Shown here piece after piece: positions 1-64,000 of a stretch of DNA of 64,000 nucleotides. The DNA is from Limnohabitans sp. T6-5 (GTDB lineage Bacteria; Pseudomonadota; Gammaproteobacteria; Burkholderiales; Burkholderiaceae_C). The translations under genes were made by a program, and so were the position numbers. Location of the stretch: assembly GCF_003063315.1 (NCBI RefSeq), contig NZ_NERV01000004.1:62001-126000 (forward strand), in the 5' to 3' direction. The notes beneath the pieces were generated by a model. That model was not told the origin of the DNA. It did no database searches and worked only from the letters and a program-made list of their open reading frames with translations. Each line of letters starts with the position of its first letter. Positions within the stretch are counted from its first letter, which is position 1.

Positions 1-1286
1 CGCGCAAGTTCGGCACGTCCGCACTGAACCTGCAGCACAGCACGCTGTCTGAGGTGAGCCGCCTGGTCCACCAGGCCTATTCCGGCGGCCAGGCGCACAG
101 CGGCTCCACAGCGGCGGCCATCGTCAACGAGGTCGAGTCCGAAGCCGACCTCTCGCGCATGATGCAAGACCTCCCCGCCGTGGAAGACCTGCTGGAGGCC
201 AGCGACGACGCGCCCATCATCCGCATGCTCAACGCCTTGCTCACCCAGGCCGCACGCGACGGCGCCAGCGACATCCACATCGAGCCCTATGAACGCCATT
301 CGAGTGTGCGTTTCCGCATCGACGGCACGCTGCGCGAGGTCGTACAACCGAACCGGGCGCTGCACGCTGCACTGATCTCGCGCCTGAAAATCATGGCCGA
401 ACTCGACATTGCAGAAAAACGACTCCCGCAAGACGGCCGCATCAGCCTGCGTCTGGGCTCACGCGCCGTGGATGTGCGCGTGTCCACCCTGCCCAGCGCG
501 CATGGCGAGCGCGCCGTGCTGCGACTGCTGGACAAAAGCGAGGCGCGCCTGACGCTCGAAGCGGTAGGCATGCAGGGCCAGGTGCTGGCGCAAATAGACC
601 AGTTGATTAACCAGCCGCACGGCATCTTGCTGGTCACCGGCCCCACCGGTTCGGGCAAAACCACCAGCCTGTATGCCGCCTTGCAGCGGCTGGACGCCAC
701 GCGCAACAACATCATGACGGTGGAAGACCCCATCGAATACGAGCTGCCCGGCGTGGGCCAAACCCAGGTGAACGCCAAGATCGACCTGACGTTTGCCAAG
801 GCCCTGCGCGCCATCCTGCGGCAAGACCCGGATGTGATCATGATTGGCGAAATCCGCGACTTTGAAACCGCGCAAATCGCCATTCAGGCGTCCCTGACGG
901 GCCACCTGGTGCTGGCCACGCTGCACACCAACGATGCGACCAGCGCCGTGAACCGCCTGATCGACATGGGGGTGGAGCCGTTTTTGCTCAGCTCGTCGCT
1001 CTTGGGCGTGCTGGCTCAGCGTCTGGTGCGCAAGCGCTGCACCGCCTGCCACGGCGCGGGCTGCGACGCCTGCGGCCACACCGGTTATGCCGGGCGCACC
1101 GGTATTTTTGAACTGTTGGTGGCCAGTGAAGACATCAAGGCCCAAATCCACAACCGCGCCGCCGAAGCCGATTTACGCGCCACCGCGCTGGCCCAAGGCA
1201 TGGTGCTCATGCGCGACGACGGCCAGCGCCTGGTGGACGCGAGCATCACCAGCGCCGAAGAACTGCTGCGCGTGACGCGGGACTGA
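1..1286 (+). CDS. gspE: Type II secretion ATPase GspE (5' partial)
   Basis: This is the cytoplasmic hexameric ATPase that powers pseudopilus assembly in type II secretion. The reading frame is open from base 3 to the stop, so the gene starts upstream of the window; the GTG at 54 lies inside coding sequence. The Walker A motif GPTGSGKTT falls at about bases 639-665, followed by the Asp-box (TVEDPIEYE), Walker B-like VIMIGEIRD and the His box LATLHTNDA, all typical of GspE/PilB ATPases. The tetracysteine zinc element is very short: [13 protein letters not shown] has only four residues between the two CxxC pairs, where GspE/PilB proteins normally have a much longer loop. The partner gspF lies downstream at 2328, which supports GspE over PilB. 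Confidence 0.93.
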
Positions 1287-1385
1287 TGCAAGGTTTGACC
1301 GCCCTCCTGGCTCCAACGTCCCTCCTGGCGTTATTTGCCCCAGCACGCCCGCTGCGCGGTGATGTCCATGAAGACACAGGTGTTT

Positions 1386-1501
1386 GCAGGCGCTTGCCCT
1401 GCAAGCGATGTGCAGCGGTAGCCGCATTTTGTAGGAGCTTGCCCTGCAAGCGATTGCCTGCGCTGCACCTGTGCTCTATCGCCAGCAGGGCTGGCTCCTA
1501 C
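1386..1501. repeat. REP-like cluster, GTAGGAGC type (three copies)
   Basis: Three related palindromic units lie between gspE and the outer-membrane gene. They are at 1386-1409 (degenerate, begins GCAG), at 1431-1454 (GTAGGAGCTTGCCCTGCAAG followed by CGAT), and inverted at 1478-1501 (complement begins GTAGGAGCCAGCCCTGCTGG). The inner stem changes from CTTGC/GCAAG to CCAGC/GCTGG with pairing kept. A GTAG tetranucleotide followed by an imperfect palindrome is the published signature of REP elements mobilised by RAYT transposases; no RAYT gene is in the window. Confidence 0.75.
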
Positions 1502-2314
1502 ATGAATCAGGTCCTGCTTGGCCTGCTGCTGGGCGCCGGGATAGGCGCTTTCGCACAGACACCGGACGCCATGCCACAGGCAGCGCCCTTGCCCGCAACC
1601 ACAGAACCGGCCCAGCCCCCACCCCCGCCAAGCCGATGGGACTACAGCCTGGGCGCCAAACTGGACATGGGCGATTTGCGACACCCTGGCCACATGCAGC
1701 TGCGCCCCACGCTGGGCCTGCGCTATGGGCGCTGGCGGGTCGGGACGGTCGAGGGGGCCAACTGGCACCGCTTTGGCCAAGCCCTGCAAGACAACGCCCT
1801 GACCTATGACTGGCTCAAAACCAGCAACTGGCAGACCGGCCTGTCCGCCAGCGTGATCAACCTCGACCAGGACGCTGACTTTGACGCCTTCAAAAGCGGC
1901 CGCAAAACCCTGCGCCTGCGGGCCAATCTGGACTACAAGTTTTCACGCCAATGGCTGGCCGGCCTGAGCCTGACGCAAGACGTGCTCGGGCGCGGCGACG
2001 GCACCACCGCCTCGCCCACAGTGACTTACATCCAGCCACTGGACGATGACAGCGCCATGCTGCTGAGCGCCTACACCACTTGGGGCAATGCCGCGCACTG
2101 GCAAAGCACGGCGGCGCGCTCGCCCGGCTCGGCCCTGCGCCAGGATGCAGGCCTGGGCAACTGGGGCGCGCAAATCACTTACCGCCAACGCTTTACGCAG
2201 CGCTGGGCGTTTTATTCGCAACTGAGCGCCAGCCAGTTCATCAACCCCGTGCTGCCCAGCGGCCAAGCGGTCGTTTACGGCGGCCAGCTGGGCGTGATTT
2301 ATTTCAGCCACTGA
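1502..2314 (+). CDS. MipA/OmpV-like outer membrane protein
   Basis: This is a predicted outer-membrane beta-barrel of about 270 residues. The ATG at 1502 is chosen because it begins a clear signal peptide (hydrophobic LLGLLLGAGIGAF, cleavage near AFA-QT); the same frame is open further upstream, but that stretch is REP sequence. After a Pro-rich linker the protein alternates amphipathic strands and contains the stretch SLTQDVLGRGDG, which resembles the MipA/OmpV family. It ends in a penultimate Ser-His rather than the usual C-terminal Phe. Its position between gspE and gspF is unusual; whether it has any link to secretion cannot be judged from sequence. MipA proteins have been described as scaffolding or porin-like proteins. 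Confidence 0.65.
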   Translation: MNQVLLGLLLGAGIGAFAQTPDAMPQAAPLPATTEPAQPPPPPSRWDYSLGAKLDMGDLRHPGHMQLRPTLGLRYGRWRVGTVEGANWHRFGQALQDNALTYDWLKTSNWQTGLSASVINLDQDADFDAFKSGRKTLRLRANLDYKFSRQWLAGLSLTQDVLGRGDGTTASPTVTYIQPLDDDSAMLLSAYTTWGNAAHWQSTAARSPGSALRQDAGLGNWGAQITYRQRFTQRWAFYSQLSASQFINPVLPSGQAVVYGGQLGVIYFSH

Positions 2315-2327
2315 AGACCCTTGACCC

Positions 2328-3563
2328 ATGCCCGCCTACCGTTTTGAAGCCCTGCAAGCCGATGGCGCCATGCGCAAGGGCGTGATCGAGGCCGACAGCC
2401 AAAAATCTGCCCGCAGCCAACTGCGCGCCCAGTCCCTGGTGCCCTTGAGCGTCGAGGCCATTGCCTCCGGCAGCAGCGCCAGCGGCCCAGATGTGCCCTG
2501 GTGGCAGCGCCCGGTGGGCCGTTCGCGCGCCTTCAGCGCCAGCGAACGGGCCGTGTGGACGCGCCAGCTGGCCGGTCTGGTGGGCAGCGGCCTGCCTGTC
2601 GAGCGCGCCTTGTCTGCCCTGGCCGATGAAGCCGAAGACGAGAAACAAGGCTTGCTGATGGCCGCCATCCGCGCCGAAGTCAACTCAGGCAGCAGCCTGG
2701 GCCGGGCGCTGGGCCTGCACCCGAACGAGTTCCCGGCCATTGACCTGGCCGTGATTGCCGCAGGCGAGCAAAGCGGGCACCTGGCCGATGTGCTCAACCA
2801 GCTGGCCAACGACCTGGAAGACCAGCAGCTGCTGCGCGCCAAACTGATGGGCGCCGCGCTGTACCCCGCCATCGTGAGCCTGGTGGCGCTGGCGATTGTG
2901 ATTTTTCTGGTCACCTCGGTGGTGCCGCAAGTGGCCGGGGTGTTTGCAGGCACCAAGCGCCAGCTGCCCCTGCTGACGGTGGCCATGCTGGCCATCAGCG
3001 ATGGGGTGCGCCACTGGGGCTGGCTCATGCTGTTGACGCTGGTGCTGACCTTCATGGCTGGCCGCATGGCGCTGCGTCAACCCGCCCTGCGCCTGCGCTT
3101 TGACGCCGCTTGGCTGCGCTTGCCCCTCGTCGGACGCCTGGCACGCGGCTACAACAGCGCCCGATTTGCCTCCACCTTGGCCATGCTTACTGCTGCTGGG
3201 GTGCCCATCCTCAAGGCCCTGCAGGCAGCGGCCGACACACTGTCCAACCAGGCCTTGCGGGCCGACGCGCTTGAAGCGTTGGTACGTGTGCGAGAAGGCG
3301 CGCCCCTGGGCACAGCGTTGGCCCAAAACGCCCGCTTTCCCGGCCTGCTGTCCATGTTTGCCCGACTGGGGGAACAGACCGGCCAACTGCCAGTCATGCT
3401 GCAAAGGGCCGCCACGCAGCTGTCGTCTGAAGTGCAACGCCGCGCCATGGCCCTGGCCACCATCCTGGAACCCCTGCTCATCGTGGGCATGGGTGGTTTG
3501 GTCATGCTCATCGTGCTGGCGGTGCTGATGCCCATCATGGAAATGAACCAGTTTGTGAAGTAA
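2328..3563 (+). CDS. gspF: Type II secretion inner membrane protein GspF
   Basis: This is the polytopic inner-membrane platform protein of the type II secretion system, which contacts GspE. At 411 residues it has the normal family length. The N-terminus (PAYRFEALQADG...KGVIEADS) is the characteristic GspF/PilC opening. Two T2SSF domains follow, each with an RQLAGLVGSGLPVERAL-like or FASTLAMLTAAGVPILKAL-like helix pair. The C-terminal hydrophobic segment (LEPLLIVGMGGLVMLIVLAVLMPI) is the family hallmark. Start ATG 2328 lies 13 bases after the preceding stop, so it is probably co-transcribed with it. No gspG follows; REP-type repeats and unrelated genes take its place. Confidence 0.94.
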   Translation: MPAYRFEALQADGAMRKGVIEADSQKSARSQLRAQSLVPLSVEAIASGSSASGPDVPWWQRPVGRSRAFSASERAVWTRQLAGLVGSGLPVERALSALADEAEDEKQGLLMAAIRAEVNSGSSLGRALGLHPNEFPAIDLAVIAAGEQSGHLADVLNQLANDLEDQQLLRAKLMGAALYPAIVSLVALAIVIFLVTSVVPQVAGVFAGTKRQLPLLTVAMLAISDGVRHWGWLMLLTLVLTFMAGRMALRQPALRLRFDAAWLRLPLVGRLARGYNSARFASTLAMLTAAGVPILKALQAAADTLSNQALRADALEALVRVREGAPLGTALAQNARFPGLLSMFARLGEQTGQLPVMLQRAATQLSSEVQRRAMALATILEPLLIVGMGGLVMLIVLAVLMPIMEMNQFVK

Positions 3564-3601
3564 GGGGCCCACAAAATGTCAGCTCGGCTTCGAAGCCACC
3601 C

Positions 3602-4000
3602 ATGTCGGCTCTGTGGCTACCGACCTACAGGGGACAGGGTATTCGCAGGTCGGCGGCTTCAGCCCCGACATGAAGCCTGCGCCGAAGCCAACAATGTCGG
3701 AGCTAAAGCTGCCGACCTACAGGGGGACAGGGTATTCGTAGGTCGGCGGCTTCAGCCCCGACATGAAGCCTGCGCCGAGGCCAAGAATGTCGGAGCTAAA
3801 GCTACCGACCTACGGGGGACGGGGTATTCGTAGGTCGGTGGCTTCAGCCCCGACAGGTGCCTGCGCCGGAGCCGACAACGTCGGAGCTAAAGCTGCCGAC
3901 CTACAGGGGACAGGGTATTCGTAGGTCGGCGGCTTCAGCCCCGACAGGTGCCTGCGCCGGAGCCGACAATGTCGGCTCTGTGGCCGCCGACCTTCGGGAA
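3602..4000. repeat. Tandem array of about 92-bp units built from REP-like hairpins
   Basis: The unit recurs with its GGTCGG(C/T)GGCTTC start at 3647, 3740, 3832 and 3923 (periods 93, 92, 91), preceded by a partial unit. Each unit holds two inverted hairpins, one GTCGG-c-GGCT-tc-AGCC-CCGAC and one GTCGG-AGCT-aa-AGCT-g-CCGAC, joined by spacers containing GGGGACAGGGTATTCG and GCCTGCGCCG. No single frame is conserved and unit length is not a multiple of three, so it is not coding. It lies between the ends of gspF and the convergent nucleotidase gene. Confidence 0.85.
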
Positions 4001-4024
4001 ACGCCCATGAGGTGCATGACCGCC

Positions 4025-4921
4025 TCAAAGGTTCGAGACGCCCGATGCCACATGCCCGGCCGGGACGTGCTTGGCCGCTGACTCGATGTGCCCGGTCTGG
4101 TCGTCAAAAAAGAAATCGGGCTCGAATTCGCGCAGGAACTCGCCTTTGGGCAAGCCGCCCAGAAACATGGCTTCATCGACTTCGATGTTCCAGTTCATCA
4201 AGGTGCGGATGGCGCGTTCGTGCGCGGGCGCGCTGCGGGCCGTGACCAGCGCCGTGCGAATGCGCATGGCGGGCGTGCCCTCTTGCTGCAGGCGGTGCAA
4301 GGCCGCGAGCAAGGGCTTGAAAGGCCCCGCCAGCAAAGGCTGGCTGGCCTTGTCGCGTTCGTGCTGCTGAAAAGCCGACAAGCCCTGGGCTTGAAACACG
4401 CGCTCGGCTTCGTCCGAAAACAGCACCGCGTCGCCGTCAAAGGCAATGCGCACTTCGTTCGGATGCCCCTCTGAGGCCAAGGCCGAGTGGGGGTAGACCT
4501 GAGCTGCAGGCACACCCGCATCCAATGCTGCGCGGACATCCGACAAGTGGGCCGACAAGAACAGATTGGCATTCAGGGGCTTGAGGTAACGCCAAGGCGG
4601 CTGGCCCCGCGTGAAACTGCCGCGCTGAATGGGCAGGCCGTAATGCTGGGCCGAGCGGAACACGCGCATGCCCGAGACCGGGTCATTGCGCGAGAGGATC
4701 ACCACCTCGACGCGCTGCGCGTCGACGTCGTTGAAGGCCAGCAGCTTGCGCACCAGTGAAAACGCCACGCCCGGTTTGGCGGGCTCTTCCAGGCGATCGA
4801 GTTGCAACTTCATGTAGGCCCGGTCATCACCTTGCTCGAAAACGTGGTTTTCTTCTTCAAAGTCGAACAAGGCCCGCGAAGAAATCGCAACCACCAACTG
4901 ACCTTCCAAGGTGACGGGCAT
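4025..4921 (-). CDS. 5'-nucleotidase (cytosolic NT5C1-like family)
   Basis: This 298-residue soluble protein resembles the 5'-nucleotidase family related to eukaryotic cytosolic NT5C1, which dephosphorylates AMP/IMP. Visible HAD-like elements are the VVAISSRALFDFEEE region near the N-terminus, VEVVILSRNDPVSGMRV (motif II region), a central IAFDGDAVLFSDEAE acidic motif, and the C-terminal LGGLPKGEFLREFEPDFFFDDQ segment, where DD probably contributes to metal binding. The start ATG at 4921 has a good ribosome site (AGGAGA) 6 bases upstream. It is monocistronic and flanked on both sides by REP-like repeats. Substrate specificity is inferred from the family only. Confidence 0.8.
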   Translation of the reverse strand: MPVTLEGQLVVAISSRALFDFEEENHVFEQGDDRAYMKLQLDRLEEPAKPGVAFSLVRKLLAFNDVDAQRVEVVILSRNDPVSGMRVFRSAQHYGLPIQRGSFTRGQPPWRYLKPLNANLFLSAHLSDVRAALDAGVPAAQVYPHSALASEGHPNEVRIAFDGDAVLFSDEAERVFQAQGLSAFQQHERDKASQPLLAGPFKPLLAALHRLQQEGTPAMRIRTALVTARSAPAHERAIRTLMNWNIEVDEAMFLGGLPKGEFLREFEPDFFFDDQTGHIESAAKHVPAGHVASGVSNL

Positions 4922-4994
4922 TGTGTTCTCCTGTTGCAGGCCGCGCCGAGCGGCCTTTGAGGGGTGAGTCTAATCAATCGCACCAGCACACAAG

Positions 4995-5170
4995 ATACCG
5001 CTCCGACTTTGGGTAGCTTCAGCTCCGACTTCTGTGGCCTGGGTGCAGGCTTCATGTCGGGGCTGAAGCCGCCGACCTACAACATGCCCCCCGTAGGTCG
5101 GTAGCTTCAGCTCCGACATTCTTCGCTCCGGCACAGGCCCATGCCGGGGCTGAAGCCGACGACCTGCAAA
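4995..5170. repeat. REP-like hairpin cluster (GTAGGTCGG family)
   Basis: Several units with GTCGG/CCGAC outer stems occur in both orientations, for example GTCGGGGCTGAAGCCGCCGA at about 5057 and the complementary GTAGGTCGGTAGCTTCAGCT at about 5094. They occupy the space between the transporter gene end (5195) and the nucleotidase start (4921). Apart from them I see no gene. Confidence 0.75.
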
Positions 5171-5194
5171 TTACACCTCGCTGCCGTCACGGCT

Positions 5195-6145
5195 TCAATC
5201 CACCACCGCGACAGCTCGTTTGCCTTCCCGGCGGGCGATCCACACTGTGGAACCCAGTATGACCAAGGCGCCCATCCAGGTCGATTGGGTGGGCACATCG
5301 CCAAATATGATCCAGCCCAGCAGCGAAGCCCAGACCAAATCCAGAAAACGCAGGGATTGCGTGGCTGAGATGTCGGTCAGCGCAAACGCACGGGTCAAGC
5401 AATATTGAGCCAGGCTGCCCAACAAGCCCGCCACTGCAAAACCCAGCCATTGCAGGGGCAGGGGCGTCTGCCAATTCGGCAAGGCCATGGGCAGGCTGAG
5501 CACGCTCACCGTGAGGGCTTGCCACAGCACGATGACGCCGGGTTTTTCATAACGTGTGAGTGCCTTGGTGATGAGAAAGGACGCCGCAAACACGGGCGTC
5601 GAAGCCAGCATGACCAGGTTGAACCAGCCGCCCGAGCCAGACATCTTGGGCAGGACCACCACCAACACCCCGGAAAAGCCGATCAGGGCCGCGATCCAGC
5701 GGTCTTTGTGCATGGGCTCGCCCAGAAACCAGGCGGCACCCAGCATGATGAAAATCGGCCCTGAAAAGCCGATGGCCGTCACATCGGCCAAGTGGATGTG
5801 CGGCAAGGCTGTGAACCACAGGCACAGCCCTACCGTGTGCACGCCACCGCGCCAAAATTGGCCCGCCATGTTCACCGGTTTGTAGGCCTGCCAGCCGTGG
5901 TGCAACACCCAGGGCACGATCACCAGAAACCCGAACAGGTAGCGCACAAACTGCACTTGGTAGACATCCATGTGCAAGGTCAACTCGCGGGTGATGGCGT
6001 TCATCACCGAAAACAGCATGCCACCCAGGACCATCCAGACCATGCCGCGCACGGCCACCGGCCAGGCAGACATGGCGCGCCGACCGCGTCGGTGCGCCAA
6101 AGACAGGCGACGGGGGGGCGAAAAAAAGGACTCGCGTGGTTTCAT
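5195..6145 (-). CDS. EamA/DMT family inner membrane transporter
   Basis: This 316-residue protein has about ten hydrophobic segments arranged as two EamA repeats, typical of the drug/metabolite transporter superfamily. The first repeat opens with GMVWMVLGGMLFSVMNAITRE and contains the conserved VQFVRYLFGFLVI and ALPHIHLADVTAIGFSGPIF stretches; the second ends with the ATQSLRFLDLVWASLLGWIIFGD pattern. ATG 6145 is preferred (AGGGA five bases upstream), although M25 at 6073 would remove an Arg-rich cytoplasmic leader. The substrate cannot be told from sequence. The C-terminal tail is short and basic. Confidence 0.87.
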   Translation of the reverse strand: MKPRESFFSPPRRLSLAHRRGRRAMSAWPVAVRGMVWMVLGGMLFSVMNAITRELTLHMDVYQVQFVRYLFGFLVIVPWVLHHGWQAYKPVNMAGQFWRGGVHTVGLCLWFTALPHIHLADVTAIGFSGPIFIMLGAAWFLGEPMHKDRWIAALIGFSGVLVVVLPKMSGSGGWFNLVMLASTPVFAASFLITKALTRYEKPGVIVLWQALTVSVLSLPMALPNWQTPLPLQWLGFAVAGLLGSLAQYCLTRAFALTDISATQSLRFLDLVWASLLGWIIFGDVPTQSTWMGALVILGSTVWIARREGKRAVAVVD

Positions 6146-6329
6146 GCAAGTCCCTGGACAAAAAGTGGCTTCACCCTTTCATCATAGGCACGGGCTCAGA
6201 AATACCAGTCACTTGGGTTACGCCGGGGTCGGGCATGCCCCATTGAATCCGCAGGTGGGTGGTCATAACCCCTGCATTTTTGTGCTCTGCCCATGCCGCC
6301 TGATTTTGGCGTTGGGGGTCAGCTGGCAA

Positions 6330-6545
6330 ATGTCGGACTCTTCGAGTTCCGACCTACGGGGCACCGCCGCAAACTGACCACCAAACCATTCGTAGGTCGG
6401 CGGTCGAAGACCCCGACATGAAGATTCATCAACCCGAAGCGCTTGTTTTAAGCGGCGCAGGTTGACCTGGAGATTGTCGGACTCTGCGAGTTCCGACCTA
6501 CGGGGCTCACTGCATTTTGCAGGTCGGTGGTCGAAAACTCCGACA
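6330..6545. repeat. Two pairs of inverted REP-like hairpins
   Basis: 6330-6420 and 6475-6545 each carry a GTCGG-a-CTC-ttc/tgc-GAG-tt-CCGACCTAC hairpin followed by an inverted GTAGGTCGG or GCAGGTCGG hairpin ending CCGACA. This is the BIME-like arrangement of two opposed REPs. The 6146-6582 space holds nothing else I can support. Confidence 0.8.
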
Positions 6546-6582
6546 AATGCAGGGTCGCCGACAACGCTCGTACAGCGTCGAT

Positions 6583-7458
6583 TTATGCACCGCTGTTTTG
6601 CAGCGCCGCGATGCGCTCTTCGATGGGTGGGTGGGTGCTGAACAGCTGGCCAATGCCACCCGCAATGCCCATGGCGGCCACGCTCTTGGGCAATTCGGCC
6701 GTGTGCACGCCGCCCAGACGGGCCAGGGCGTTGATCATGGGTTGCTTGCGACCCATGAGTTGGGCCGCACCCGCATCGGCGCGAAATTCACGGTGACGGC
6801 TGAACCAGGCCACCACAATGGCTGCGGCAAAACCCAAGACGATGTCGAGCACGAGGGTGGTCACCATGTACCCGATGCCGGGGCCACGGTTTTCGTCGTC
6901 GTTGCGGCGCAAGAAGCTGTCCACGGCATAGCCAATGACACGCGAGAGGAACACGACAAAGGTGTTCATCACGCCCTGGATCAGGGTCATGGTGACCATG
7001 TCGCCATTGGCGATGTGGGCCACTTCGTGCCCGATCACGGCTTCGATTTCTTCGTGCGTCATGTTTTGCAGCAAGCCGGTGGACACGGCCACCAGGGCCG
7101 AGTCGCGGAATGCGCCCGTGGCAAAGGCGTTGGGGTCGCCTTCAAAAATGCCGACTTCGGGCATGCCGATGCCAGCTTTGTCGGCCAGCTTGCGCACGGT
7201 GTCCACAATCCAGGCTTCGTCGGCGTTCTGGGGCTGAGCGATGACTTTCACGCCCGAGGTCCACTTGGCCATGGGCTTGCTGATCAAGAGCGAGATGATG
7301 GCGCCGCCAAAGCCCATGACCAGCGCATAACCGAGCAAGGCGCCCAAATTCAGACCCGAACTCGTCAGGTAACGGTTCACGCCCAGCAGGCTGGCCACAA
7401 GGCCCAACACAGCCACCACGGCAACGTTCGTCAAGACAAACAGAAAAATACGTTTCAT
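6583..7458 (-). CDS. htpX: Membrane zinc metalloprotease HtpX
   Basis: This is an M48 family protease of the inner membrane, involved in quality control of membrane proteins under envelope stress. The zinc motif HEVAH is present in [16 protein letters not shown], with the third ligand expected at the downstream Glu in the [12 protein letters not shown] stretch (conserved E of HREFRADA). N-terminal hydrophobic segments ([17 protein letters not shown] and [20 protein letters not shown]) and a middle pair after the active site ([32 protein letters not shown]) give the usual four-helix topology. The C-terminus [13 protein letters not shown] is the standard HtpX ending. The start is taken at ATG 7458 (MKRIFLF), as in other HtpX proteins; the frame is open six codons further upstream. 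Length is 291 residues. Confidence 0.95.
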
Positions 7459-7548
7459 GTTTCGTTTCACTTTCAACCCGAAAGGCCCGGGCGTAGCATG
7501 TCAATCACAGCGCGAATGGTAGGGGCTCAAAGCCCAAAATCAAACGGT

Positions 7549-8385
7549 TCAAACGATTTCCTGAACGCCATACGGTTTTTCAGTTTGCTGACGAATGCGC
7601 CGAAGCCGAAAAACATCGACATCGTCATAGAACCCGGGGTCTTCATTGGCCTGCCACCAGCCTGGCACACCCAAAACGGGCAGCGGGCTGAACGGTTTGC
7701 TCGCCAATTTGTGGGGCGTCAGGTCCTGCGCCAGCCAGGCGTCCAGTGCGCAGGCGTCCACCACTTGGGGCACGCGCCACAAATGCACGGTGATCGATTT
7801 GTAGGGCTGCACCAGTTTTTCAAGGGCCGCGTGACCAAAGGTCCACAGCCGGGTGTCTGCCCATTGGTTGCGCCGATCAAGCAGCGCCTCACGCCAGCGG
7901 TGCGCACGCAGGGCGTCCCACACCGCATCGGAGGTCTGGATCAGCAAGGCATTTTCATCAAAAACTGTGGCAGCATCGCGCACCGGGCCACGCACTTGGC
8001 CCACGCCCGCTCGGGCGATTTCTGAAGCCTGCAATTGGTTGAGCCGTTTTTTGGCCAGCGGAAAATGCATCCAGCACAAGGCGTTGAAAAAGTCGTGCAA
8101 GCCCTCTCGGGTGGGCACCTGCCCCTTGGCGAAGATGAAGTCCTCGTAGGCTTGACCATCCGGCAAATCGGCTTGCGGCACAAAATCCACAGGGCTCTGG
8201 CCCGCCTCGGTCAGCGCCTGAGGCTGGGGGCACCCGGCCTCCACGCGCTGCGCAATGGGCTCGCCCACCGCCCGCCATTGGGCTAGCCAGGGCGCGGTCC
8301 AATCAATGTGCGCCAGGCCCAAGGCCGAGGTCGGCTCACACCGGCGTCCCGGCCCCTTCAGGTTCAAACCTTCACCAGGCGCCAC
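7549..8385 (-). CDS. DUF3025 domain-containing protein
   Basis: This 278-residue soluble protein of unknown function matches what I remember of DUF3025: a conserved [21 protein letters not shown] helix, FDENA and [17 protein letters not shown] segments, and a C-terminal [22 protein letters not shown] motif. It starts with GTG at 8385, inside the last codons of pyrC (stop at 8364), a 22-base overlap that implies translational coupling. A DUF3025 gene directly after pyrC is a recurrent betaproteobacterial arrangement, as I recall it. No catalytic residues can be named. Confidence 0.82.
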
Positions 8386-9413
8386 GGCAAGCTTTCACCC
8401 GAACGCAAAGGCTTGAGTTCGGCCTCGCCAAAGACAAAGCTCTCCGCAGGCATCCAGTTTTCGCGACGCAAGGTGATGGTGCCCTGGTTGCGGGGCAGCC
8501 CATAAAAATCAGCGCCGTTGAAGCTGGCAAAGGCTTCGAGCTTGTCCAAGGCCCCCGCTTGGTCAAAGGCTTCGGCGTACATCTCCATGGCGGCATGGGC
8601 CGTGTAGCAACCGGCACAACCCGTGGCGTGCTCCTTGAGGTGTGCCGGGTGCGGGGCGCTGTCGGTGCCGAGGAAAAACCGCGGATTGCCAGAAGTGGCG
8701 GCTTGGACCAGCGCCAGTCGATGCGTCTCGCGCTTGAGCACGGGCAGGCAGTAGTAATGCGGACGGATACCCCCCATGAAAATGGCGTTGCGGTTGTACA
8801 GCAGGTGGTGCGCGGTGAGGGTCGCGCCCAGATTGGCGTCGCCTGCCGCCACGTACTGTGCAGCCTCTTTCGTGGTGATGTGCTCCATCACGATCTTCAG
8901 ACCCGGAAAGTCCCGGCGCAGCGGAATCAATTGCTGCTCGATGAACACGGCTTCGCGGTCAAACAGGTCGATGTCTGGCGAGGTCACTTCGCCGTGCACC
9001 AAGAGAAGCAAGCCTTCGCGTTGCATGGCTTCGAGTACCGGGTAAATCTTGCGCAGATCGGTCACGCCCGCATCGCTGTTGGTGGTGGCCCCTGCCGGGT
9101 AGAGCTTGCAGGCCACGACGCCTGCGGCCTTGGCGCGGGCAATTTCTGCCGGGGCCAGCTTGTCGGTCAGGTACAAGGTCATCAAGGGCTCGAACGCAAC
9201 ACCCAGGGGCACGGCAGCCTGGATGCGCGCTTTGTAAGCCAACGCTTGTTCGGCCGTGGTCACGGGCGGCTTGAGGTTGGGCATGATGATGGCGCGACCA
9301 AACTGCGCAGCAGTGTGCGGCACGACCACATTCAAGGCGGCGCCGTCGCGCACATGCAGGTGCCAGTCATCGGGGCGGGTGAGGGTGAGTTCTTGGGTCT
9401 TGGCTTGAGTCAT
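8364..9413 (-). CDS. pyrC: Dihydroorotase (PyrC, class II)
   Basis: This zinc amidohydrolase closes N-carbamoyl-aspartate to dihydroorotate in pyrimidine synthesis. At 349 residues it fits class II (E. coli PyrC-like) enzymes. The N-terminal metal motif is [10 protein letters not shown] (HxH), followed by the carboxylated Lys region [18 protein letters not shown], histidine ligands in LLVHGEVT and IVMEHITTK, and the C-terminal [14 protein letters not shown] motif with the catalytic Asp. The start ATG at 9413 is divergent from the amino-acid transporter operon; 106 bases separate it from the ATG at 9520 and must hold both promoters. Confidence 0.97.
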
Positions 9414-9519
9414 GGGGCGTATTGTCCCAAATCACGCAGACAGGGCCATGAACACCCAATGGCGCTGTGTGCATTTTTTCATGCACAATGAATTTTTCCA
9501 TTTGCAAAGGGCCCTCTCC

Positions 9520-10563
9520 ATGAAAGCTGTTCACCCGTTGTTTCGCCATCCTCTGCTGGCTGCCACAGTACTGGCGGCCATGGTCACCACGGCCGCGCCC
9601 GCCTGGGCCGGCAAGACGCTGGACGCGATCAAATCGCGTGGCACCCTGAACTGCGGTGTCAACACCGGACTGCCAGGTTTTTCAAGTGCCGACAGCCAGG
9701 GCCAATGGACGGGTCTGGATGTGGATGTGTGCAAAGCCATCGCAGCCACCGTGCTGGGCGATGCCAGCAAAGTCAAATGGACGCCTTTGAACGCCAGCCA
9801 GCGTTTTGCGGTGCTGCAAGCCGGTGAGGTCGACATCCTGTCGCGCAACACCACCTGGACTTTGAACCGCGACGCTTCGCTGGGCCTGCACTTCACAGGC
9901 ACCACTTACTATGACGGCCAGGGCTTCATGGTGAGCAAAAAATCCAAAATCACCAGCGCCAAGAGTCTCAAGGGCGCCACCGTGTGCGTGCAGTCGGGCA
10001 CCACCACCGAAAAAAACCTGAACGACTATTCCAAGGCGAACAAGCTGAGCGTCAAGCCTGTGGTGTTTGACTCTTTCGAGGCCGCCAACAAGGCGTATTT
10101 TGCGGGCCGCTGCCAGGCTTACACCACCGACGCCTCAGGCCTGGCCTCGGTGCGCAACAAGGAAGCAGCCAACCCCGACGACCACGTCATCTTGCCCGAG
10201 TTGATCTCCAAAGAGCCGCTGGGCCCCAGCGTGCGCCGGGGGGATGACGAGTTCTTTGCCATCGTCAAATGGACGGTGTTTGCCCTGATCGAAGCCGAAG
10301 AGTACGGCATCACCCAGGCCAATGTGGACCAGATGAAAAGCAGCACCGACCCGGTGGTGCAGCGCATTCTGGGCACCTCGGAAGACACTGGCAAATTGCT
10401 CGGACTGGACAAAGAGTGGGCTTACCGCGCCATCAAGGCGGTGGGCAACTATGGCGAAATGTTCGAGCGCAACGTCGGCCCCAAGTCCACCCTCAAGCTG
10501 CCGCGCGGTCTGAACAACCAGTGGAACAAGGGCGGCCTGATGTACGCGCCGCCTGTGCGTTGA
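9520..10563 (+). CDS. aapJ: Amino-acid ABC transporter substrate-binding protein (AapJ/BztA type)
   Basis: This is the periplasmic binding protein of a general L-amino-acid importer. The ATG at 9520 starts a clean signal peptide (basic MKAVHPLFRH, hydrophobic LLAATVLAAMVTTAAPAWA, cleavage after AWA), with AAAGGG just upstream. The frame continues upstream to 9412 without a better start. Family features include LDAIKSRGTLNCGVNTGLPGF, the two-lobe hinge, VCVQSGTTTEKNL and the C-terminal MFERNVGP segment seen in AapJ/BztA, which are longer (about 340 residues) than glutamine-type proteins. It heads a four-gene operon with two permeases and an ATPase. It is separated from them by a strong hairpin at 10617-10642. 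Confidence 0.92.
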   Translation: MKAVHPLFRHPLLAATVLAAMVTTAAPAWAGKTLDAIKSRGTLNCGVNTGLPGFSSADSQGQWTGLDVDVCKAIAATVLGDASKVKWTPLNASQRFAVLQAGEVDILSRNTTWTLNRDASLGLHFTGTTYYDGQGFMVSKKSKITSAKSLKGATVCVQSGTTTEKNLNDYSKANKLSVKPVVFDSFEAANKAYFAGRCQAYTTDASGLASVRNKEAANPDDHVILPELISKEPLGPSVRRGDDEFFAIVKWTVFALIEAEEYGITQANVDQMKSSTDPVVQRILGTSEDTGKLLGLDKEWAYRAIKAVGNYGEMFERNVGPKSTLKLPRGLNNQWNKGGLMYAPPVR

Positions 10564-10616
10564 TCGGCACCCTGGTGTTTTCTGAGCCAGACAAACACTG
10601 AAACTCTTGAAAGGAC

Positions 10617-10642
10617 ATCGGCCCGCCTCCGTGCGGGCCGAT
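10617..10642 (+). promoter_or_regulatory. Intercistronic hairpin after the binding-protein gene
   Basis: A perfect 10-bp stem, ATCGGCCCGC paired with GCGGGCCGAT around a 6-base loop, lies between aapJ and aapQ. There is no T run after it. It therefore looks like an RNA-stabilising or partial attenuation structure that lets the binding protein be made in excess over the permeases, rather than a full terminator. Confidence 0.7.
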
Positions 10643-10647
10643 GCACG

Positions 10648-11844
10648 ATGATGATCCCCCCTGCCCCGCCACCTGCCCCCCCATCACGCGCCTGGTCATG
10701 GCGCAGCCAGGCCTTTCGGGGTGTGGTCTACCAAATCATCACCTTGCTGCTGTTGGTGCTGGCCATCAGCTATCTGCTGTCCAACACCTTTGCCAACATG
10801 CGCCTGCGCGGCATCCAGAGCGGCTTCGATGTCTTGCTGCAACCGGCTGGCTTTGCCATTGGTGAGAGCCTGTTCGAATTCGACTCGTCGCAGCCCTACT
10901 GGGTGGCTTACCTGGTGGGTCTGTCCAACACATTGCGGGTGGCCTTGGCGGGCATCGTGCTGGCCACCTTGCTCGGCACGCTGATCGGCATCGGCCGCTT
11001 GTCACGCAACATGCTGGTGCGCGGGCTGTGCGCTGTGCACGTTGAAGTCACGCGCAACGTGCCCTTGCTGCTGCAATTGTTCATGTGGTATTTCGCCATG
11101 ACCGAATTGCTGCCCACCATCGAGGAACCACTCAAGCCACTGGCAAACGTTTTTTTGAGCAAGAACGGTCTGCAATACCCTCTGCCCGAATGGTCTGCAG
11201 GCCATTGGGGCACGGTTGCGGGCGGGCTGGCTGGCGCGCTGGCGTGGCGGGCTTGGGTGCGCAGGTCGATGTGGCAATTTGAATCCACGGGCCAATACCA
11301 CCCAGCCCGAACGCACCTGATGGGCCTGGCGTTGATGCTCGCCATCACGGCGCTGGGTTGGCTGGTCGGCGGCGCGCCGGGCGAGCTCAGCATCCCAGAA
11401 GCCACCGAAATCAGCGTGGTGGGCGGTGGCTCAGTCACCCCCGAATACCTGACCTTGCTGATCGGCCTGACGGTTTACACATCGGGCTACATTGCCGAAG
11501 TGGTGCGCTCTGGCATCCAGTCTGTGGCCTATGGCCAGCACGAAGCAGCGGTGGCGCTGGGCTTGTCGCGCTCGGCCGAATTGCGGCTGGTGCAGTTGCC
11601 CCAAGCCTTGCGCGTCATCATTCCCCCGCTGACCAGCCAATACCTGAACCTGATCAAAAACTCCTCGCTGGCCGTGGCCGTGGGTTACCCCGATCTGGTG
11701 TCGATTGGCACCACATCGCTCAACCAGACGGGACGCGCCATCGAATGCATTGCGGTGGTGATGCTGTGTTACCTGACACTCAGTTTGCTGACTTCAGCGG
11801 CCATGAATGTCTACAACCGCCGCGTGCGCATTCAGGACCGCTGA
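10648..11844 (+). CDS. aapQ: Amino-acid ABC transporter permease (AapQ/BztB type)
   Basis: This inner-membrane permease subunit of the general L-amino-acid importer is 398 residues long. After a Pro-rich start comes a first transmembrane helix (VVYQIITLLLLVLAISYLL) and a periplasmic insert. The HisM-type core follows (LVGLSNTLRVALAGIVLATLLG, VEVTRNVPLLLQLFMWYF). The long insert with extra helices between the two halves of the core distinguishes AapQ/BztB from simple glutamate permeases. The EAA loop is EAAVALGLSRSAELRLVQLPQALR. Two ATGs (10648, 10651) are adjacent; 10648 is used. The stop overlaps the start of aapM by one base (TGATG). Confidence 0.92.
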   Translation: MMIPPAPPPAPPSRAWSWRSQAFRGVVYQIITLLLLVLAISYLLSNTFANMRLRGIQSGFDVLLQPAGFAIGESLFEFDSSQPYWVAYLVGLSNTLRVALAGIVLATLLGTLIGIGRLSRNMLVRGLCAVHVEVTRNVPLLLQLFMWYFAMTELLPTIEEPLKPLANVFLSKNGLQYPLPEWSAGHWGTVAGGLAGALAWRAWVRRSMWQFESTGQYHPARTHLMGLALMLAITALGWLVGGAPGELSIPEATEISVVGGGSVTPEYLTLLIGLTVYTSGYIAEVVRSGIQSVAYGQHEAAVALGLSRSAELRLVQLPQALRVIIPPLTSQYLNLIKNSSLAVAVGYPDLVSIGTTSLNQTGRAIECIAVVMLCYLTLSLLTSAAMNVYNRRVRIQDR

Positions 11845-12962
11845 TGAATCACGCCGACTTCACGCCGATCTCGACCCCCATTGCGCCGCGCCTGCCGCCC
11901 GCTGCCCAGGTGGGCCTGCTGCCCTGGTTGCGCCGCCGTTTCTTCGATGGCTGGGCCAACAGCCTGCTCACTTTGCTGGTGCTGGCCTTGCTGGCTTGGG
12001 CCTTGCCCCCTGTGCTCAACTGGGCGTTGTTCAACGCGGTCATTCAGCCTGACAACACCGCATGCCGCGCAGCCCAGGGTGTGGGCGCCTGCTGGGGTGT
12101 GGTGAGCGAAAAGGGCCGCCTCATCCTGTTTGGCCGCTACCCGTATGAAGAACAATGGCGCCCGCTGATCGCTTCGCTCTTGCTGATGGCGCTGCTGGTG
12201 CTCAGCTGCCTGCGGGCCTTCTGGCGCCCGGCGCTGGTGCTGGCCTGGGTGGGGGTGTATGCGCTGGTTTACGGGCTCATGAAGGGCGGCGTGGCGGGCC
12301 TGACCCTGGTGGACACCGAGCGCTGGGGCGGTCTGCCCCTGACGCTTTTGCTGTCCAGCGTGAGCCTGGTGGTGGCCTTTCCGCTGGCGATTTTGCTGGC
12401 CTTGGGCAGGCAGTCTCAGCTGCCCGCCATCCGCACGCTGTGCGTGATCTTCATCGAATTTGTGCGCGGCGTGCCGCTGATTTCGGTGCTGTTCATGGCT
12501 TCTTTCATCTTGCCGTTGTTCATGCCGCAAGGCACCAAGATCGACGTGCTGGTGCGCGTGCTGATCGGCATGACGCTGTTCACCGCCGCCTACCTGGCCG
12601 AAGTGATTCGCGGGGGCTTGCAAGCCCTGCCCAAAGGCCAGATCGAAGCTGCCCAATCGCTGGGTTTGGGCTACTGGCAAATCCAGCGCAAGATCGCCTT
12701 GCCGCAGGCGCTGCGCCTGGTGGTGCCCGCCATCGTGAACACCTTCATTGGCGCGTTCAAGGACACCTCGCTGGTGACCATTGTGAGTTTGTACGACCTG
12801 ACGGGCGCCGTGCAGCTGGCCTTGGGTGACGCCGACTGGCGCAAATTCTTCATTGAGGGCCAGCTGTTTGTGGCGGCCATTTATTTCATCGCCTGTTTCG
12901 CCATGTCGCGCTACAGCCAGTGGCTCGAAGGCCACCTCAACACCGGCACCCGGAGACAGTGA
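11844..12962 (+). CDS. aapM: Amino-acid ABC transporter permease (AapM/BztC type)
   Basis: This is the second permease of the importer, 372 residues. The start ATG at 11844 overlaps the aapQ stop by one base; the open frame reaches far upstream inside aapQ, but that part is antisense-quality sequence. The N-terminal extension holds one transmembrane helix, a Cys-containing periplasmic loop ([15 protein letters not shown], two Cys that could pair) and two more helices. The canonical core then begins at [18 protein letters not shown]. The EAA loop is [24 protein letters not shown]. It ends two bases before the ATPase gene start. Confidence 0.92.
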
Positions 12963-12963
12963 C

Positions 12964-13704
12964 ATGAGCACACCCATCATCGAATTTTCCAAGGTCAACA
13001 AATGGTTTGGTGACTTCCATGTGCTGCGAGACATCGACCTGTCGGTGGCGCGCGGCGAACGCATCGTGGTCTGCGGGCCATCGGGCTCTGGAAAATCCAC
13101 ACTGATCCGCTGCATCAACCGGCTTGAAGCCCACCAGACCGGTCGCCTGGCTGTGGACGGTGTCGCGCTCAGCGATGACGTGCAGGCCATCGAATCGGTG
13201 CGCCGCCAAGTGGGCATGGTGTTCCAGCAGTTCAATCTGTTCCCGCACCTGACCGTGCTGGAGAACCTGACCCTGGCCCCCATGTGGGTGGGCAAGGTGC
13301 CCAAGGCCGAAGCCGAAGAACGCGCCATGCAACAACTGCAACGCGTGCGCATTGCCGAGCAGGCGCACAAGTACCCGCTGCAACTGTCGGGCGGTCAACA
13401 GCAACGCGTGGCGATTGCCCGTGCGCTGTGCCTGACGCCCAAGATCATGCTGTTCGACGAGCCCACCTCGGCGCTCGACCCCGAGATGATCAACGAAGTG
13501 CTGGACGTGATGGTGGAAATGGCAGGCCAAGGCATCACCATGGTGTGTGTGACCCACGAAATGGGCTTTGCCCGCCAGGTGGCCGACCGCGTGATCTTCA
13601 TGGACCAGGGCCAGATCGTCGAACAAAACACCGCCGCCGCGTTTTTTGACCACCCGCAGCACGAACGCACGCAGGATTTTTTATCGAAGATATTGGCGCA
13701 TTGA
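12964..13704 (+). CDS. aapP: Amino-acid ABC transporter ATP-binding protein (AapP/BztD type)
   Basis: This is the cytoplasmic ATPase that energises the importer, 246 residues. Walker A is GPSGSGKST, the Q-loop lies in [15 protein letters not shown], the signature is LSGGQQQR, Walker B is [12 protein letters not shown] and the switch His is in VCVTHEMGF. The ATG at 12964 follows the aapM stop by one base and gives the normal polar-amino-acid ATPase N-terminus. The gene is the last of the operon; the 167-bp tandem repeat array begins eight bases after its stop. Confidence 0.95.
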
Positions 13705-13711
13705 GCAATGC

Positions 13712-14332
13712 ATGTCGGACTCTGCGAGTACCGACCTACAGGAGGCGTTTGCAGGTCGGCGGCTTCAGCCTCGACATGAGGCTTGCGCCGAAACAGTTTT
13801 TGTAGGTCGGTGGTCGAAGACCCCGACATGTGCGCTCACCGACACCGCGCCCATCAGGCGCTACCTGCCAACCAACCCATGTCGGACTCTGCGAGTACCG
13901 ACCTACAGGCGGTATTTGCAGGTCGGCGGCTTCAACCCCAACGATAGGTCTGTGCCGAAGCAGTTCTTGTAGGTCGGTGGTCGAAGACCCCGACATGTGC
14001 GTTCACCGACACCGCCCCCATCAGGCGCTACCTGCCAACCAACCAACGTCGGACTCTGCGAGTACCGACCTACAGGAGGCGTTTGCAGGTCGGCGGCTTC
14101 AGCCTCGACATGAGGCTTGCGCCGAAACAGTTTTTGTAGGTCGGTGGTCGAAGACCCCGACATGTGCGCTCACCGACACCGCGCCCATCAGGCGCTACCT
14201 GCCAACCAACCCATGTCGGACTCTGCGAGTACCGACCTACAGGAGGCGTTTTCAGGTCGGCGGCTTCAGCCCCGACGTGAGGCCTGTGCCGAAACAGTTT
14301 TTGTAGGTCGGTGGTCGAAGACCCCGACAAGT
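13712..14332. repeat. 167-bp tandem repeat, about 3.7 copies, between two convergent operons
   Basis: The unit start GTCGGACTCTGCGAGTACCG recurs at 13714, 13881, 14048 and 14215, exactly 167 bases apart each time; the fourth copy stops after about 117 bases. Each unit contains three REP-like hairpins: GTCGG-a-CTC-tgc-GAG-ta-CCGAC, an inverted GGCT/AGCC version, and an inverted GGTC/GACC version. A roughly 50-base linker (CACCGACACCGC...CTGCCAACCAACC) then follows. Copies 1 and 3 are nearly identical, while copy 2 differs at several sites. 167 is not a multiple of three and no frame is preserved, so it is not a coding repeat. Confidence 0.92.
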
Positions 14333-14356
14333 CTTCGCCAGACAACAAGAACCAAA

Positions 14357-15094
14357 TCAGTGCTGCAGGATCTTGTTCAAGAAGTCCTTGGTGCGAGTTT
14401 GACGGTTTTCGGGGTGGTTGAAGAACTCGTCTTTCGAACAGTCTTCCAGAATGCGGCCGCCCACATCAATGAAGATCACACGGTTAGCCACTTTGCGGGC
14501 AAAGCCCATTTCGTGCGTGACCACCATCATGGTCATGCCTTCGTGGGCCAGTTGCACCATCACATCCAGCACCTCGCCCACCATCTCGGGATCGAGTGCC
14601 GAAGTCGGTTCGTCAAACAGCATCACCATCGGGTCCATCGACAAGGCGCGGGCAATGGCCACACGCTGCTGCTGACCGCCCGAGAGCTGGCCCGGGAACT
14701 TGTCCTTGTGGGCCAACAAGCCCACGCGGTCGAGCATCTTGAGACCCCGGACCTTGGCATCGTCCAGGTTGCGACCCAGCACCTTGACCTGGGCAATCGT
14801 CAGGTTTTCAGTGACCGAGAGGTGCGGAAACAGCTCAAAGCTCTGGAACACCATGCCCACACGCGAACGCAGCTTGGGCAGGTCGGTGCTCGGGTCGTGC
14901 AAGGGCACGCCATCGACGGTGATCTCGCCTTTCTGGAAAGGCTCCAGTGCATTGACGGTCTTGATGAGGGTGGACTTGCCCGAGCCCGAGGGGCCGCACA
15001 CCACCACCACATCGCCTTTGTTGATGCTCACCGAGCAGTCGTTGAGCACCTGCACCGGGCCATACCACTTGGACACATTTTTGATTTCAATCAT
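14357..15094 (-). CDS. gltL: Glutamate/aspartate ABC transporter ATP-binding protein
   Basis: This is the ATPase subunit of a polar amino-acid importer, 245 residues, with Walker [10 protein letters not shown], signature LSGGQQQR, Walker [13 protein letters not shown] and switch His VVTHEMGF. It is the last gene of gltIJKL on the minus strand, 15 bases after gltK. It is clearly related to aapP across the repeat array but differs throughout, so the two are separate systems rather than a recent duplication. The assignment to glutamate/aspartate rests on the gene order and on GltI. Confidence 0.92.
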
Positions 15095-15109
15095 TTCATT
15101 TCCCCAATT

Positions 15110-15778
15110 TCAGCGCACGATGGCAATCTTGGCCTGCAGGCGTTTGACGCTCCAGGACAGTGCAAAACAAATCACGAAATAAACCAGCGCCGCAAAGATA
15201 TAGGCCTCTTCCGAGCGACCATAAATTTTGCCCGCATTGGTGAAGCCCTTGAGCAGGTCGTAAGCACCGATGGCATACACCAGCGAGGTGTCCTGGAACA
15301 AGATGATGGTCTGCGTCAGCAGCACCGGCAGCATGTTGCGAAACGCTTGCGGCAAGATCACCAGGCACATGTTCTGGCCGTACGTCATGCCCAAAGCCTG
15401 CCCCGCAAAAACTTGTCCACGCGGGATCGACTGGATACCCGCACGCATGATCTCGCTGAAGTAAGCCGCTTCAAACGCCACAAAGGTGATGATGGCTGAC
15501 CATTCGGCCCCGATCGGGCGACCGATCACAAAGGGCATCAGCAGGTAAAACCACAGGATCACCATGACCAAGGGCACTGAACGCATGCCGTTGACATAGA
15601 AGGTGGCAGGTGCTGCCAGCGCCTTGGAACCAGACAAGCGCATCAGCGCCAGCAAGGTGCCAAAGAATACGCCGCCAATGGTGGCCGTGATGGTCAGCTG
15701 CACACTGAACAGCAAACCGCCCCAGACGAACTTGCGCAAGACTTCCAGATCGAAGTATGAAAAATCAAGTCCCAACAT
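15110..15778 (-). CDS. gltK: Glutamate/aspartate ABC transporter permease GltK
   Basis: This is an inner-membrane permease of 222 residues with five hydrophobic helices and the EAA loop (AGQALGMTYGQNMCLVILPQAFRNMLP). It starts at ATG 15778 (MLGLDFSYFDL), which nearly abuts the gltJ stop at 15780; a longer open frame upstream lies inside gltJ. The N-terminal WGGLLFSVQLTITATIGGVFFGTLLAL is the usual permease opening. It works as a heterodimer with GltJ. Confidence 0.9.
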   Translation of the reverse strand: MLGLDFSYFDLEVLRKFVWGGLLFSVQLTITATIGGVFFGTLLALMRLSGSKALAAPATFYVNGMRSVPLVMVILWFYLLMPFVIGRPIGAEWSAIITFVAFEAAYFSEIMRAGIQSIPRGQVFAGQALGMTYGQNMCLVILPQAFRNMLPVLLTQTIILFQDTSLVYAIGAYDLLKGFTNAGKIYGRSEEAYIFAALVYFVICFALSWSVKRLQAKIAIVR

Positions 15779-15779
15779 C

Positions 15780-16499
15780 TCAGTGCCCTCCCGTTCCACC
15801 CGAGACAATGAAGCCGGGGACACGCATTTTCTTTTCGATCAGTGCAAACACACGGTTCACCGCAAAGGCCGACACGGCATACAGCGCCGTCACCGCCAAA
15901 TAGACCTCAATGCCGCGAGAGGTCTCTTCCTGGGCCTGCATGGCGAACATGGTGAGTTCGGCAATCGACACCGCAAACGCCACGGAAGAGTTCTTCAGCA
16001 GGTTCATCGACTCACTGGTCAGTGGCGGCAAGATGATGCGAAACGCCATGGGCAAAATCACATAGCGGTAAGACTGCGCCGTGGTAAAGCCCATGGCCAT
16101 GGCCGCATAGCGCTGCCCCTTGGGCAAGGCCTGAATGCCCGCACGGAATTGTTCGGCAATCCGCGCCGAGGTGAAAAAGCCCAGACCAAACACCACCAGC
16201 AAAAAGCCGGGTACTTGCTGGAAAGCAGGAAACATTTTGGGCACCACGAAGTACCACAGGAAAATCTGCACCAGCAGCGGGATGTTGCGAAACAACTCCA
16301 CCCAGGCATTGGCCAAAGCCGACACCACCGGCCTGCCAGGCAAGGTGCGCAAGGTGCCGACCACCGCACCCACGACCATCGCCACCAGCCAGGAGCTGCC
16401 CGCGACCGCCAGCGTCCAGCGCCAGGCTTCCAGCATCCACTCCAGATAGGTGCGGCCACTGCCGTCATCGGTCATAAAGACCTGCCAATCCCATGTCAT
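15780..16499 (-). CDS. gltJ: Glutamate/aspartate ABC transporter permease GltJ
   Basis: This is the second permease, 239 residues. ATG 16499 (MTWDWQVF) is chosen over the upstream TTG because it has GAAAG at the right distance and matches GltJ N-termini. Features include the periplasmic opening with YLEWMLEAWRWTLAVAGSSW, the conserved VELFRNIPLLVQIFLWYFV segment and the EAA loop RYAAMAMGFTTAQSYRYVILPMAFRIILPP. The strong hairpin at 16540-16571 stands between it and gltI. Confidence 0.91.
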   Translation of the reverse strand: MTWDWQVFMTDDGSGRTYLEWMLEAWRWTLAVAGSSWLVAMVVGAVVGTLRTLPGRPVVSALANAWVELFRNIPLLVQIFLWYFVVPKMFPAFQQVPGFLLVVFGLGFFTSARIAEQFRAGIQALPKGQRYAAMAMGFTTAQSYRYVILPMAFRIILPPLTSESMNLLKNSSVAFAVSIAELTMFAMQAQEETSRGIEVYLAVTALYAVSAFAVNRVFALIEKKMRVPGFIVSGGTGGH

Positions 16500-16539
16500 G
16501 TTTGAACTTTCTATGAAGTAAAAGGCATTGCCCAAAAAG

Positions 16540-16571
16540 AAACCCCGCCCAAGTGATCCCCGGCGGGGTTT
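16540..16571 (-). terminator. Hairpin with T-rich tail between gltI and gltJ
   Basis: On the minus strand AAACCCCGCC pairs perfectly with GGCGGGGTTT around a 12-base loop and is followed by CTTTTTGGGC. It lies 19 bases after the gltI stop and before the gltJ start. It probably acts as a leaky terminator, so that the binding protein is expressed above the membrane subunits. Confidence 0.78.
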
Positions 16572-16589
16572 GCTCAGCGCGCTGAAGGT

Positions 16590-17480
16590 TTACTTCTTGG
16601 CGTAGTCTTCAGCAGGCTTGTCGTTGGGATTGGCCCAAGCGGCTTTGGTGCTCTCGCTCAAAGCCAGACCGACCTTGACGTTCTTGGGCGGGATGGGTTG
16701 CAGGAACCACTTGTCCCACAGTTTGGCCATGTCACCGCTCTTGATCAAATCACGCACGGTGTCGTCAGCCAGTTTCTTGAACGCGGCATCGTCCTTGCGG
16801 ATCATGATGGCGATGGGTTCCACCGACAACACTTCGCCCACGATCTTGAAGTCAGCGGGGTTCTTGGCGTTGGCGATGTTGCCCGCCAGGATGGAGCCGT
16901 CCATCACGAATGCATCGGCGCGGCCGGAGTCGAGCAGCAAGAAGCTGTCAGCGTGGTCCTTGCCAAAGACTTCCTTGAAGTCGATGCCGTTGGCGCGCTC
17001 ATGCTTGCGCAGCAATTGCACAGACGTGGTGCCGGTGGTGGTGGCCACGTTGCGGTCTTTCAATTGCGCAATGGAAGTGATGCCCGAATTGGCCTTGACG
17101 GCAATGCGCACTTCTTCCACGTAGGTGGTGTTCACGAAAGCCACATCCTTTTGACGTGCCACGTTGTTCGTGGTGGAGCCGCACTCGATGTCCACCGTGC
17201 CGTTTTGCACCAGAGGGATGCGGTTTTGCGAAGTCACGGACTGGAATTTCACGTCCAGTTTTTTGCCCACGGCTTTTTCGACGTTGCCAATGATGCGTTG
17301 GCAGATTTCGTAATGGAAACCAGCGTACTTGCCGTCGCCCAAGGTGTAAGACAGTGCACCTGAGGAGTCGCGCACGCCCATGGTGATGGCACCCGATGCC
17401 TTGACTTTATCAAGGGTGTCCGCATTTGCCGCGACACAAGCCAGGGCGGCTACAGCGACAGCCAACAATTGTTTTTTCAT
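16590..17480 (-). CDS. gltI: Glutamate/aspartate ABC transporter substrate-binding protein
   Basis: This is a periplasmic binding protein of 296 residues with an N-terminal signal peptide (MKKQLLAVAVAALACVAANA, cleavage after ANA). The segments TLDKVKASGAITMGVRDSSGALSYTLGDG, VQNGTVDIECGSTTNN and VATTTGTTSVQLLRKHERANG are characteristic of GltI. It is the first gene of gltIJKL and is preceded by a LysR gene on the same strand with 231 bases between. That spacer is A+T-richer than its surroundings and probably holds the promoter, though I cannot assign boxes with confidence. Confidence 0.94.
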   Translation of the reverse strand: MKKQLLAVAVAALACVAANADTLDKVKASGAITMGVRDSSGALSYTLGDGKYAGFHYEICQRIIGNVEKAVGKKLDVKFQSVTSQNRIPLVQNGTVDIECGSTTNNVARQKDVAFVNTTYVEEVRIAVKANSGITSIAQLKDRNVATTTGTTSVQLLRKHERANGIDFKEVFGKDHADSFLLLDSGRADAFVMDGSILAGNIANAKNPADFKIVGEVLSVEPIAIMIRKDDAAFKKLADDTVRDLIKSGDMAKLWDKWFLQPIPPKNVKVGLALSESTKAAWANPNDKPAEDYAKK

Positions 17481-17711
17481 GAAGTTCTCCTAAAAGTCGA
17501 AAAAATTCGCCATGGGCGAGAGTTAAACCATGCATCTTATGCACACAGCCATACATCATCATGGCATGACCTAAGCCCGATTGGACATGTGATCCGCACA
17601 AAATATGCCTGAATTGAAAAATGAATACTGTAGTCAGTTTAAAGTCAGAAAACCATCAGGGTGTACCCCAGCTTGCAACCCCGCCACCGCATGCCGTGCC
17701 ATGTTTATTCA

Positions 17712-18653
17712 TCAAGGGTTGATCTGCGCCAAAGCATTTGACTGGAGAAAAGTCCATAAGGCTTGCGCCGAACGTTTGGGGTTTTGCCTGAGTCCCGCAC
17801 GTTCGCGGTAGGCACGCACCTCCATGCTCAGGGCCAGCGATGTCGCATCCGGCAGCGTCACCTCGACCAGTGCACCGGACTGGATTTCTTTCTTGACGGC
17901 GCTTTGCGGCAAGAATGCGATGCCGTGACCTTCGAGCGCCATGACCTTGAGCCCTTCGGCCATATCGGTTTCGTACACCCGGTCCAAATGAATGGGGACG
18001 CCGCATTGCTTGAGGCTCCAGTCGGTCACGCCCCCCAGATACGCCCCTGGCGCGTAGCCCAGATAAGGCAATGGCCGCGCAGATGTGCCCGGCAAACTGA
18101 ACAAGGAATGGCCCGAGGTCCCCACCTTGGCATAAGGGGCGATCACTTCATGCCCCAGCACCACCATGTCATAGCGGTCAGCATCGAGTTGCAGGGGTTG
18201 CGAGGTGTGGTGATAGGCGATGAGCAAGTCACAACCTCCCTCGACCAAGCGCATGGCGGCGTCATGCACATTCAGTGCAATCAGGCGACTCTTGATCGAA
18301 CCAAACCCGTCACGCAAAGTGGCGACCCAAGTCGGAAAAAACGTGAAGGCCAAGGTGTGCGGTACCGCAAACTCGATGAAATCCTGACCCGCCGAATTGT
18401 GGCCACGCAACATGGCCCTTGTGTTTTGGAGAGACTGCAACAACTCCAGAGCCTGTGCATAGAGTGTCTCGCCAGCGGGTGTGAGTTTGGTGGGGTAAGA
18501 GCTGCGGTCCACCAGATCGGCACCGGCCCAGGCTTCGAGCGACTGAATACGGCGCGAAAACGCCGGTTGCGTCACATGCCGCAATTGCGCCGAGCGACTG
18601 AAACTGCGGGTTTCAGCCAAGCTCACAAAGTCTTCCAGCCACTTGGTTTCCAT
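17712..18653 (-). CDS. LysR family transcriptional regulator, HypT-like
   Basis: This 313-residue regulator has an N-terminal winged helix-turn-helix (WLEDFVSLAETRSFSRSAQLRHVTQPAFSRRIQSLE, about residues 5-40) and a LysR substrate-binding domain. The opening METKWLEDF and the QPAFSRRIQSLE recognition helix are close to E. coli HypT (YjiE) as I remember it, more than to classical amino-acid LysR proteins. It lies upstream of and co-directional with gltI, so control of the glt operon is possible but only inferred from position. Start ATG 18653 is the only one ahead of the HTH. Confidence 0.87.
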   Translation of the reverse strand: METKWLEDFVSLAETRSFSRSAQLRHVTQPAFSRRIQSLEAWAGADLVDRSSYPTKLTPAGETLYAQALELLQSLQNTRAMLRGHNSAGQDFIEFAVPHTLAFTFFPTWVATLRDGFGSIKSRLIALNVHDAAMRLVEGGCDLLIAYHHTSQPLQLDADRYDMVVLGHEVIAPYAKVGTSGHSLFSLPGTSARPLPYLGYAPGAYLGGVTDWSLKQCGVPIHLDRVYETDMAEGLKVMALEGHGIAFLPQSAVKKEIQSGALVEVTLPDATSLALSMEVRAYRERAGLRQNPKRSAQALWTFLQSNALAQINP

Positions 18654-18700
18654 ACGGCAATTATGTCTTTGTCCAGCACACGCCGTTCAGTCAGCGGCCA

Positions 18701-18729
18701 ACGTCGGACGCTGCGCGTACCGAGCTACA
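18701..18729. repeat. Single REP-like hairpin, degenerate
   Basis: ACGTCGGACGCTGCGCGTAC followed by CGAGCTACA keeps the GTCGG...C(C/G)GA(C/G)CTAC layout of the family, with inner pairing CGC/GCG in place of CTC/GAG. It is a lone copy between the ABC exporter stop (18770) and the LysR start. Confidence 0.55.
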
Positions 18730-18769
18730 AGAAGCCTGCGAAGAGGAACTGACCGATGATCTGCGCCGA

Positions 18770-20575
18770 TCACTCGGCCGATTGCTGCAAGGCCCACATG
18801 GTGGCGTAACGCCCTTGCTGAGCCAGCAAGGCGCTGTGGTTGCCTCGCTCAATGATCTGCCCCGCCTCCATCACCAAAATTTCATGCGCATCGACCACCG
18901 TGGACAGGCGGTGTGCGATCACCAAGGTGGTTTTGTTTTGTGACACGCCCGCCAGCTCGGCCTGAATTGCCCGCTCGTTGGCCGAATCCAGCGCAGACGT
19001 GGCTTCGTCGAACACGAGGATGGGCGGGTCCTTGAGCAACGTTCGGGCAATCGCCACGCGCTGCTTTTCACCGCCCGAAAGCTTCAGGCCGCGTTCGCCC
19101 ACAGAGGTTTGGTAGCCCCTGGGCGTCGAGGCAATGAAGTCGTGAATGCGGGCAGCGCGTGCCGCTTGCTCCACCTCCTCTTGCGATGCACCGGGTCGAC
19201 CATACGCGATGTTGTAAGCCACGCTGTCATTGAACAGCACCGTGTCTTGCGGCACGATGCCCAATGCGCGGCGCACGCTGGCTTGCTGAACTTGCCGGAT
19301 GTCCTGCCCGCCAATGCGGATGTGCCCATGCTGCACATCGTAAAAACGGAACATCAAACGCGCCAGCGTGGACTTGCCTGAGCCCGACGGCCCGACCACG
19401 GCCACCGTCTTGCCCGCTGGAATCTCGAAGCTGATGTCCTGGAGGATGGGGCGATCCGGCTCGTACGCAAACGAGACATGGTCAAACACCACATCGGGCG
19501 CCCCTTTCTGCGCCAACGGCTGGGCACCGGGCACATCGGCCACTTCACGCTCACGGTCCATGAGCACAAACATCTTGTCCAGATCGGTCAGGCTTTGCTT
19601 GATCTCGCGGTAGAGCACACCCAAAAAATTCAGCGGGATGTACAGCTGGATCATGAAGGCGTTGATCATGACCAGATCACCCAGCGTCATGCGGCCATCC
19701 ACCACGCCTTGTGTGGCGCGCCAGAGCATGGCCACCAGTGCTGCCGCAATGATGAGTTGCTGCCCCGTATTGAGCACCGCCAAAGTGGTCTGTGCCTTCA
19801 GACGCGCCAAACGCAAGCGCTCAAGGCTCTCGTCATAGCGGCTTGCTTCAAACACCTCGTTGCCAAAGTATTTGACGGTTTCGTAATTCAGCAGCGAGTC
19901 GATGGCCCGGGTGTGGGCCGCCGAATCGAACTCATTGGCCTGACGGCGATATTGGGTGCGCCATTCGGTGATGCGCACCGTGAAGAAAATGTAAAAAACC
20001 AGCGCAGCGCCGGTGATCCAGGCAAACCAGGCATCGAACTTGACCGCCAAAATGGTCAGCACCAGGCCCACCTCAATCAGCGTGGGCACGATGGAATAGA
20101 GCGAATAAGAGATCAGCGATTCGATGCCACGCACACCGCGCTCAATGTCCCGCGTCATGCCGCCGGTCTGCCGCGCCAGATGAAAACGCAGACTGAGCGC
20201 ATGCAAGTGCTCAAAGGTTTGCAGCGCGATCGAGCGGGCAGCACCTTGCGTGGCCTTGGCAAACACCAGTTCACGCAACTCGGTCAGGGCCGAGGTCATC
20301 AGGCGCAGTGCGCCATAGCCCAACAGCAAGGACACCGGCACCACCAGCACGGTGCGGGGGTCGCCGGGCCGGATGTTCATCACATCCACCAGCTCCTTGA
20401 GCAGCAAAGGCACGCTGACGTTGGCCAGCTTGGCCCCCACCATCAGGGTCAAAGCGATGATGACCCGCCATTTGTACTGCCACAAATAGGGAAAAAGCCG
20501 GGACAAGGTCTGCCAATCTCCGGAACGGACAGCAGCAGCAGTGGATGGGGGGGAAGTTTCGCCGTGGTGGCGCAT
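18770..20575 (-). CDS. Atm1/HMT-type ABC exporter (fused permease-ATPase)
   Basis: This is a half-transporter of about 601 residues that acts as a homodimer in the inner membrane. Six transmembrane helices precede the nucleotide-binding domain with Walker [11 protein letters not shown], signature LSGGEKQR, Walker B ILVFDEATSALD and switch His VIAHRLST. The membrane part carries motifs of the Atm1/ABCB7 group: FHLARQTGGMTRDIERGVRGI, LLNYETVKYFGNE and IYIPLNFLGVLYREIKQS-type segments. Those proteins export glutathione-bound or sulfur species linked to Fe-S maturation or metal tolerance. ATG 20575 (MRHHGE) is preferred to the TTG at 20584. It is divergent from yciA with only 40 bases between starts. 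Confidence 0.88.
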   Translation of the reverse strand: MRHHGETSPPSTAAAVRSGDWQTLSRLFPYLWQYKWRVIIALTLMVGAKLANVSVPLLLKELVDVMNIRPGDPRTVLVVPVSLLLGYGALRLMTSALTELRELVFAKATQGAARSIALQTFEHLHALSLRFHLARQTGGMTRDIERGVRGIESLISYSLYSIVPTLIEVGLVLTILAVKFDAWFAWITGAALVFYIFFTVRITEWRTQYRRQANEFDSAAHTRAIDSLLNYETVKYFGNEVFEASRYDESLERLRLARLKAQTTLAVLNTGQQLIIAAALVAMLWRATQGVVDGRMTLGDLVMINAFMIQLYIPLNFLGVLYREIKQSLTDLDKMFVLMDREREVADVPGAQPLAQKGAPDVVFDHVSFAYEPDRPILQDISFEIPAGKTVAVVGPSGSGKSTLARLMFRFYDVQHGHIRIGGQDIRQVQQASVRRALGIVPQDTVLFNDSVAYNIAYGRPGASQEEVEQAARAARIHDFIASTPRGYQTSVGERGLKLSGGEKQRVAIARTLLKDPPILVFDEATSALDSANERAIQAELAGVSQNKTTLVIAHRLSTVVDAHEILVMEAGQIIERGNHSALLAQQGRYATMWALQQSAE

Positions 20576-20615
20576 AGAGGACAATCTTGTGAAACGTTAC
20601 CCTTCGATTGTGCCC

Positions 20616-21041
20616 ATGTCTGAATCCCCCCGCCCCCACGCTGTCGCCTTGCCGACTGACCAGGAACTGGTCATGAAGGTGATCCCCATGCCCGCCGACT
20701 GCAATGCCAACGGCGATATTTTTGGCGGCTGGGTCATGGCCCAGGTCGACTTGGCTGGCGCCGTCTTGCCTGCGCGCCTGGTGCGCGGACGCATGGCCAC
20801 GGTGGCGGTGAACGAGTTCATCTTCAAGCAACCCGTCAAGGTGGGCGACATCTTGTCGTTTTTTGCGCGCATCGTGAAAGTAGGCCGCACCTCGGTCACC
20901 GTCAAGGTCGAGGTGTTTGCCGAGCGCATTCGCTTGCAGGGTGACTACATCAAGGTCACCGAAGCCAGCCTGACCTATGTGGCCATCGACAGCAGCGGCA
21001 AGCCTTGCCCTGTCGGCTCGAACATCGATTCACCATGCTGA
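20616..21041 (+). CDS. yciA: Acyl-CoA thioesterase, YciA family
   Basis: This hotdog-fold hydrolase cleaves acyl-CoA to free acid and CoA. The protein has about 141 residues from ATG 20616. The catalytic stretch NANGDIFGGWVMAQVDLAGA contains the essential Asp (GDIFGGW) of the YciA/acyl-CoA hydrolase family, followed by the VNEFIFKQPVKVGDILSFFARIVKVGRTSVTVKVEV strand region. The open frame extends upstream to 20541 but overlaps the divergent exporter gene there. It is convergent with the TonB-dependent receptor gene, whose stop lies 30 bases beyond. Confidence 0.9.
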   Translation: MSESPRPHAVALPTDQELVMKVIPMPADCNANGDIFGGWVMAQVDLAGAVLPARLVRGRMATVAVNEFIFKQPVKVGDILSFFARIVKVGRTSVTVKVEVFAERIRLQGDYIKVTEASLTYVAIDSSGKPCPVGSNIDSPC

Positions 21042-21071
21042 TCGTTGCGCAGATCACCCTGAATCCCGCGC

Positions 21072-23150
21072 TCAAAACCGGTAACGCATCGACACCCTGA
21101 CCGTGCGCGGCTCGGCTGGGTGAACATGCACGCCGTCCACCCCGGCCGCCTCCCCCGTCAGCCGCGAGGTGTAGAAATACGCCACATCGATGTTCTGGCG
21201 ATCCATCAGGTTCAGCACATCCAGCGCCAGGTCCAGGTTGGGGCGCAGCTGACGCTGCATGCGCAAATTGAGCGTCAGGCTCGACGGCGCACGCACCGCA
21301 TTGTCTTCGCGCAAGGGCGCAGGCCCGATGTAACGCCAGCCCACAGAGCCCGACCAGGGGTGCATGTTGCGCAGGCTCAACGTCAAGTTGGCCACGCGCT
21401 GCACAGCGTTGGGAATGAAAGGACCTGCCGTGGCCTGGTCGGTGTAGCGCGCACGGGTCCAGGCCAGGCTCATGTCCAGGCCCAGATAGCGCCCCCATGC
21501 CCCTTGGTGGCTGAACTCCAGCCCCTGACGCCGACTGGGTCGCCCCGCCTCGGTGCTGCCCGCATCGCCCAGGTACACCAGCTCAGAATCCATGTCCAGC
21601 TGCCACAGCGCCAGACTCGATTGCCACTGGGCAGACCATTGGGTTTTGAGGCCGACTTCCTGCCCAAGTGAGGGCACCAGACCCGCCACCGTGCTGATGG
21701 CCGAGCCACTGACCGGGTCCAGCCTGGCCGTGGCGCCCCGGGCATCGTTGCTGTGAAAGCCCCGACCGGCATTGAGGAAAAATTCTGTGTTGGCCCAAGG
21801 CCCCAGGATGAGCGACAGCTTGGGCGAGAGCTGGCTGCTGCGGGCCTGGCCCGAATTGGCGGCCAGGCTCAGGCTTTGCACCTGCGCGCGCCACACATCG
21901 GCCCGCACACCTGCCACGGTGCGCAGCCAGGGCGTCCAGGTGGTGGCGTTTTCGGCCTGGACACCCAGCAGGCTTTGTTCAACCCGGTCATCGCGCACGG
22001 TCGACAACATTTGCCGGGCCGCCGTGTTGAACAAACCCAGCCGGATGTGGTCTTGCCGATAGTCCAGCCCCAGGGTATTGACCACCAAGGTACCGTCCTC
22101 GGCGTCCGTGACCCAGGACTTGGAGGCCCGCCCGCCCCAGACGCTGCGCTGGTCGCTTTGGCCGAACTGGTCGCCACTGGCCGGGTTGTTCAGCTGGTAG
22201 GTGAAGTTGGAAAACAGGTCCAGGTCGTAGCGCATGGCGAAGGCACTGAACTGAACACGTTCTTGCGCTGTCTGGCTGTGCCACTGCCCCGACAGGCTGG
22301 TGCGGCGGGTGTGCCCGCCATCGCTGGCGTCCAGTGAATCAAACCGGCCAAAGGGCTGACCCTGATACACCCCGGCGTCAAGCAAACGCTGCGGCACTTG
22401 CTCGGTCGCCCGCCACTGCGCCGCATAAGACATGAGGCTGCCGGACCAGCCTTGGGCCGATGTGCCGCCGCTCAGGGTCAGCAAGCCGTTGGTCTTGCGC
22501 AAGCCTTCGGGCTGGGTCCAGGGGCCGTTGTTGAGCATGCCCTCCAGCGCCCCCAGGACATGCACACCGTCTTGAATCTCGCGTGAAGCGGCCACCACTG
22601 TGCGGGCATAGCCCCCCTGCCCCAGGCTGACATCGGCAAAGGGCTGGTCCAGCCGCGTGCGGTAGGCGATGCGGGCCGAGCCGGCTGACGAGAAGTCGCC
22701 CTCACCCGCGAAATACGGGCCTTTGCGGTAGTCGATGCGCTGCACCAGCTCGGGCATCAAAAAGTTCAGATCGCTGTAGCCCTGGCCATGGGCATGGCTG
22801 GGCATGTTGACCGGCACGCCATTGACTGTGGTCGCGAAGTCGGTGCCATGGTCCAGGTTCATACCTCGCAAAAAATACTGGTTGGCCTTGCCATCGCCCG
22901 AGTGTTGGGTCACCACCATGCCGGGCACAAATTCCAGCACATCGGCCGGGCGCAGCAGGGGCTTGTTCTTGATCACGACGGCGCCCACGACCCCTTGGCT
23001 GGCGGCATCACGGGTGCCCAAAGCGCTGTCACCCGACGCCATGATTTCAACTTCATCCTGCACAGATGGGCTGGCGGCCATGAGCTGTGGGTGCGCACAA
23101 ACGGCCCCCAAGAACAAATTGATCGAGCAGACAGAAAAAAGTTTCATCAC
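21072..23150 (-). CDS. TonB-dependent outer membrane receptor
   Basis: This 692-residue outer-membrane transporter has a signal peptide (hydrophobic INLFLGAVCA), a TonB-box-like DEVEIMA at about residues 32-38, and a plug domain (LLRPADVLEFVPGMVVTQHSGDGKANQYFLRGMNLDHGTDF). A 22-strand barrel follows, ending in RVSMRYRF with the terminal Phe typical of outer-membrane proteins. The C-terminal region DVAYFYTSRLTGE...GVHVHPAEPRTVR is His-containing. It is the last gene of a five-gene minus-strand run with a HupE/UreJ-type protein and two YHYH lipoproteins, so uptake of a metal or metal complex is plausible. The ligand is unknown. Confidence 0.92.
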   Translation of the reverse strand: MMKLFSVCSINLFLGAVCAHPQLMAASPSVQDEVEIMASGDSALGTRDAASQGVVGAVVIKNKPLLRPADVLEFVPGMVVTQHSGDGKANQYFLRGMNLDHGTDFATTVNGVPVNMPSHAHGQGYSDLNFLMPELVQRIDYRKGPYFAGEGDFSSAGSARIAYRTRLDQPFADVSLGQGGYARTVVAASREIQDGVHVLGALEGMLNNGPWTQPEGLRKTNGLLTLSGGTSAQGWSGSLMSYAAQWRATEQVPQRLLDAGVYQGQPFGRFDSLDASDGGHTRRTSLSGQWHSQTAQERVQFSAFAMRYDLDLFSNFTYQLNNPASGDQFGQSDQRSVWGGRASKSWVTDAEDGTLVVNTLGLDYRQDHIRLGLFNTAARQMLSTVRDDRVEQSLLGVQAENATTWTPWLRTVAGVRADVWRAQVQSLSLAANSGQARSSQLSPKLSLILGPWANTEFFLNAGRGFHSNDARGATARLDPVSGSAISTVAGLVPSLGQEVGLKTQWSAQWQSSLALWQLDMDSELVYLGDAGSTEAGRPSRRQGLEFSHQGAWGRYLGLDMSLAWTRARYTDQATAGPFIPNAVQRVANLTLSLRNMHPWSGSVGWRYIGPAPLREDNAVRAPSSLTLNLRMQRQLRPNLDLALDVLNLMDRQNIDVAYFYTSRLTGEAAGVDGVHVHPAEPRTVRVSMRYRF

Positions 23151-23189
23151 TTGTGATTGTGCAAGATCAACCGCACGGCAAAGCCGGGC

Positions 23190-24293
23190 TCACGCCGCCA
23201 TTGCGATCCGCTGAACGAACCAGAACGTGCCCAAGCCCATGGCACCCCATGAGGCCAGCCGCAAAGCCTTGGCCACAGCACGCTCCCCAGCCCAGCGGCG
23301 CAGCGCCCAAAACACCCCCACCGCCACACCAGCAGCGGCCAGCTGGCCCAGTTCAATGCCGAGGTTAAAGCCCAGCAGACTCCAGAATTTGCGTGCGCCC
23401 TGCAGGCCCAGATCGGCCAAGGCTTCGGCCATGCCCAAACCATGGATCAATGCACAGAAAAACACCAAGCCCATGCGCCAAGCAAAAGGCACAGTTCGCC
23501 CATTGTTCTGGCTCCAGCGGTCAAAACCGGCCATGCCGACGATGGTGATGGCAATGGCAGGCTCCACCAGGGCGGGCGAGACTTTCCAGCCCCCCAGCAC
23601 GCAAGCCAACAAGGTCAGAGCATGCCCCAGCGTGAAGCAAGTCAGCGTCCACACCAGATGGCGCAGCCCTGTGCCAGCAGCCAACACCACCCACAAAAAC
23701 AGCAAATGGTCAGCACCCGCCAATACATGGTGCGCGCCGATCCAGAGCTGGTCGGAGATGACGGCCCAAAAGCTTGGGAAAACCGCCATCTCGGCACGCT
23801 CGGGGCTCAAGGTCAAGAGCTGGGTATCACCCCCACGGGTCACGGTGACGTGCAGGGTTTGCTCATCGGCTTGGGTCCCGAAAAGACGCACACCGAAAAG
23901 CCCCCCCTGCAGACCCGAAGGCCATGCAAAGCGCCCCATCACCACCAGCTGACTGGCCGGGGCGGTGGGGGCATTGTCGGGCGGCGACAGGTTGAACATC
24001 ACGCCCTCCAAAGGTGCCGCACCTTGCTCGCTCACCAGGTGCACGCCTGCGCGCACTTGCGTTTCGATGTCGCGCCAATGTGCATGGCCCTCAGCCATGG
24101 ACAAACGCCCATCGCCATCGTCGTCGATGCCCTGGAAAGCTGAAATCGGCAATGACAGCACCATGAAAGCGCCGCCATCCACGAAGTTCAGCGTGCCGCG
24201 CTGCGCCACCATGAGGTGGGCGTGGGCGGCACCCGACAGCAGCATCAGCCAACCCATCCAGCCCGTGAGCAGCGCCCTTTGCAAGACACGCAT
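23190..24293 (-). CDS. HupE/UreJ-type membrane protein with periplasmic EF-hand domain
   Basis: The predicted protein has 367 residues from ATG 24293; a GTG 27 bases upstream is less likely. A signal peptide (RALLTGWMGWLMLLSGAAHA) leads into a soluble N-terminal domain holding a textbook 12-residue calcium loop, D57-x-D59-x-D61-G62-x-L64-x-x-x-E68 (DDDGDGRLSMAE). The C-terminal half has about six to seven transmembrane helices with His/Asp motifs GAHHVLAGADHLLF, FTLGHALTLL and ALIHGLGMAEAL. These are typical of the HupE/UreJ_2 family, linked to nickel/cobalt or copper handling. It starts right after the YHYH gene stop (TGACATG), implying coupling. I infer metal transport or sensing; no ligand is proven. 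Confidence 0.82.
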   Translation of the reverse strand: MRVLQRALLTGWMGWLMLLSGAAHAHLMVAQRGTLNFVDGGAFMVLSLPISAFQGIDDDGDGRLSMAEGHAHWRDIETQVRAGVHLVSEQGAAPLEGVMFNLSPPDNAPTAPASQLVVMGRFAWPSGLQGGLFGVRLFGTQADEQTLHVTVTRGGDTQLLTLSPERAEMAVFPSFWAVISDQLWIGAHHVLAGADHLLFLWVVLAAGTGLRHLVWTLTCFTLGHALTLLACVLGGWKVSPALVEPAIAITIVGMAGFDRWSQNNGRTVPFAWRMGLVFFCALIHGLGMAEALADLGLQGARKFWSLLGFNLGIELGQLAAAGVAVGVFWALRRWAGERAVAKALRLASWGAMGLGTFWFVQRIAMAA

Positions 24294-24294
24294 G

Positions 24295-25341
24295 TCAAGC
24301 CCTTGGGGGCGGCATGCCACCGCCTGTAGCGCCCCCTGTGGGGGTGCCCTTCACGCACCGATGCACATAGGGCCACGTTTCCGTCACCATGTAGTGGTAG
24401 ATGCCCTTGGGGAACTCGGGGGTCACGCCCGTGCGGCCATTGCACTCGTCCAGATCCCCCGAGCCCGCCACGTACTCATAGTCTTGCAAAAAAGTGCCCA
24501 TGGGGAAAATGGTTGCCGAGGGGCGACCACTGTCGGGGCTTGTTTTTTTGCGCCAGCTGGAGCTGAGCACTTTCACGCCCGATTGGGCATTGCTGGCGTC
24601 CACATGACCGTAACGTGCATACATCGGAAAACCATCGCTGGCCCAGCCCACCAAGGTCATGGTCTGTTTGCCCTTGCCCAATTTGTCAATGAACTTCTCC
24701 GGCATGCCGTGGTAGTGGTATTCGCCCTGAGGCTGCACATGGCCGTTGCTGCCATCGGCACCAAAATTGAATGAGGTCTGGCCCAAAGCCTCCATGCGCC
24801 AAGCCCCCAGATTGCCCAGCAGCGTGCAACCGCCGACGGTTCCCGAGCCGGAGACCGTCGTGTCAGTGGATGTGGCGGCGCTGGCGCAGTTGCCGCCCGT
24901 GCCGGGCTCAAATTTGATGCCATTCAAGGCATAGCCCGCGGTCTGGATGGCCGTGCCCGTCGTGCTGCTCACCGCAGGGGTGATCGTGGCCGACACCTCG
25001 GTGTTTTGTGCCGAAATCTTGAAGTCCAGATCCGACTGGATGTTGAAAGGGCCCACGGCATGGTCAGGCACGCTGTTGGTCTTCAAAGTGCGGGCGGTGT
25101 CGGTGCAGGACCAGCTGGCGGTACTGGTCAAATTGACCAATGGATCGGCATTGAAGGCGCTGGTGCTGTAACTGCATTGCACACCCGCCGTGGTGGTCGT
25201 GCTGCTGGTGGTGTCTGTGGATGTGCTCGATCCACCACCACAGGCGGTCAAAGCGGCCAGACACACAGACAGCCCTGCGGCGTGGAGGGTCCGACCCATG
25301 AAAAAATGGTTGTGCATGATTTTTTGATTCAGAAATTTCAT
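24295..25341 (-). CDS. YHYH-domain lipoprotein (first paralogue by map position)
   Basis: This exported protein of about 348 residues starts at ATG 25341. The signal ends in a lipobox (LAALTAC-GGG), so it should be lipid-anchored, followed by a Ser/Thr-rich linker. The YHYH domain is visible as NGHVQPQGEYHYHGMPEKF, GWASDGFPMYARYG, DYEYVAGSGDLDECNGRTGVTPEFP and the closing GIYHYMVTETWPYVHRCVKG. Histidines and Cys are arranged as if for metal binding, but the family's function is unknown. The start overlaps the preceding paralogue's stop by four bases (ATGA). The longer open frame upstream lies inside that paralogue. Confidence 0.85.
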   Translation of the reverse strand: MKFLNQKIMHNHFFMGRTLHAAGLSVCLAALTACGGGSSTSTDTTSSTTTTAGVQCSYSTSAFNADPLVNLTSTASWSCTDTARTLKTNSVPDHAVGPFNIQSDLDFKISAQNTEVSATITPAVSSTTGTAIQTAGYALNGIKFEPGTGGNCASAATSTDTTVSGSGTVGGCTLLGNLGAWRMEALGQTSFNFGADGSNGHVQPQGEYHYHGMPEKFIDKLGKGKQTMTLVGWASDGFPMYARYGHVDASNAQSGVKVLSSSWRKKTSPDSGRPSATIFPMGTFLQDYEYVAGSGDLDECNGRTGVTPEFPKGIYHYMVTETWPYVHRCVKGTPTGGATGGGMPPPRA

Positions 25342-26297
25342 AACTTGCCCTTCACGCAGCGCTGCAAAAAGGGGTAACTGTCGGTCGCGTAATAGTGGTA
25401 AATGCCTTGCGGAAACTCGGGCGTCACGCCGGTGCGGCCGTTGCATTCATCCAGATCACCCGAACCAGCCACGTATTCATAGTCCTGTTTGAATGTGCCC
25501 ATGGCATAGAGACTGGTGGCGGGTCGGCTGGCATCAGGGCTGGCCTTGGTGCGATAGCTCCCCGTCATCACCTTGATGGCAGAACTGGCATCGGTGGCCA
25601 CCGTGTAGCCATAGCGGGCATAAATCGGAAATCCATCCGCAGCCCAGCCAATCAAGGTCATGGCCGTCCCTTTCTGAAGTTGACTGACAAACCCCTCAGG
25701 AACGCCGTGGTAGTGGTAAACACCTCCAGGCTGCACATGCGCGTTGTTGGTATCCGTTCCAAAATTAAAGTGACTCTGCCCCAGTGCCTCAATGTCCCAG
25801 GAGCCACTGCGACTGGCCAGGTCACATCGGGCACCCGAGTTGTCACAAGTGCCCGCTGTTGCCGGGTCGATGGGCACACCATTGAGCACATACCCAGCCA
25901 GCGAGAAGGGGCCTGTGCGTGGCGTGGCGGTCGATGTTGGGGTGGGCGTCAATGTCGCTGAGACAGAAACCCTTTGCGCGGCGATCGTGTTGGGATTGTT
26001 CGGATTCGGAAAAGTGCCCACGGCGTGGTCAGGCAGACCGTTGGCCGTCAAGGATCGTTTGCCTCCACTGCACGACCAAGTGGCGGTGCTGGTGGCATTG
26101 ACGGAGGCCGAGGTGTTGAACTCGCTTTTGGCATAGCCGCACAGCACCGCGGCTGTGCTGGTGCCGGTGGTGCTGGTGCCGGTGGTGCTTGTGTCTGGGG
26201 TGTCGGTGGCAGTTGACGTGGAACCGCCGCCACAAGCGCTCAGCGCCAACAAGCAGGAAACAAGCCCGGACATTTTCAAAATTTGGGGAAAGGTCAT
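25338..26297 (-). CDS. YHYH-domain lipoprotein (second paralogue)
   Basis: This is a predicted lipoprotein of 319 residues from ATG 26297 with signal LVSCLLALSAC-GGG, then a repetitive Thr/Ser linker (TSTTGTSTTGTST). It shares with its neighbour the blocks LPDHAVG, ALGQS(H)FNFG, HVQPGGVYHYHGVPEGF, GWAADGFPIYARYG and DYEYVAGSGDLDECNGRTGVTPEFP. It ends in IYHYYATDSYPFLQRCVKG. Between the blocks the two differ greatly, so the duplication is old. The gene lies 14 bases after the small Cys protein and overlaps the next YHYH gene. Confidence 0.85.
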   Translation of the reverse strand: MTFPQILKMSGLVSCLLALSACGGGSTSTATDTPDTSTTGTSTTGTSTAAVLCGYAKSEFNTSASVNATSTATWSCSGGKRSLTANGLPDHAVGTFPNPNNPNTIAAQRVSVSATLTPTPTSTATPRTGPFSLAGYVLNGVPIDPATAGTCDNSGARCDLASRSGSWDIEALGQSHFNFGTDTNNAHVQPGGVYHYHGVPEGFVSQLQKGTAMTLIGWAADGFPIYARYGYTVATDASSAIKVMTGSYRTKASPDASRPATSLYAMGTFKQDYEYVAGSGDLDECNGRTGVTPEFPQGIYHYYATDSYPFLQRCVKGKL

Positions 26298-26311
26298 GAT
26301 CACGCGCCTGC

Positions 26312-26587
26312 TCATCGTTGGCCGGACATGCCAGGTGCTGGCATGCGGCTCGGTTTGCACACCAGAGGCTTGTCAGCGGGCGCCCAGCAAGTGCCCTGCA
26401 CACTGCCTTGCGGACTTTTGAAACTGCAGTCTTGCCCTGATTTCAGGGTCTGGCATGCCGCCAGGGCTTCGGAGGGTGGTGGGCGTGGCGAATCGCCACC
26501 GGGCGCTGATTGTGCGTACAACATGCCGCCGCTCAAGGCCAGCGACATGGACAAGGCGGCATGCGCAAGAATGGATTTGTTTTGCAT
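26312..26587 (-). CDS. Small secreted four-cysteine protein, function unknown
   Basis: This 91-residue protein has a signal peptide (MQNKSILAHAALSMSLALSGGMLYAQ, cleavage near residue 25), a Pro-rich spacer, and a compact domain with four Cys at 45, 54, 67 and 77 in the order ACQTLKSGQDC...GSVQGTCWAP...PLVCKP. The even spacing suggests two disulfides or a metal site. It is the first gene of the YHYH-HupE-TonB run and begins 110 bases after the start of the divergent-side thioesterase stop region, where the operon promoter should lie. I do not recognise a named family. Confidence 0.75.
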   Translation of the reverse strand: MQNKSILAHAALSMSLALSGGMLYAQSAPGGDSPRPPPSEALAACQTLKSGQDCSFKSPQGSVQGTCWAPADKPLVCKPSRMPAPGMSGQR

Positions 26588-26697
26588 GATGGACTTTCAA
26601 AGTGGAAGCCGCGATGGCGGCCTCCGGTCCATTGTTCAAAACAAATGTGGAGTAAATATGGAGCAAATGTTGTGGCCCAAAACAGCGGCCACGCACA

Positions 26698-27180
26698 TCA
26701 AGACACGATGTAAGCCGCCGCCCCGGTCGACAGGAGGGTGCCATCTGACCCCATGAACTCCATGCGCGAAGACCCGACCCGTGAGCCCACACGCAAGCAC
26801 TGTGCGTGGATGTCAAAGTAGTCGCCAATGCCGGGGCGCAGGTAGTCCACACGCAAGTCGATGGTGCCCAGCTTGGCAAAGCGCTCCAGCCGCTTGGCAG
26901 GAGCTTCGTCCATGTGCTTGGCCGCCAGCGCTGCCATGACGGCAGCACTGCCCATGGCGTCGAGCACGGCGCTGATGACGCCGCCGTGGATGCGGTTGTA
27001 GGCATAGTGCCCGACCAGCTCGGGCCGCATGGTGATGCGGGCCGTGACACCGTTTGGTGATACCCCTGTCAGCTTCAAGCCCAGGGTCTGGTTGAAGACG
27101 ATTTTTTCTTCGTATATCTGACGAAAACCTTCGATGTATTCAGGTTCAAGGACGATGGGGGTGTGGGAGCGGTGGGGCAT
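26698..27180 (-). CDS. Acyl-CoA thioesterase, YigI/PaaI-like hotdog family
   Basis: This 160-residue hotdog-fold protein carries the HGG(V)ISAVLDAMGSAA motif (YNRIHGGVISAVLD), where the catalytic Asp and the HGG helix cap define the PaaI-type thioesterases. The stretch LGTIDLRVDYLRPGIGDYF matches E. coli YigI closely as I recall it, which is a medium/long-chain acyl-CoA thioesterase. It is the second hotdog thioesterase in 7 kb. It sits upstream of the small Cys protein on the same strand with a 110-base gap, probably as a separate unit. Confidence 0.85.
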   Translation of the reverse strand: MPHRSHTPIVLEPEYIEGFRQIYEEKIVFNQTLGLKLTGVSPNGVTARITMRPELVGHYAYNRIHGGVISAVLDAMGSAAVMAALAAKHMDEAPAKRLERFAKLGTIDLRVDYLRPGIGDYFDIHAQCLRVGSRVGSSRMEFMGSDGTLLSTGAAAYIVS

Positions 27181-27206
27181 TTGGCGATTTTATCGGTGAC
27201 CGAGCA

Positions 27207-27356
27207 ATGTCGGACTCTGCGCTTGCCGACTTACGGACCATTCGCAGGCCGTTGGCTTCAGCCCCGACATAGGACATGCGACAAGTCCAGAAATGTCGGA
27301 CCTGAAGGTGCCAACCTGCGAGTGTGCTGTAGGTCGGTGGTCGAAGACCCCGACAC
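27207..27356. repeat. REP-like hairpin group (three to four units)
   Basis: ATGTCGGACTCTGCGCTTGC begins a unit at 27207; further units end in CCCCGACA at about 27268, with GTCGGACCTGAAGGTGCCAA at about 27296 and GTAGGTCGGTGGTCGAAGAC at about 27330. It fills the space between the enoyl-CoA hydratase stop and the thioesterase start. Confidence 0.75.
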
Positions 27357-27377
27357 ATGCTCGCAAAAAACCAGGAC

Positions 27378-28142
27378 TTACAACTTGGAAAAATCCGGCT
27401 TGCGCTTGTCCATGAAGGCACCAAAGGCCTCTTTCGCCGCAGGCTCTTGCAGCATGCGGCCAAAGCTGGCACCTTCTTCGGCCATCTTTTGCAGCACGGC
27501 TTGCTGATCGCTGCCCTTCATCAATCGCTTGGTCTCGATCAAGGAGGACAAAGGCTTGGCGGCCAGCTTGCGGGCTTGCGCCTGAGCATAGCCATTGACT
27601 TCGGTCGGTGGCACCACGCGGTTGACCAGGCCAACTTCTTGAGCGGCTTCGGCAAAGAAGGGCTCACCCAAGAGCAACGCTTCAGCGGCGCGGTGGTAGC
27701 CAAACATGCGCGGCACCAGCAGACTCGACGCCGCTTCGGGGCACAGACCCAGGTTCACAAAGGGCATGGAAAACGCCGCGTTGTCACCCGCGTACACCAG
27801 ATCGCAATGGAACAACATCGTGGTGCCAATGCCCACAGCAGGCCCGGCCACAGCAGCCAGCAAAGGCTTTTCAAAGCTGGCGATGTTGCGCAAGAAGCGG
27901 AACACGGGCGAGTCTTGCGTACTGGGCGGCTTGTTCAAAAAGTCGCCAATGTCGTTGCCCGCACTGAAGATGCTCTCATGCCCCTGGAACACCACCACTT
28001 TGACGGCGGTGTCCGTGGCTGCCTGCGCCACCGCATCGGCCATGGCCGCATACATGGTGGAGGTGATGGAGTTTTTCTTGTCCAGGCGGTTGAAGGTGAT
28101 GGTCATCACCCCCGCGTCGATGTGGGTCAGGATGTCAGACAT
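27378..28142 (-). CDS. Enoyl-CoA hydratase/isomerase family protein
   Basis: This 254-residue crotonase-fold enzyme is probably in beta-oxidation. The CoA-binding/oxyanion region is FSAGNDIGDFL, the second oxyanion segment is AAVAGPAVGIGTTML, and the acidic active-site helix is LGLCPEAASSLL. The C-terminal DKRKPDFSKL is typical of hydratases. It is the last gene of a run tetR - acyl-CoA dehydrogenase - DUF2147 - hydratase on the minus strand, which suggests shared control of acyl-CoA breakdown. Substrate chain length is not evident. Confidence 0.9.
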   Translation of the reverse strand: MSDILTHIDAGVMTITFNRLDKKNSITSTMYAAMADAVAQAATDTAVKVVVFQGHESIFSAGNDIGDFLNKPPSTQDSPVFRFLRNIASFEKPLLAAVAGPAVGIGTTMLFHCDLVYAGDNAAFSMPFVNLGLCPEAASSLLVPRMFGYHRAAEALLLGEPFFAEAAQEVGLVNRVVPPTEVNGYAQAQARKLAAKPLSSLIETKRLMKGSDQQAVLQKMAEEGASFGRMLQEPAAKEAFGAFMDKRKPDFSKL

Positions 28143-28162
28143 GGCGTTCCTTGTGTTTGTGA

Positions 28163-28606
28163 TTACTGAACCCGAATCCAGGTTTGTGTGCGACCCAAAA
28201 GGGGCGCGCCAATGTAACCCCGGACTTCCAGCTTTTTGCCGCCTTCAATCGGGGTCAGGCGCAGGCTGTAGTTCTTGCCGTTCTCGGGATCGAGGATTTT
28301 CCCACCCTCCCACACGTTCTTGCCGTCACTTTGTTGACCGCCCCGGATGATTTCCAGGCCGATCTTGGGCTTGCCCTTGCGGTCATCGGTGCACAGATTG
28401 CAGTTGGGGTCGGTGTTGGGGTTGTTTTGCAGCGACTTTTCGACCACGCCCGACAAGCCTCCTGCTGCATTTTGGCTGATGCGGATTTCGGCTTTGGGCT
28501 GGTTGGTTTCGTCGTCGATGCTGCGCCACAGGCCCACTGGGCTCATCTGGGCCTGTGCGCTCAGGCTCAGCAGTGCGGCGGTCAATACCCATGTGTGTTT
28601 GATCAT
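28163..28606 (-). CDS. DUF2147 domain secreted protein
   Basis: This small exported protein of 147 residues has a signal peptide (MIKHTWVLTAALLSLSAQAQ) and one DUF2147 domain: PVGLWRSIDDETNQPKAEIRI near the start, then two Cys in a CNLC motif, and the end block LRLTPIEGGKKLEVRGYIGAPLLGRTQTWIRV. The domain's function is unknown; members are lipocalin-like beta-barrels. It is inserted between two acyl-CoA enzymes, 20 and 24 bases from its neighbours, so it is co-transcribed with them. Confidence 0.87.
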   Translation of the reverse strand: MIKHTWVLTAALLSLSAQAQMSPVGLWRSIDDETNQPKAEIRISQNAAGGLSGVVEKSLQNNPNTDPNCNLCTDDRKGKPKIGLEIIRGGQQSDGKNVWEGGKILDPENGKNYSLRLTPIEGGKKLEVRGYIGAPLLGRTQTWIRVQ

Positions 28607-28630
28607 GCATGTCTCCTTGAAGTTGAACGG

Positions 28631-30442
28631 TCAGGCCAGCGCGGCGTCGGTGTCCATCAGCACATCGCTGCCCGCACGGATGCGGCGCATCAGGCTTGAC
28701 GTCTCGGGCATCAGGCGGGTGAAGTAAAAACGCGCCGTCTGTAGCTTGGCCTGGTAGAACGGATCAGGGCGCTGGGCTTGCTCTTCGGCCTCGGCCAGTT
28801 TCTTGAGGGCGATCTGCGCCGAGCGGGCCCAGAAGTAGCCCAGCACCAGATGGCCCACCACGCGCAGGTAGTCCACCGCGGCTGCGCCCACCTCGTCGGC
28901 ATTGCTCATGGCTTTCATGCCCACTTCGCCCGTGAGTTGGGTGAGCTTTTGGCCCAGGTCGGCCAGCGGTTTGATGAACTCACCCATGGCCTCGTTGGCC
29001 ATTTCGGCCTTGACCAGTTTTTCGATCTGCTTGCCGAACTTTTGCAGCGATGCGCCCTGGTTGCCCAGCACCTTGCGACCCAGCAAGTCGAGCGACTGGA
29101 TGGTGTTGGTGCCTTCGTAGATCATGTTGATGCGGGCATCGCGCACGAACTGCTCCATGCCCCACTCCTTGATGTAGCCGTGGCCACCGAACACCTGCTG
29201 ACAAGCCGAGGTGGCCTCCCAGGCGTTGTCGGTGGTGAAGGCCTTGACGATGGGCGTGAGCAAAGCCACGAGCTCGGCCGCTTCGGCACGCACCGCTTCG
29301 TCGGGGTGGTTCACCTCTTTGTCGAGCAGCAAGGCGCAGTAGCAAGCCAGCGCACGGCCGCCTTCGGCATAGGCCTTGGCCGTCATCAGCATGCGGCGCA
29401 CATCGGGGTGCACGATGATCGGATCGGCTGGTTTGCCAGGTGCCTTCACCCCGGTGAGCGAGCGCATCTGCACACGGTCTTTGGCATAGGCCAATGCGTT
29501 TTGGTAAGCCACCTCGGTCAGGCCCAAAGACTGGTTGCCCACGCCCAAGCGAGCGGCGTTCATCATCACGAACATCGCGGCCAGCCCCTTGTTGGGTTGG
29601 CCCACCAGCGTGCCCACCGCCTCGTCGAGCACCATCTGGCACGTGGCGTTGCCGTGGATGCCCATCTTGTGTTCGATGCCGCCGCAGTAAATGCCGTTGC
29701 GCTCACCCACGCTGCCGTCGGCAGCCACCTTGAACTTGGGCACCAAAAAGAGACTGATGCCTTTGCTGCCGGGAGGCGCATCGGGCAAGCGAGCCAGCAC
29801 CAGGTGCACGATGTTGGCGGCCAGGTCGTGTTCGCCCGCGCTGATGAAAATCTTTTGGCCGGTGATGCGGTAGGTGCCATCGGCTTGCGGCTCGGCCTTG
29901 GTGCGCAAGAGGCCCAGGTCGGTGCCGCAATGCGGCTCGGTCAGGCACATGGTGCCGGTCCACTCACCGCTGGTCAGCTTGGGCAAGAACAAGGCTTTTT
30001 GCTCGGGCGTTCCGTGTGCGTGCAGGGCTTCGTAAGCGCCATGCGACAGGCCGGGGTACATGGTCCAGGCCTGGTTGGACGAGTTGAGCATTTCATAAAA
30101 GCACTGGTTCACCACAAACGGCAAACCCTGACCACCGAACTCAGGGTCGCAGCTCAGCGATGGCCAGCCACCGGCCACGTACTGCGCATAGGCCTCCTTG
30201 AAGCCAACGGGCGCCTTGACCTCGTGCGTGTCGCGGTTGAGTTGGCAGCCTTGCGTGTCGCCCGAAATGTTGATCGGAAAGACCACCTCAGAGGCGAACT
30301 TGCCACCCTCTTCGAGCACGGCATTGATGGTGTCGGCATCGGTGTCGGCGTGCTTGGGAAGCGCCTTGAATTCGTCGGTGACGTTGAGCAACTCGTGCAA
30401 AACAAACTGCATGTCGCGCAAAGGGGGGGTATAGATGGGCAT
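28631..30442 (-). CDS. Acyl-CoA dehydrogenase, large (about 600 residues) type
   Basis: This is an FAD enzyme introducing a double bond into an acyl-CoA. It is 603 residues, longer than the standard 380, with the C-terminal extra domain of the DmdC/AcdB-like subgroup. Visible motifs are MCLTEPHCGTDLG (FAD/substrate), RITGQKIFISAGEHD, IEHKMGIHGNATCQM, FGGHGYIKEWGMEQFVRDARI and IYEGTNTIQSLDLLGRK, with the probable catalytic Glu in YEGT. The N-terminal Zn-free leader YTPPLRDMQFVLHELL is characteristic of this subgroup. It follows tetR by 29 bases, so TetR probably controls it. Confidence 0.93.
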   Translation of the reverse strand: MPIYTPPLRDMQFVLHELLNVTDEFKALPKHADTDADTINAVLEEGGKFASEVVFPINISGDTQGCQLNRDTHEVKAPVGFKEAYAQYVAGGWPSLSCDPEFGGQGLPFVVNQCFYEMLNSSNQAWTMYPGLSHGAYEALHAHGTPEQKALFLPKLTSGEWTGTMCLTEPHCGTDLGLLRTKAEPQADGTYRITGQKIFISAGEHDLAANIVHLVLARLPDAPPGSKGISLFLVPKFKVAADGSVGERNGIYCGGIEHKMGIHGNATCQMVLDEAVGTLVGQPNKGLAAMFVMMNAARLGVGNQSLGLTEVAYQNALAYAKDRVQMRSLTGVKAPGKPADPIIVHPDVRRMLMTAKAYAEGGRALACYCALLLDKEVNHPDEAVRAEAAELVALLTPIVKAFTTDNAWEATSACQQVFGGHGYIKEWGMEQFVRDARINMIYEGTNTIQSLDLLGRKVLGNQGASLQKFGKQIEKLVKAEMANEAMGEFIKPLADLGQKLTQLTGEVGMKAMSNADEVGAAAVDYLRVVGHLVLGYFWARSAQIALKKLAEAEEQAQRPDPFYQAKLQTARFYFTRLMPETSSLMRRIRAGSDVLMDTDAALA

Positions 30443-30471
30443 AGTCAGACTCTTGAAAAGTAAAAAAAAGC

Positions 30472-31182
30472 TCAGATCGTGGCGTTTGAACGTCGTGCTT
30501 TGGATGAGGAAGATGCGCCGTTCACGGGTTTCTGTGCATAGCGCGCCATGATGTGGGCGAAGCCCTGTCGGGCACGTTCAGTCGCGCCAGGGTTGCGCAA
30601 AAAACGCGCCTCATAGTGCAACGCCAAAATCAGGCCGTGGATCTCGAAAGCAATTTGGTGGGCATCGGACTCACAACTCAAATGTCCCTCGTCCTGCGCC
30701 AACTCGACCGCACGCCGCAAGGCGGTTTGCCAACTCGACACCGATGAGGCCAGCGCATCTCGCACGGGGCCGGTTCGATCATCAAACTCCACTGCACCGC
30801 TGATGTAAATGCAGCCTGAGTCAATTTCGGCAGAGGTTTGCACCATCCAGTTGTCAAACAAAGCCTGCAAGCGCGGAACACCACGCGTTTGCTGCATCGC
30901 GGCATAAAACACTTCGGCCTCAAACCGGGTGTGGTACTCACGAATGACCGAAATTTGCAGTTCTTCACGCGAACCGAAGTGCGCAAAGACACCCGACTTG
31001 CTCATGCCGGTAACTTCGGCCAATGCACCAATAGACAGACCTTCCAGGCCGATTTGTGAAGCCAACCCCAAAGCGGCATCGATGATCACGCTTTTGGTTT
31101 GTTGACCTTTGATCAAAACGCGCCGCCCTGAATCGGGCATGGGCAGGGTTTCAACTTTGGAAGAGGGTTTGCGGGAAGCCAT
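30472..31182 (-). CDS. TetR family transcriptional regulator
   Basis: This 236-residue protein has an N-terminal helix-turn-helix (IIDAALGLASQIGLEGLSIGALAEVTGMSKSGVFAHFGSREEL, about residues 30-75) and a C-terminal ligand-binding domain. It is preceded by a basic leader. It starts at ATG 31182, eight bases from a 24-bp palindrome that is very likely its own operator. Downstream lie the acyl-CoA dehydrogenase, DUF2147 and hydratase genes, so an acyl-CoA ligand is plausible but inferred. Confidence 0.92.
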   Translation of the reverse strand: MASRKPSSKVETLPMPDSGRRVLIKGQQTKSVIIDAALGLASQIGLEGLSIGALAEVTGMSKSGVFAHFGSREELQISVIREYHTRFEAEVFYAAMQQTRGVPRLQALFDNWMVQTSAEIDSGCIYISGAVEFDDRTGPVRDALASSVSSWQTALRRAVELAQDEGHLSCESDAHQIAFEIHGLILALHYEARFLRNPGATERARQGFAHIMARYAQKPVNGASSSSKARRSNATI

Positions 31183-31189
31183 GATGATA

Positions 31190-31213
31190 AAAATAGAACG
31201 GTCGTGCTATTTT
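31190..31213. promoter_or_regulatory. Probable TetR operator, 24-bp palindrome
   Basis: AAAATAGaACGgtCGTgCTA followed by TTTT is a near-perfect inverted repeat with arms AAAATAG-n-ACG and CGT-n-CTATTTT, centred just upstream of the tetR start codon. The ATAGxACG-n2-CGTxCTAT layout is a familiar TetR-family operator form. Its position predicts autorepression. Confidence 0.8.
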
Positions 31214-31277
31214 GCATCAATTCTTCGCCATTCCCGTGAATCCTTGCAGGAATCAGGGTAAATCGCTATGAACCACG

Positions 31278-31340
31278 ACGTCGGGGCTGAAGCCACCGAC
31301 CTACAAGATACCTGTAGGTCGGCGGCTTCAGCCCCGACAT
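31278..31340. repeat. Inverted pair of REP-like hairpins
   Basis: ACGTCGGGGCTGAAGCCACC...CTACA followed by CTGTAGGTCGGCGGCTTCAG...CCGACAT forms a two-REP inverted unit that ends 21 bases before the FAH gene stop. Confidence 0.8.
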
Positions 31341-31361
31341 GGCTTCTTCAATGACTTGGGT

Positions 31362-32225
31362 TCAGGCCTTGAAAGCCACCACTTTCTGGGTTTGCTCGCC
31401 CAGGCCTTCGATGCCCAAGTGCATCACATCGCCGCGCTTGAGGAACACGGGCGCTGGCTTGCCATCCACTTTGACGCCCATGCCCACGCCGGGAGGCGTG
31501 CCGGTGGTGATGATGTCGCCGGGCTCAAGCGTCATGAACTGGCTCACATAGCTCACCAGTTTGGCCACGCCAAAGATCATGGTCTTGGTGTTGCCGGTTT
31601 GATAGCGCACGCCGTTCACATCGAGCCACATGCCCAGGGCTTGTGGATTGGGCACTTCGTCGCGCGTGACCAGCCATGGGCCCACGGGGCCGAAGGTGTC
31701 GCAACCCTTGCCCTTGTCCCAGCTGCCGCCCAGCTCCAGCTGGTATTCGCGCTCACTCACGTCGTTGACCACGCAGTAACCGGCCACATGGTTCAGCGCG
31801 TCTTTTTGCTTGACATGGCGTGCGCGGGTGCCAATCACGATGCCCAGCTCGACTTCCCAGTCGGATTTCTTGGAGCCTTTGGGCAGCATGACGTCGTCGT
31901 CCGCGCCTTGAATGCAGGAGATCGCCTTGGTGAACACGATGGGCTCTTTGGGGATCGGCATGCCCGATTCGGCCGCATGGTCGGCGTAGTTCAGGCCAAT
32001 GGCGATGAACTTGCTGGTGAACGAGATGGGGGTGCCAAAACGCTTTTTGCCGCGCACCAAGGGCAGCTTGTCGGTCTTGACCTTGGCCAGTTTGGCCAAG
32101 GCCTTGTCGTTCAGCAGGTCAGGCGTGATGTCCTTGACCACGCCGCTCAGGTCGCGCAAGCGGCCATCGGCGTCGATCAGGCCGGGTTTTTCTTTGCCGG
32201 GTTGGCCATAGCGAACGAGTTTCAT
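31362..32225 (-). CDS. Fumarylacetoacetate hydrolase family protein, probable 2,4-diketo-3-deoxy sugar acid hydrolase
   Basis: This 287-residue FAH-family hydrolase has metal ligands in DWEVELGIVIGTRARHV (Glu pair) and a downstream YCVVNDVSEREYQ Asp, plus the motif GDIITTGTPPGVGMG. In the L-fuconate/L-rhamnonate diketo pathways, an FAH member next to SDR genes splits 2,4-diketo-3-deoxy acids into pyruvate and a hydroxyacid. The two SDR genes directly upstream on the same strand fit that role. The neighbouring hexuronate genes suggest a six-carbon substrate, but this is inference; a ureidoglycolate lyase or isomerase role cannot be excluded. Confidence 0.8.
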   Translation of the reverse strand: MKLVRYGQPGKEKPGLIDADGRLRDLSGVVKDITPDLLNDKALAKLAKVKTDKLPLVRGKKRFGTPISFTSKFIAIGLNYADHAAESGMPIPKEPIVFTKAISCIQGADDDVMLPKGSKKSDWEVELGIVIGTRARHVKQKDALNHVAGYCVVNDVSEREYQLELGGSWDKGKGCDTFGPVGPWLVTRDEVPNPQALGMWLDVNGVRYQTGNTKTMIFGVAKLVSYVSQFMTLEPGDIITTGTPPGVGMGVKVDGKPAPVFLKRGDVMHLGIEGLGEQTQKVVAFKA

Positions 32226-32251
32226 AAATACCTTTCAGTGCTGGAACAAAA

Positions 32252-33010
32252 TCAATAAGTGGAACGGCCACCGGACAGGTCAAAGACCGCGCCGGTGGAG
32301 AAGGAACATTCTTCGGTGCAGAGCCAAGTCACCATGGCAGCGACTTCTTCCGGCTCGCCAAAGCGGGCCATCGGAATTTTAGAGAGCATGAACTGGATGT
32401 GCTCGGGCGTCATTTGATCAAAGATCGCCGTCTTCACAGCCGCCGGGGTGACACAGTTCACGCGCACACCGGTGTCGGCCAGTTCTTTGCCCAGCGATTT
32501 TGTCAGACCAATGACCGCTGCTTTGCTCGCACTGTAAGCGCTGGCGTTGGGGTTGCCGTCTTTGCCCGCGACCGAGGCGATGTTGATGATCCGGCCATAG
32601 TTGCGCGCTTTCATGTGCGCGCTCAGTTCGCGGCAGCAATAAAACAGGCCATGCACGTTCACATCAAACACCTGTTTCCAGGCGTCCACCGGGTAGTCCC
32701 ACACCTTGGTGTTGGGGCCGGTCACGCCTGCGCTGTTGACCAGCACATCGACACCGGCCAATGCAGTGGTTTGCGCCGTGGCTTGCACCACCGACGCATG
32801 GTCGGTCACATCGACCTGCACCGTGTGGACCACGGCACCCGGCTGGACTTGGCGCAGTGGCTCGGCGGCCAGAGCCATGCCAGTGACATCGCGGTCCCAG
32901 ATGGTGACGCGCGCCCCCGAAGCCAGCATGCGCTGCGCAATGGCCAACCCCAAACCGGTGGCCCCACCGGTGATGACCGCATGGCGGCCTTTCATGTCAA
33001 GCAAATTCAT
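32252..33010 (-). CDS. SDR family oxidoreductase (sugar-acid locus)
   Basis: This short-chain dehydrogenase of about 252 residues has the NAD(P)-binding glycine motif TGGATGLGLA, NSAG, catalytic Ser in INIASVAGKDG and the YSASK pair. The Asp in WDRDV after beta-2 favours NAD(H). The start at ATG 33010 (MNLLDMKGRH) has GAAAG upstream; ATG 33040, overlapping the previous stop by one base, is an alternative that adds ten residues. It lies between the FAH hydrolase and the other SDR, so it probably oxidises a sugar-acid or lactone intermediate. Confidence 0.85.
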   Translation of the reverse strand: MNLLDMKGRHAVITGGATGLGLAIAQRMLASGARVTIWDRDVTGMALAAEPLRQVQPGAVVHTVQVDVTDHASVVQATAQTTALAGVDVLVNSAGVTGPNTKVWDYPVDAWKQVFDVNVHGLFYCCRELSAHMKARNYGRIINIASVAGKDGNPNASAYSASKAAVIGLTKSLGKELADTGVRVNCVTPAAVKTAIFDQMTPEHIQFMLSKIPMARFGEPEEVAAMVTWLCTEECSFSTGAVFDLSGGRSTY

Positions 33011-33039
33011 GCGGTCTTTCTGCGGTTGAAGGGAAGGCA

Positions 33040-33789
33040 TCAAATCGTCATGCCACCGTCCACCATGTAGGCGTTGCCCGTGGCGAAGATGGATTCGTCC
33101 GATGCGAGGAAGGTGACGATGGGGGCAATCTCTGCCGCCTGGGCCAAACGCCCCATGGGCTGGCGGTTGATGAAGTCCTTGCGCGCCTGCACCGGGTCGG
33201 CATAGCTGTTGATGCGGTCCTGCAGCGAGGGCGTGTCCACCGTGCCGGGGCAAATCGCATTGCAGCGGATGCCCTGGCGCACAAAATCAGCCGCCACGCT
33301 TTTGGTCAGGCCTATCACGGCCGCCTTGCTGGTGCCGTAAATGAAGCGTTTGGGCAAGCCCTTGACGCTGGAGCACACGCTGGCCATGTTGATGATGCTG
33401 CCCCCACGCCCGTCCTGCTCAAACTGCGCCACCATTTTGGGGATGGCCGCCTGGATCATCCAGAACTGAGAGCGCACATTCAGGTTGAAGGCGAACGCCC
33501 ATTCTTCGTCTTGGGCTTCGACGATGGAGCCGTTGTGCACAAAGCCCGCGCAGTTGAAGATCACGTCGATGCGCGCCATGCTGGCCACTTGCGCGGCAAT
33601 CGCGCTTTTGTCGAGCACGTTCAGCACAGCGGTGTGCACATTGGCCACGCCTTCGTAGCTTTTGAGCAATGCGGCATTCACATCGGTGGCATACACGGTG
33701 GCGCCTTCTGCAGCCATGGCCAATGCAGCGGCCTGGCCGATGCCTTGCCCGGCGGCGGTGACCAGCGCGATTTTTCCTTTGAGTCTCAT
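33040..33789 (-). CDS. SDR oxidoreductase, 2-keto-3-deoxy-L-fuconate dehydrogenase / BDH2-like
   Basis: This 249-residue SDR has AAGQGIGQAAA, NCAGFVHNGSI, NMASVCSSVKGLP with the catalytic Ser, and YGTSKAAVIGLTKSVAADF. The GIRCNAICPGTVDTPSLQDRI segment and overall sequence strongly resemble human DHRS6/BDH2 and bacterial 2-keto-3-deoxy-L-fuconate 4-dehydrogenases as I remember them. The latter oxidise C4 of a 2-keto-3-deoxy acid ahead of an FAH-type hydrolase. The FAH gene is in the same transcription unit, which supports this role. It is first in the minus-strand unit, divergent from the GntR gene. Confidence 0.85.
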   Translation of the reverse strand: MRLKGKIALVTAAGQGIGQAAALAMAAEGATVYATDVNAALLKSYEGVANVHTAVLNVLDKSAIAAQVASMARIDVIFNCAGFVHNGSIVEAQDEEWAFAFNLNVRSQFWMIQAAIPKMVAQFEQDGRGGSIINMASVCSSVKGLPKRFIYGTSKAAVIGLTKSVAADFVRQGIRCNAICPGTVDTPSLQDRINSYADPVQARKDFINRQPMGRLAQAAEIAPIVTFLASDESIFATGNAYMVDGGMTI

Positions 33790-33963
33790 GATGTCTGCAT
33801 CTCCATGTGTGCAAGTCTTCTGGGCATACCCGAATGGATGGGCGTCAACCCCGCAGAGGGTGGGCGGAAAAAATCCGCCGATCGCCAGCGGCTCAATCCA
33901 CGGGTTTATGCGGATGTGAAATGACTTGACGCTTCAAATCCGAACATGTGATGATTGTGCAAC

Positions 33964-33974
33964 TGGTCTGACCA
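33964..33974. promoter_or_regulatory. Probable GntR/FadR-type operator TGGTCTGACCA
   Basis: The palindrome TGGTC-t-GACCA lies 35 bases before the gntR ATG, in the 219-base space between divergent transcription units. A half-site TTGACCAATT follows directly. TGGT(n)ACCA palindromes are the usual targets of FCD-type GntR proteins, so both the dehydrogenase/hydrolase unit and gntR could be controlled from here. The rest of this space (33790-33963) shows no gene. Confidence 0.65.
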
Positions 33975-34008
33975 ATTGACCAATTCACGTTATCCCTGAT
34001 CCCGCCGC

Positions 34009-34731
34009 ATGCCCATCCAAACTGTCGAGCCCCAGCGCCTGTACCGCCAGATTGCCGAGCAATTGCGGCAGCTGATGGCGTCTGGCGAATTCGCAGTGGG
34101 TTCGCGCCTGCCCGCCGAGCGCGACTTGGCCGTGCAGCTGGGCGTGAGCCGCCCCTCGGTGCGAGAAGCGCTGATTGCCCTCGAAGTCGAAGGCATGATC
34201 GAAGTGCGCACCGGCTCAGGCATCTACGTGAAAAACGCCACGGCCCTCAAGCGCCCCATGGCCAACAAAGCCAGTGACACGCCCGCAGAATGGGGGCCAC
34301 TCGAAGTGATGAGTGCGCGCATTTTGGTGGAGTCGGAAGTCGCCGCACTGGCCGCACAACACGCCCAGAAAAAAGACCTCAAAGCCATGAGAGACGGTCT
34401 GCAACAAATGAAGCGGGAAGCTGCCCGCAATCAAATGCCGCGCCAAGGCGACGAAGCCTTTCACGATGCGATTGCGCAGGCCTGCGGCAACAGCGTCTTG
34501 CTCGACACCGTGCAGCGCTTTTGGGTGGCCCGCAACGGCCCCTTGTTTGCGCGTCTGGGCGACTACTTTGAGCACCCCGCCTCGTGGCAAGCGGCCATTG
34601 CCGAACACCAAGCGGTGCTGGACGCCATCGAGGCCGGGGACGCCAGCGCGGCCCGCAAGGCCATGCAAAAGCACCTGAAACAAGCCCACAAAAGATACAG
34701 CGCGAGCTGGCGCCGCGCTCCCGCCCGTTAG
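34009..34731 (+). CDS. GntR family regulator, FCD (FadR/UxuR) subgroup
   Basis: This 240-residue repressor has an N-terminal winged HTH (LYRQIAEQLRQLMASGEFAVGSRLPAERDLAVQLGVSRPSVREALIALEVEG, residues about 9-60) and a C-terminal all-helical FCD domain. The domain includes His residues for metal or ligand binding (DEAFHDAIAQACGN; AEHQAVLDAIEAGD). It stands between the divergent SDR/FAH unit and the TRAP/dehydratase genes. It is therefore likely the hexuronate or sugar-acid regulator of both, similar to UxuR/ExuR. Confidence 0.92.
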   Translation: MPIQTVEPQRLYRQIAEQLRQLMASGEFAVGSRLPAERDLAVQLGVSRPSVREALIALEVEGMIEVRTGSGIYVKNATALKRPMANKASDTPAEWGPLEVMSARILVESEVAALAAQHAQKKDLKAMRDGLQQMKREAARNQMPRQGDEAFHDAIAQACGNSVLLDTVQRFWVARNGPLFARLGDYFEHPASWQAAIAEHQAVLDAIEAGDASAARKAMQKHLKQAHKRYSASWRRAPAR

Positions 34732-34795
34732 CTGACTGCTAAAGGGGTATGCAGTTTTTCGCGTCAGCCATTTTCAAAACCACGAGGAGACAACG

Positions 34796-35785
34796 ATGAG
34801 CAAACGATTCACATTGAAAACCCTGGCCGCTCTGGGCACCCTGGCGATCGGCTCGATGCTGATCAGCACCGGCGCACAGGCGCAACAAAAACTCAAATGG
34901 GCCCACGCCTACGAAACGTCCGAGCCGTACCACATCGACTCGGTCTGGGCTGCTGAAGAAATCAAAAAGCGCAGCAACGGCAAGTTCGACATCCAGGTCT
35001 TCCCCGCCTCCACGCTGGGCAAAGAGACCGACATCAACCAGGGTCTGACCCTGGGCACAGTCGACATGATCATCAGTGGCACCTCGTTTGCTGCACGCAC
35101 TTACCCGCGCCTGGGCATCGCGTACTACCCCTTCATCTTCCGTGATGGCGACCACCTGATCGCTTACTCCAAGAGCCCTGTCTTCCAAGAGATGGCTGCC
35201 GAGTACCGTGCCAAAACCGGCATCCAGATCACGGCCTACACCTACTACGGTGCGCGCCACACCACCGCGCAAAAAGCCTTCACCACCTGCGAAGGCATGA
35301 AGGGCATCAAAATCCGCGTGCCCGATGTGCCGGCCTACACCGCCACCCCCAAAGCCTGCGGCGCCAACCCCACACCCATCGCTTTTGCAGAGGTCTATTT
35401 GGCCTTGCAAAACGGCACCGTCGATGCACAAGAGAACCCTCTGACGACCATTGAAGCCAAGAAGTTCTACGAGGTGCAAAAGGCCATCATGCTGACCGGC
35501 CACATCGTGGACGGCCTGACCACACAAGTTGCACCGCACCTTTGGAACAAGCTGAGCGATGCCGAGAAGAAGATGTTCACCGAAGTGACGCAAGAAGCGG
35601 CCAACCGCTCAAGCATCAAGATCAAAAAGCGTGAAGCCGAGCTGGTCGACGAGTTCAAGAAAAAAGGCCTGCAGATCGTGCAGGTGGACCGCAAGACCTT
35701 CCAGGACGCTGTGCTGAAAAACGTACCGCTGGAATCATTGGGCTACACCCGCGCCGACTTCGACAAGATCCAAGCCGTCAAATAA
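34796..35785 (+). CDS. dctP: TRAP transporter substrate-binding protein DctP
   Basis: This is the periplasmic receptor of a tripartite ATP-independent transporter, 329 residues, with a signal peptide (TLKTLAALGTLAIGSMLISTGAQA, cleavage after AQA). The DctP fold is shown by LKWAHAYETSEPYHIDSVWAAEEIKKRS, the conserved Arg in GIKIRVPDVPAY that binds the substrate carboxylate, and FAEVYLALQNGTVDAQENPLTTIEAKKFYEVQK. Neighbouring dehydratases and dehydrogenases point to a sugar acid such as glucuronate or mannonate. A strong hairpin follows the gene at 35800-35825. Confidence 0.93.
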   Translation: MSKRFTLKTLAALGTLAIGSMLISTGAQAQQKLKWAHAYETSEPYHIDSVWAAEEIKKRSNGKFDIQVFPASTLGKETDINQGLTLGTVDMIISGTSFAARTYPRLGIAYYPFIFRDGDHLIAYSKSPVFQEMAAEYRAKTGIQITAYTYYGARHTTAQKAFTTCEGMKGIKIRVPDVPAYTATPKACGANPTPIAFAEVYLALQNGTVDAQENPLTTIEAKKFYEVQKAIMLTGHIVDGLTTQVAPHLWNKLSDAEKKMFTEVTQEAANRSSIKIKKREAELVDEFKKKGLQIVQVDRKTFQDAVLKNVPLESLGYTRADFDKIQAVK

Positions 35786-35799
35786 GTTTGCGCCTCCAA

Positions 35800-35825
35800 G
35801 CCAGTCAGGCGTATGCCTGACTGGC
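35800..35825 (+). terminator. Hairpin with T tract between dctP and dctQ
   Basis: GCCAGTCAGGC pairs perfectly with GCCTGACTGGC around a GTAT loop and is followed by CTTTTTC. It lies 14 bases after the dctP stop. It should reduce read-through, so that the receptor is made in excess of the membrane subunits. Confidence 0.82.
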
Positions 35826-35872
35826 CTTTTTCCCTGAGTTTTTCTGATTTCCTCCTGAATCCAAGGACCCCC

Positions 35873-36448
35873 ATGAGCGACCTTCCCGATCTGGATGCCA
35901 TGCCCAAAGTCATGGGCGACGATGGCCAGTTCCACGCCACCGATGACGAAGTCGATCTGTCGGGCACGCCCGTCGAAGCCTGGGTGGCGCTGGCGTTTTT
36001 CTGGATGCTCGGCGCTACGGTGTTTTACCAATTCATCACCCGCTACGTGATGAACAACTCGGCCTCCTGGACGGAAGAAATTGCCCGCTACATGCTGATC
36101 GCCACCGTGTTCACCGGGGCCACGATTGGCGTGGCCAAAAACAACCACATCCAGGTCGATTTCTTTTACCGCTTCATGCCCGACTGGCTGGGCCGTGTCA
36201 TGGGCACGCTGGTCGATGTGATGCGCATCGCTTTCTTTGCTGCAGCCACCTTCCTCACCGGTCAAATGATGGACAAGCTGGGCAGCTACAAAATGACCGT
36301 CATCGACTTGCCCATGAACATCGTCTACGGCGTGGTCATGGCCGGTTTTGCCGCCATGTGCCTGCGTGCCGTGTGGGTGGCCCGCGTGCATTGGCAGCGC
36401 GGCTACACCGTGCTGCAACGCCCCGAGTCTGAAATGACCGACCGCTGA
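35873..36448 (+). CDS. dctQ: TRAP transporter small permease DctQ
   Basis: This is the small membrane subunit of about 191 residues with four hydrophobic helices. ATG 35873 (MSDLPDLD) is used; the frame is open 20 codons further, across the terminator hairpin. The acidic cytoplasmic leader is followed by FFWMLGATVFYQFITRYVMNNSASWTEEIARYMLIATVFTG, the DctQ signature in which NSASWTEEIARY contacts DctM. It precedes dctM by 22 bases. Confidence 0.9.
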   Translation: MSDLPDLDAMPKVMGDDGQFHATDDEVDLSGTPVEAWVALAFFWMLGATVFYQFITRYVMNNSASWTEEIARYMLIATVFTGATIGVAKNNHIQVDFFYRFMPDWLGRVMGTLVDVMRIAFFAAATFLTGQMMDKLGSYKMTVIDLPMNIVYGVVMAGFAAMCLRAVWVARVHWQRGYTVLQRPESEMTDR

Positions 36449-36470
36449 AACGCCTTTAGAAAGTTCTCCC

Positions 36471-37865
36471 ATGTTGAAGATCCTTTTCCTCATTCTCATG
36501 AGCGGCGGCATTCCGGTGGCCATTGCCATGGCCGGTGCTTCTTTGCTGTATTTGTTTTTCGTCGAAAGCTCGCCGCCCTTTGTGGTCATCCACCGCATGG
36601 TCTCGGGCATCGACAGCTTTCCGCTGCTGGCCGTACCCTTCTTCATCCTGGCCGGCAACCTGATGAACAACGCGGGCATCACCAACCGGATCTACAACTA
36701 CGCGCTGGCCCTGGTGGGCTGGCTCAAAGGCGGCCTGGGTCACGTCAACGTGGTCGGCTCGGTCGTGTTCGCGGGCATGAGCGGCACAGCCATTGCCGAC
36801 GCGGCAGGCCTGGGCACCATCGAGATCAAGGCCATGAAAGACCATGGCTACAGCACCGAATTTGCCGTGGGCGTCACGGCCGCTTCGGCCACACTGGGCC
36901 CCATCATTCCGCCCAGTTTGCCCTTTGTGATCTACGGCATGATGGCCAACGTCTCAGTCGGCGCCTTGTTTCTGGCTGGCATCTTGCCCGGCATTTTGAT
37001 GGCGGTTCTGATGATGCTCACGGTGGCCTATTTCGCACATAAAAACGGCTGGGGTTCCGACGTCAAATTCGAGTGGTCGAAAGTGATCAAGGCCTTGATC
37101 GAAACCGCTGTAGTCGTGGGCTGGCCCCTGTCCATCTGGTGGTTGGTCACGGCCATGGGCACCCCACCGCAAATCACCGTGTTCGCTGCCTTGTTCGTGC
37201 TGTTCGCAGCCGACAAGCTGTTCAACTTTCAAGCCGTGCTGCCCATCATGACGCCCGTGCTGCTGATCGGCGGTATGACGACGGGCGTGTTCACCCCCAC
37301 AGAAGGCGCGATTGCCGCCTGCGTCTGGGCGATTGCGTTGGGTTTCTTTTGGTACCGCACACTCAACTTCAAGATGTTCGTGAAGATCTGTCTCGACACC
37401 GTCGAGACCACGGCCACCGTGCTCTTCATTGTGGCCGCTGCCAGCATTTTTGGCTGGATGCTCACGGCCACCGGTGTGACGGCCGCCATCAGCGAATGGG
37501 TGTTGGGCTTCACACAAACGCCTTGGGTCTTCCTGTTGCTGGCCAACGCATTGATGTTGTTTGTCGGTTGCTTCCTGGAGCCTACAGCGGCCATCACCAT
37601 CTTGGTGCCGATTTTGGTGCCGATCTGCCAGAAGCTGGGCATTGACCTGGTGCACTTCGGCCTGGTCATGGTGCTCAACCTGATGATCGGCTTGCTGCAC
37701 CCGCCCATGGGCATGGTGCTGTTTGTGCTGGCCCGCGTGGCCCGCTTGAGCGTGGAGGCCACCACCCGCGCCATCTTGCCTTGGCTGTTCCCTTTGCTGG
37801 GGAGCTTGGTCGTCATCACCTATGTCCCCAGCTTGGTGCTGTGGTTGCCCAAACAATTCTATTGA
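36471..37865 (+). CDS. dctM: TRAP transporter large permease DctM
   Basis: This is the main sodium-driven channel subunit, 464 residues with about twelve hydrophobic segments. Family motifs include VPFFILAGNLMNNAGIT, GMSGTAIADAAGLGTIEIKAMKDHGY, SATLGPIIPPSLPFVIYG, and in the second half LFVGCFLEPTAAITILVPILVPI and GLLHPPMGMVLFV. Na+ sites lie in the two helical hairpins. Forty-five bases separate it from the UxaA-type gene; that gap carries one copy of a recurring hairpin element. Confidence 0.94.
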   Translation: MLKILFLILMSGGIPVAIAMAGASLLYLFFVESSPPFVVIHRMVSGIDSFPLLAVPFFILAGNLMNNAGITNRIYNYALALVGWLKGGLGHVNVVGSVVFAGMSGTAIADAAGLGTIEIKAMKDHGYSTEFAVGVTAASATLGPIIPPSLPFVIYGMMANVSVGALFLAGILPGILMAVLMMLTVAYFAHKNGWGSDVKFEWSKVIKALIETAVVVGWPLSIWWLVTAMGTPPQITVFAALFVLFAADKLFNFQAVLPIMTPVLLIGGMTTGVFTPTEGAIAACVWAIALGFFWYRTLNFKMFVKICLDTVETTATVLFIVAAASIFGWMLTATGVTAAISEWVLGFTQTPWVFLLLANALMLFVGCFLEPTAAITILVPILVPICQKLGIDLVHFGLVMVLNLMIGLLHPPMGMVLFVLARVARLSVEATTRAILPWLFPLLGSLVVITYVPSLVLWLPKQFY

Positions 37866-37866
37866 C

Positions 37867-37910
37867 CTTGAGGGACAGATTTTTAGCGCTGCCCCCAACC
37901 GATTGACATC
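37867..37910 (+). promoter_or_regulatory. Recurring intercistronic hairpin element, copy 1
   Basis: GAGGGACAGATTTTTAGCGC continuing into TGCCCCCAACCGATT ends just before the UxaA-type start. It is clearly similar over about 40 bases to the element at 39441-39491. Here the stem is imperfect (GGGACAG against CTGCCCC). Confidence 0.6.
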
Positions 37911-39440
37911 ATGAACAATTCCTTCATTCGCCTGCACCCCGCCGATGACGTGGTCATCGCCCGCGCCCAACTCATGAGCGGCAGCACCGTGGACGGTGTG
38001 GCCGTGCGCGGCCTGATTCCGCCCGGTCACAAGATCGCCACCCGCGCCATCGCCGCTGGTGAACCGGTGCGCCGTTACAACCAGATCATCGGCTTTGCTT
38101 CGCAGGCCATTGCCCCCGGTGAGCATGTGCACACGCACAACCTGAACATGGGCGCGGAAAAAGGCAACTTCGAGCGCGATTACGCCATCGGGCAAGACGT
38201 GAAACCCGAGCCAGTGCGCAAGCAGGCGACTTTCATGGGCTACAAGCGCTCGGATGGCCGTGTCGCCACGCGCAACTACATTGGTGTGCTGTCGAGCGTC
38301 AATTGCTCAGCCACCGCTGCCCGCGCGATTGCAGACCACTTTTCCAAACGCAACAACCCTGGGGCGCTGGCCAACTTTCCGAACGTAGATGGAGTCGTAG
38401 CATTGACCCACGGCACCGGCTGCGGCATGGACACAGAGGGGCTGGGCATTCAGCTTTTGGAGCGTACGCTGGCCGGTTACGCCACCCACGCCAACTTCTG
38501 GGGTGTGGTGGTGGTGGGCCTGGGCTGCGAGGCCAATCAGCTGAACACCTGGCTCGCGCACAGCAGCCTGCGCGAGGGCGACACGCTCAAGGTCTTCAAC
38601 ATCCAGGACACGGGCGGCACGCGTCTGACGGTGGAAAAAGGCATCCAGCTGATTGAAGAGATGCTGCCTCGCGCCAACGCCATCACCCGCGAGCCTTGCA
38701 GTGCCGAGCACATCACGGTGGGTTTGCAGTGCGGCGGGTCTGACGGTTATTCGGGCATCAGCGCCAACCCCGCTTTAGGCGCAGCAGTCGACCTGTTGGT
38801 GCAACACGGCGGCACGGCCATCTTGAGCGAAACACCTGAAATTTATGGGGCCGAGCATTTGCTCACGCGCCGTGCCGTGAAACCTGAAGTGGCGCACAAA
38901 CTGATCGAGCGCATCCGCTGGTGGGAAAACTACACCGCCATCAACGGCGGCGAGATGAACAACAACCCCTCGCCCGGCAACAAGGCGGGCGGCCTGACCA
39001 CCATCCTTGAAAAGTCTCTGGGTGCGGTGGCCAAAGGCGGCACCAGCAACCTGCAAGCCGTCTACGAATACGCCGAGCCGGTCACGGCCAAAGGCTTTGT
39101 CTACATGGACACGCCCGGCTACGACCCGGTGAGCGCCACGGGCCAAGTGGCCGGTGGGGCCAACCTGATCTGCTTCACGACCGGGCGCGGCAGTGCCTAC
39201 GGCTGCGCGCCCTCGCCCAGCCTGAAGTTCTCGACCAACACCGCCCTGTGGAAAAAGCAGGAAGAGGACATGGATCTGAACTGCGGCGAAATCGTGGACG
39301 GCGGCGTGAGCATTGTCGACATGGGCCAGCGGATTTTTGAAATGATCCTCGCCGCCGCCTCGGGTGAACCCACCAAGAGCGAGCGCCACGGCTACGGCCA
39401 AAACGAATTTGTGCCGTGGCAAGTGGGCGCGGTAATGTAA
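37911..39440 (+). CDS. UxaA family sugar-acid dehydratase (altronate/galactarate dehydratase type)
   Basis: This 509-residue Fe-dependent dehydratase has an N-terminal SAF domain (about residues 1-95, MNNSFIRLHPADDVVIA...LIPPGHKIATR) and a large catalytic domain. The catalytic domain has RSDGRVATRNYIGVLSSVNCSATAA, the THGTGCGMD Cys motif, VGLGCEANQ and LQCGGSDGYSGISANPALG, with cysteines as candidate iron ligands. Members act on D-altronate, D-galactarate or related acids (some on L-fuconate/D-arabinonate), usually giving 2-keto-3-deoxy acids. The position with fructuronate reductase- and mannonate dehydratase-type genes favours a hexuronate role (altronate to 2-keto-3-deoxygluconate). Confidence 0.88.
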   Translation: MNNSFIRLHPADDVVIARAQLMSGSTVDGVAVRGLIPPGHKIATRAIAAGEPVRRYNQIIGFASQAIAPGEHVHTHNLNMGAEKGNFERDYAIGQDVKPEPVRKQATFMGYKRSDGRVATRNYIGVLSSVNCSATAARAIADHFSKRNNPGALANFPNVDGVVALTHGTGCGMDTEGLGIQLLERTLAGYATHANFWGVVVVGLGCEANQLNTWLAHSSLREGDTLKVFNIQDTGGTRLTVEKGIQLIEEMLPRANAITREPCSAEHITVGLQCGGSDGYSGISANPALGAAVDLLVQHGGTAILSETPEIYGAEHLLTRRAVKPEVAHKLIERIRWWENYTAINGGEMNNNPSPGNKAGGLTTILEKSLGAVAKGGTSNLQAVYEYAEPVTAKGFVYMDTPGYDPVSATGQVAGGANLICFTTGRGSAYGCAPSPSLKFSTNTALWKKQEEDMDLNCGEIVDGGVSIVDMGQRIFEMILAAASGEPTKSERHGYGQNEFVPWQVGAVM

Positions 39441-39491
39441 TGACTTTGCGGGACAGATCTTTAGCTCTGTCCCCAACTGATTAAGAAGAAC
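39441..39491 (+). promoter_or_regulatory. Recurring intercistronic hairpin element, copy 2
   Basis: GGGACAGA (39450-39457) pairs perfectly with TCTGTCCC (39466-39473) around TCTTTAGC. The flanks CAACTGATT and the loop TTTAGC also occur in copy 1 before the UxaA-type gene. No T tract follows, so it looks like an RNA processing or stability element rather than a terminator. Confidence 0.65.
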
Positions 39492-40544
39492 ATGAGCCAT
39501 ACCATTTCTGCAAGCGACCTCCGCACCAAAGTCGCCCGCATCATCGAACAAGCGGGCAGCGCCCCGGCGGAGGCCGCTCAGGTGGCCGACAACCTGGTCA
39601 TGGCCAACCTGAGCGGGCACGACTCGCATGGCGTGGGCATGGTGCCGCGCTATGTGGACGCGGTGCTCGAAGGGGGTCTGTCGCCCAACACGGGCGTGAA
39701 AGTGCTGCTCGACACCGGCCCGCTGCTGAACCTGGACGGCCAGCGCGGTTACGGCCAGATCACCGGCGTGCAGGCCATGCAGATGGGCATCGAGCGTGCC
39801 AAGCAACACGGTGTGTGCACCGTGGCCCTGAGCCGCTCGCACCACCTGGGCCGCATCGGACACTTCGCCGAAATGGCGGTGGCGCAAGGCCTGGTGTCGG
39901 TGCATTTTGTGAACGTGCTCTCGCGCCCCGTGGTCGCGCCCTTTGGCGGCGGTGACGGCCGCTTTGGCACCAACCCCTGCTGCATTGGCGTGCCCATGGG
40001 CAGCCGTGCCCCCTTTGTGCTCGACTTTGCTACCAGCCGCGTGGCGCAAGGCAAGATGCGCGTCGCCCACAACAAGGGCGAACAAGTGCCGCCCGGCTAT
40101 TTGATCGACGAAAACGGCCACCCCACCAACGACCCCGGCGTGGTGGTGGTGCCGCAGTCCAATGGCTTATTCGGTGCGCTCATGACCTTTGGCGACCACA
40201 AAGGCTTTGGCATGGCCATGGCCTGCGAGCTGCTGGGCGGTGCGCTCACCGGCAGCGGCACCTGGCACCGCGAAGCGGACCACCAACGCGCCGTGCTCAA
40301 CGGCATGCTGACGATGCTGATCGACCCGGTGCGCTTGGGTACGCAAACCATGTTTGAGCAAGAAGCCCTGGCCTTTGCCGACTGGCTGCGCCAAAGCCCG
40401 GATGCCCCCGGCAGCGATGGCGTCAAGCTGGCAGGGGAACCCGAACGCACCGCACGCGCTGAGCGCGAGCAAAGCGGCATCTGGATCGACGAGGCCACCT
40501 GGGCCGAGATCGAAGCGTCCGAACACAAACTCCAACAACGTTGA
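39492..40544 (+). CDS. Ldh/malate dehydrogenase type-2 family oxidoreductase
   Basis: This 350-residue NAD(P)-dependent dehydrogenase belongs to the family of YlbC/YiaK/ComC and sulfolactate dehydrogenase, which reduces 2-oxoacids. Characteristic features are the N-terminal VADNLVMANLSGHDSHGVGMVPRYVDAV helix with the catalytic His, SRSHHLGRIGHFAEMA, FGTNPCCIGVP, VLDFATS and FGDHKGFGMAMACELLGGALTG. In this operon it may oxidise or reduce a 2-keto acid product. Its true substrate is unknown. Confidence 0.87.
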   Translation: MSHTISASDLRTKVARIIEQAGSAPAEAAQVADNLVMANLSGHDSHGVGMVPRYVDAVLEGGLSPNTGVKVLLDTGPLLNLDGQRGYGQITGVQAMQMGIERAKQHGVCTVALSRSHHLGRIGHFAEMAVAQGLVSVHFVNVLSRPVVAPFGGGDGRFGTNPCCIGVPMGSRAPFVLDFATSRVAQGKMRVAHNKGEQVPPGYLIDENGHPTNDPGVVVVPQSNGLFGALMTFGDHKGFGMAMACELLGGALTGSGTWHREADHQRAVLNGMLTMLIDPVRLGTQTMFEQEALAFADWLRQSPDAPGSDGVKLAGEPERTARAEREQSGIWIDEATWAEIEASEHKLQQR

Positions 40545-40593
40545 ACGCCTGCGGGCTCAAGGCCCTGTGGTCAATGTCTTGAGACCTCAAATC

Positions 40594-41997
40594 ATGAACC
40601 TGTCTGCCGCCACACTCCGCGCCCTGCCCGCTTCCATCCATACCCCTGCGTATGACCGCACAAGCCACGCCCCCGGCGTGGTGCACTTGGGGCTGGGCGC
40701 TTTTCACCGCGCCCACCAGGCCATGGTGTTTGACCAACTGCTGGCCGGTGGCGACACGCGCTGGGGCATCCATGGCGTGGGCATGACGCGGCCCGATCTG
40801 GTGAACCAACTCAAAGCGCAGGACGGCTTATATGCCGTGCGCATCGCCGATGGGCTAGGGGTGAAGTGGCAAGTGCCCGGGGCGCTGTGGCGCACCCACG
40901 TGGCCGCCACCGAGCGCGATGCGGTGGTGCAAGCCATCGCCGCGCCCAGCACCCGCTGGGTCACGCTCACCGTGACCGAAAAAGGTTACACACCGGCCCT
41001 GGCGCAACTGCTGCTGGACGGCTTGCGCCTGCGCCAGCAAGCAGGTCTTTCGGGCATCACCATCGCGTCGTGCGACAACCTGCAGGGCAACGGCCACAAG
41101 CTGCAGGCCTTGGTCAAAGCCGCAGCATCACCGCAAGACGCAGAGGTGCTGACCTGGCTCGACGCGCACTGTGCCTTTCCATGCAGCATGGTCGACCGCA
41201 TCGTGCCCGCCGCCACGCCCGAGGTGATGGCCGCCGCACAAGAGGCATTGGGCGTTCAAGATCAATGCGCCCTGAGCACCGAAGGCTTTTGGGAATGGGT
41301 GATCGAAGACCGCTTGGCCGACCCGCTTGATGCCGCCCTGCTGCAAAGCGCCGGTGTGCGCGTGACGGGCGATGTGCACAGCTACGAAGAAGCCAAGCTG
41401 CGGATGCTCAACGGCAGCCACTCGGCCATGGCCCTCATGGGAGCGGTCACAGGCAGGCCTTTCATTGCCAGCTGCATCGGTGAGCCACACATCCGCAGCT
41501 TTGTGCACCGCCTGATGAGCCGCGAGGTCGCGCCACACCTCGCCCGCAGCGACTGGGCCGATTACCGCGACGCGCTGATCGCCCGCTTTGGCAACCCGTA
41601 CTTGAAGCACAGCGTGCACCAGATCGCCACCGACAGCTCGCAAAAAATCCCGCAGCGCTGGCCGCCTTCTGTGCTGGGCCAGATCGCGCAAGGCGCTTCG
41701 TTTGAACACCACGCGTTGGCCGCAGCCGTCTTCTTGCGCTACACCTTGGGCGTGGACGAGCACGGCCAGGCCTATGCCCTGAACGACCCGCAAGCCGAGA
41801 GCCTCATGGCCATTGGCGCCGCGCAACACACCGAACCTGAGGCCTGCGTGCACGCCCTGCTGGCCCGTGAAGACCTGTGGGGCAGCACCCTGCCCGGCAA
41901 CGCCAATTGGACCACCCGCGTGACGCACTGGCACCAGCAAGTCCTGCGGCACGGTGTGAATGCAGCCATCCAGCAATTGCTGGCCACACAAGCATGA
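40594..41997 (+). CDS. uxuB: Mannitol dehydrogenase family, probable fructuronate reductase
   Basis: This 467-residue polyol-specific long-chain dehydrogenase starts at ATG 40594, since the frame upstream lies inside the preceding gene. Motifs are VHLGLGAFHRAHQA at the dinucleotide fold, VTLTVTEKGY, SCDNLQGNG, CAFPCSMVDRIVPA, the EDRLADPL segment, YEEAKLRMLNGSHSAMALMG with the catalytic Lys, and the FGNPYLKHSVHQIATDSSQKIPQRW block with Asn/His. UxuB reduces D-fructuronate to D-mannonate. The mannonate dehydratase gene is next, making this assignment likely over mannitol or arabinitol dehydrogenase. Confidence 0.87.
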   Translation: MNLSAATLRALPASIHTPAYDRTSHAPGVVHLGLGAFHRAHQAMVFDQLLAGGDTRWGIHGVGMTRPDLVNQLKAQDGLYAVRIADGLGVKWQVPGALWRTHVAATERDAVVQAIAAPSTRWVTLTVTEKGYTPALAQLLLDGLRLRQQAGLSGITIASCDNLQGNGHKLQALVKAAASPQDAEVLTWLDAHCAFPCSMVDRIVPAATPEVMAAAQEALGVQDQCALSTEGFWEWVIEDRLADPLDAALLQSAGVRVTGDVHSYEEAKLRMLNGSHSAMALMGAVTGRPFIASCIGEPHIRSFVHRLMSREVAPHLARSDWADYRDALIARFGNPYLKHSVHQIATDSSQKIPQRWPPSVLGQIAQGASFEHHALAAAVFLRYTLGVDEHGQAYALNDPQAESLMAIGAAQHTEPEACVHALLAREDLWGSTLPGNANWTTRVTHWHQQVLRHGVNAAIQQLLATQA

Positions 41998-42036
41998 CAA
42001 GAACAGCAGCACATGCAACCCCGTTGCGTTTTCCCC

Positions 42037-42113
42037 GTAGGTCGGCACTCGCAGAGTCCGACAGGAGCAGCAGCCCAAACCAAAAGTCGGACTCTTCGAG
42101 TACCGACCTACAA
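42037..42113. repeat. Inverted pair of REP-like hairpins inside the sugar-acid operon
   Basis: GTAGGTCGGCACTCGCAGAG...TCCGACA and then GTCGGACTCTTCGAGTACCG...ACCTACA sit in opposite orientation between uxuB and manD. Inner stems are CTC/GAG in both. Confidence 0.8.
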
Positions 42114-42166
42114 AGTCCAAGCCATTGCCAACGCCTGAATTTGCGCCAACCCAACTGATTTGAACC

Positions 42167-43378
42167 ATGAAAATCACCGCCGCCCGCGTTATCGTCTGCA
42201 GCCCCGGTCGCAACTTCGTCACCCTCAAGATTGAGACCGACCAGGGCGTGTACGGTGTGGGTGACGCCACGCTCAACGGCCGCGAACTGGCCGTGGTCAG
42301 CTACCTCGAAGACCACCTCATCCCTTGCCTGATCGGGCGCGACCCGCAGCAGATCGAAGACATCTGGCAATACCTCTACAAAGGCGCTTACTGGCGGCGC
42401 GGCCCGGTGACCATGAGCGCGATTGCCGCCGTGGACACCGCGCTGTGGGACATCAAGGCCAAGATGGCGAACATGCCGCTGTACCAACTGCTGGGCGGGC
42501 GCAGCCGCACAGGGGTGATGGTCTATGGTCACGCCAACGGCCGCGACACGGCCGAAACGGTGGACGAAGTTTTGCGCCACAAGGAAGAAGGCTACCTGGC
42601 CATCCGCGCCCAAAGCGGCGTGCCGGGCCTGAACAAGGTCTATGGCGTGAGCGGTGCAAACCGCATGTACGAACCCGCCGACGGCAACTTACCCAGCGAA
42701 CACGACTGGAGCACCGAAAAGTATTTGCGCCACACCCCCGGTCTGTTTGAAGCCGTGCGCGAAGCCGTGGGCCCCGACATCCACTTGCTGCACGACGTGC
42801 ACCACCGCCTCACGCCCATCGAGGCAGGGCAACTGGGCAAAGCGTTGGAGCCGGTGCGCATGTTCTGGATGGAAGATCCGACACCGGCCGAAAACCAGGA
42901 CGCCTTCCAGTGGATACGCCACCACACCACCACGCCAATTGCGGTGGGTGAAATTTTCAACAGCATCTGGGACTGCAAGACGCTGATCGAAAAGCAGCTG
43001 ATCGACTACATCCGCACCACCGTGGTCCACGCGGGCGGCATTACGCACCTGCGGCGCATCGCCGACTTGGCCAGCCTGTACCAAGTGCGCACCGGCTGCC
43101 ACGGCGCGACCGACCTGTCGCCCGTGTGCATGGGCGCGGCCCTGCACTTTGACACCTGGGTGCCCAACTTTGGTGTGCAAGAGTTCATGCCCCACAGCGA
43201 AGAAATGCTCTCGGTTTTCCCGCACGATTACCGCTTTGAGCGCGGCATGATGCACTGCGGCGAGTCACCCGGCCACGGGGTGGACATCGACGAAAAGCTG
43301 GCTGCGAAGTACCCATACCAAAGAGCCTATCTGCCGGTTAACCGGCTGCAGCATGATGGGACGCTTTGGAGTTGGTGA
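42167..43378 (+). CDS. manD: D-mannonate dehydratase, enolase superfamily (ManD)
   Basis: This 403-residue Mg-dependent enolase-superfamily enzyme converts D-mannonate to 2-keto-3-deoxy-D-gluconate. Segments typical of ManD/RspA include [62 protein letters not shown] and [11 protein letters not shown]. The metal-binding barrel runs through [25 protein letters not shown] and [12 protein letters not shown] (Asp/Glu/Glu ligands), closing with [20 protein letters not shown] and the [14 protein letters not shown]-terminus. The last gene of the sugar-acid run, it is set off from uxuB by 169 bases with a REP pair. After it the sequence character changes. Confidence 0.95.
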
Positions 43379-43881
43379 GGGCCGTTGAGTATCCAAGGTC
43401 AGTTATGCAGCGGTTGCAGCCTTTCGGCCAACACAGTCGGACTCACGCTTACGACCCTGAATCGATCACCGAACCGCTAAGGTCGAGTCAAGCGAGGGAT
43501 GGTCTGCAGAAGCTGCGATCCGACGGCCATAGCTATGGCCAGCGCTACACCATGAGCGCCTTGACCAGCTCATTCACCTCTGTAGACAGTCGCAACAGCC
43601 AGTCGCGCATTTCGGCACTGATCAAAGATCACGCGCTTCCGTCTGGAACCCAGAGTTTCGCGGCTGATATCGGTTTCAGATAAAGGGCATCTAAATGGCG
43701 TTGCGTTTCTGCGAGGACGGAAGGAGCGCTTTACTAGCGGAGACGTAACGCACTCATGACGGAGTGAGCGTGCGCATCTGCTCACAGAACGACTTGCAAT
43801 CGCTACTTCTTCTCACGGGGTAATCGCCGACCTGCAATTCAGCGCTACCATGCTGAAGTAGCCAAATTTAATTGAATTCCA
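43379..43881. other. Intergenic stretch, no supported gene; left edge of an A+T-richer patch
   Basis: About 500 bases carry only short, non-homologous open frames on both strands. The right end (about 43855-43881) is A+T-rich (CCAAATTTAATTGAATTCCA) and probably holds the promoter of the ATPase gene. I see no REP units, tRNA or attachment-site duplication here. Confidence 0.5.
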
Positions 43882-45552
43882 ATGTCACTCGAACAAGTCT
43901 TTGTCGAACAAGCAGAGTATCTGGAGGATGAATCCTTCAATGAATGGCATGCGCAGCACCCAGACGAAAGCAAGATTCTCCGTAAACTGACTCAAGGGGG
44001 AGCGAAGTTAATCTCAGGCCCACGTGGGTGCGGTAAGACCACCCTCATGCTAAAAGGCTTTCACTCGATGCTATCGAGCTCGGACGCCGCCTTTCCTGTT
44101 TACGTAAACTACAAGCGCTCTCTGTCTATCGAGCCTCTCTACAAGAGCGGAACAAACGGCACTTACTGGTTCAACCAGTGGGTACTGTTGAAGCTTTACC
44201 TTGGGGTATACGACACCTTGAGACGCTTGGGAAGCTCCCTTGAGTTATCCATATCTCAGGAGGAGGCTAGTAAAGCTGCCTCATTGCTGGAGATGTCTAA
44301 TGCGTCGCAGGTTAGCCTCCGCCCTCTGTCAGTCATCACACTAGAAGAAGATCTGCTTAGGGCTGCGGAAAAGCTAAATCGCTCTAGGTGCGTGCTGCTG
44401 CTAGACGACGCTGCTCACGCATTCTCTGTGGACCAACAGCGAGATTTCTTCGATTTTTTCAGACAAATCAAATCCCAGTACATCGCCCCTAAGGCCGCCG
44501 TCTATCCCGGTGTAACTAACTACTCGTCATCTTTTCACGTCGGTCATGATGCAGAGCAGATCGATGTTTGGATCAAGCCAGAAAGGGTCGAATATCTCGG
44601 GTTCATGCGGAAATTCGTCACAACGCGCTTTCCGCCCGCACTTGCTGCGACCATCTCTAGCTCAGAGTCGCTAGACCTACTCAGCTTTGCTTCATTCGGA
44701 GTGCCTCGGACTCTATTAAACATGCTTCAAGAACTAGCTATCGAGAAGGATGGCGAGCTTGTTGGGATCAATCTGAATCGAACAGATGTGCTCAGAACGA
44801 TCAAGCAGTCATTCTCGAACACCAAGAAACTGTTCACGTCTCTTTCTGCCAAGCTCCCTGTTTACAGTAGCTTCATAGATACAGGGGAATTGATCCTTAC
44901 AAACTCTGTGGCGCTGGTGAAGGCATACAACAAAGGAAAGCCAACGGAACGACAGAGTGTTTCGATCGCCTTGGCCACAGATGAGCTCACCCATGAGTTG
45001 TCGAAGGTTTTCTCGCTGTTTCAATATGCTGGTCTTTGCATTCCGAAGGACGAGCTCGTGAGTCGAGGCGAGAAGGGGCGGTTTCAGATCTTCACTCTGC
45101 ACTATGCAGCGTTAGTTGATGCCAACGCTTTAATCGGCTCAAAATCGGTGAGTGTTTCTGAGTATGTTGCCGCATTTTCGAAGCGGAACGCCCACGAATT
45201 CACGCGCACGAAGGCGGCAAGTATCACTGGTGCGTTGACGGATCCGTTTGCTCTATCGCTTCCGCCTTGCAGTGCGTGTCAAACCCCGCGACTGTTCGAG
45301 GACGCTAAATTTTGCGCTAGGTGCGGCACGCCCTTAACAACCCCCTCGACGTATTTGGCCCTTATGAATGCGGATGTCGACAAGTTACCGCTCACGAAGA
45401 CGCGAATTGAAAAAATCAAGGAACAGTCTTCGATTCGAAAGATAAAAGACATCCTATATGACCAAGAGCATAGGGCTCTGCTTGGGGTCGATCGAATCGG
45501 TCGCTATTGGGCAGCAAGGATCGTGGCATTGGCGGAGGAGTTTGTTGAATGA
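43882..45552 (+). CDS. P-loop ATPase with C-terminal zinc ribbon and helical domain, unknown; pairs with a HEPN gene
   Basis: The protein has 556 residues. Walker A is GPRGCGKTT (residues 46-54) and Walker B VLLLDDAAH (171-179); a region with ASFGVPRTLLNMLQELA looks like the AAA+/STAND-type lid with a sensor-like Arg. Near the C-terminus a zinc ribbon CSAC-x11-CARC (Cys 463, 466, 478, 481) is followed by a Lys-rich helical segment (TRIEKIKEQSSIRKIKDIL...LLGVDRIGRYWAARIVALAEE) that resembles helix-hairpin-helix DNA-binding folds. Codon use and base composition are A+T-richer than flanking genes, so transfer is likely. It overlaps the next gene by four bases (ATGA). I do not recognise a named family; a defence role is inferred from the pairing. 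Confidence 0.75.
   Translation: MSLEQVFVEQAEYLEDESFNEWHAQHPDESKILRKLTQGGAKLISGPRGCGKTTLMLKGFHSMLSSSDAAFPVYVNYKRSLSIEPLYKSGTNGTYWFNQWVLLKLYLGVYDTLRRLGSSLELSISQEEASKAASLLEMSNASQVSLRPLSVITLEEDLLRAAEKLNRSRCVLLLDDAAHAFSVDQQRDFFDFFRQIKSQYIAPKAAVYPGVTNYSSSFHVGHDAEQIDVWIKPERVEYLGFMRKFVTTRFPPALAATISSSESLDLLSFASFGVPRTLLNMLQELAIEKDGELVGINLNRTDVLRTIKQSFSNTKKLFTSLSAKLPVYSSFIDTGELILTNSVALVKAYNKGKPTERQSVSIALATDELTHELSKVFSLFQYAGLCIPKDELVSRGEKGRFQIFTLHYAALVDANALIGSKSVSVSEYVAAFSKRNAHEFTRTKAASITGALTDPFALSLPPCSACQTPRLFEDAKFCARCGTPLTTPSTYLALMNADVDKLPLTKTRIEKIKEQSSIRKIKDILYDQEHRALLGVDRIGRYWAARIVALAEEFVE
45534..45540 (+). promoter_or_regulatory. Strong ribosome site for the HEPN gene inside the ATPase gene
   Basis: GGAGGAG lies eight bases before ATG 45549 and overlaps the ATPase reading frame. 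It fixes the HEPN start and shows that the second gene is actively and separately initiated while transcriptionally coupled to the first. Confidence 0.75.
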
Positions 45553-46385
45553 CTTGGAGGACTTCAGCTTGCATGTCCATAGGCAGAGTTACCTGCCCTG
45601 ACACAAATTCTCTGGTAACTCCGATGACAGGTAAGCGTCCATCGGCTATCGACGATTTTTATGCGTCCACAAGCACCTCGCTCACAAAAGTTGATCCAAC
45701 TTTCATAGCCACATATGGCGATGACGTTGTGGGACTTCTGTTTGTTGGTCTTATATCTTCGACCGAAAATTATTTCAGAGACATTCTTGGGTTCGCATTA
45801 ACAATCTGCCCTGTTTCACAAGCACATTCTTCGGGCGAAAAAGTCCAGCTTGGCTCAATGCTCTGGGCGGAAGGCTCGCTACAAAATCGCTCCGCTTTCG
45901 AATTCCATGCATTCTCAAGTGCTGAGAGCATTCGAAAGGCAGTACAGAACTTCACCTGCTATCAAGTTCGTACCAATGGCACCTTCGCATCAATGCTAAA
46001 TGAGTACGACAAACTGTGCGAGTTGCGGCATGCTGTCGTCCATTCTGGTCACATCGTAGCCGGAAAGAACGCGCTCAAATTGGGCCTAAAAAGGAGCGCG
46101 ATTCCCCTTAAGGTGAAGTTAGGTTATGCCGAACTGCAGGCTGCTGGCAGCGTGTGTACAGCATTGGTGCAGGCTGCCAATACCGAGCTATTTGAGGAGC
46201 TTATTGTCCGATGGGCGACCACTTGGCGCAAACTTCCATCATGGATGCCATCCGATGAAGTCAAGTTGCTCCGTACAATCCGCGCCGCGTTCTTGTCCAA
46301 GAGAGATGGTGCGAACAAGACGATCACGGGAGCGAGCAAGGGCGTTCAGTTTGAGGCTGATGTTAGGGCTGAATTCAACCTTTAG
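45549..46385 (+). CDS. HEPN-like protein, probable ribonuclease or toxin partner
   Basis: This 278-residue mostly helical protein contains the HEPN catalytic motif R-x4-H as CELRHAVVHSGHIV (R160, H165) after a helix NEYDKLCELRHAVVH. This is the classic arrangement of HEPN RNases such as those of abortive-infection, RiboL-PSP and CRISPR accessory proteins. The N-terminal half (DDVVGLLFVGLISSTENYFRDIL) is the usual first HEPN helix. No membrane segment or zinc site is visible. Start ATG 45549 overlaps the ATPase stop and has an excellent ribosome site. Base composition matches the ATPase gene. RNase function is inferred from the motif. Confidence 0.72.
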   Translation: MTWRTSACMSIGRVTCPDTNSLVTPMTGKRPSAIDDFYASTSTSLTKVDPTFIATYGDDVVGLLFVGLISSTENYFRDILGFALTICPVSQAHSSGEKVQLGSMLWAEGSLQNRSAFEFHAFSSAESIRKAVQNFTCYQVRTNGTFASMLNEYDKLCELRHAVVHSGHIVAGKNALKLGLKRSAIPLKVKLGYAELQAAGSVCTALVQAANTELFEELIVRWATTWRKLPSWMPSDEVKLLRTIRAAFLSKRDGANKTITGASKGVQFEADVRAEFNL

Positions 46386-46742
46386 CGGCTTGAGCTCCTT
46401 CACCTTGTCTGTTTTCGCCAACAGCGGTTCCTAGCCGAGCGCATCGGTCAATGTCAGGTATCGGTAAACGCCGACATCGGGCGGACCAACCCGACTGGCC
46501 GCACCCAGCCTAATCCGCCATTGCCTCGCCAAAGTCAAACGACCACACGGCTTCAAACCCCACCCCGCATTCCCATACCCCAACTCCCAAGCCTGCGCCA
46601 TCTGCGCCCGCCGCGCCTTGGGCAAAATCGGGTCGCTTTTGGCTTTTTCCATGCTGCGGTGCGTGGCTTGGGCGATGCGCTCCAGGGTGCAGGCGGATTG
46701 GCTGACGCCATACTTCCTCAAACCCATTCGACGTCACCTTAA
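46386..46742. other. Space between HEPN gene and Fic relic, no secure gene
   Basis: Minus-strand frames at 46431-46727 (98 codons) and 46510-46767 (85 codons) overlap each other in different phases and look like a decayed or spurious frame. The first contains SACTLERIAQATHRSMEKAKSD, which does not match a family I know. I see no terminator. Confidence 0.4.
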
Positions 46743-46805
46743 TGTCGCGATAACAGTATTGCGACATTTTTCAGGTACAAATGTCGCAATTTAAATATCG
46801 CGACA
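46743..46805. promoter_or_regulatory. Twin 24-bp palindromes (TGTCGC-n12-GCGACA) before the Fic relic
   Basis: 46743-46766 reads TGTCGCGATA-ACAG-TATTGCGACA and 46782-46805 reads TGTCGCAATT-TAAA-TATCGCGACA. Each is a 24-bp near-perfect inverted repeat with outer arm TGTCGC/GCGACA, and their centres are 39 bases apart. They lie just upstream of the ATG at 46815 and look like paired operators of an autoregulated toxin-type or phage-type gene. The matching regulator is not in the window. Confidence 0.7.
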
Positions 46806-46814
46806 GGAGCCCAC

Positions 46815-47901
46815 ATGGCCAACGCCCCTTTGATGCACGCATACCAAGCTGTGGAGGATGTCATCACCCTTTCTGGACAGCTTTCGGCCCAACGAAACGG
46901 CCTACCTGAGCCAGGACATTCGTGATGAACTGCTCTTGCAAGGGCAGGTCTTGGGTGGCCATGAACCCGCTGGCACTTACGCCAGGCAACTGGCCGATCG
47001 CTTGTTGATTGACCTGTCGTGGAACTCTAGCCGCTTGGAAGGCAACACTTATTCTTTGCTCGAAACCGAGCGCTTGATTTCAGCGGGCGAGGCCGCCACG
47101 GGCAAAAATGCCTTGGAGGCGCAGATGATCCTCAATCACAAGGGGGCCATTGAGTTTTTGATCGATGCTTCAAATGACATCGACTTCAACCGTTACACCC
47201 TGTTGAATCTGCACGCGTTGCTCAGCGACAACTTGCTGGACGATCCGACTGCCAGTGGTCGTTTGCGTTCAATTCCGGTGGGTATTGGATAAACCACTTT
47301 TCTACCGCTGAAAGGCCCGCAACGCATCGAGGAATGTTTTGACCAGGTGCTGGACACTGCAGCGGCGATCCGTGACCCGTTTGAGCAGGCATTTTTTGTG
47401 ATGGTGCATTTGCCTTATTTGCAACCGTTTGTGATCGTCAACAAACGTGTATCTCGTTTGGCGGCCAATATTCCCTTGATCAAGCGCAATCTGTGCCCGC
47501 TGTCATTTGTCGACGTTCCGCAGTCCTTGTACATCAGCGCCTTGTTGGGCGTTTACGAACGCCATCGCACCGAGTTGCTGCGCGATGTGTTCGTCTGGGC
47601 TTACAAGCGCTCGTGCGCCCGATATTCAGCAGTGCGTCAGTCCTTGGGCGATCCTGACCCTTTCCGTTTGCAATACCGGGAAAAGATTGCCGAAGTTGTC
47701 GCCCATGTGGTGCGCCAAAAAATGAACAAGGCACAAGCTGTGCACCACATTCAGCAAGTTGCTCAACAAATGGAGGCTCTGCATCGGCCCCGTTTTATTG
47801 AGGTCGTGGAAACGCAGCTGCTCCATCTTCACGAAGGCAATATGGCCCGTTACCGCCTGCGGCCCAGTGAATTCAGGCAGTGGCTTGAAACATGGCAGTG
47901 A
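46815..47901 (+). pseudogene. Fic family protein gene, disrupted
   Basis: The frame from ATG 46858 encodes RLIDLSWNSSRLEGNTYSL-type Fic N-terminal sequence (residues DRLLIDLSWNSSRLEGNTYS) and continues in the same phase to 47901. It is broken by an in-frame TAA at 47290-47292 (GIG-stop-TTFLPLKGP). The Fic core follows as LPYLQPFVIVNKRVSRLAANIPL, the variant HxFx(D/E)GN(G/K)R region with Gln in place of the catalytic His. An ATG at 46815 starts a different phase (MHAYQAVEDVIT), suggesting an additional frameshift near 46870. A restored protein would be about 350 residues. Loss of function is therefore likely, unless the stop is read through. Confidence 0.8.
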
Positions 47902-48219
47902 TACTGCCGCCCTGCTCAACCCCTCATAACGGTCGCTCGTCCGGTGCATGCCAGACCAGATTCGGTCTCAGGAACAACGACTGGTTTGACCTGAGCCATC
48001 GCAACGGCAGAAATCGGACTTGGCTTCAGCGCTCGTGCACATGCCGCAGACGCACCTTGACTGCGACACGCCCCCGTACCTCCTGCAGCTCATCATCAAA
48101 TGGCTGTTAGAGGCCAGGGGATTGAATCGTCAATGCTCGTTGAGCCTTGGTCGACAAGCCAGCTTCGCTTTGATACTGAGCCACTTTCGATGCGCCAATA
48201 CCTGACGAGGTGTGGCGGT
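47902..48219. other. Space after Fic relic, nothing recognised
   Basis: About 320 bases with only short open frames. A plus-strand frame around 48100-48303 (LVEPWSTSQLRFDTEPLSM) has protein-like flavour and could be a gene scrap, but it overlaps the end of the BrkB-family gene and I cannot identify it. Confidence 0.35.
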
Positions 48220-49089
48220 TCAGGTGTCTGTCGTCTTGTGCGAACCGAAAGTCCGAGCGTAAGCGCAGGTGAACTCGGCGCCAACCAACAGGATCTGTGC
48301 TGAAAAGTAGACCCACAGCAGCACCACCACGAGCGAGCCGGCCGCGCCGAAACCCGAGGCCACACCGCTGCGGCCGATGTAGGCGCCAATCAGGAACTTG
48401 CCGCCGCTGAACAGCAAGGCCGCGATCAAAGCGCCGAGCCAGACATCGGATACCAGCACACGTTGGCGCGGCATGACCTTGTAGATCAGGCCGAACATGA
48501 TGGCCACGAGCAAGAAGCCACCGATCGCATTGCTCGCCTCCACAAAGGCTTGCCAGCCGCCAAAGACGGGATGGAGGCGTCGGCCCATGGCAGCGATCAT
48601 GGCACTGGTGACCAGCGACACGATGAGCAGAAATCCCAACGCGAGGATCATGCCGAATGCCATCAGGCGAGCGCGAACGAGCGTGAGCCAGCCGCTCTTT
48701 CGCAAGCGCCCCGGCACGCCCCAGATGCGGTCGAGCGCATCTTGCAGTTCGGCGAACACAGTGGTGGCCCCGACGACCAGCAGCACCAGTCCAACGGCGG
48801 TGGCCGTCAAGCCCTCAGCGGGTTCACGCACGCTGGCCAGCAGGCCCTGAACGGCGCCCGCACCGACATCGCCCATCAGGTCCTTGAGCTGCGCCTGGAT
48901 CTCACCTCGCGCGGCGTCCTCACCGAACACCAGACCAGCCACCGACACCACGATCAGCAACAGCGGTGCCAGCGAAAACATCGTGTAGTAGGCCAGCGCA
49001 GCGCCCATGCTCGGCACATAGTCGTCGACCCACGCGTTGGTCACTTGCTTGAACAATCCCCACCACGCGGCGGGCCAGTCGGCGGGCAT
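48220..49089 (-). CDS. YihY/BrkB family inner membrane protein
   Basis: This 289-residue polytopic protein has about six transmembrane helices: GAALAYYTMFSLAPLLLIVVSVAGLV, TATAVGLVLLVVGATTVFAELQDALDRIW, FGMILALGFLLIVSLV and others. The YYTMFSLAPLL, ELQDALDRIW and SGVASGFGAAGSLVVVLLWVYFSAQILLVGAEF blocks are the YihY/BrkB (formerly RNase BN) signature. ATG 49089 overlaps the arcC stop by one base (TGATG), making it the last gene of the arc operon. A longer upstream frame lies antisense to arcC sequence. The family function is unresolved. Confidence 0.87.
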   Translation of the reverse strand: MPADWPAAWWGLFKQVTNAWVDDYVPSMGAALAYYTMFSLAPLLLIVVSVAGLVFGEDAARGEIQAQLKDLMGDVGAGAVQGLLASVREPAEGLTATAVGLVLLVVGATTVFAELQDALDRIWGVPGRLRKSGWLTLVRARLMAFGMILALGFLLIVSLVTSAMIAAMGRRLHPVFGGWQAFVEASNAIGGFLLVAIMFGLIYKVMPRQRVLVSDVWLGALIAALLFSGGKFLIGAYIGRSGVASGFGAAGSLVVVLLWVYFSAQILLVGAEFTCAYARTFGSHKTTDT

Positions 49090-50030
49090 CACAGCGTGTC
49101 GGCACCACCGGCCGATGCCAGGCAGACCTGGGTGCCCGCACTGCCCGCGAGCATGTCCTCGATGCGATCGAGTGATCCGATCACGGCGCGCCGGCCCGTG
49201 GCCAGCACGAAGGCGCATGCCGCCTCCACCTTCGGTGCCATTGAACCTGCTGCGAAATCGTGCCCGGCCAAGGCCTGCGGCGTCACCTGGCCGATGGCGC
49301 GTTGAGTGGGCTGGCCCCAATCGAGGTAGACCGCTGGCACATCGGTGGCGATGACCAGAACGTCGGCCTGCAATTCACGCGCGAGCAGGCTGGTGCAGAG
49401 GTCTTTGTCGATCACGGCTGAAACCCCCTGCAGACCCTGATCGCCCCCCTCGCCGGTGCGCGCAACCGGAATGCCCCCACCACCCGCCGCGATGACGAGC
49501 GCGCCGTGCTCCAGCAACCAGCGTATCGCCTGCAAGCCGAGCACTCGCACCGGCAGCGGCGAAGCGACAACGCGTCGGAAGGCTTCGCCGTCCGGTGCCA
49601 TGACCCAGCCTTTGTTTGCAGCCACGCGCTCAGAATCGGCCTTCGAGTACACCGGTCCGATCGGTTTGGTCGGATGCTGAAATGCCGAGTCCTGAGGGTC
49701 GACTTCTACCCGCGTGATGAGCGTCGTCACTGTGCGCGTGGTCGGCAGCCGGTTGGCCAGTTCCTGCTCCAGCAAGTAGCCGATCATGCCGTCGGTCTGT
49801 GCACCCAGCACGTCCAGTGGATAGGCCTCGACCTTCACGTAGGCGGCGGCCTGAAGCGCCAACAGACCCACCTGCGGGCCGTTGCCATGCGTTAGCACCA
49901 AGTCGTGCTGTAGGGCAACCCTGGCCAGCTGCGCGGCCGCTGTGCGGATGTTCTCCAACTGGTTGTCGGCCGTGGGCAGCTGGTCGCGCCGCAACAGCGC
50001 ATTGCCGCCCAGGGCGACGACCACTTTCAT
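49089..50030 (-). CDS. arcC: Carbamate kinase ArcC
   Basis: This enzyme makes ATP from carbamoyl phosphate in the last step of the arginine deiminase pathway. The protein has 313 residues from ATG 50030 ([13 protein letters not shown]). The amino-acid kinase fold is shown by [38 protein letters not shown] (the PIGPFY-like block), [13 protein letters not shown] and [12 protein letters not shown]. It follows the ornithine carbamoyltransferase gene by 19 bases and overlaps the BrkB-type gene. Confidence 0.95.
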
Positions 50031-50049
50031 GACCGTGCTCCGCTCGCGC

Positions 50050-51048
50050 TCATCCGAGCGTGGCCACCAACAGGGCCTTGATGGTGTGCATGCGGTTTTC
50101 GGCCTGCGTGAAGACGATCGAGGCGTCAGACTCGAACACCTCATCGGTGACCTCGATTTCGCTCAAACCATACTTCGCATGCACCTCGCGACCGACTTCG
50201 GTGTCCAGGCTGTGAAAGGCTGGCAGGCAGTGCATGAACCGCGTGCGCGGCTTGCCAGTGGCCTGCATCAAGGTGCTCGTCACCTGGTAGGGGAGCAGTT
50301 GTTTGATGCGCTGCTGCCACACCGATTCGTCTTCGCCCATCGACACCCAGACGTCGGTGTAGAGAAAATCTGCACCGACCACGGCTTTGAGCGGATCGGT
50401 CTCCAGCGTGATGCGTGCGCCAGTGCTGCGGGCCAATTCGCGCATCTGTGCCACCAGCTCAGGCGGCGGCTGCAGCGCGGCGGGCGAGCAGATGCGAACA
50501 TCCATACCCATCTGTGTGCCGCCGACCAGCAGCGAGCTGCCCATGTTGAAGCTGGCATCGCCCAGATAGCAAAAGCTCAGATCGTGCAACGGTTTCTCGC
50601 CGAACTCCTGCATCGTCATCAGGTCGGCCAGGATCTGCGTCGGGTGTGCTTCGTCCGTCAGCCCGTTCCACACGGGCACCTTGGCAAAGCGCGCCAGCTC
50701 CTCGACCACACTTTGGTGGAAACCCCGGTATTCGATGCCGTCGTAGTAACGCCCGAGCACGCGGGCCGTGTCCTTCAGCGATTCCTTGTGGCCCAGCTGG
50801 GAACCGGCGGCATCCAGGTAGGTCACATGCCCACCTTGATCGTGCACGGCCACCTCGAAGGCGCAGCGCGTGCGTGTCGAGGGCTTCTCGAAGATCAGCA
50901 CAATGTTCTTGCCTTTCAAGCGTGGCAGTTCGTTGCCCACCTCCTTCGAGCGCTTGAGCTCAGCCGCCAGGTCGAGCAGGAAGCGAATGTCATCGGGCGC
51001 AAAGTCCTTCAGCGCCAACAGACTGCGGTTATGAAGGTTGAAACTCAT
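50050..51048 (-). CDS. arcB: Ornithine carbamoyltransferase, catabolic context
   Basis: This 332-residue enzyme catalyses phosphorolysis of citrulline to ornithine plus carbamoyl phosphate in the deiminase pathway, the reverse of the anabolic reaction. Carbamoyl phosphate binding is shown by [13 protein letters not shown]. Ornithine binding is in HCLPAFH and [13 protein letters not shown]; the SMG loop is present. The opening [26 protein letters not shown] is close to ArcB/ArgF. It is placed between arcA and arcC, so a catabolic role is likely, though ArgF duty cannot be excluded. Start ATG 51048 has no overlap with arcA. Confidence 0.95.
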
Positions 51049-51075
51049 GAGGCACTTTCGTCAGGGGATGGAAGA

Positions 51076-52305
51076 TCAGAGCGCGTCGCGCTCGATCGGG
51101 CACGACATGCAGCGGCTGCCGCCGCGGCCGCGGCCGAGTTCGGAGCCCGAGACGGTGATCACTTCGACACCGGCCTTGCGCAGCAAGGTGTTGGTGTGCG
51201 TGTTGCGCGCATAGCCGATCACCACCCCAGGCGCCAGCGCCAGCAGGTTGTTGCCGTCGTCCCATTGTTCGCGTTCGGCTTGCCAGGCGTCGCCGCCAGT
51301 GGCCACCGCGTGCAGCTTCGGCAGGTTCAGTGCAGAGGCTACGACCTCGAGAAAAGATCCTGTCTCCGTGCGCACGTCCAGACTGCCCTCGCGCTCGCCG
51401 GGCCGCAGGCTGTGCACGCGGATGGCGTCCACCATTTCCGGGAAGCTCGTCACGAGGTCCACATCGCAGAAGGTGAACACGGTGTCCAGGTGCATGGCGC
51501 CGCGCGATTTGGGTATCTGTGCGGCCAGCACGCGGGTGGCGGCCCCACGCAAAAACAGCGCGCGCGCCAGCTGGCTCACGGCCAGCGGCGAGGTGCGCTC
51601 GCCCATGCCCACCAGCACCACGCCTTGGCCGAGCGGCATCACGTCGCCGCCTTCCAGTGTCGCGCCGCCGTGGTCTTCGTCGGGGTCTCCCCACCAGGTG
51701 GTGACCTTGCCAGCGAACAGCGGGTGAAAGCGGTAAACGGCGGCCGTCAGTAAGGTCTCTTGCCGACGCGCGGGCCAGTACATCGGGCACAGCACCACGC
51801 CTTCACCGATCCAGCAACTGCTGTCGCGGCTGAACAGTGTGTTGGGCAGGGGCGGCAACAGGAAATCGGTGGCCGTGGAAAACCGTGCCAGCAGACCCTC
51901 GGGCTCAAACGGCAGTTCGGCGCGGGCCAGACCACCGATCAGGTGCTCGGCAAGGTGCATGGGCGGCAGGCTTTCCAGCCAGGGGCGCAGCTGCAACGCC
52001 AGTTCGTTATCCACAGTGCCCGGGTCGAGTTTGCGGTCGAGCAGCCAGGTGCGGGCCACCGGGTCGGCCACGACAGTGGCCAGCAGATCGTGCAGTTCAA
52101 GGACCTCAACACCGCGGTTGACCATCGCATTGGTGAAAGCGTCATGGTCGTTGCGCGCCTGAGACACCCACATGACGTCGTCAAACAGCAGTTCATGGCA
52201 GTTGGCAGGCGTCAGGCGCCGCTGTGCCAGACCGGGTCGACACACCAGCACGCGGCGCAAACGGCCGACTTCGGAATGCAGGCCCAAAGTCATGGGATGG
52301 GCCAT
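51076..52305 (-). CDS. arcA: Arginine deiminase
   Basis: This enzyme hydrolyses arginine to citrulline plus ammonia. It has 409 residues from ATG 52305 (MAHPMTLG), in the usual size range; a second in-frame ATG lies four codons on. Catalytic features are [23 protein letters not shown] with the His/Asp pair, and the nucleophilic Cys in [13 protein letters not shown] at the C-terminus. The N-terminus [15 protein letters not shown] is standard. It is followed by arcB after 27 bases and preceded by arcD. Confidence 0.95.
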
Positions 52306-52330
52306 CGGCAGGCTTGAATGATGGGATCGC

Positions 52331-53779
52331 TCACAGCCCCAACTTTCCGGTGGCCAGCAGCGTGGCCGCCACGCCCGCGAGCGCCAACAGCGCGGCCAGG
52401 ATCGACCACTCCCAGCCCGTGAACACACGCTCGTGGCGCTGTCGCTTGGCCCAGGCGTACAGCAGCGCGCCCGGTGCGTAGAGCAAAGCGCTCAGCAGCA
52501 AATACTTGAAGCCTGCGGCGTACAGCAGCCACACACAGTACAGCGTGGCCAGTGCAGCGACGGGCGTGTCGCTGCGACGGCGGGCCGTCTGGGCGCCCTC
52601 ACCCCGCCAAGCCAGCGAAAGACCATAGGCTGCGCTGAACAGATACGGCAGCAGGATCATCGCCGTCGCCAGCGAGATCAGCGCCAAGTACGATGCCTTG
52701 GAGAACAGCGTCAGCAACAGGAAGAGCTGCACCATGCCATTGGTCAGCCACAACGCATTGGCGGGTACGCCTTTGCTGTTGGGTTGCGCCAGCCACTTGG
52801 GCATGACACCGCCGCTGGCCGGCGTGAACAGCGACTCGGCAGCCAGCAGCATCCAGGCCAAGAAGCCACCGCCCACCGAGACGATCAGGCCGACGTAGAT
52901 CAGCACCGCGCCCCAGGTGCCGACGGCACTTTCCAGCACACCGGCCATCGACGGGTTCTTCAGTCCGGCCAATGCGGGCTGATTGAACACGCCCAGCGAC
53001 AGCAGCGACACGGACATCAGCAGCAGCAGGCAGATCAGGAAACCGATGGCGGTGGCGCGACCCACGTCCTCGCGCTGCCTGGCCCGCGCTGAATACACGC
53101 TGGCGCCTTCGATGCCGATGAACACCCACACCGTCACCAGCATCGTGCTCTTGACTTGGTCAAGCACCGAGCCGAGCTTTGCATCACCCCAGAAGTCGAG
53201 GCGGAAGGTGTCGATCTGGAAGGCCATGGCCACCAGCACGATGAACAGCAGCAGCGGCACGATCTTGGCCGCGGTGACCACCGCGTTCAGCACCGCAGCG
53301 CCCTGGATGCCGCGCAGCACCATGAAATGGATGCCCCACAGCACCACCGAAGCGCCGACGATAGCCGCGGGCGAATTGCCGGTACCGAACACCGGGAAGA
53401 AGTAGCCCAGCGCACCGAAGGCCACCACCAGGTAGCCGACGTTGCCAATCCAGGCACTGACCCAGTAGCCCCAGGCCGAATTGAAGCCCACGTACTCGCC
53501 CGACAGCGCACGGGCGTAGGCGTAGACGCCGTTGTCAAGTTCGGGCTTGCGCAGCGACAACATTTGGTACACGCGCACCAACAGCAGCATGCCGATGCCA
53601 GTGACGGTCCAGCCGATCAGAATGGCGCCCGCTCCGGCGCCCGCCGCCATGTTCTGTGGCAGGCCGAAGATGCCGCTGCCGATGATGGAGCCAACCACCA
53701 GCGCCACCAGCAGACCCAGACCCAGCTTGGCAGGGGCCGGTGCTGGCGAAGAATGGGGGACGGCGTCTGGGCTGTTCAT
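52331..53779 (-). CDS. arcD: Arginine/ornithine antiporter ArcD (APC superfamily)
   Basis: This inner-membrane exchanger of 482 residues has about 12 transmembrane helices. It imports arginine and exports ornithine without net energy cost. The opening [40 protein letters not shown] is the APC substrate-binding loop (GSGIFG), and [28 protein letters not shown] is the conserved ArcD block. ATG 53779 (MNSPDA) is chosen; it overlaps the stop of the small upstream gene (ATGA). Confidence 0.93.
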
Positions 53780-54033
53780 GCCGCTTCGTCCCCCCATGTC
53801 TGCAGGTGACTCAGCCTCTTGTCCCTGGCCTGCCCCGTGCTCGCGATGGCCCGCGCTTCTTCAGGGGGGGTGCTTGCCAAAGGACTCATGGAGATGCTGC
53901 CGCGTGCGGCTGATCCGTCCAGCCGGTTGAGCAGCTTGCAGACGATGGTGATCGTTGCCTCGTCGGGCTCGTTTACGGTAGGCGCCAGCTCCCGGACGAT
54001 GTCGTCGTAGATGGCGGCGTTCGTGTTCGGCAT
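53776..54033 (-). CDS. Small unknown protein at the head of the arc operon
   Basis: This predicted soluble protein of about 85 residues starts at ATG 54033 or, less likely, 54039. It contains AAIYDDIVRELAPTVNEPDEATITIVCKLLNRLDGSA and a Ser/Ala-rich C-terminal region ending [10 protein letters not shown]. Its stop overlaps the arcD start by four bases, so it belongs to the operon. I do not recognise a family; a regulatory or accessory role in arginine breakdown would be a guess. Confidence 0.55.
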   Translation of the reverse strand: MPNTNAAIYDDIVRELAPTVNEPDEATITIVCKLLNRLDGSAARGSISMSPLASTPPEEARAIASTGQARDKRLSHLQTWGDEAA

Positions 54034-54336
54034 GCACATTCCAGGAAGCGAAGGATGGGTCAAGGTAGCGCCCTGACGACCGTCGGTCTGTTCGCTGCCG
54101 AACCCACTGGTTCAGGCGTGCGGTGCCACTGGGGGTGCCACGCCCTGCACCCCATACAGCGTCGACCCGCGGTCGATGGTGTTGCCGAAGACGCCTTGGG
54201 TGGGCGTCAGCGCGATGCCCCGCACATGCCGCGCGTCGCGCTGGGCCAGCACCTCGATGGCCCCCTGGCCATCTTCATCGGCGCACAGGGATCGCGACAA
54301 GCGGTGCGAATGATTCCTGAGCGCTCAGGGGATCAC
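54034..54336. other. Intergenic, upstream of arc operon and before nhaA relic
   Basis: This should carry the arc operon promoter, but I see no clear TTGAT-n4-ATCAA (Anr/FNR) box. A minus-strand frame at 54112-54300 encodes VRGIALTPTQGVFGNTIDRGSTLYG-like sequence with protein flavour. It may be a gene scrap, but I cannot name it. Confidence 0.35.
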
Positions 54337-54582
54337 ATGGTGCGGCCATTCCAGCTGTTTGCCCAACGGCAGGCCTGCGGTAGCCTGGTGCTGCTGGGTT
54401 GAGCCATGGTGGCGCTCGCGTGGGCCAACTCGCCGTGGGTGGCGGCCTGTGGGCAGATGCTGGGCATTGCCTTGGGCATTTCGTTTGGCGAACAGGTGTT
54501 GCGCTTGGACCTGCGCCACTGGATCAACGACGGCCTGATGGCAAATAGATCAGCATTTTTCTTGACTAAAAGCCCCCCTTGA
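54337..54582 (+). pseudogene. Relic of NhaA sodium/proton antiporter N-terminus
   Basis: From ATG 54337 the frame reads MVRPFQLFAQRQACGSLVLLG-stop, then continues in phase as AMVALAWANSPWV...LDLRHWINDGLMA. This matches the N-terminal half of the NhaA first-helix region (PFQRF...GGxLLL, ALAxANSP, LxxWINDGLMAxFF). A TGA interrupts at 54400-54402 and homology stops after the WINDGLMA block near 54545. Only about 70 codons remain, so it cannot make an antiporter. Confidence 0.72.
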
Positions 54583-54619
54583 TTCGCTTGCCAGGTGAGC
54601 GTTTCCAAATTTGTTAATC

Positions 54620-55894
54620 TCAAACGACTGGCATCTCATGCCAGCAAGTGGTGTAGTTCGGTGACTTGCTTTCCTGAAGCATTTGCCATTCTTTGAACGC
54701 TCCTTGGGTTGACACCTTCACCGTCCCGCGCCCATAGCGCTGGTTCAGGTTGTCGAGCGCCTGCATCAGTTTGATGTTGCTGGTGGTCTCAGGTTCCAGC
54801 AAGTCACCTTGCCTGTGCGTGACAGGGCTGATCTCGCTGAGCATGATCCCTGCCTTTTTGTACTGGTAGCCCTCTTTGAACATCCGCTCGCACAGGTAGT
54901 CGGCCCAGCGGTTGACCTCCAGGCTATCGTTGGTGGGATACGGCAGTGGCACGGCAAGGCTGGGCATGTACTGCGGCAGGTCTTTGCGAAACCGGTTGGT
55001 TTGCAGGAAGACCTGAATTACCGCAGCGTGACTGTTTTGTGCACGCAGCTTGGCGCAGGCGTTGGCCACGAAAGTTGAAAGGGCGTCCTTGAGCACGGCC
55101 AACTCGGTGACCATGCCGCCGAACGATCGGCTGGAAATGATCTGCTGTCGCACGGGTTGGATTTCTTGCAGTTCAATGCAGGGCACTTCCTGCAACTCGC
55201 GCTGGGTCTTTTCCATCAGCACGCCAAACGCGGCCCGCAGGGTGGGCACATGGGCCACGCGCAGATCTTGCACGGTGTGCACACCATGCATGGCCAGCTT
55301 CTGTGTGAGTTGGTGGCCGACGCCCCAGACTTCTTCAACGGGAATGTGTTCAAGCAACTGTGTTTTTTGCTCGCCGCTCAAGGCGTTGTAGTTGAAGACC
55401 CCTTTGGAGCGGGGGTGCTTCTTGGCCACATGGTTGGCGAGTTTGGCCAGCGTCTTGGTGGGTCCAATGCCCACGCACACCGGCATGCCCGTCCACATGC
55501 CAATGCGTTCGCGCATGGCATAGCTGACATCGCGCAGCTTGGGCGTGCCTGTCAAATCGACAAAGCATTCGTCGATCGAATACACCTCGCACCGAGGAGA
55601 AAACTCGCTCAGGATGTTCATGACCCGGTTCGACATGTCGGCGTACAAGGCGTAGTTGCTGCTCATGGCCAGAATGCCGTGCTGCTCGGCCAGTGCCTTG
55701 CACTCGAACCAGGGGGCACCCATCCTCACGCCCAAGGCTTTGGCCTCGTTGGAGCGGGACACCACGCAACCGTCGTTGTTCGACAACACCACCATCGGCA
55801 CATGCGTCAAGTCGGGCCTGAAAATCCGCTCGCAACTGACGTAGAAGTTGTTGCAATCCACAAGCGCCAGCGCTTGCACCTTCGGCGGGGCCAT
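54620..55894 (-). CDS. umuC: Y-family DNA polymerase V catalytic subunit UmuC
   Basis: This is an error-prone translesion polymerase of 424 residues. The active-site motifs are [16 protein letters not shown] (first Asp plus steric gate Tyr) and [15 protein letters not shown] (catalytic SIDE). The little-finger and C-terminal parts carry [23 protein letters not shown] and the C-terminal DUF4113 block ([13 protein letters not shown]). The start is four bases after the umuD stop, so the two are one operon under the LexA box at 56352. Length is normal for UmuC. Confidence 0.95.
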
Positions 55895-55898
55895 GGCT

Positions 55899-56339
55899 TC
55901 AGTACAGCTTGTGCAGGTTGCGCGTCACCACACCCCAGATCACCAATTCCTCGCCATCCTTGACCACGATGGGCGGGTACAGCGGGTTTTCTGCGATCAG
56001 CTTGACCACACCACCCCGGCGGTACAGGCGCTTGACGGTGTAGTCGTTGTTCAACACCGCCAACACGATGTTGCCGTGTTTGGCTTCGATGGAACGGTCG
56101 ACCAGCAGCTCGTCGCCCTCATAGATGCCAATCCCGCTCATCGATTCACCCTTGACCCGGAAGACGAAGGTGGCTTCCTTGTTGCGAATCAGGTGCTCGT
56201 TCAGGTCAATGCGTTTGCGCGTGTGGTCGGCTGCCGGCGATGGGAAACCTGCCGCCACCTTCCAGGTGCAAACATCCAGCCAGACTGGGGTGTCTGGCAC
56301 AAAAACAGGGGAAAGTGACGATTCGGTAGGCGTGGGCAT
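55899..56339 (-). CDS. umuD: UmuD, self-cleaving polymerase V subunit
   Basis: This SOS mutagenesis protein of 146 residues from ATG 56339 becomes active after RecA-stimulated self-cleavage. The cleavage site is the Ala-Gly in [13 protein letters not shown]. The catalytic Ser is in [20 protein letters not shown] and the Lys in [15 protein letters not shown]. The open frame extends upstream, but that part includes the LexA operator and is not translated. It sits in an operon with umuC. Confidence 0.95.
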
Positions 56340-56351
56340 GGCCTGAATATA

Positions 56352-56367
56352 CTGTATAAATAAACAG
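56352..56367 (-). promoter_or_regulatory. LexA (SOS) box upstream of umuDC
   Basis: CTGTATAAATAAACAG fits the CTG-n10-CAG LexA consensus exactly, 12 bases upstream of the umuD ATG. It places umuDC under SOS control. Confidence 0.85.
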
Positions 56368-56410
56368 CCTTTCAAGTGCCCATATCCCCCTCGGCAAGCG
56401 CGCTTTGGTA

Positions 56411-57046
56411 TCAGGTCCTTGGCGCTGGGCAAGCCACCAGTTCAGGCATGTGCTGCCAGCTCATCAATTCGCTGGCCTGGGCCACATCCGCGCTGAGCCA
56501 GTCATCGTGCAGCTCGGGGGCGATGACGACGGGGGTGCGTTTTTCATCGCCGGGCTTGTGAAACTGCTTCATCACCGGGTGCTCGTCGGCATTGACCGTG
56601 AGCATGGAACAACTCACCACCAGTTCACCCGATGCGGGGTCGGTCCAGCGGTCCCACAGGCAGGCGATGCCAAACGGGTCACCGCTGGCCAGCGCGATCT
56701 TCCAGCGCACGGCCTTGCCGGACGCGTAGCTGGGCTCATAAAAGTTGTCGACCAGCACCAGGCCATATTGGCGTTGACGCCATGCGCTGCGGTAGCTGGG
56801 TTTCTCGGCGGCGGTCTCGCTGCGGGCGTTATAGGTGTGCCGACTGATCTTGTCGTCCTTGGCCCATGCCGGGATCAGGCCAAAGCGGGCCAGACCGCAA
56901 GCAACCCGCCCCGTCTGGTGGCTCTTGACCACGATGGGCGAGGCGAAGCCGGGGTAAGACTCTTCGGGGTAGCCCGCAGGCAGGTCTACGGCGAGCTTTT
57001 CCTTGACCCATGGGGCGCGTTGGGTTGGCGTGAAATTGGTGCACAC
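56411..57046 (-). CDS. SRAP (YedK/HMCES) family abasic-site protein
   Basis: This 211-residue protein forms a covalent DNA-protein crosslink with abasic sites in single-stranded DNA. GTG 57046 places Cys directly after the initiator (MCTNFTP), as required for the catalytic Cys2. Conserved elements are GLARFGLIPAWAKDDKISRHTYNARSETAAEKPSYR (with the NAR motif), VLVDNFYEP, SCSMLTVNADEH and the HPVMK His. It is placed 72 bases from the umuD start on the same strand, upstream of the SOS box, so it is a separate unit in a DNA-damage neighbourhood. The family is often called SOS response-associated peptidase. Confidence 0.9.
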   Translation of the reverse strand: MCTNFTPTQRAPWVKEKLAVDLPAGYPEESYPGFASPIVVKSHQTGRVACGLARFGLIPAWAKDDKISRHTYNARSETAAEKPSYRSAWRQRQYGLVLVDNFYEPSYASGKAVRWKIALASGDPFGIACLWDRWTDPASGELVVSCSMLTVNADEHPVMKQFHKPGDEKRTPVVIAPELHDDWLSADVAQASELMSWQHMPELVACPAPRT

Positions 57047-57185
57047 AGGGGCAGTTTATCGTCAGCCCACTCTGCGCCGTCTGGTGGATCAGCACTCAGA
57101 ATCAGCAGCCATAAAAGGGTTTATCCTGAACCCGCCGCCTCCAATAATTTGTATGATGACCTGATCAATTCAGCGGGTAGGCATC

Positions 57186-58085
57186 ATGACAACAGTGGGT
57201 TTGATCGGTTTGGGGGCCATGGGCTCGGGCATGGCGCAGTCTTTGCGCCGGGCGGGGCATGAAGTGCATGTATTCGATGTGCGCCGCGAGGTGGCGGCCG
57301 CGTTTGCTGCAGATGGCGGCGTGGCACACGACACCCTGGCCTCGCTGGGCGCGGCGTGTGATGTGATCGTGTCGGTGGTGGTCAATGCCGCGCAGACCGA
57401 GAGCGTGCTGTTTGGCGATGGCACCACCCCCGGTTGTGCCGCCAACATGAAGCCCGGCAGCGTGTTCGTGATGTGCTCCACCGTGGACCCCAACTGGTCG
57501 GTGGCTTTGGAAGCGCGCCTGCAAGCCATGGGCCTGCGCTATGTGGATGCGCCCATCTCAGGGGGCGCCGCCAAGGCCGCCTCTGGCCAGATGACCATGA
57601 TGACCGCGGGCCAACCCGAGGCCTATGCGCTGGCCGAGCCGTTTTTGAACGCCATGGCCGCCAAGGTCTACAAGTTGGGCGACAGCGCAGGCGCGGGCAG
57701 CAAGGTCAAGATCATCAACCAGCTGCTGGCTGGCGTGCACATTGCAGCGGCCGCCGAAGCCATGGCGCTGGGCCTGCGCGAAGGCGTGGACGCCGCAGCT
57801 TTGTACGAGGTGATCACGAACAGCGCAGGCAACAGCTGGATGTTTGAAAACCGCATGGCCCATGTGCTGGCGGCCGATTACACGCCGCTGTCAGCTGTGG
57901 ATATTTTTGTGAAGGATTTGGGCATCGTGCTCGACATGGCGCGTGCCAGCAAGTTCCCGCTGCCGCTGTCGAGCACCGCACACCAGATGTTCATGCAGGC
58001 CAGCACCGCAGGCTATGCCAAGGAAGACGACAGCGCGGTGATCAAAATTTTCCCGGGCATTGAGTTGCCGAAGGGCAAAGCATGA
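57186..58085 (+). CDS. ltnD: NAD-dependent L-threonate/four-carbon acid dehydrogenase (LtnD type)
   Basis: This 299-residue beta-hydroxyacid dehydrogenase oxidises a four-carbon sugar acid at C2 to a 2-oxo acid. The Rossmann motif is VGLIGLGAMGSGMAQSLRRAGHEVHVFDVRR, with Asp for NAD selectivity. Substrate binding is in DAPISGGAAKAASGQMTMM, and the catalytic Lys in GAGSKVKIINQLLAGVH. It heads an operon with OtnK, OtnC and OtnI homologues, the L-threonate/D-erythronate route to dihydroxyacetone phosphate. Its stop overlaps the otnK start by four bases. A bare TGAT-n6-ATCA at 57154-57167 upstream may be an operator. Confidence 0.9.
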   Translation: MTTVGLIGLGAMGSGMAQSLRRAGHEVHVFDVRREVAAAFAADGGVAHDTLASLGAACDVIVSVVVNAAQTESVLFGDGTTPGCAANMKPGSVFVMCSTVDPNWSVALEARLQAMGLRYVDAPISGGAAKAASGQMTMMTAGQPEAYALAEPFLNAMAAKVYKLGDSAGAGSKVKIINQLLAGVHIAAAAEAMALGLREGVDAAALYEVITNSAGNSWMFENRMAHVLAADYTPLSAVDIFVKDLGIVLDMARASKFPLPLSSTAHQMFMQASTAGYAKEDDSAVIKIFPGIELPKGKA

Positions 58086-59350
58086 GCAAGCTGAAACTCG
58101 GATGCATTGCCGACGACTTCACCGGCGCCACCGACCTGGCCAACAACCTGGTGCGCTCGGGCATGCGGGTGGTACAGACCATCGGTGTGCCGACATCGCC
58201 GCTGGCAGCGGACGTTCATGCAGTGGTGGTGGCGCTCAAGTCGCGCACCATCCCGGCTGCCGAAGCCATCGCGCAATCGCTGGACGCCTTGAAGTGGCTG
58301 CAGGCACAAGGTGCAGAGCAAATCTATTTCAAATACTGCTCCACTTTTGACAGCACGCCCGAGGGCAACATCGGCCCGGTGACCGAGGCGCTGATGGACG
58401 CGCTGGGATGCGACTTCACCATCGCGACCCCGGCTTTTCCGGACAACGGCCGCACCGTGTTCAAGGGCTATTTGTTTGCGGGCAACGTGCTGCTGAACGA
58501 AAGCGGCATGCAGAACCACCCGCTCACGCCCATGACCGACGCGAACCTGGTGCGTGTGATGCAAGCACAAACCACGCGGAAGGTGGGTTTGATCGATTAC
58601 AAGACCGTCGCGCAAGGTGAAGCGGTCATTCGCGAGCGCATCGCCGCTCTGCGCACCGAAGGGGTCGGCGTGGCGGTGGTGGACGCGACCAGCAACGACG
58701 ACTTGTTGCTGCTGGGCCCGGCTTTGAAAGACATGAAGCTGGTGACCGCAGGCTCGGGCGTGGCCATTGGTCTGCCCGCCAACTTTGGCCTCAAGCCCTC
58801 GCTGCAAGCCAGTCACTTGCCTGCGGCCCGTGGCTTGCAAGCGGTGGTCTCGGGCAGCTGCTCGCTGGCCACCAATGCACAGGTGGCGCACTTCAAAGCC
58901 ACCGGTCGGCCCGCACTGGCGATCAACCCCGCCAGCCTGATGCATGGGCAAACCGATGCCGTGGTGCACCAGGTGCTGACCTGGGCCGCGCCGCTGCTCA
59001 AGGGCGGCCCGGTGCTGGTCTATTCCACCGCCGAGCCCGAGGCCGTCAAAGCCGTGCAAGCGCAGCTGGGCGTGGCCGAAGCGGGCGCTTTGGTCGAGCA
59101 CGCGCTCGCGTCTGTGGCCCGTGGCCTGGTGGACCTGGGCGTGCAGCAATTGGTGGTGGCAGGCGGCGAAACTTCGGGTGCTTGTGTGCAGGCGCTGGGC
59201 ATTGCGCAGCTGCAAATCGGCCCACAAATCGACCCGGGCGTGCCGTGGTGCCATGCGCCTTCAAGCAGCGGCGGGGTGCACATCACGCTCAAGTCCGGCA
59301 ACTTTGGCACCGAAGACTTTTTCACCAAAGCTTTTGCCGCCTTGCCATGA
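58082..59350 (+). CDS. otnK: 3-oxo-tetronate kinase (four-carbon acid sugar kinase)
   Basis: This 422-residue DUF1537/OtnK-type kinase phosphorylates a 3-oxo-tetronate at C4. The N-terminal domain has KLGCIADDFTGATDLANNLVRSGM (DDxTGA motif) and KYCSTFDSTPEGNIGPV. The nucleotide-binding C-terminal domain has VVSGSCSLATNAQV and VVAGGETSGACVQALG, ending LKSGNFGTEDFFTKA. ATG 58082 overlaps ltnD. REP-type hairpins follow the gene, but the pathway continues with otnC. Confidence 0.92.
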   Translation: MSKLKLGCIADDFTGATDLANNLVRSGMRVVQTIGVPTSPLAADVHAVVVALKSRTIPAAEAIAQSLDALKWLQAQGAEQIYFKYCSTFDSTPEGNIGPVTEALMDALGCDFTIATPAFPDNGRTVFKGYLFAGNVLLNESGMQNHPLTPMTDANLVRVMQAQTTRKVGLIDYKTVAQGEAVIRERIAALRTEGVGVAVVDATSNDDLLLLGPALKDMKLVTAGSGVAIGLPANFGLKPSLQASHLPAARGLQAVVSGSCSLATNAQVAHFKATGRPALAINPASLMHGQTDAVVHQVLTWAAPLLKGGPVLVYSTAEPEAVKAVQAQLGVAEAGALVEHALASVARGLVDLGVQQLVVAGGETSGACVQALGIAQLQIGPQIDPGVPWCHAPSSSGGVHITLKSGNFGTEDFFTKAFAALP

Positions 59351-59362
59351 CCCATGCCCCCT

Positions 59363-59435
59363 GTAGGAGCGGCGCCCCCGCCGCGAAGGTGCGTCCGCAG
59401 CCCACAGACATTCACCCCGAGGGCGGGGCTCCTAC
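59363..59435. repeat. Inverted pair of GTAGGAGC REP-like hairpins (otnK-otnC gap)
   Basis: GTAGGAGCGGCGCCCCCGCC (from 59363) and an inverted copy ending GGCGGGGCTCCTAC (to 59435) form a two-REP unit between genes of one pathway. The stem is GCGGCG/CGCCGC in the first copy. Confidence 0.75.
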
Positions 59436-59464
59436 AATGAATCCATGCCCTCTGGAGACCTCGC

Positions 59465-60124
59465 ATGAATGAATCCCAAGCCCGCGAAGAGATCTGCCGT
59501 GTCGGCCGCAGCCTGTTTGAGCGCGGCTATGTCCATGCCACGGCGGGCAACATCAGCGTGCGACTTCATGATGGTTTTTTGATCACACCCACCGACGCGT
59601 GTCTGGGCTTTTTGGACCCGGTGCGTCTGGCCAAGCTGGACCTGCAAGGCCAGCAAGTCAGCGGTGACAAGGGCAGCAAAACCATCACCTTGCACCGCCA
59701 GATTTACGCCGCCGCTTGCGAGAGCGATGCCAACACGCGCTGCGTGATCCACACCCACAGCACGCACTGCGTGGCGCTCAGCCTCAATGCCCACGGGCCT
59801 GAATTGCTGCCGCCGATCACGCCCTACTTTGTGATGAAAGTCGGTCATGTGCCGCTGGCGAATTACCACCGCCCGGGCAGCCCGGATGCGGCCGAGGAAG
59901 TGGCCGATCTGATCCGCAGCCATGCCGCGCAAGGCACGCCGATCCGCGCCGTGATGCTGCCCCGCCTGGGCCCCAATGTGTGGCATGACTCGCCCGCAGC
60001 GGCCATGGCCACACTCGAAGAACTCGAAGAAACCGCCCGCCTGATGCAGCTGGCACCCGAGACCCCGCCCCTGCAAACCATTGAGCTGGACGAGCTGCGC
60101 CAGACCTTTGGTGCGCGCTGGTGA
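59465..60124 (+). CDS. otnC: 3-oxo-tetronate 4-phosphate decarboxylase (class II aldolase fold)
   Basis: This 219-residue zinc enzyme of the class II aldolase/adducin family decarboxylates the OtnK product to dihydroxyacetone phosphate. GNISVRLHDGFLITPTDACLGFL carries the phosphate-binding GNISxR and TPTxxxLG motifs. Two metal His come from IHTHSTHCVALS (HxH) and a downstream His from ARPS-like VMLPRLGPNVW region. Start ATG 59465 follows CTGGAG by seven bases. Confidence 0.88.
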   Translation: MNESQAREEICRVGRSLFERGYVHATAGNISVRLHDGFLITPTDACLGFLDPVRLAKLDLQGQQVSGDKGSKTITLHRQIYAAACESDANTRCVIHTHSTHCVALSLNAHGPELLPPITPYFVMKVGHVPLANYHRPGSPDAAEEVADLIRSHAAQGTPIRAVMLPRLGPNVWHDSPAAAMATLEELEETARLMQLAPETPPLQTIELDELRQTFGARW

Positions 60125-60128
60125 CCCT

Positions 60129-60154
60129 GTAGGAGTGGCGCCCTCGCCGCGATC
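60129..60154. repeat. Single GTAGGAGT REP-like hairpin (otnC-otnI gap)
   Basis: GTAGGAGTGGCGCCCTCGCC then GCGATCG is one copy of the family seen at 59363, with stem GTGGCG/CGCCGC changed slightly. It begins five bases after the otnC stop. Confidence 0.65.
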
Positions 60155-60181
60155 GAACCCATTGAACATCGAAAGAAATCC

Positions 60182-61015
60182 ATGCCCCGCTTTGCCGCCA
60201 ACCTGTCCATGATGTACCCCGACCTGCCGTTTTTGGAGCGCCTCGATGCGGCGGCCAATGATGGCTTCAAGGCAGTGGAGTATTTGTTTCCGTATGCCTT
60301 TCCTGCCGCCGAGTTGGCGGCCCGTTTGAAGGCCAATGGCTTGCAACAAGTGCTCTTCAACACGCCCTCCGGGGGCACCGACACCGACAGCTTCAACGCC
60401 GCCTGGACGCAAGGCAGCCGGGGCACGGCCAGTGTGCCGGGCCGTGAGGCGGAGTTCCGTGCGGGCTTTGAAGCCGCATTGGTCTATGCCCAAGCACTGG
60501 ACTGCCCACGCATTCACGCCATGGTGGGCTTGCGTGCCGATGGCGCATCGGTGGAGGCAGCCGACAACACCCTGATCAACAACCTGAAATGGGCCGCAGC
60601 CCTGGCCGCACAAGACGGACGCGATGTGCTGATCGAGCCGATCAACACGCGCAGCGTGCCGGGCTTTCACCTGAACCGGCAAGACCACGCGCACCGCATC
60701 GTGCAGGCGGTGGGTGCAGACAACGTGAAAGTGCAGATGGACCTGTTCCATTGCCAGGTGGTGGAAGGTGACTTGAGCACCAAGATCGCCCAGTACCTGC
60801 CCACGGGCCGCGTGGGGCACTTCCAGATTGCCGATGTGCCGGGTCGCAACGAGCCGGGCACAGGCGAGTTGAACTGGACGAACATCTTCCAGACCATCGA
60901 CAAAGTGAGCGCCGAATGCGGCTGGGACGGCTGGATCGGCTGCGAGTACAACCCGGCGGACGCCACGGCAGGGGGCACTTCGCGGGGCTTGGATTGGGCG
61001 CGCCCCTACTTGTGA
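60182..61015 (+). CDS. otnI: 2-oxo-tetronate isomerase (hydroxypyruvate isomerase family)
   Basis: This 277-residue TIM-barrel isomerase of the Hyi/OtnI family interconverts 2-oxo- and 3-oxo-tetronate. Motifs are MPRFAANLSMMYPDLPFLERLDAAA at the start, LIEPINTRSVPGFHLNRQDHA with Glu, VKVQMDLFHCQVVEGDLS with the metal-binding Asp/His, and GHFQIADVPGRNEPGTGEL with the Glu/Arg pair. It ends the pathway gene set ltnD-otnK-otnC-otnI. Confidence 0.9.
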   Translation: MPRFAANLSMMYPDLPFLERLDAAANDGFKAVEYLFPYAFPAAELAARLKANGLQQVLFNTPSGGTDTDSFNAAWTQGSRGTASVPGREAEFRAGFEAALVYAQALDCPRIHAMVGLRADGASVEAADNTLINNLKWAAALAAQDGRDVLIEPINTRSVPGFHLNRQDHAHRIVQAVGADNVKVQMDLFHCQVVEGDLSTKIAQYLPTGRVGHFQIADVPGRNEPGTGELNWTNIFQTIDKVSAECGWDGWIGCEYNPADATAGGTSRGLDWARPYL

Positions 61016-61083
61016 GCTCAGAGGTCAGGTCGGCAAGCTGGTGAAGGTGGGCGCTTGTTCTGCCAGCGAGTCGCTGCGCAGCC

Positions 61084-62223
61084 TCAACGCTGTATCGCCA
61101 GCAGGGCTGACTGACGCCACCGCGTATGGGTACGCCACCACAAGGCGGACGCTTGCCACGCTGCCAACGCACCCAGCACAGCCAAAGCCAACTGCACCGC
61201 CACCGGACCTTGCAAAGGACTGGCTAGACCCACACCCACCAGCAGCACCGGCCCCATCAGCAACGCCATGCCGCGAGTGGCGTAAGACCGCATGAGGGCG
61301 CCGCCGACGGGTGAGCGGTGGCGGTTGCAATGCACCGCCCAGCCCAGCGAAGGCAGCAGCATGGCCAGCACACTGCTCGCGGCGCTGTTGCCCAGGCCCA
61401 TGATCGCGCCCAGACACAGCAAGCCCAAGCTGGCATGGGTCAACTGGTCTGACGACAAGGGCTCCGAAGACTCTGAAAACCGGCTTGCGCCGCGAAGCAC
61501 AAGCCCAATGAGTGTCGGCAAGCCAGCCATCAGGGCCAGATGCACGGCCACCATTTGCTCCGTGCTCCAGCCCAGCCCTGCACACCAAACATTCCCTAGC
61601 CACAAGGTGCCCATCATCAAGCCCATGGCCGAAGGGGCCAGCCAGGTCTGAAGCCCGGCTCGCTGGCCGCGACATGCAGACGCCCGCCCGTTGCGGTGCC
61701 GGTCTCGCACATACACAAGTGCGGCGCACAGTGCCAACAGCAGACTGACGCCCCAAGGGGCAGCAGTGTCGCTGCCCGGCATGCGCCAGGCCCCGCTCAC
61801 CAGCCCGGCAGCCACCAAGGGGTGCCAAGCCACGCGGCCCATTTGAAAGGTGCTGACCTGGGTGCGTGTTTCGATCAAGGCACTCCACAGGCCCCACACC
61901 ACAGCCAGCACCAGCAAGCCCGCATGGGCCGCAGCCGGGCGGGCCAACAGCTCAGGCAGCCACACGCCGCAAGCAGTCAACAAGCCACACGCGCCCATCA
62001 CGGACGAGGCACTTTGAAAGGCCCAGCCACTGCCCCGGCAGACGATGCGCGCAGCCCACCACACGGCCACCGCCAACACGCCGCTGGCCACCGACCAGCC
62101 CAGGCGCATGCCTTGCTCACCCAGCCACAGCCAGCCCAGCAGCAACACCGTCCATTGCGCGACTTCGCCTGCATGCGCCAACCATGCACCGTTGAGGCCA
62201 GGGCGGGCAGTGGCTTCAGACAT
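61084..62223 (-). CDS. Multi-span inner membrane protein of unknown function
   Basis: This predicted protein of about 379 residues has roughly ten to twelve hydrophobic segments (for example WTVLLLGWLWLGEQGMRLGW, LLVLAVVWGLWSALIE, LGLLCLGAIMGLGNSAASSVLAMLLP). I do not recognise a family. ATG 62223 (MSEATARPG) overlaps the oxygenase stop by eight bases, so it is translationally linked to it. The C-terminal residues SALLAIQR and the stop codon fall inside a REP-like sequence (ATCGCCAGCAGGGCT on the plus strand at 61094-61108). The original C-terminus may therefore have been altered by a REP insertion. Confidence 0.6.
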   Translation of the reverse strand: MSEATARPGLNGAWLAHAGEVAQWTVLLLGWLWLGEQGMRLGWSVASGVLAVAVWWAARIVCRGSGWAFQSASSVMGACGLLTACGVWLPELLARPAAAHAGLLVLAVVWGLWSALIETRTQVSTFQMGRVAWHPLVAAGLVSGAWRMPGSDTAAPWGVSLLLALCAALVYVRDRHRNGRASACRGQRAGLQTWLAPSAMGLMMGTLWLGNVWCAGLGWSTEQMVAVHLALMAGLPTLIGLVLRGASRFSESSEPLSSDQLTHASLGLLCLGAIMGLGNSAASSVLAMLLPSLGWAVHCNRHRSPVGGALMRSYATRGMALLMGPVLLVGVGLASPLQGPVAVQLALAVLGALAAWQASALWWRTHTRWRQSALLAIQR

Positions 62224-62914
62224 GCGCATACCCGTGCAACTGGTCCGAGCCGCCTGCGGCGTGCACGCTGACATTGAAAGACACGATCACCCGGTCGGCC
62301 GTGCCGTGGTAGGGCATGGCCTGGTGCGCCAACCACGAAGGGAAGACCACCAACTGGCCCGGCACCGGTTCGATGTCGAGGTGCGCGTTTTGCAAATAGG
62401 CGTTGCCAAAGTCCATGGCCGCGCCGCCCAGCCGGTTGAAGTGCGGGCCATAAAAACGCGTCACGCCATTGGCCGCGCCCAGCACCGGGTGCTGGCGGCG
62501 CTGCTCGGGCGGATCAACCTGCAGGCAGTACACACCCGACCACGAACAGTTGCCGTGCGTGTGCACGTCGTGGTGGCTGCCTTGGCTGGAAACCTGAAAC
62601 CAGATGCCGCGCAGCGCGATCTGAAAACCCGGCTTGGCCTCGGGCCAAGCGCCCTGGTTGGCCAGCACCACCGTCTGGCGCACGCTGTCCACGATGAAGC
62701 GCACCAGCTGTTCCCACTCGGCCAGGCGAATGCGTTGCAGCAAATCGTCGCGGCTGGCGTAGAAAGCTTTGGGCGCACCCGACACGGCCGGGTCGGTGGC
62801 GCGCATCGTCTGAAACACCCGCACCAACACCTCGTTGACCGCATCGGCTTGCGCAAAGCGGTGCACGCCGATGGGCGTGTGCCACAACTGGTGGAGCGGG
62901 TCGGGTTGGAGCAT
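62216..62914 (-). CDS. Putative 2OG-Fe(II) oxygenase
   Basis: This 232-residue protein carries the C-terminal motif set of the 2OG-FeII_Oxy_5 group. It has SHHDVHTHGNCSWSGVYCLQVDP with two Fe-ligand-type His/Asp and PGQLVVFPSWLAHQAMPYHGTADRVIVSFN with the distal His and the Arg for 2-oxoglutarate. ATG 62914 (MLQPDPLHQLW) is used; the frame upstream runs into the nucleotidyltransferase gene. The substrate is unknown; related proteins are often encoded as singletons. Confidence 0.8.
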   Translation of the reverse strand: MLQPDPLHQLWHTPIGVHRFAQADAVNEVLVRVFQTMRATDPAVSGAPKAFYASRDDLLQRIRLAEWEQLVRFIVDSVRQTVVLANQGAWPEAKPGFQIALRGIWFQVSSQGSHHDVHTHGNCSWSGVYCLQVDPPEQRRQHPVLGAANGVTRFYGPHFNRLGGAAMDFGNAYLQNAHLDIEPVPGQLVVFPSWLAHQAMPYHGTADRVIVSFNVSVHAAGGSDQLHGYAHV

Positions 62915-62931
62915 GGTGGTGTTGCGCCTTA

Positions 62932-63612
62932 TCAGGCAGTGACCATCAAATCCGCCGGCCACTTGAGCCGGTGCCCGGTGCGTGCGGCCAGCGCCTCGAT
63001 GTCTTCGAGCGTGTCCACATCGGTGCGGTAGCGGTTGTTGGTGCTCACCCAGGCGTGCACTTGCTCAGGGTTGGCAGACTGCCATTGGCGGCAGCCCACG
63101 TTGGCTGCGCCCGCCAAAATCTGGTCGCGCACTTCGGTGCTGAACATGACCGGATTGCCCGGCAGACCATCGACCGTGGGCTGCACCACTTGCGCGCCCT
63201 CCGGCCGCTTTTTGTAGGCCCCGATCAAGTCGTTGATGTCTTGTGAGTTGATCAGCGGCTGGTCGGCCAGCGCCACCAGCACCGCATCGAGCTTGGCCGA
63301 CAGGGCCTGCAAGCCCAAACGCAACGATGAAATTTGACCGGCATCCGGATCGGGGTTGCGCACCAGCGTGACCGGGAATTCTTTCACGGCTTCTTCAATG
63401 CGGTCAGCGTAATGGCCCAGCACCACCACGACTTCGTCCACCCCCGCGCCCGACAGCGCGATCAGTTGCCGACGAATCAGCGGCACGCCGCCCAACTCCA
63501 GCAGGCTTTTGGGGCGGTGCCCCATGCGCGAGCCCGAACCCGCCGCCAACAACACCGCGCCCACGGTGACGCGGCTGTACAAGCCCCCACCGCCTTTGAG
63601 AATGCAACCCAT
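62932..63612 (-). CDS. MobA-like/MocA-like nucleotidyltransferase
   Basis: This NTP-transferase-fold protein of about 226 residues has VGAVLLAAGSGSRMGHRPKSLLELGG with the LAAGxGxRMG-x-xK nucleotide motif, VLVALADQPLINSQD and LPGNPVMFSTEV. These match MocA (CTP:molybdopterin cytidylyltransferase) proteins that serve xanthine-dehydrogenase-type enzymes. ATG 63612 (MGCILKGG) is chosen because it lies two bases after the XdhC stop, though a start nearer VTVGAVLL is possible. The neighbouring XdhC supports cofactor maturation of a molybdenum hydroxylase encoded outside the window. Confidence 0.85.
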   Translation of the reverse strand: MGCILKGGGGLYSRVTVGAVLLAAGSGSRMGHRPKSLLELGGVPLIRRQLIALSGAGVDEVVVVLGHYADRIEEAVKEFPVTLVRNPDPDAGQISSLRLGLQALSAKLDAVLVALADQPLINSQDINDLIGAYKKRPEGAQVVQPTVDGLPGNPVMFSTEVRDQILAGAANVGCRQWQSANPEQVHAWVSTNNRYRTDVDTLEDIEALAARTGHRLKWPADLMVTA

Positions 63613-63614
63613 GA

Positions 63615-64000
63615 TCAGCCTCCACAGCAAGATGATTTGGCCGATGCTGCCACAGTGGCAGTGGCCAGCGCAGGCTCGGCAGTCAAAGCCGGGACGGCGA
63701 CAGCGTCGGACGCCGTTGCTGCGGCTGTCGCTGCGGCCTTTTTGGACCCACCGCAGCAAGAGCTGGCCGCCACCGGCGCGACGGGTTTAGCGCTTGCGGC
63801 CTCCTTGGGCTCGCTGGCCCCAGTTGTCGAACAGCAAGATGACGATTCGGCAAGGGAAGTTGCAACATCTGATGTCAACGCGGAAGAAGCCATGGACGCA
63901 GTCACAGCAGCCTGAACCTGAGGCACCAAAGTCTCACGCCCACGCCGGGCCGCCACCACCGAGGTCAGCACCGACAAAGCAATTTCTTCGGGCGTCTGCG
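63615..64000 (-). CDS. xdhC: XdhC/CoxI family protein, C-terminal part (cut by window end)
   Basis: The reading frame is open to the window edge. The visible part begins with the QTPEEIALSVLTSVVAARRGRE block that closes XdhC proteins, accessory factors that insert sulfurated molybdenum cofactor into xanthine dehydrogenase-type enzymes. It then continues for about 100 residues into an unusual Ala/Ser/Thr-rich tail with three Cys pairs (SSCCSTTG, SSCCGG, and SSCCGG at the very end). Such a tail is not part of the core XdhC fold. It could bind metal or be a flexible, disulfide-rich extension. The nucleotidyltransferase follows directly. Confidence 0.78.
   Translation of the reverse strand, partial: QTPEEIALSVLTSVVAARRGRETLVPQVQAAVTASMASSALTSDVATSLAESSSCCSTTGASEPKEAASAKPVAPVAASSCCGGSKKAAATAAATASDAVAVPALTAEPALATATVAASAKSSCCGG

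Follow-up and report, generated by a model that had tools for sequence, protein, structure and literature searches.

Here we describe a five-gene operon of Limnohabitans sp. T6-5 that joins two YHYH lipoproteins to an anglerase-type HupE/UreJ-2 protein and a TonB receptor, within a window of 64,000 nucleotides, the whole stretch of DNA analysed. From one genome scan, the 80 closest YHYH loci were retained; in 75 of them the gene next to YHYH encodes a relative of the window HupE protein, and for this pair the co-occurrence proposed in the initial annotation holds up in other genomes. The conserved partner of YHYH is the N-terminal periplasmic domain of this protein, the permease part being optional, and the best reading is that the YHYH lipoproteins are partners of this anglerase domain. 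Through this recurrent pairing, the YHYH proteins of the envelope gain a likely and testable role in metal handling.

The open reading frames of the window show a real operon on the minus strand, from 26587 to 21072, with the following features:

26638..26660, minus strand: putative operator made of a CAnATT pair spaced by 11 bp, shared with relatives that have a BaeSR-like two-component system
26312..26587, minus strand: 91-aa exported-type four-Cys protein (PPxEAxxAC...C...GTCWAP...LxCKP), from open reading frame and profile
25338..26315, minus strand: YHYH1 lipoprotein (PF14240), 325 aa, lipobox LSAC followed by G, from Pfam, lipobox by eye
24295..25341, minus strand: YHYH2 lipoprotein (PF14240), lipobox LTAC followed by G, from Pfam, lipobox by eye
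23190..24293, minus strand: anglerase-type HupE/UreJ-2 protein with signal peptide, N-terminal beta-sandwich domain and permease domain PF13795
23790..24218, minus strand: N-terminal periplasmic domain, from the predicted mature His (HLMVAQRGTLN), by alignment
24090..24125, minus strand: EF-hand-type loop DDDGDGRLSMAE, mature residues 32-43, from sequence and alignment
21072..23147, minus strand: TonB-dependent receptor of a subfamily often near nickel-type genes, from Pfam and sampled loci

All five genes named in the initial annotation are present, with the tiny or overlapping junctions ascribed to them: 4-nt overlaps (ATGA) on both sides of YHYH1, a 1-nt gap between YHYH2 and the HupE/UreJ-2 gene, and a 42-nt gap before the receptor gene. 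The family assignments were likewise borne out. Both YHYH proteins match PF14240 at full length (YHYH1, E 2.5e-68, 230.3 bits, profile 5-193 of 193; YHYH2, E 1.3e-63, 214.9 bits, profile 7-193 of 193), the HupE/UreJ-2 protein carries the PF13795 membrane domain at its C-terminus (E 1.4e-35, 122.8 bits against a cut-off of 24.5), and the receptor has a plug (E 3.9e-14) and a barrel (E 2.3e-23). The small four-Cys protein had no match in Pfam or NCBIfam at E 0.1; its own profile finds matches in 16 of the 80 YHYH loci, one of them weak (E 0.0021), and in two of these 16 (L098, L099) it is fused to the N-terminus of a YHYH protein.

The idea that the five proteins form one conserved unit stood only for the YHYH-HupE-type pair, and conservation of the whole set was rejected. 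The permease profile is present in 27/80 YHYH loci and the window receptor subfamily in only 3/80 (L096, L026 and L033). The set spanning outer membrane, periplasm and inner membrane, which does exist in the window, is therefore peculiar to a few Comamonadaceae, and the TonB receptor joined the YHYH operon in particular lineages only. The L096 receptor is 89% identical to that of the window; in L033 the receptor lies two genes away. Moreover, 45 of the 74 anglerase domains are free-standing, with no permease attached, and import thus cannot be the central role of the YHYH-anglerase pair.

The nature of the partner domain was approached through structure prediction. In the model of the whole HupE/UreJ-2 protein (pLDDT 93.3), the N-domain best matches 9GCE (Foldseek E 3.7e-5; VIA-align Z 10.9, 134 residues, rmsd 3.5, 15% identity), the Cu-bound Ang-1 ("anglerase") domain of a HupE/UreJ-2 protein. 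The zinc-binding protein ZrgA is nearly tied with it (Z 10.6), and PA4063 comes next (Z 9.4). Signal cleavage was placed by rule at an A-x-A-type site, which precedes a His in 72/72 domains with a covered start; this predicted mature N-terminal His is invariant in 58/58 aligned proteins. In the membrane part, H164, D170, H171, H199, E219 and E289 are invariant in 25/25 aligned sequences. A phmmer search of the PDB with the HupE protein returned nothing up to E 1, RbAng-1a included. The N-domain profile search, with 60 of 342 sequences listed, returned EF-hand proteins matching around the loop and was set aside.

Ang-1 is reported to bind Cu2+ (Kd 74 nM) and Ni2+ (220 nM) and has been proposed to feed the HupE/UreJ-2 permease (PMC12537917). 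It is this published binding, together with the match to a Cu-bound structure, that supports metal handling. The earlier suggestion of metal acquisition or sensing gains from the fold match and loses from the optional permease and the rare receptor, and HupE/UreJ-2 proteins with a metal-binding N-domain had already been published in 2025 (PMC12537917).

The putative operator lies 50 nt upstream of the start codon of the first gene. The element has one match in the window, with 1 mismatch to the relatives' consensus and 0 expected in shuffles, and the same element precedes YHYH operons of other genomes. A BaeSR-like two-component system occurs in 23/80 YHYH loci vs 0/47 and 0/19 control loci, and 11 of these 23 carry the operator with up to 3 mismatches. 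The models that best fit the systems beside the relatives are those of BaeS and BaeR, at scores below the curated cut-offs. An orthologous pair was not found in the genome of the strain itself (assembly 93.7% complete), where identity reaches 43-44% for the best regulators and 37% for the best kinase, in which just the kinase core aligns. The operator core (TCTCCA/ACTCCA) bears a modest resemblance to the BaeR consensus: the better of two alignments in the window gives 13/17 letters, a score reached by 14 of 2000 shuffles, against 6 to 97 of 2000 for relatives, and the Colwellia element scores at chance level (1075/2000), so that a BaeR box at this site is only suggestive. No cobalamin or NiCo riboswitch matched in an Rfam search of 19-31 kb of the window, up to E 1.

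A link to nickel comes from the receptor. Nickel-type genes lie near its subfamily in 18/47 sampled loci (NikR in 9, NicO in 6, one shared with NikR, HupE/UreJ-2 in 3, and a HupE/UreJ same-frame domain in 1), and NikR and NicO occur in 0/99 other loci. In the window, the HupE/UreJ-2 gene adjoins the receptor gene, neither NikR nor NicO is present, and NikR was not found in the genome of the strain (assembly 93.7% complete); NikR control of the operon was accordingly rejected. The genome does have a urease alpha gene. Two observations on the receptor count against metal import: the clade of the window receptor contains YHYH-operon receptors only, and the most identical receptor outside that clade, L208 (52%, from the same genus), lacks nickel-type genes up to a distance of five genes. 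Identity to receptors with a nickel-type gene nearby is 42-48%.

From this evidence we give about even credence to the operon serving to capture a transition metal at the cell envelope and import it, nickel or copper being the likeliest. The TonB receptor would bring the metal, probably as a complex, across the outer membrane; the YHYH lipoproteins, with four invariant His each, may retain the metal or free it from the carrier; the calcium-type loop, which sits in the helical insert that follows strand 2, probably shapes the N-domain site of the anglerase; and a regulator of the OmpR/BaeR family would switch the operon at the conserved operator. Counted against import are the anglerase domains lacking a permease, the rarity of the receptor subfamily and the occurrence of NikR and NicO near 0/80 YHYH loci. 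A wider reading, which we advance tentatively and with more doubt than conviction, is that YHYH and the EF-loop anglerase domain form an unnamed two-protein periplasmic metal relay, under its own BaeSR-like sensor acting via the conserved operator, and wired to an inner-membrane permease in some lineages and to an outer-membrane nickel-type receptor in Comamonadaceae. If true, this would amount to a full import path that uses no ABC transporter.

Defence against metal or envelope stress is the strongest alternative, although we judge it rather unlikely. Here YHYH and the anglerase domain would buffer or sense excess periplasmic metal under the BaeSR-like system, with permease and receptor secondary. 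The association with BaeSR-like genes and the many permease-free domains fit this, as does a multicopper oxidase cluster in 3/80 loci, checked by model only in L031. BaeSR has been tied to envelope stress, metal resistance, zinc toxicity and tungstate (PMC3799227), and the gene most strongly induced by nickel-rich medium in Sphingobium sp. ba1 is HupE/UreJ-like (PMC5557971); both links speak for tolerance and against import. However, the six invariant His/Asp/Glu residues kept by the fused permease and the nickel-linked receptor subfamily fit import better, and in a survey of neighbouring genes that used no model-based search, no group of efflux-pump genes was prominent near the YHYH loci. Copper as the sole metal, based on the multicopper oxidase near just those three loci, was considered separately and rejected.

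For the YHYH proteins, the alignment (78 rows) shows H43, H139, H147 and H149 to be invariant. YHYH1 and YHYH2 fall into separate clades, that of YHYH2 having one copy each from L024, L026 and L064 (support 100/99). A PDB sequence search with YHYH1 gave a sole, chance-level match (E 0.71). It is improbable, in our estimate, that YHYH is a metal-dependent hydrolase acting on a glycan or peptide in the envelope or outside the cell, with the other operon proteins taking up the product or supplying the metal. A Zn site and a hydrolase role have been predicted for YHYH in phage tail proteins (PMC7824862), the window YHYH model (YHYH1, pLDDT 87.6) matches cyanophage YHYH proteins, and YHYH groups further removed from it include a YHYH-sulfatase fusion (L143) and an adjoining sulfatase gene (L140). 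Yet sulfatase-like genes, by eye, cluster in just 4/80 loci of window-type YHYH, and the fold matched no solved structure, known enzyme folds among them, at E < 0.001 (one chain at Z 2.4), an absence that is weak evidence and does not establish a new fold.

The calcium loop reported in the initial annotation is indeed present, spanning residues 57-68 when the HupE protein is counted from its ATG, with the pattern DxDxDGxLxxxE; there is just one such loop, and its Pfam EF-hand_5 score of 12.8 bits is below the cut-off of 25.9. Its D32 and E43 (mature numbering) are invariant in 58 aligned proteins. A calcium-sensing envelope system to which transition metals are incidental is very improbable: the strict loop is kept in 58/74 domains, separate EF-hand protein genes occur in 8/80 loci (in L090 about 9 kb off) and Colwellia L068 has the order kinase-regulator-EF-hand protein-unknown protein-YHYH-anglerase, but 16/74 domains depart from the pattern while every covered start keeps its His, and a like loop in 8/27 Burkholderiales PF13795 proteins means that it may be structural. 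A lanthanide route was discarded; the lanmodulin match of one EF-hand protein, a neighbour in another genome, was far under the cut-off (21.9 of 135 bits).

YHYH proteins span bacteria, diatoms and viruses, and the literature found on them consists of predictions, with no tested function. Passages of the on-topic papers that name YHYH, taken with supplements, preprints and most subscription journals outside the scope, make no mention of HupE, nor was a YHYH link seen among the matches listed for HupE-type proteins. With a next-gene partner, a metal-bound structural match and a predicted operator, "function unknown" becomes a set of concrete tests: does YHYH bind metal or hand it to the domain tipped by a histidine, and what metal is the inducer of the operon? 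The anglerase kind, named only in 2025, gains stand-alone domains and a calcium-type loop.

The closest known system is Ang-1-HupE/UreJ-2 (Franco Cairo et al. 2025, PMC12537917; 9GCE), which shares the His after the signal peptide, the beta-sandwich, the helical insert after strand 2 and the C-terminal permease. The window N-domain differs from it in sequence (the 15% identity above), in occurring also without a permease, in its EF-type loop and in its link to YHYH; the main text of PMC12537917 contains neither "EF-hand" nor "calcium" and has 0 occurrences of YHYH. TonB loci with NikR, NicO or HupE/UreJ resemble the window in their receptors and differ in their nickel regulator and NicO genes. 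The periplasmic zinc proteins ZrgA and PA4063 have a like beta-sandwich by model, but ZrgA works with a His-rich stretch and an ABC zinc importer, which have no counterpart in the window operon. Finally, the PF14240 phage tail and cellular proteins share with the window YHYH proteins the full-length Pfam match, the invariant YHYH motif and the His/Asp set; those of the window are periplasmic-type lipoproteins in fixed order with an anglerase domain, whereas the phage proteins are tail-associated (PMC7824862).

The feature shared by YHYH loci related to that of the window is the N-terminal periplasmic domain of the HupE protein, here called the anglerase domain. When GTDB genomes were scanned once with an alignment of YHYH proteins, at least 548 relatives were returned; the best 80 loci were used, a few genomes contributing two. 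As these loci are the nearest relatives, what is counted in them applies to this YHYH group alone. In the initial annotation, YHYH proteins, the HupE-type protein and the TonB receptor were expected to travel together. The first half of that expectation held, a gene related to the window's HupE gene coming next on the same strand in 75/80 loci (genes picked by the ORF rules of this analysis), whereas the receptor subfamily occurred in only three. A separate distance-based count placed the anglerase domain within 250 nt of the YHYH stop in 74/80. The 80 loci come chiefly from beta- and gammaproteobacteria, plus sphingomonads, two Deinococcales bins and others; one locus, L094 from a Flavobacteriaceae bin, lacks the partner, and the YHYH protein there clusters with Colwellia.

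All five genes are present on the minus strand of the window, and the tight junctions noted earlier were borne out: 4-nt ATGA overlaps at Cys protein/YHYH1 and YHYH1/YHYH2, a 1-nt gap between YHYH2 and HupE, and 42 nt between HupE and the TonB receptor. Pfam placed YHYH1 and YHYH2 in PF14240 and the HupE protein in PF13795, and matched the plug and barrel of the receptor; the 91-aa Cys protein matched no Pfam or NCBIfam family. Throughout the assembly (4.17 Mb, 93.7% complete), the two YHYH matches and the one PF13795 match all lie inside this operon. The closest relative among the loci examined, L096 from Comamonadaceae bacterium PBBC1, shares the window's flanking genes, which makes that family the probable source of the window; only one YHYH frame was found in L096. 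In two other loci (L098; L099, 9668-10933) the YHYH N-terminus is fused to the four-Cys domain. Past one plus-strand gene, the window also carries an ABC exporter, which L096 too has two genes further on:

18770-20584, minus strand: ABC exporter, Atm1-like by eye

In a wider class-level draw that included the genome under study, YHYH was found in 20/369 genomes and the anglerase domain in 4/369; an order-level draw gave YHYH in 12/200. Among 17 of the stronger YHYH neighbourhoods in these draws, weaker matches being omitted, an anglerase-type or HupE/UreJ-2 gene lay directly downstream in three (L134, L144, L146), so the link is a trait of some YHYH groups, not all. Other groups have another partner: L143 (G492, 8150-10339) encodes a sulfatase domain (PF00884) ahead of YHYH in one frame, and in L140 a sulfatase gene adjoins YHYH. 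Within the 80 loci, a multicopper-oxidase-type gene lies 3' of the YHYH-HupE pair in L028, L031 (6621-9515) and L060 (4406-7237), and the last two have a second, divergent YHYH gene after it. L052, L059, L068 (8459-9273) and L090 encode a small protein with paired EF-hands and another that starts with PPPP and has no Pfam family; in L068 these lie between the two-component system and YHYH. Genes for MipA/OmpV-type outer-membrane proteins lie near YHYH in 6/80 loci:

L026, 9145-9978: MipA/OmpV-type gene, checked by model
L031: MipA/OmpV-type gene, checked by model
L047: MipA/OmpV-type gene
L055: MipA/OmpV-type gene
L060: MipA/OmpV-type gene
L069: MipA/OmpV-type gene

The anglerase domain scored above 40 bits in 74 loci. 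It is continuous with the permease, the PF13795 membrane part, in 25 of these; in 45 it terminates at a stop codon and the locus has no permease. Two more have the permease in a broken frame, and the remaining two are cut off by a contig end. The permease profile matched in 27/80 loci. Across 58 aligned proteins, the His that opens the mature chain is invariant, as are the loop ends D32 and E43; in a 48-protein set including one more distant row, only the His remains so. An A-x-A-type cleavage site fits the residues preceding this His in all 72 domains whose start is covered. The EF-loop follows the strict pattern in 58 of the 74 domains and a loose one in 15, and fits neither in one. A similar loop was found in 8/27 Burkholderiales PF13795 proteins (30 loci taken, 27 with a usable frame), all of the AHK-starting kind. 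In the membrane part, H164, D170, H171, H199, E219 and E289 are invariant in 25/25 and H259 is kept in 24/25.

The model of the mature HupE protein (pLDDT 93.3) has, for its N-terminal domain, the Cu-bound 9GCE as best structural match (Foldseek E 3.7e-5; Z 10.9 over 134 residues, rmsd 3.5, 15% identity), with zinc-binding ZrgA tied within 1 Z and PA4063 next. The 9GCE protein is reported to bind Cu2+ with a Kd of 74 nM and Ni2+ with 220 nM, His1 and Asn41 holding the Cu, and 'anglerase' domains were proposed to feed the permease (PMC12537917); the words YHYH, EF-hand and calcium are absent from the main text of that paper. The YHYH1 model (pLDDT 87.6) matched no solved structure; it did match phage YHYH proteins. 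For YHYH, both Zn binding at a predicted site and a role as hydrolase have been proposed in a study of phage genomes (PMC7824862). Invariant residues across 78 YHYH rows include H43, H139, H147, H149, D134, D173, D224 and D235. The two window copies fall in separate clades, that of YHYH2 holding one copy each from L024, L026 and L064 (support 100/99).

The operon is best read as serving metal capture and import, a reading with about an even chance of being right. Its main rival is metal defence or buffering in the periplasm, which ranks so high because the core YHYH-anglerase pair is often permease-free and often stands beside a BaeSR-like system. Called at 150 bits or more against a relative's pair, BaeS/BaeR-like genes occur in 23/80 YHYH loci (22 with the regulator and 22 with the kinase), in 0/47 TonB-receptor loci and in 0/19 loci from the wider YHYH draws. 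Two pairs tested with NCBIfam were nearest to BaeS and BaeR, under the curated cut-offs. No orthologous pair was found in the window's own genome.

A putative operator sits between the BaeS/BaeR-like genes and the YHYH operon, and it is also present 50 nt upstream of the window operon (26638-26660, one mismatch, the only match in the window; shuffles predict 0). A scan for the element covered 5.81 million positions of all fetched, partly overlapping loci, both strands summed and five copies of the window operon excluded. With up to four mismatches it gave 19 sites, one in the window, 18 within the 80 loci and none elsewhere, 18 of the 19 on the operon strand. The 14 sites with up to three mismatches lie upstream of the first operon gene or of an operon-heading kinase gene; of the five with four, two are about 80 nt upstream of YHYH (L082, L094), two within the first gene's called frame (L027, L078) and one off the operon (L050). 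Among the 23 two-component-system loci, 11 have the element with up to three mismatches, and it is absent at that level from the other 12. Betaproteobacterial loci served to build the pattern post hoc, so that matches in them hold by construction; the sites in Colwellia (L059, L067, L068) played no part in building it. Its half-sites are spaced 11 bp apart, as are the tandem sites of OmpR/PhoB-family regulators; likeness to the BaeR box is modest.

A receptor of the window's TonB subfamily follows the HupE gene in L096 and L026 and is two genes off in L033. Counting the genome under study, the subfamily occurs in 9/274 genomes of the class (E 1e-30) and 36/398 of the phylum (E 1e-60). All 47 other places were fetched, and a nickel-type gene lay inside the stretch in 18, several of them closely related or from one genome: NikR in nine, NicO in six (one locus with both), HupE/UreJ-2 in three (one a weak match, E 2.9e-6), and, in one, a HupE/UreJ domain within the receptor's own frame. 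NCBIfam confirmed NikR in four loci, and a Pfam scan found NikR_C in 8/103 neighbours; NikR and NicO were found in 0/99 loci of the YHYH sets. Nickel-linked members spread over several clades of the receptor tree, in which the receptors of the window, L096 and L026 make up a clade apart (100/98); near L208, the nearest receptor outside it by path, no nickel-type gene was found. The window's own genome has a urease alpha gene, and no NikR was found in it. In L175 (G446, 7624-10239), an 872-aa frame, either a fusion or a misread start, sets a classic HupE/UreJ domain (PF04955) ahead of a TonB receptor. In Sphingobium sp. ba1 on nickel-rich medium, a HupE/UreJ-like gene was reported as the most up-regulated (PMC5557971), which argues against simple uptake.

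In the operon, a permease of the anglerase type is joined with its conserved YHYH partners and, in this lineage, with a receptor of a nickel-linked kind. Its component parts belong to known kinds; what is new beside them is the fixed YHYH-anglerase pair, its putative operator and the stand-alone anglerase domain.
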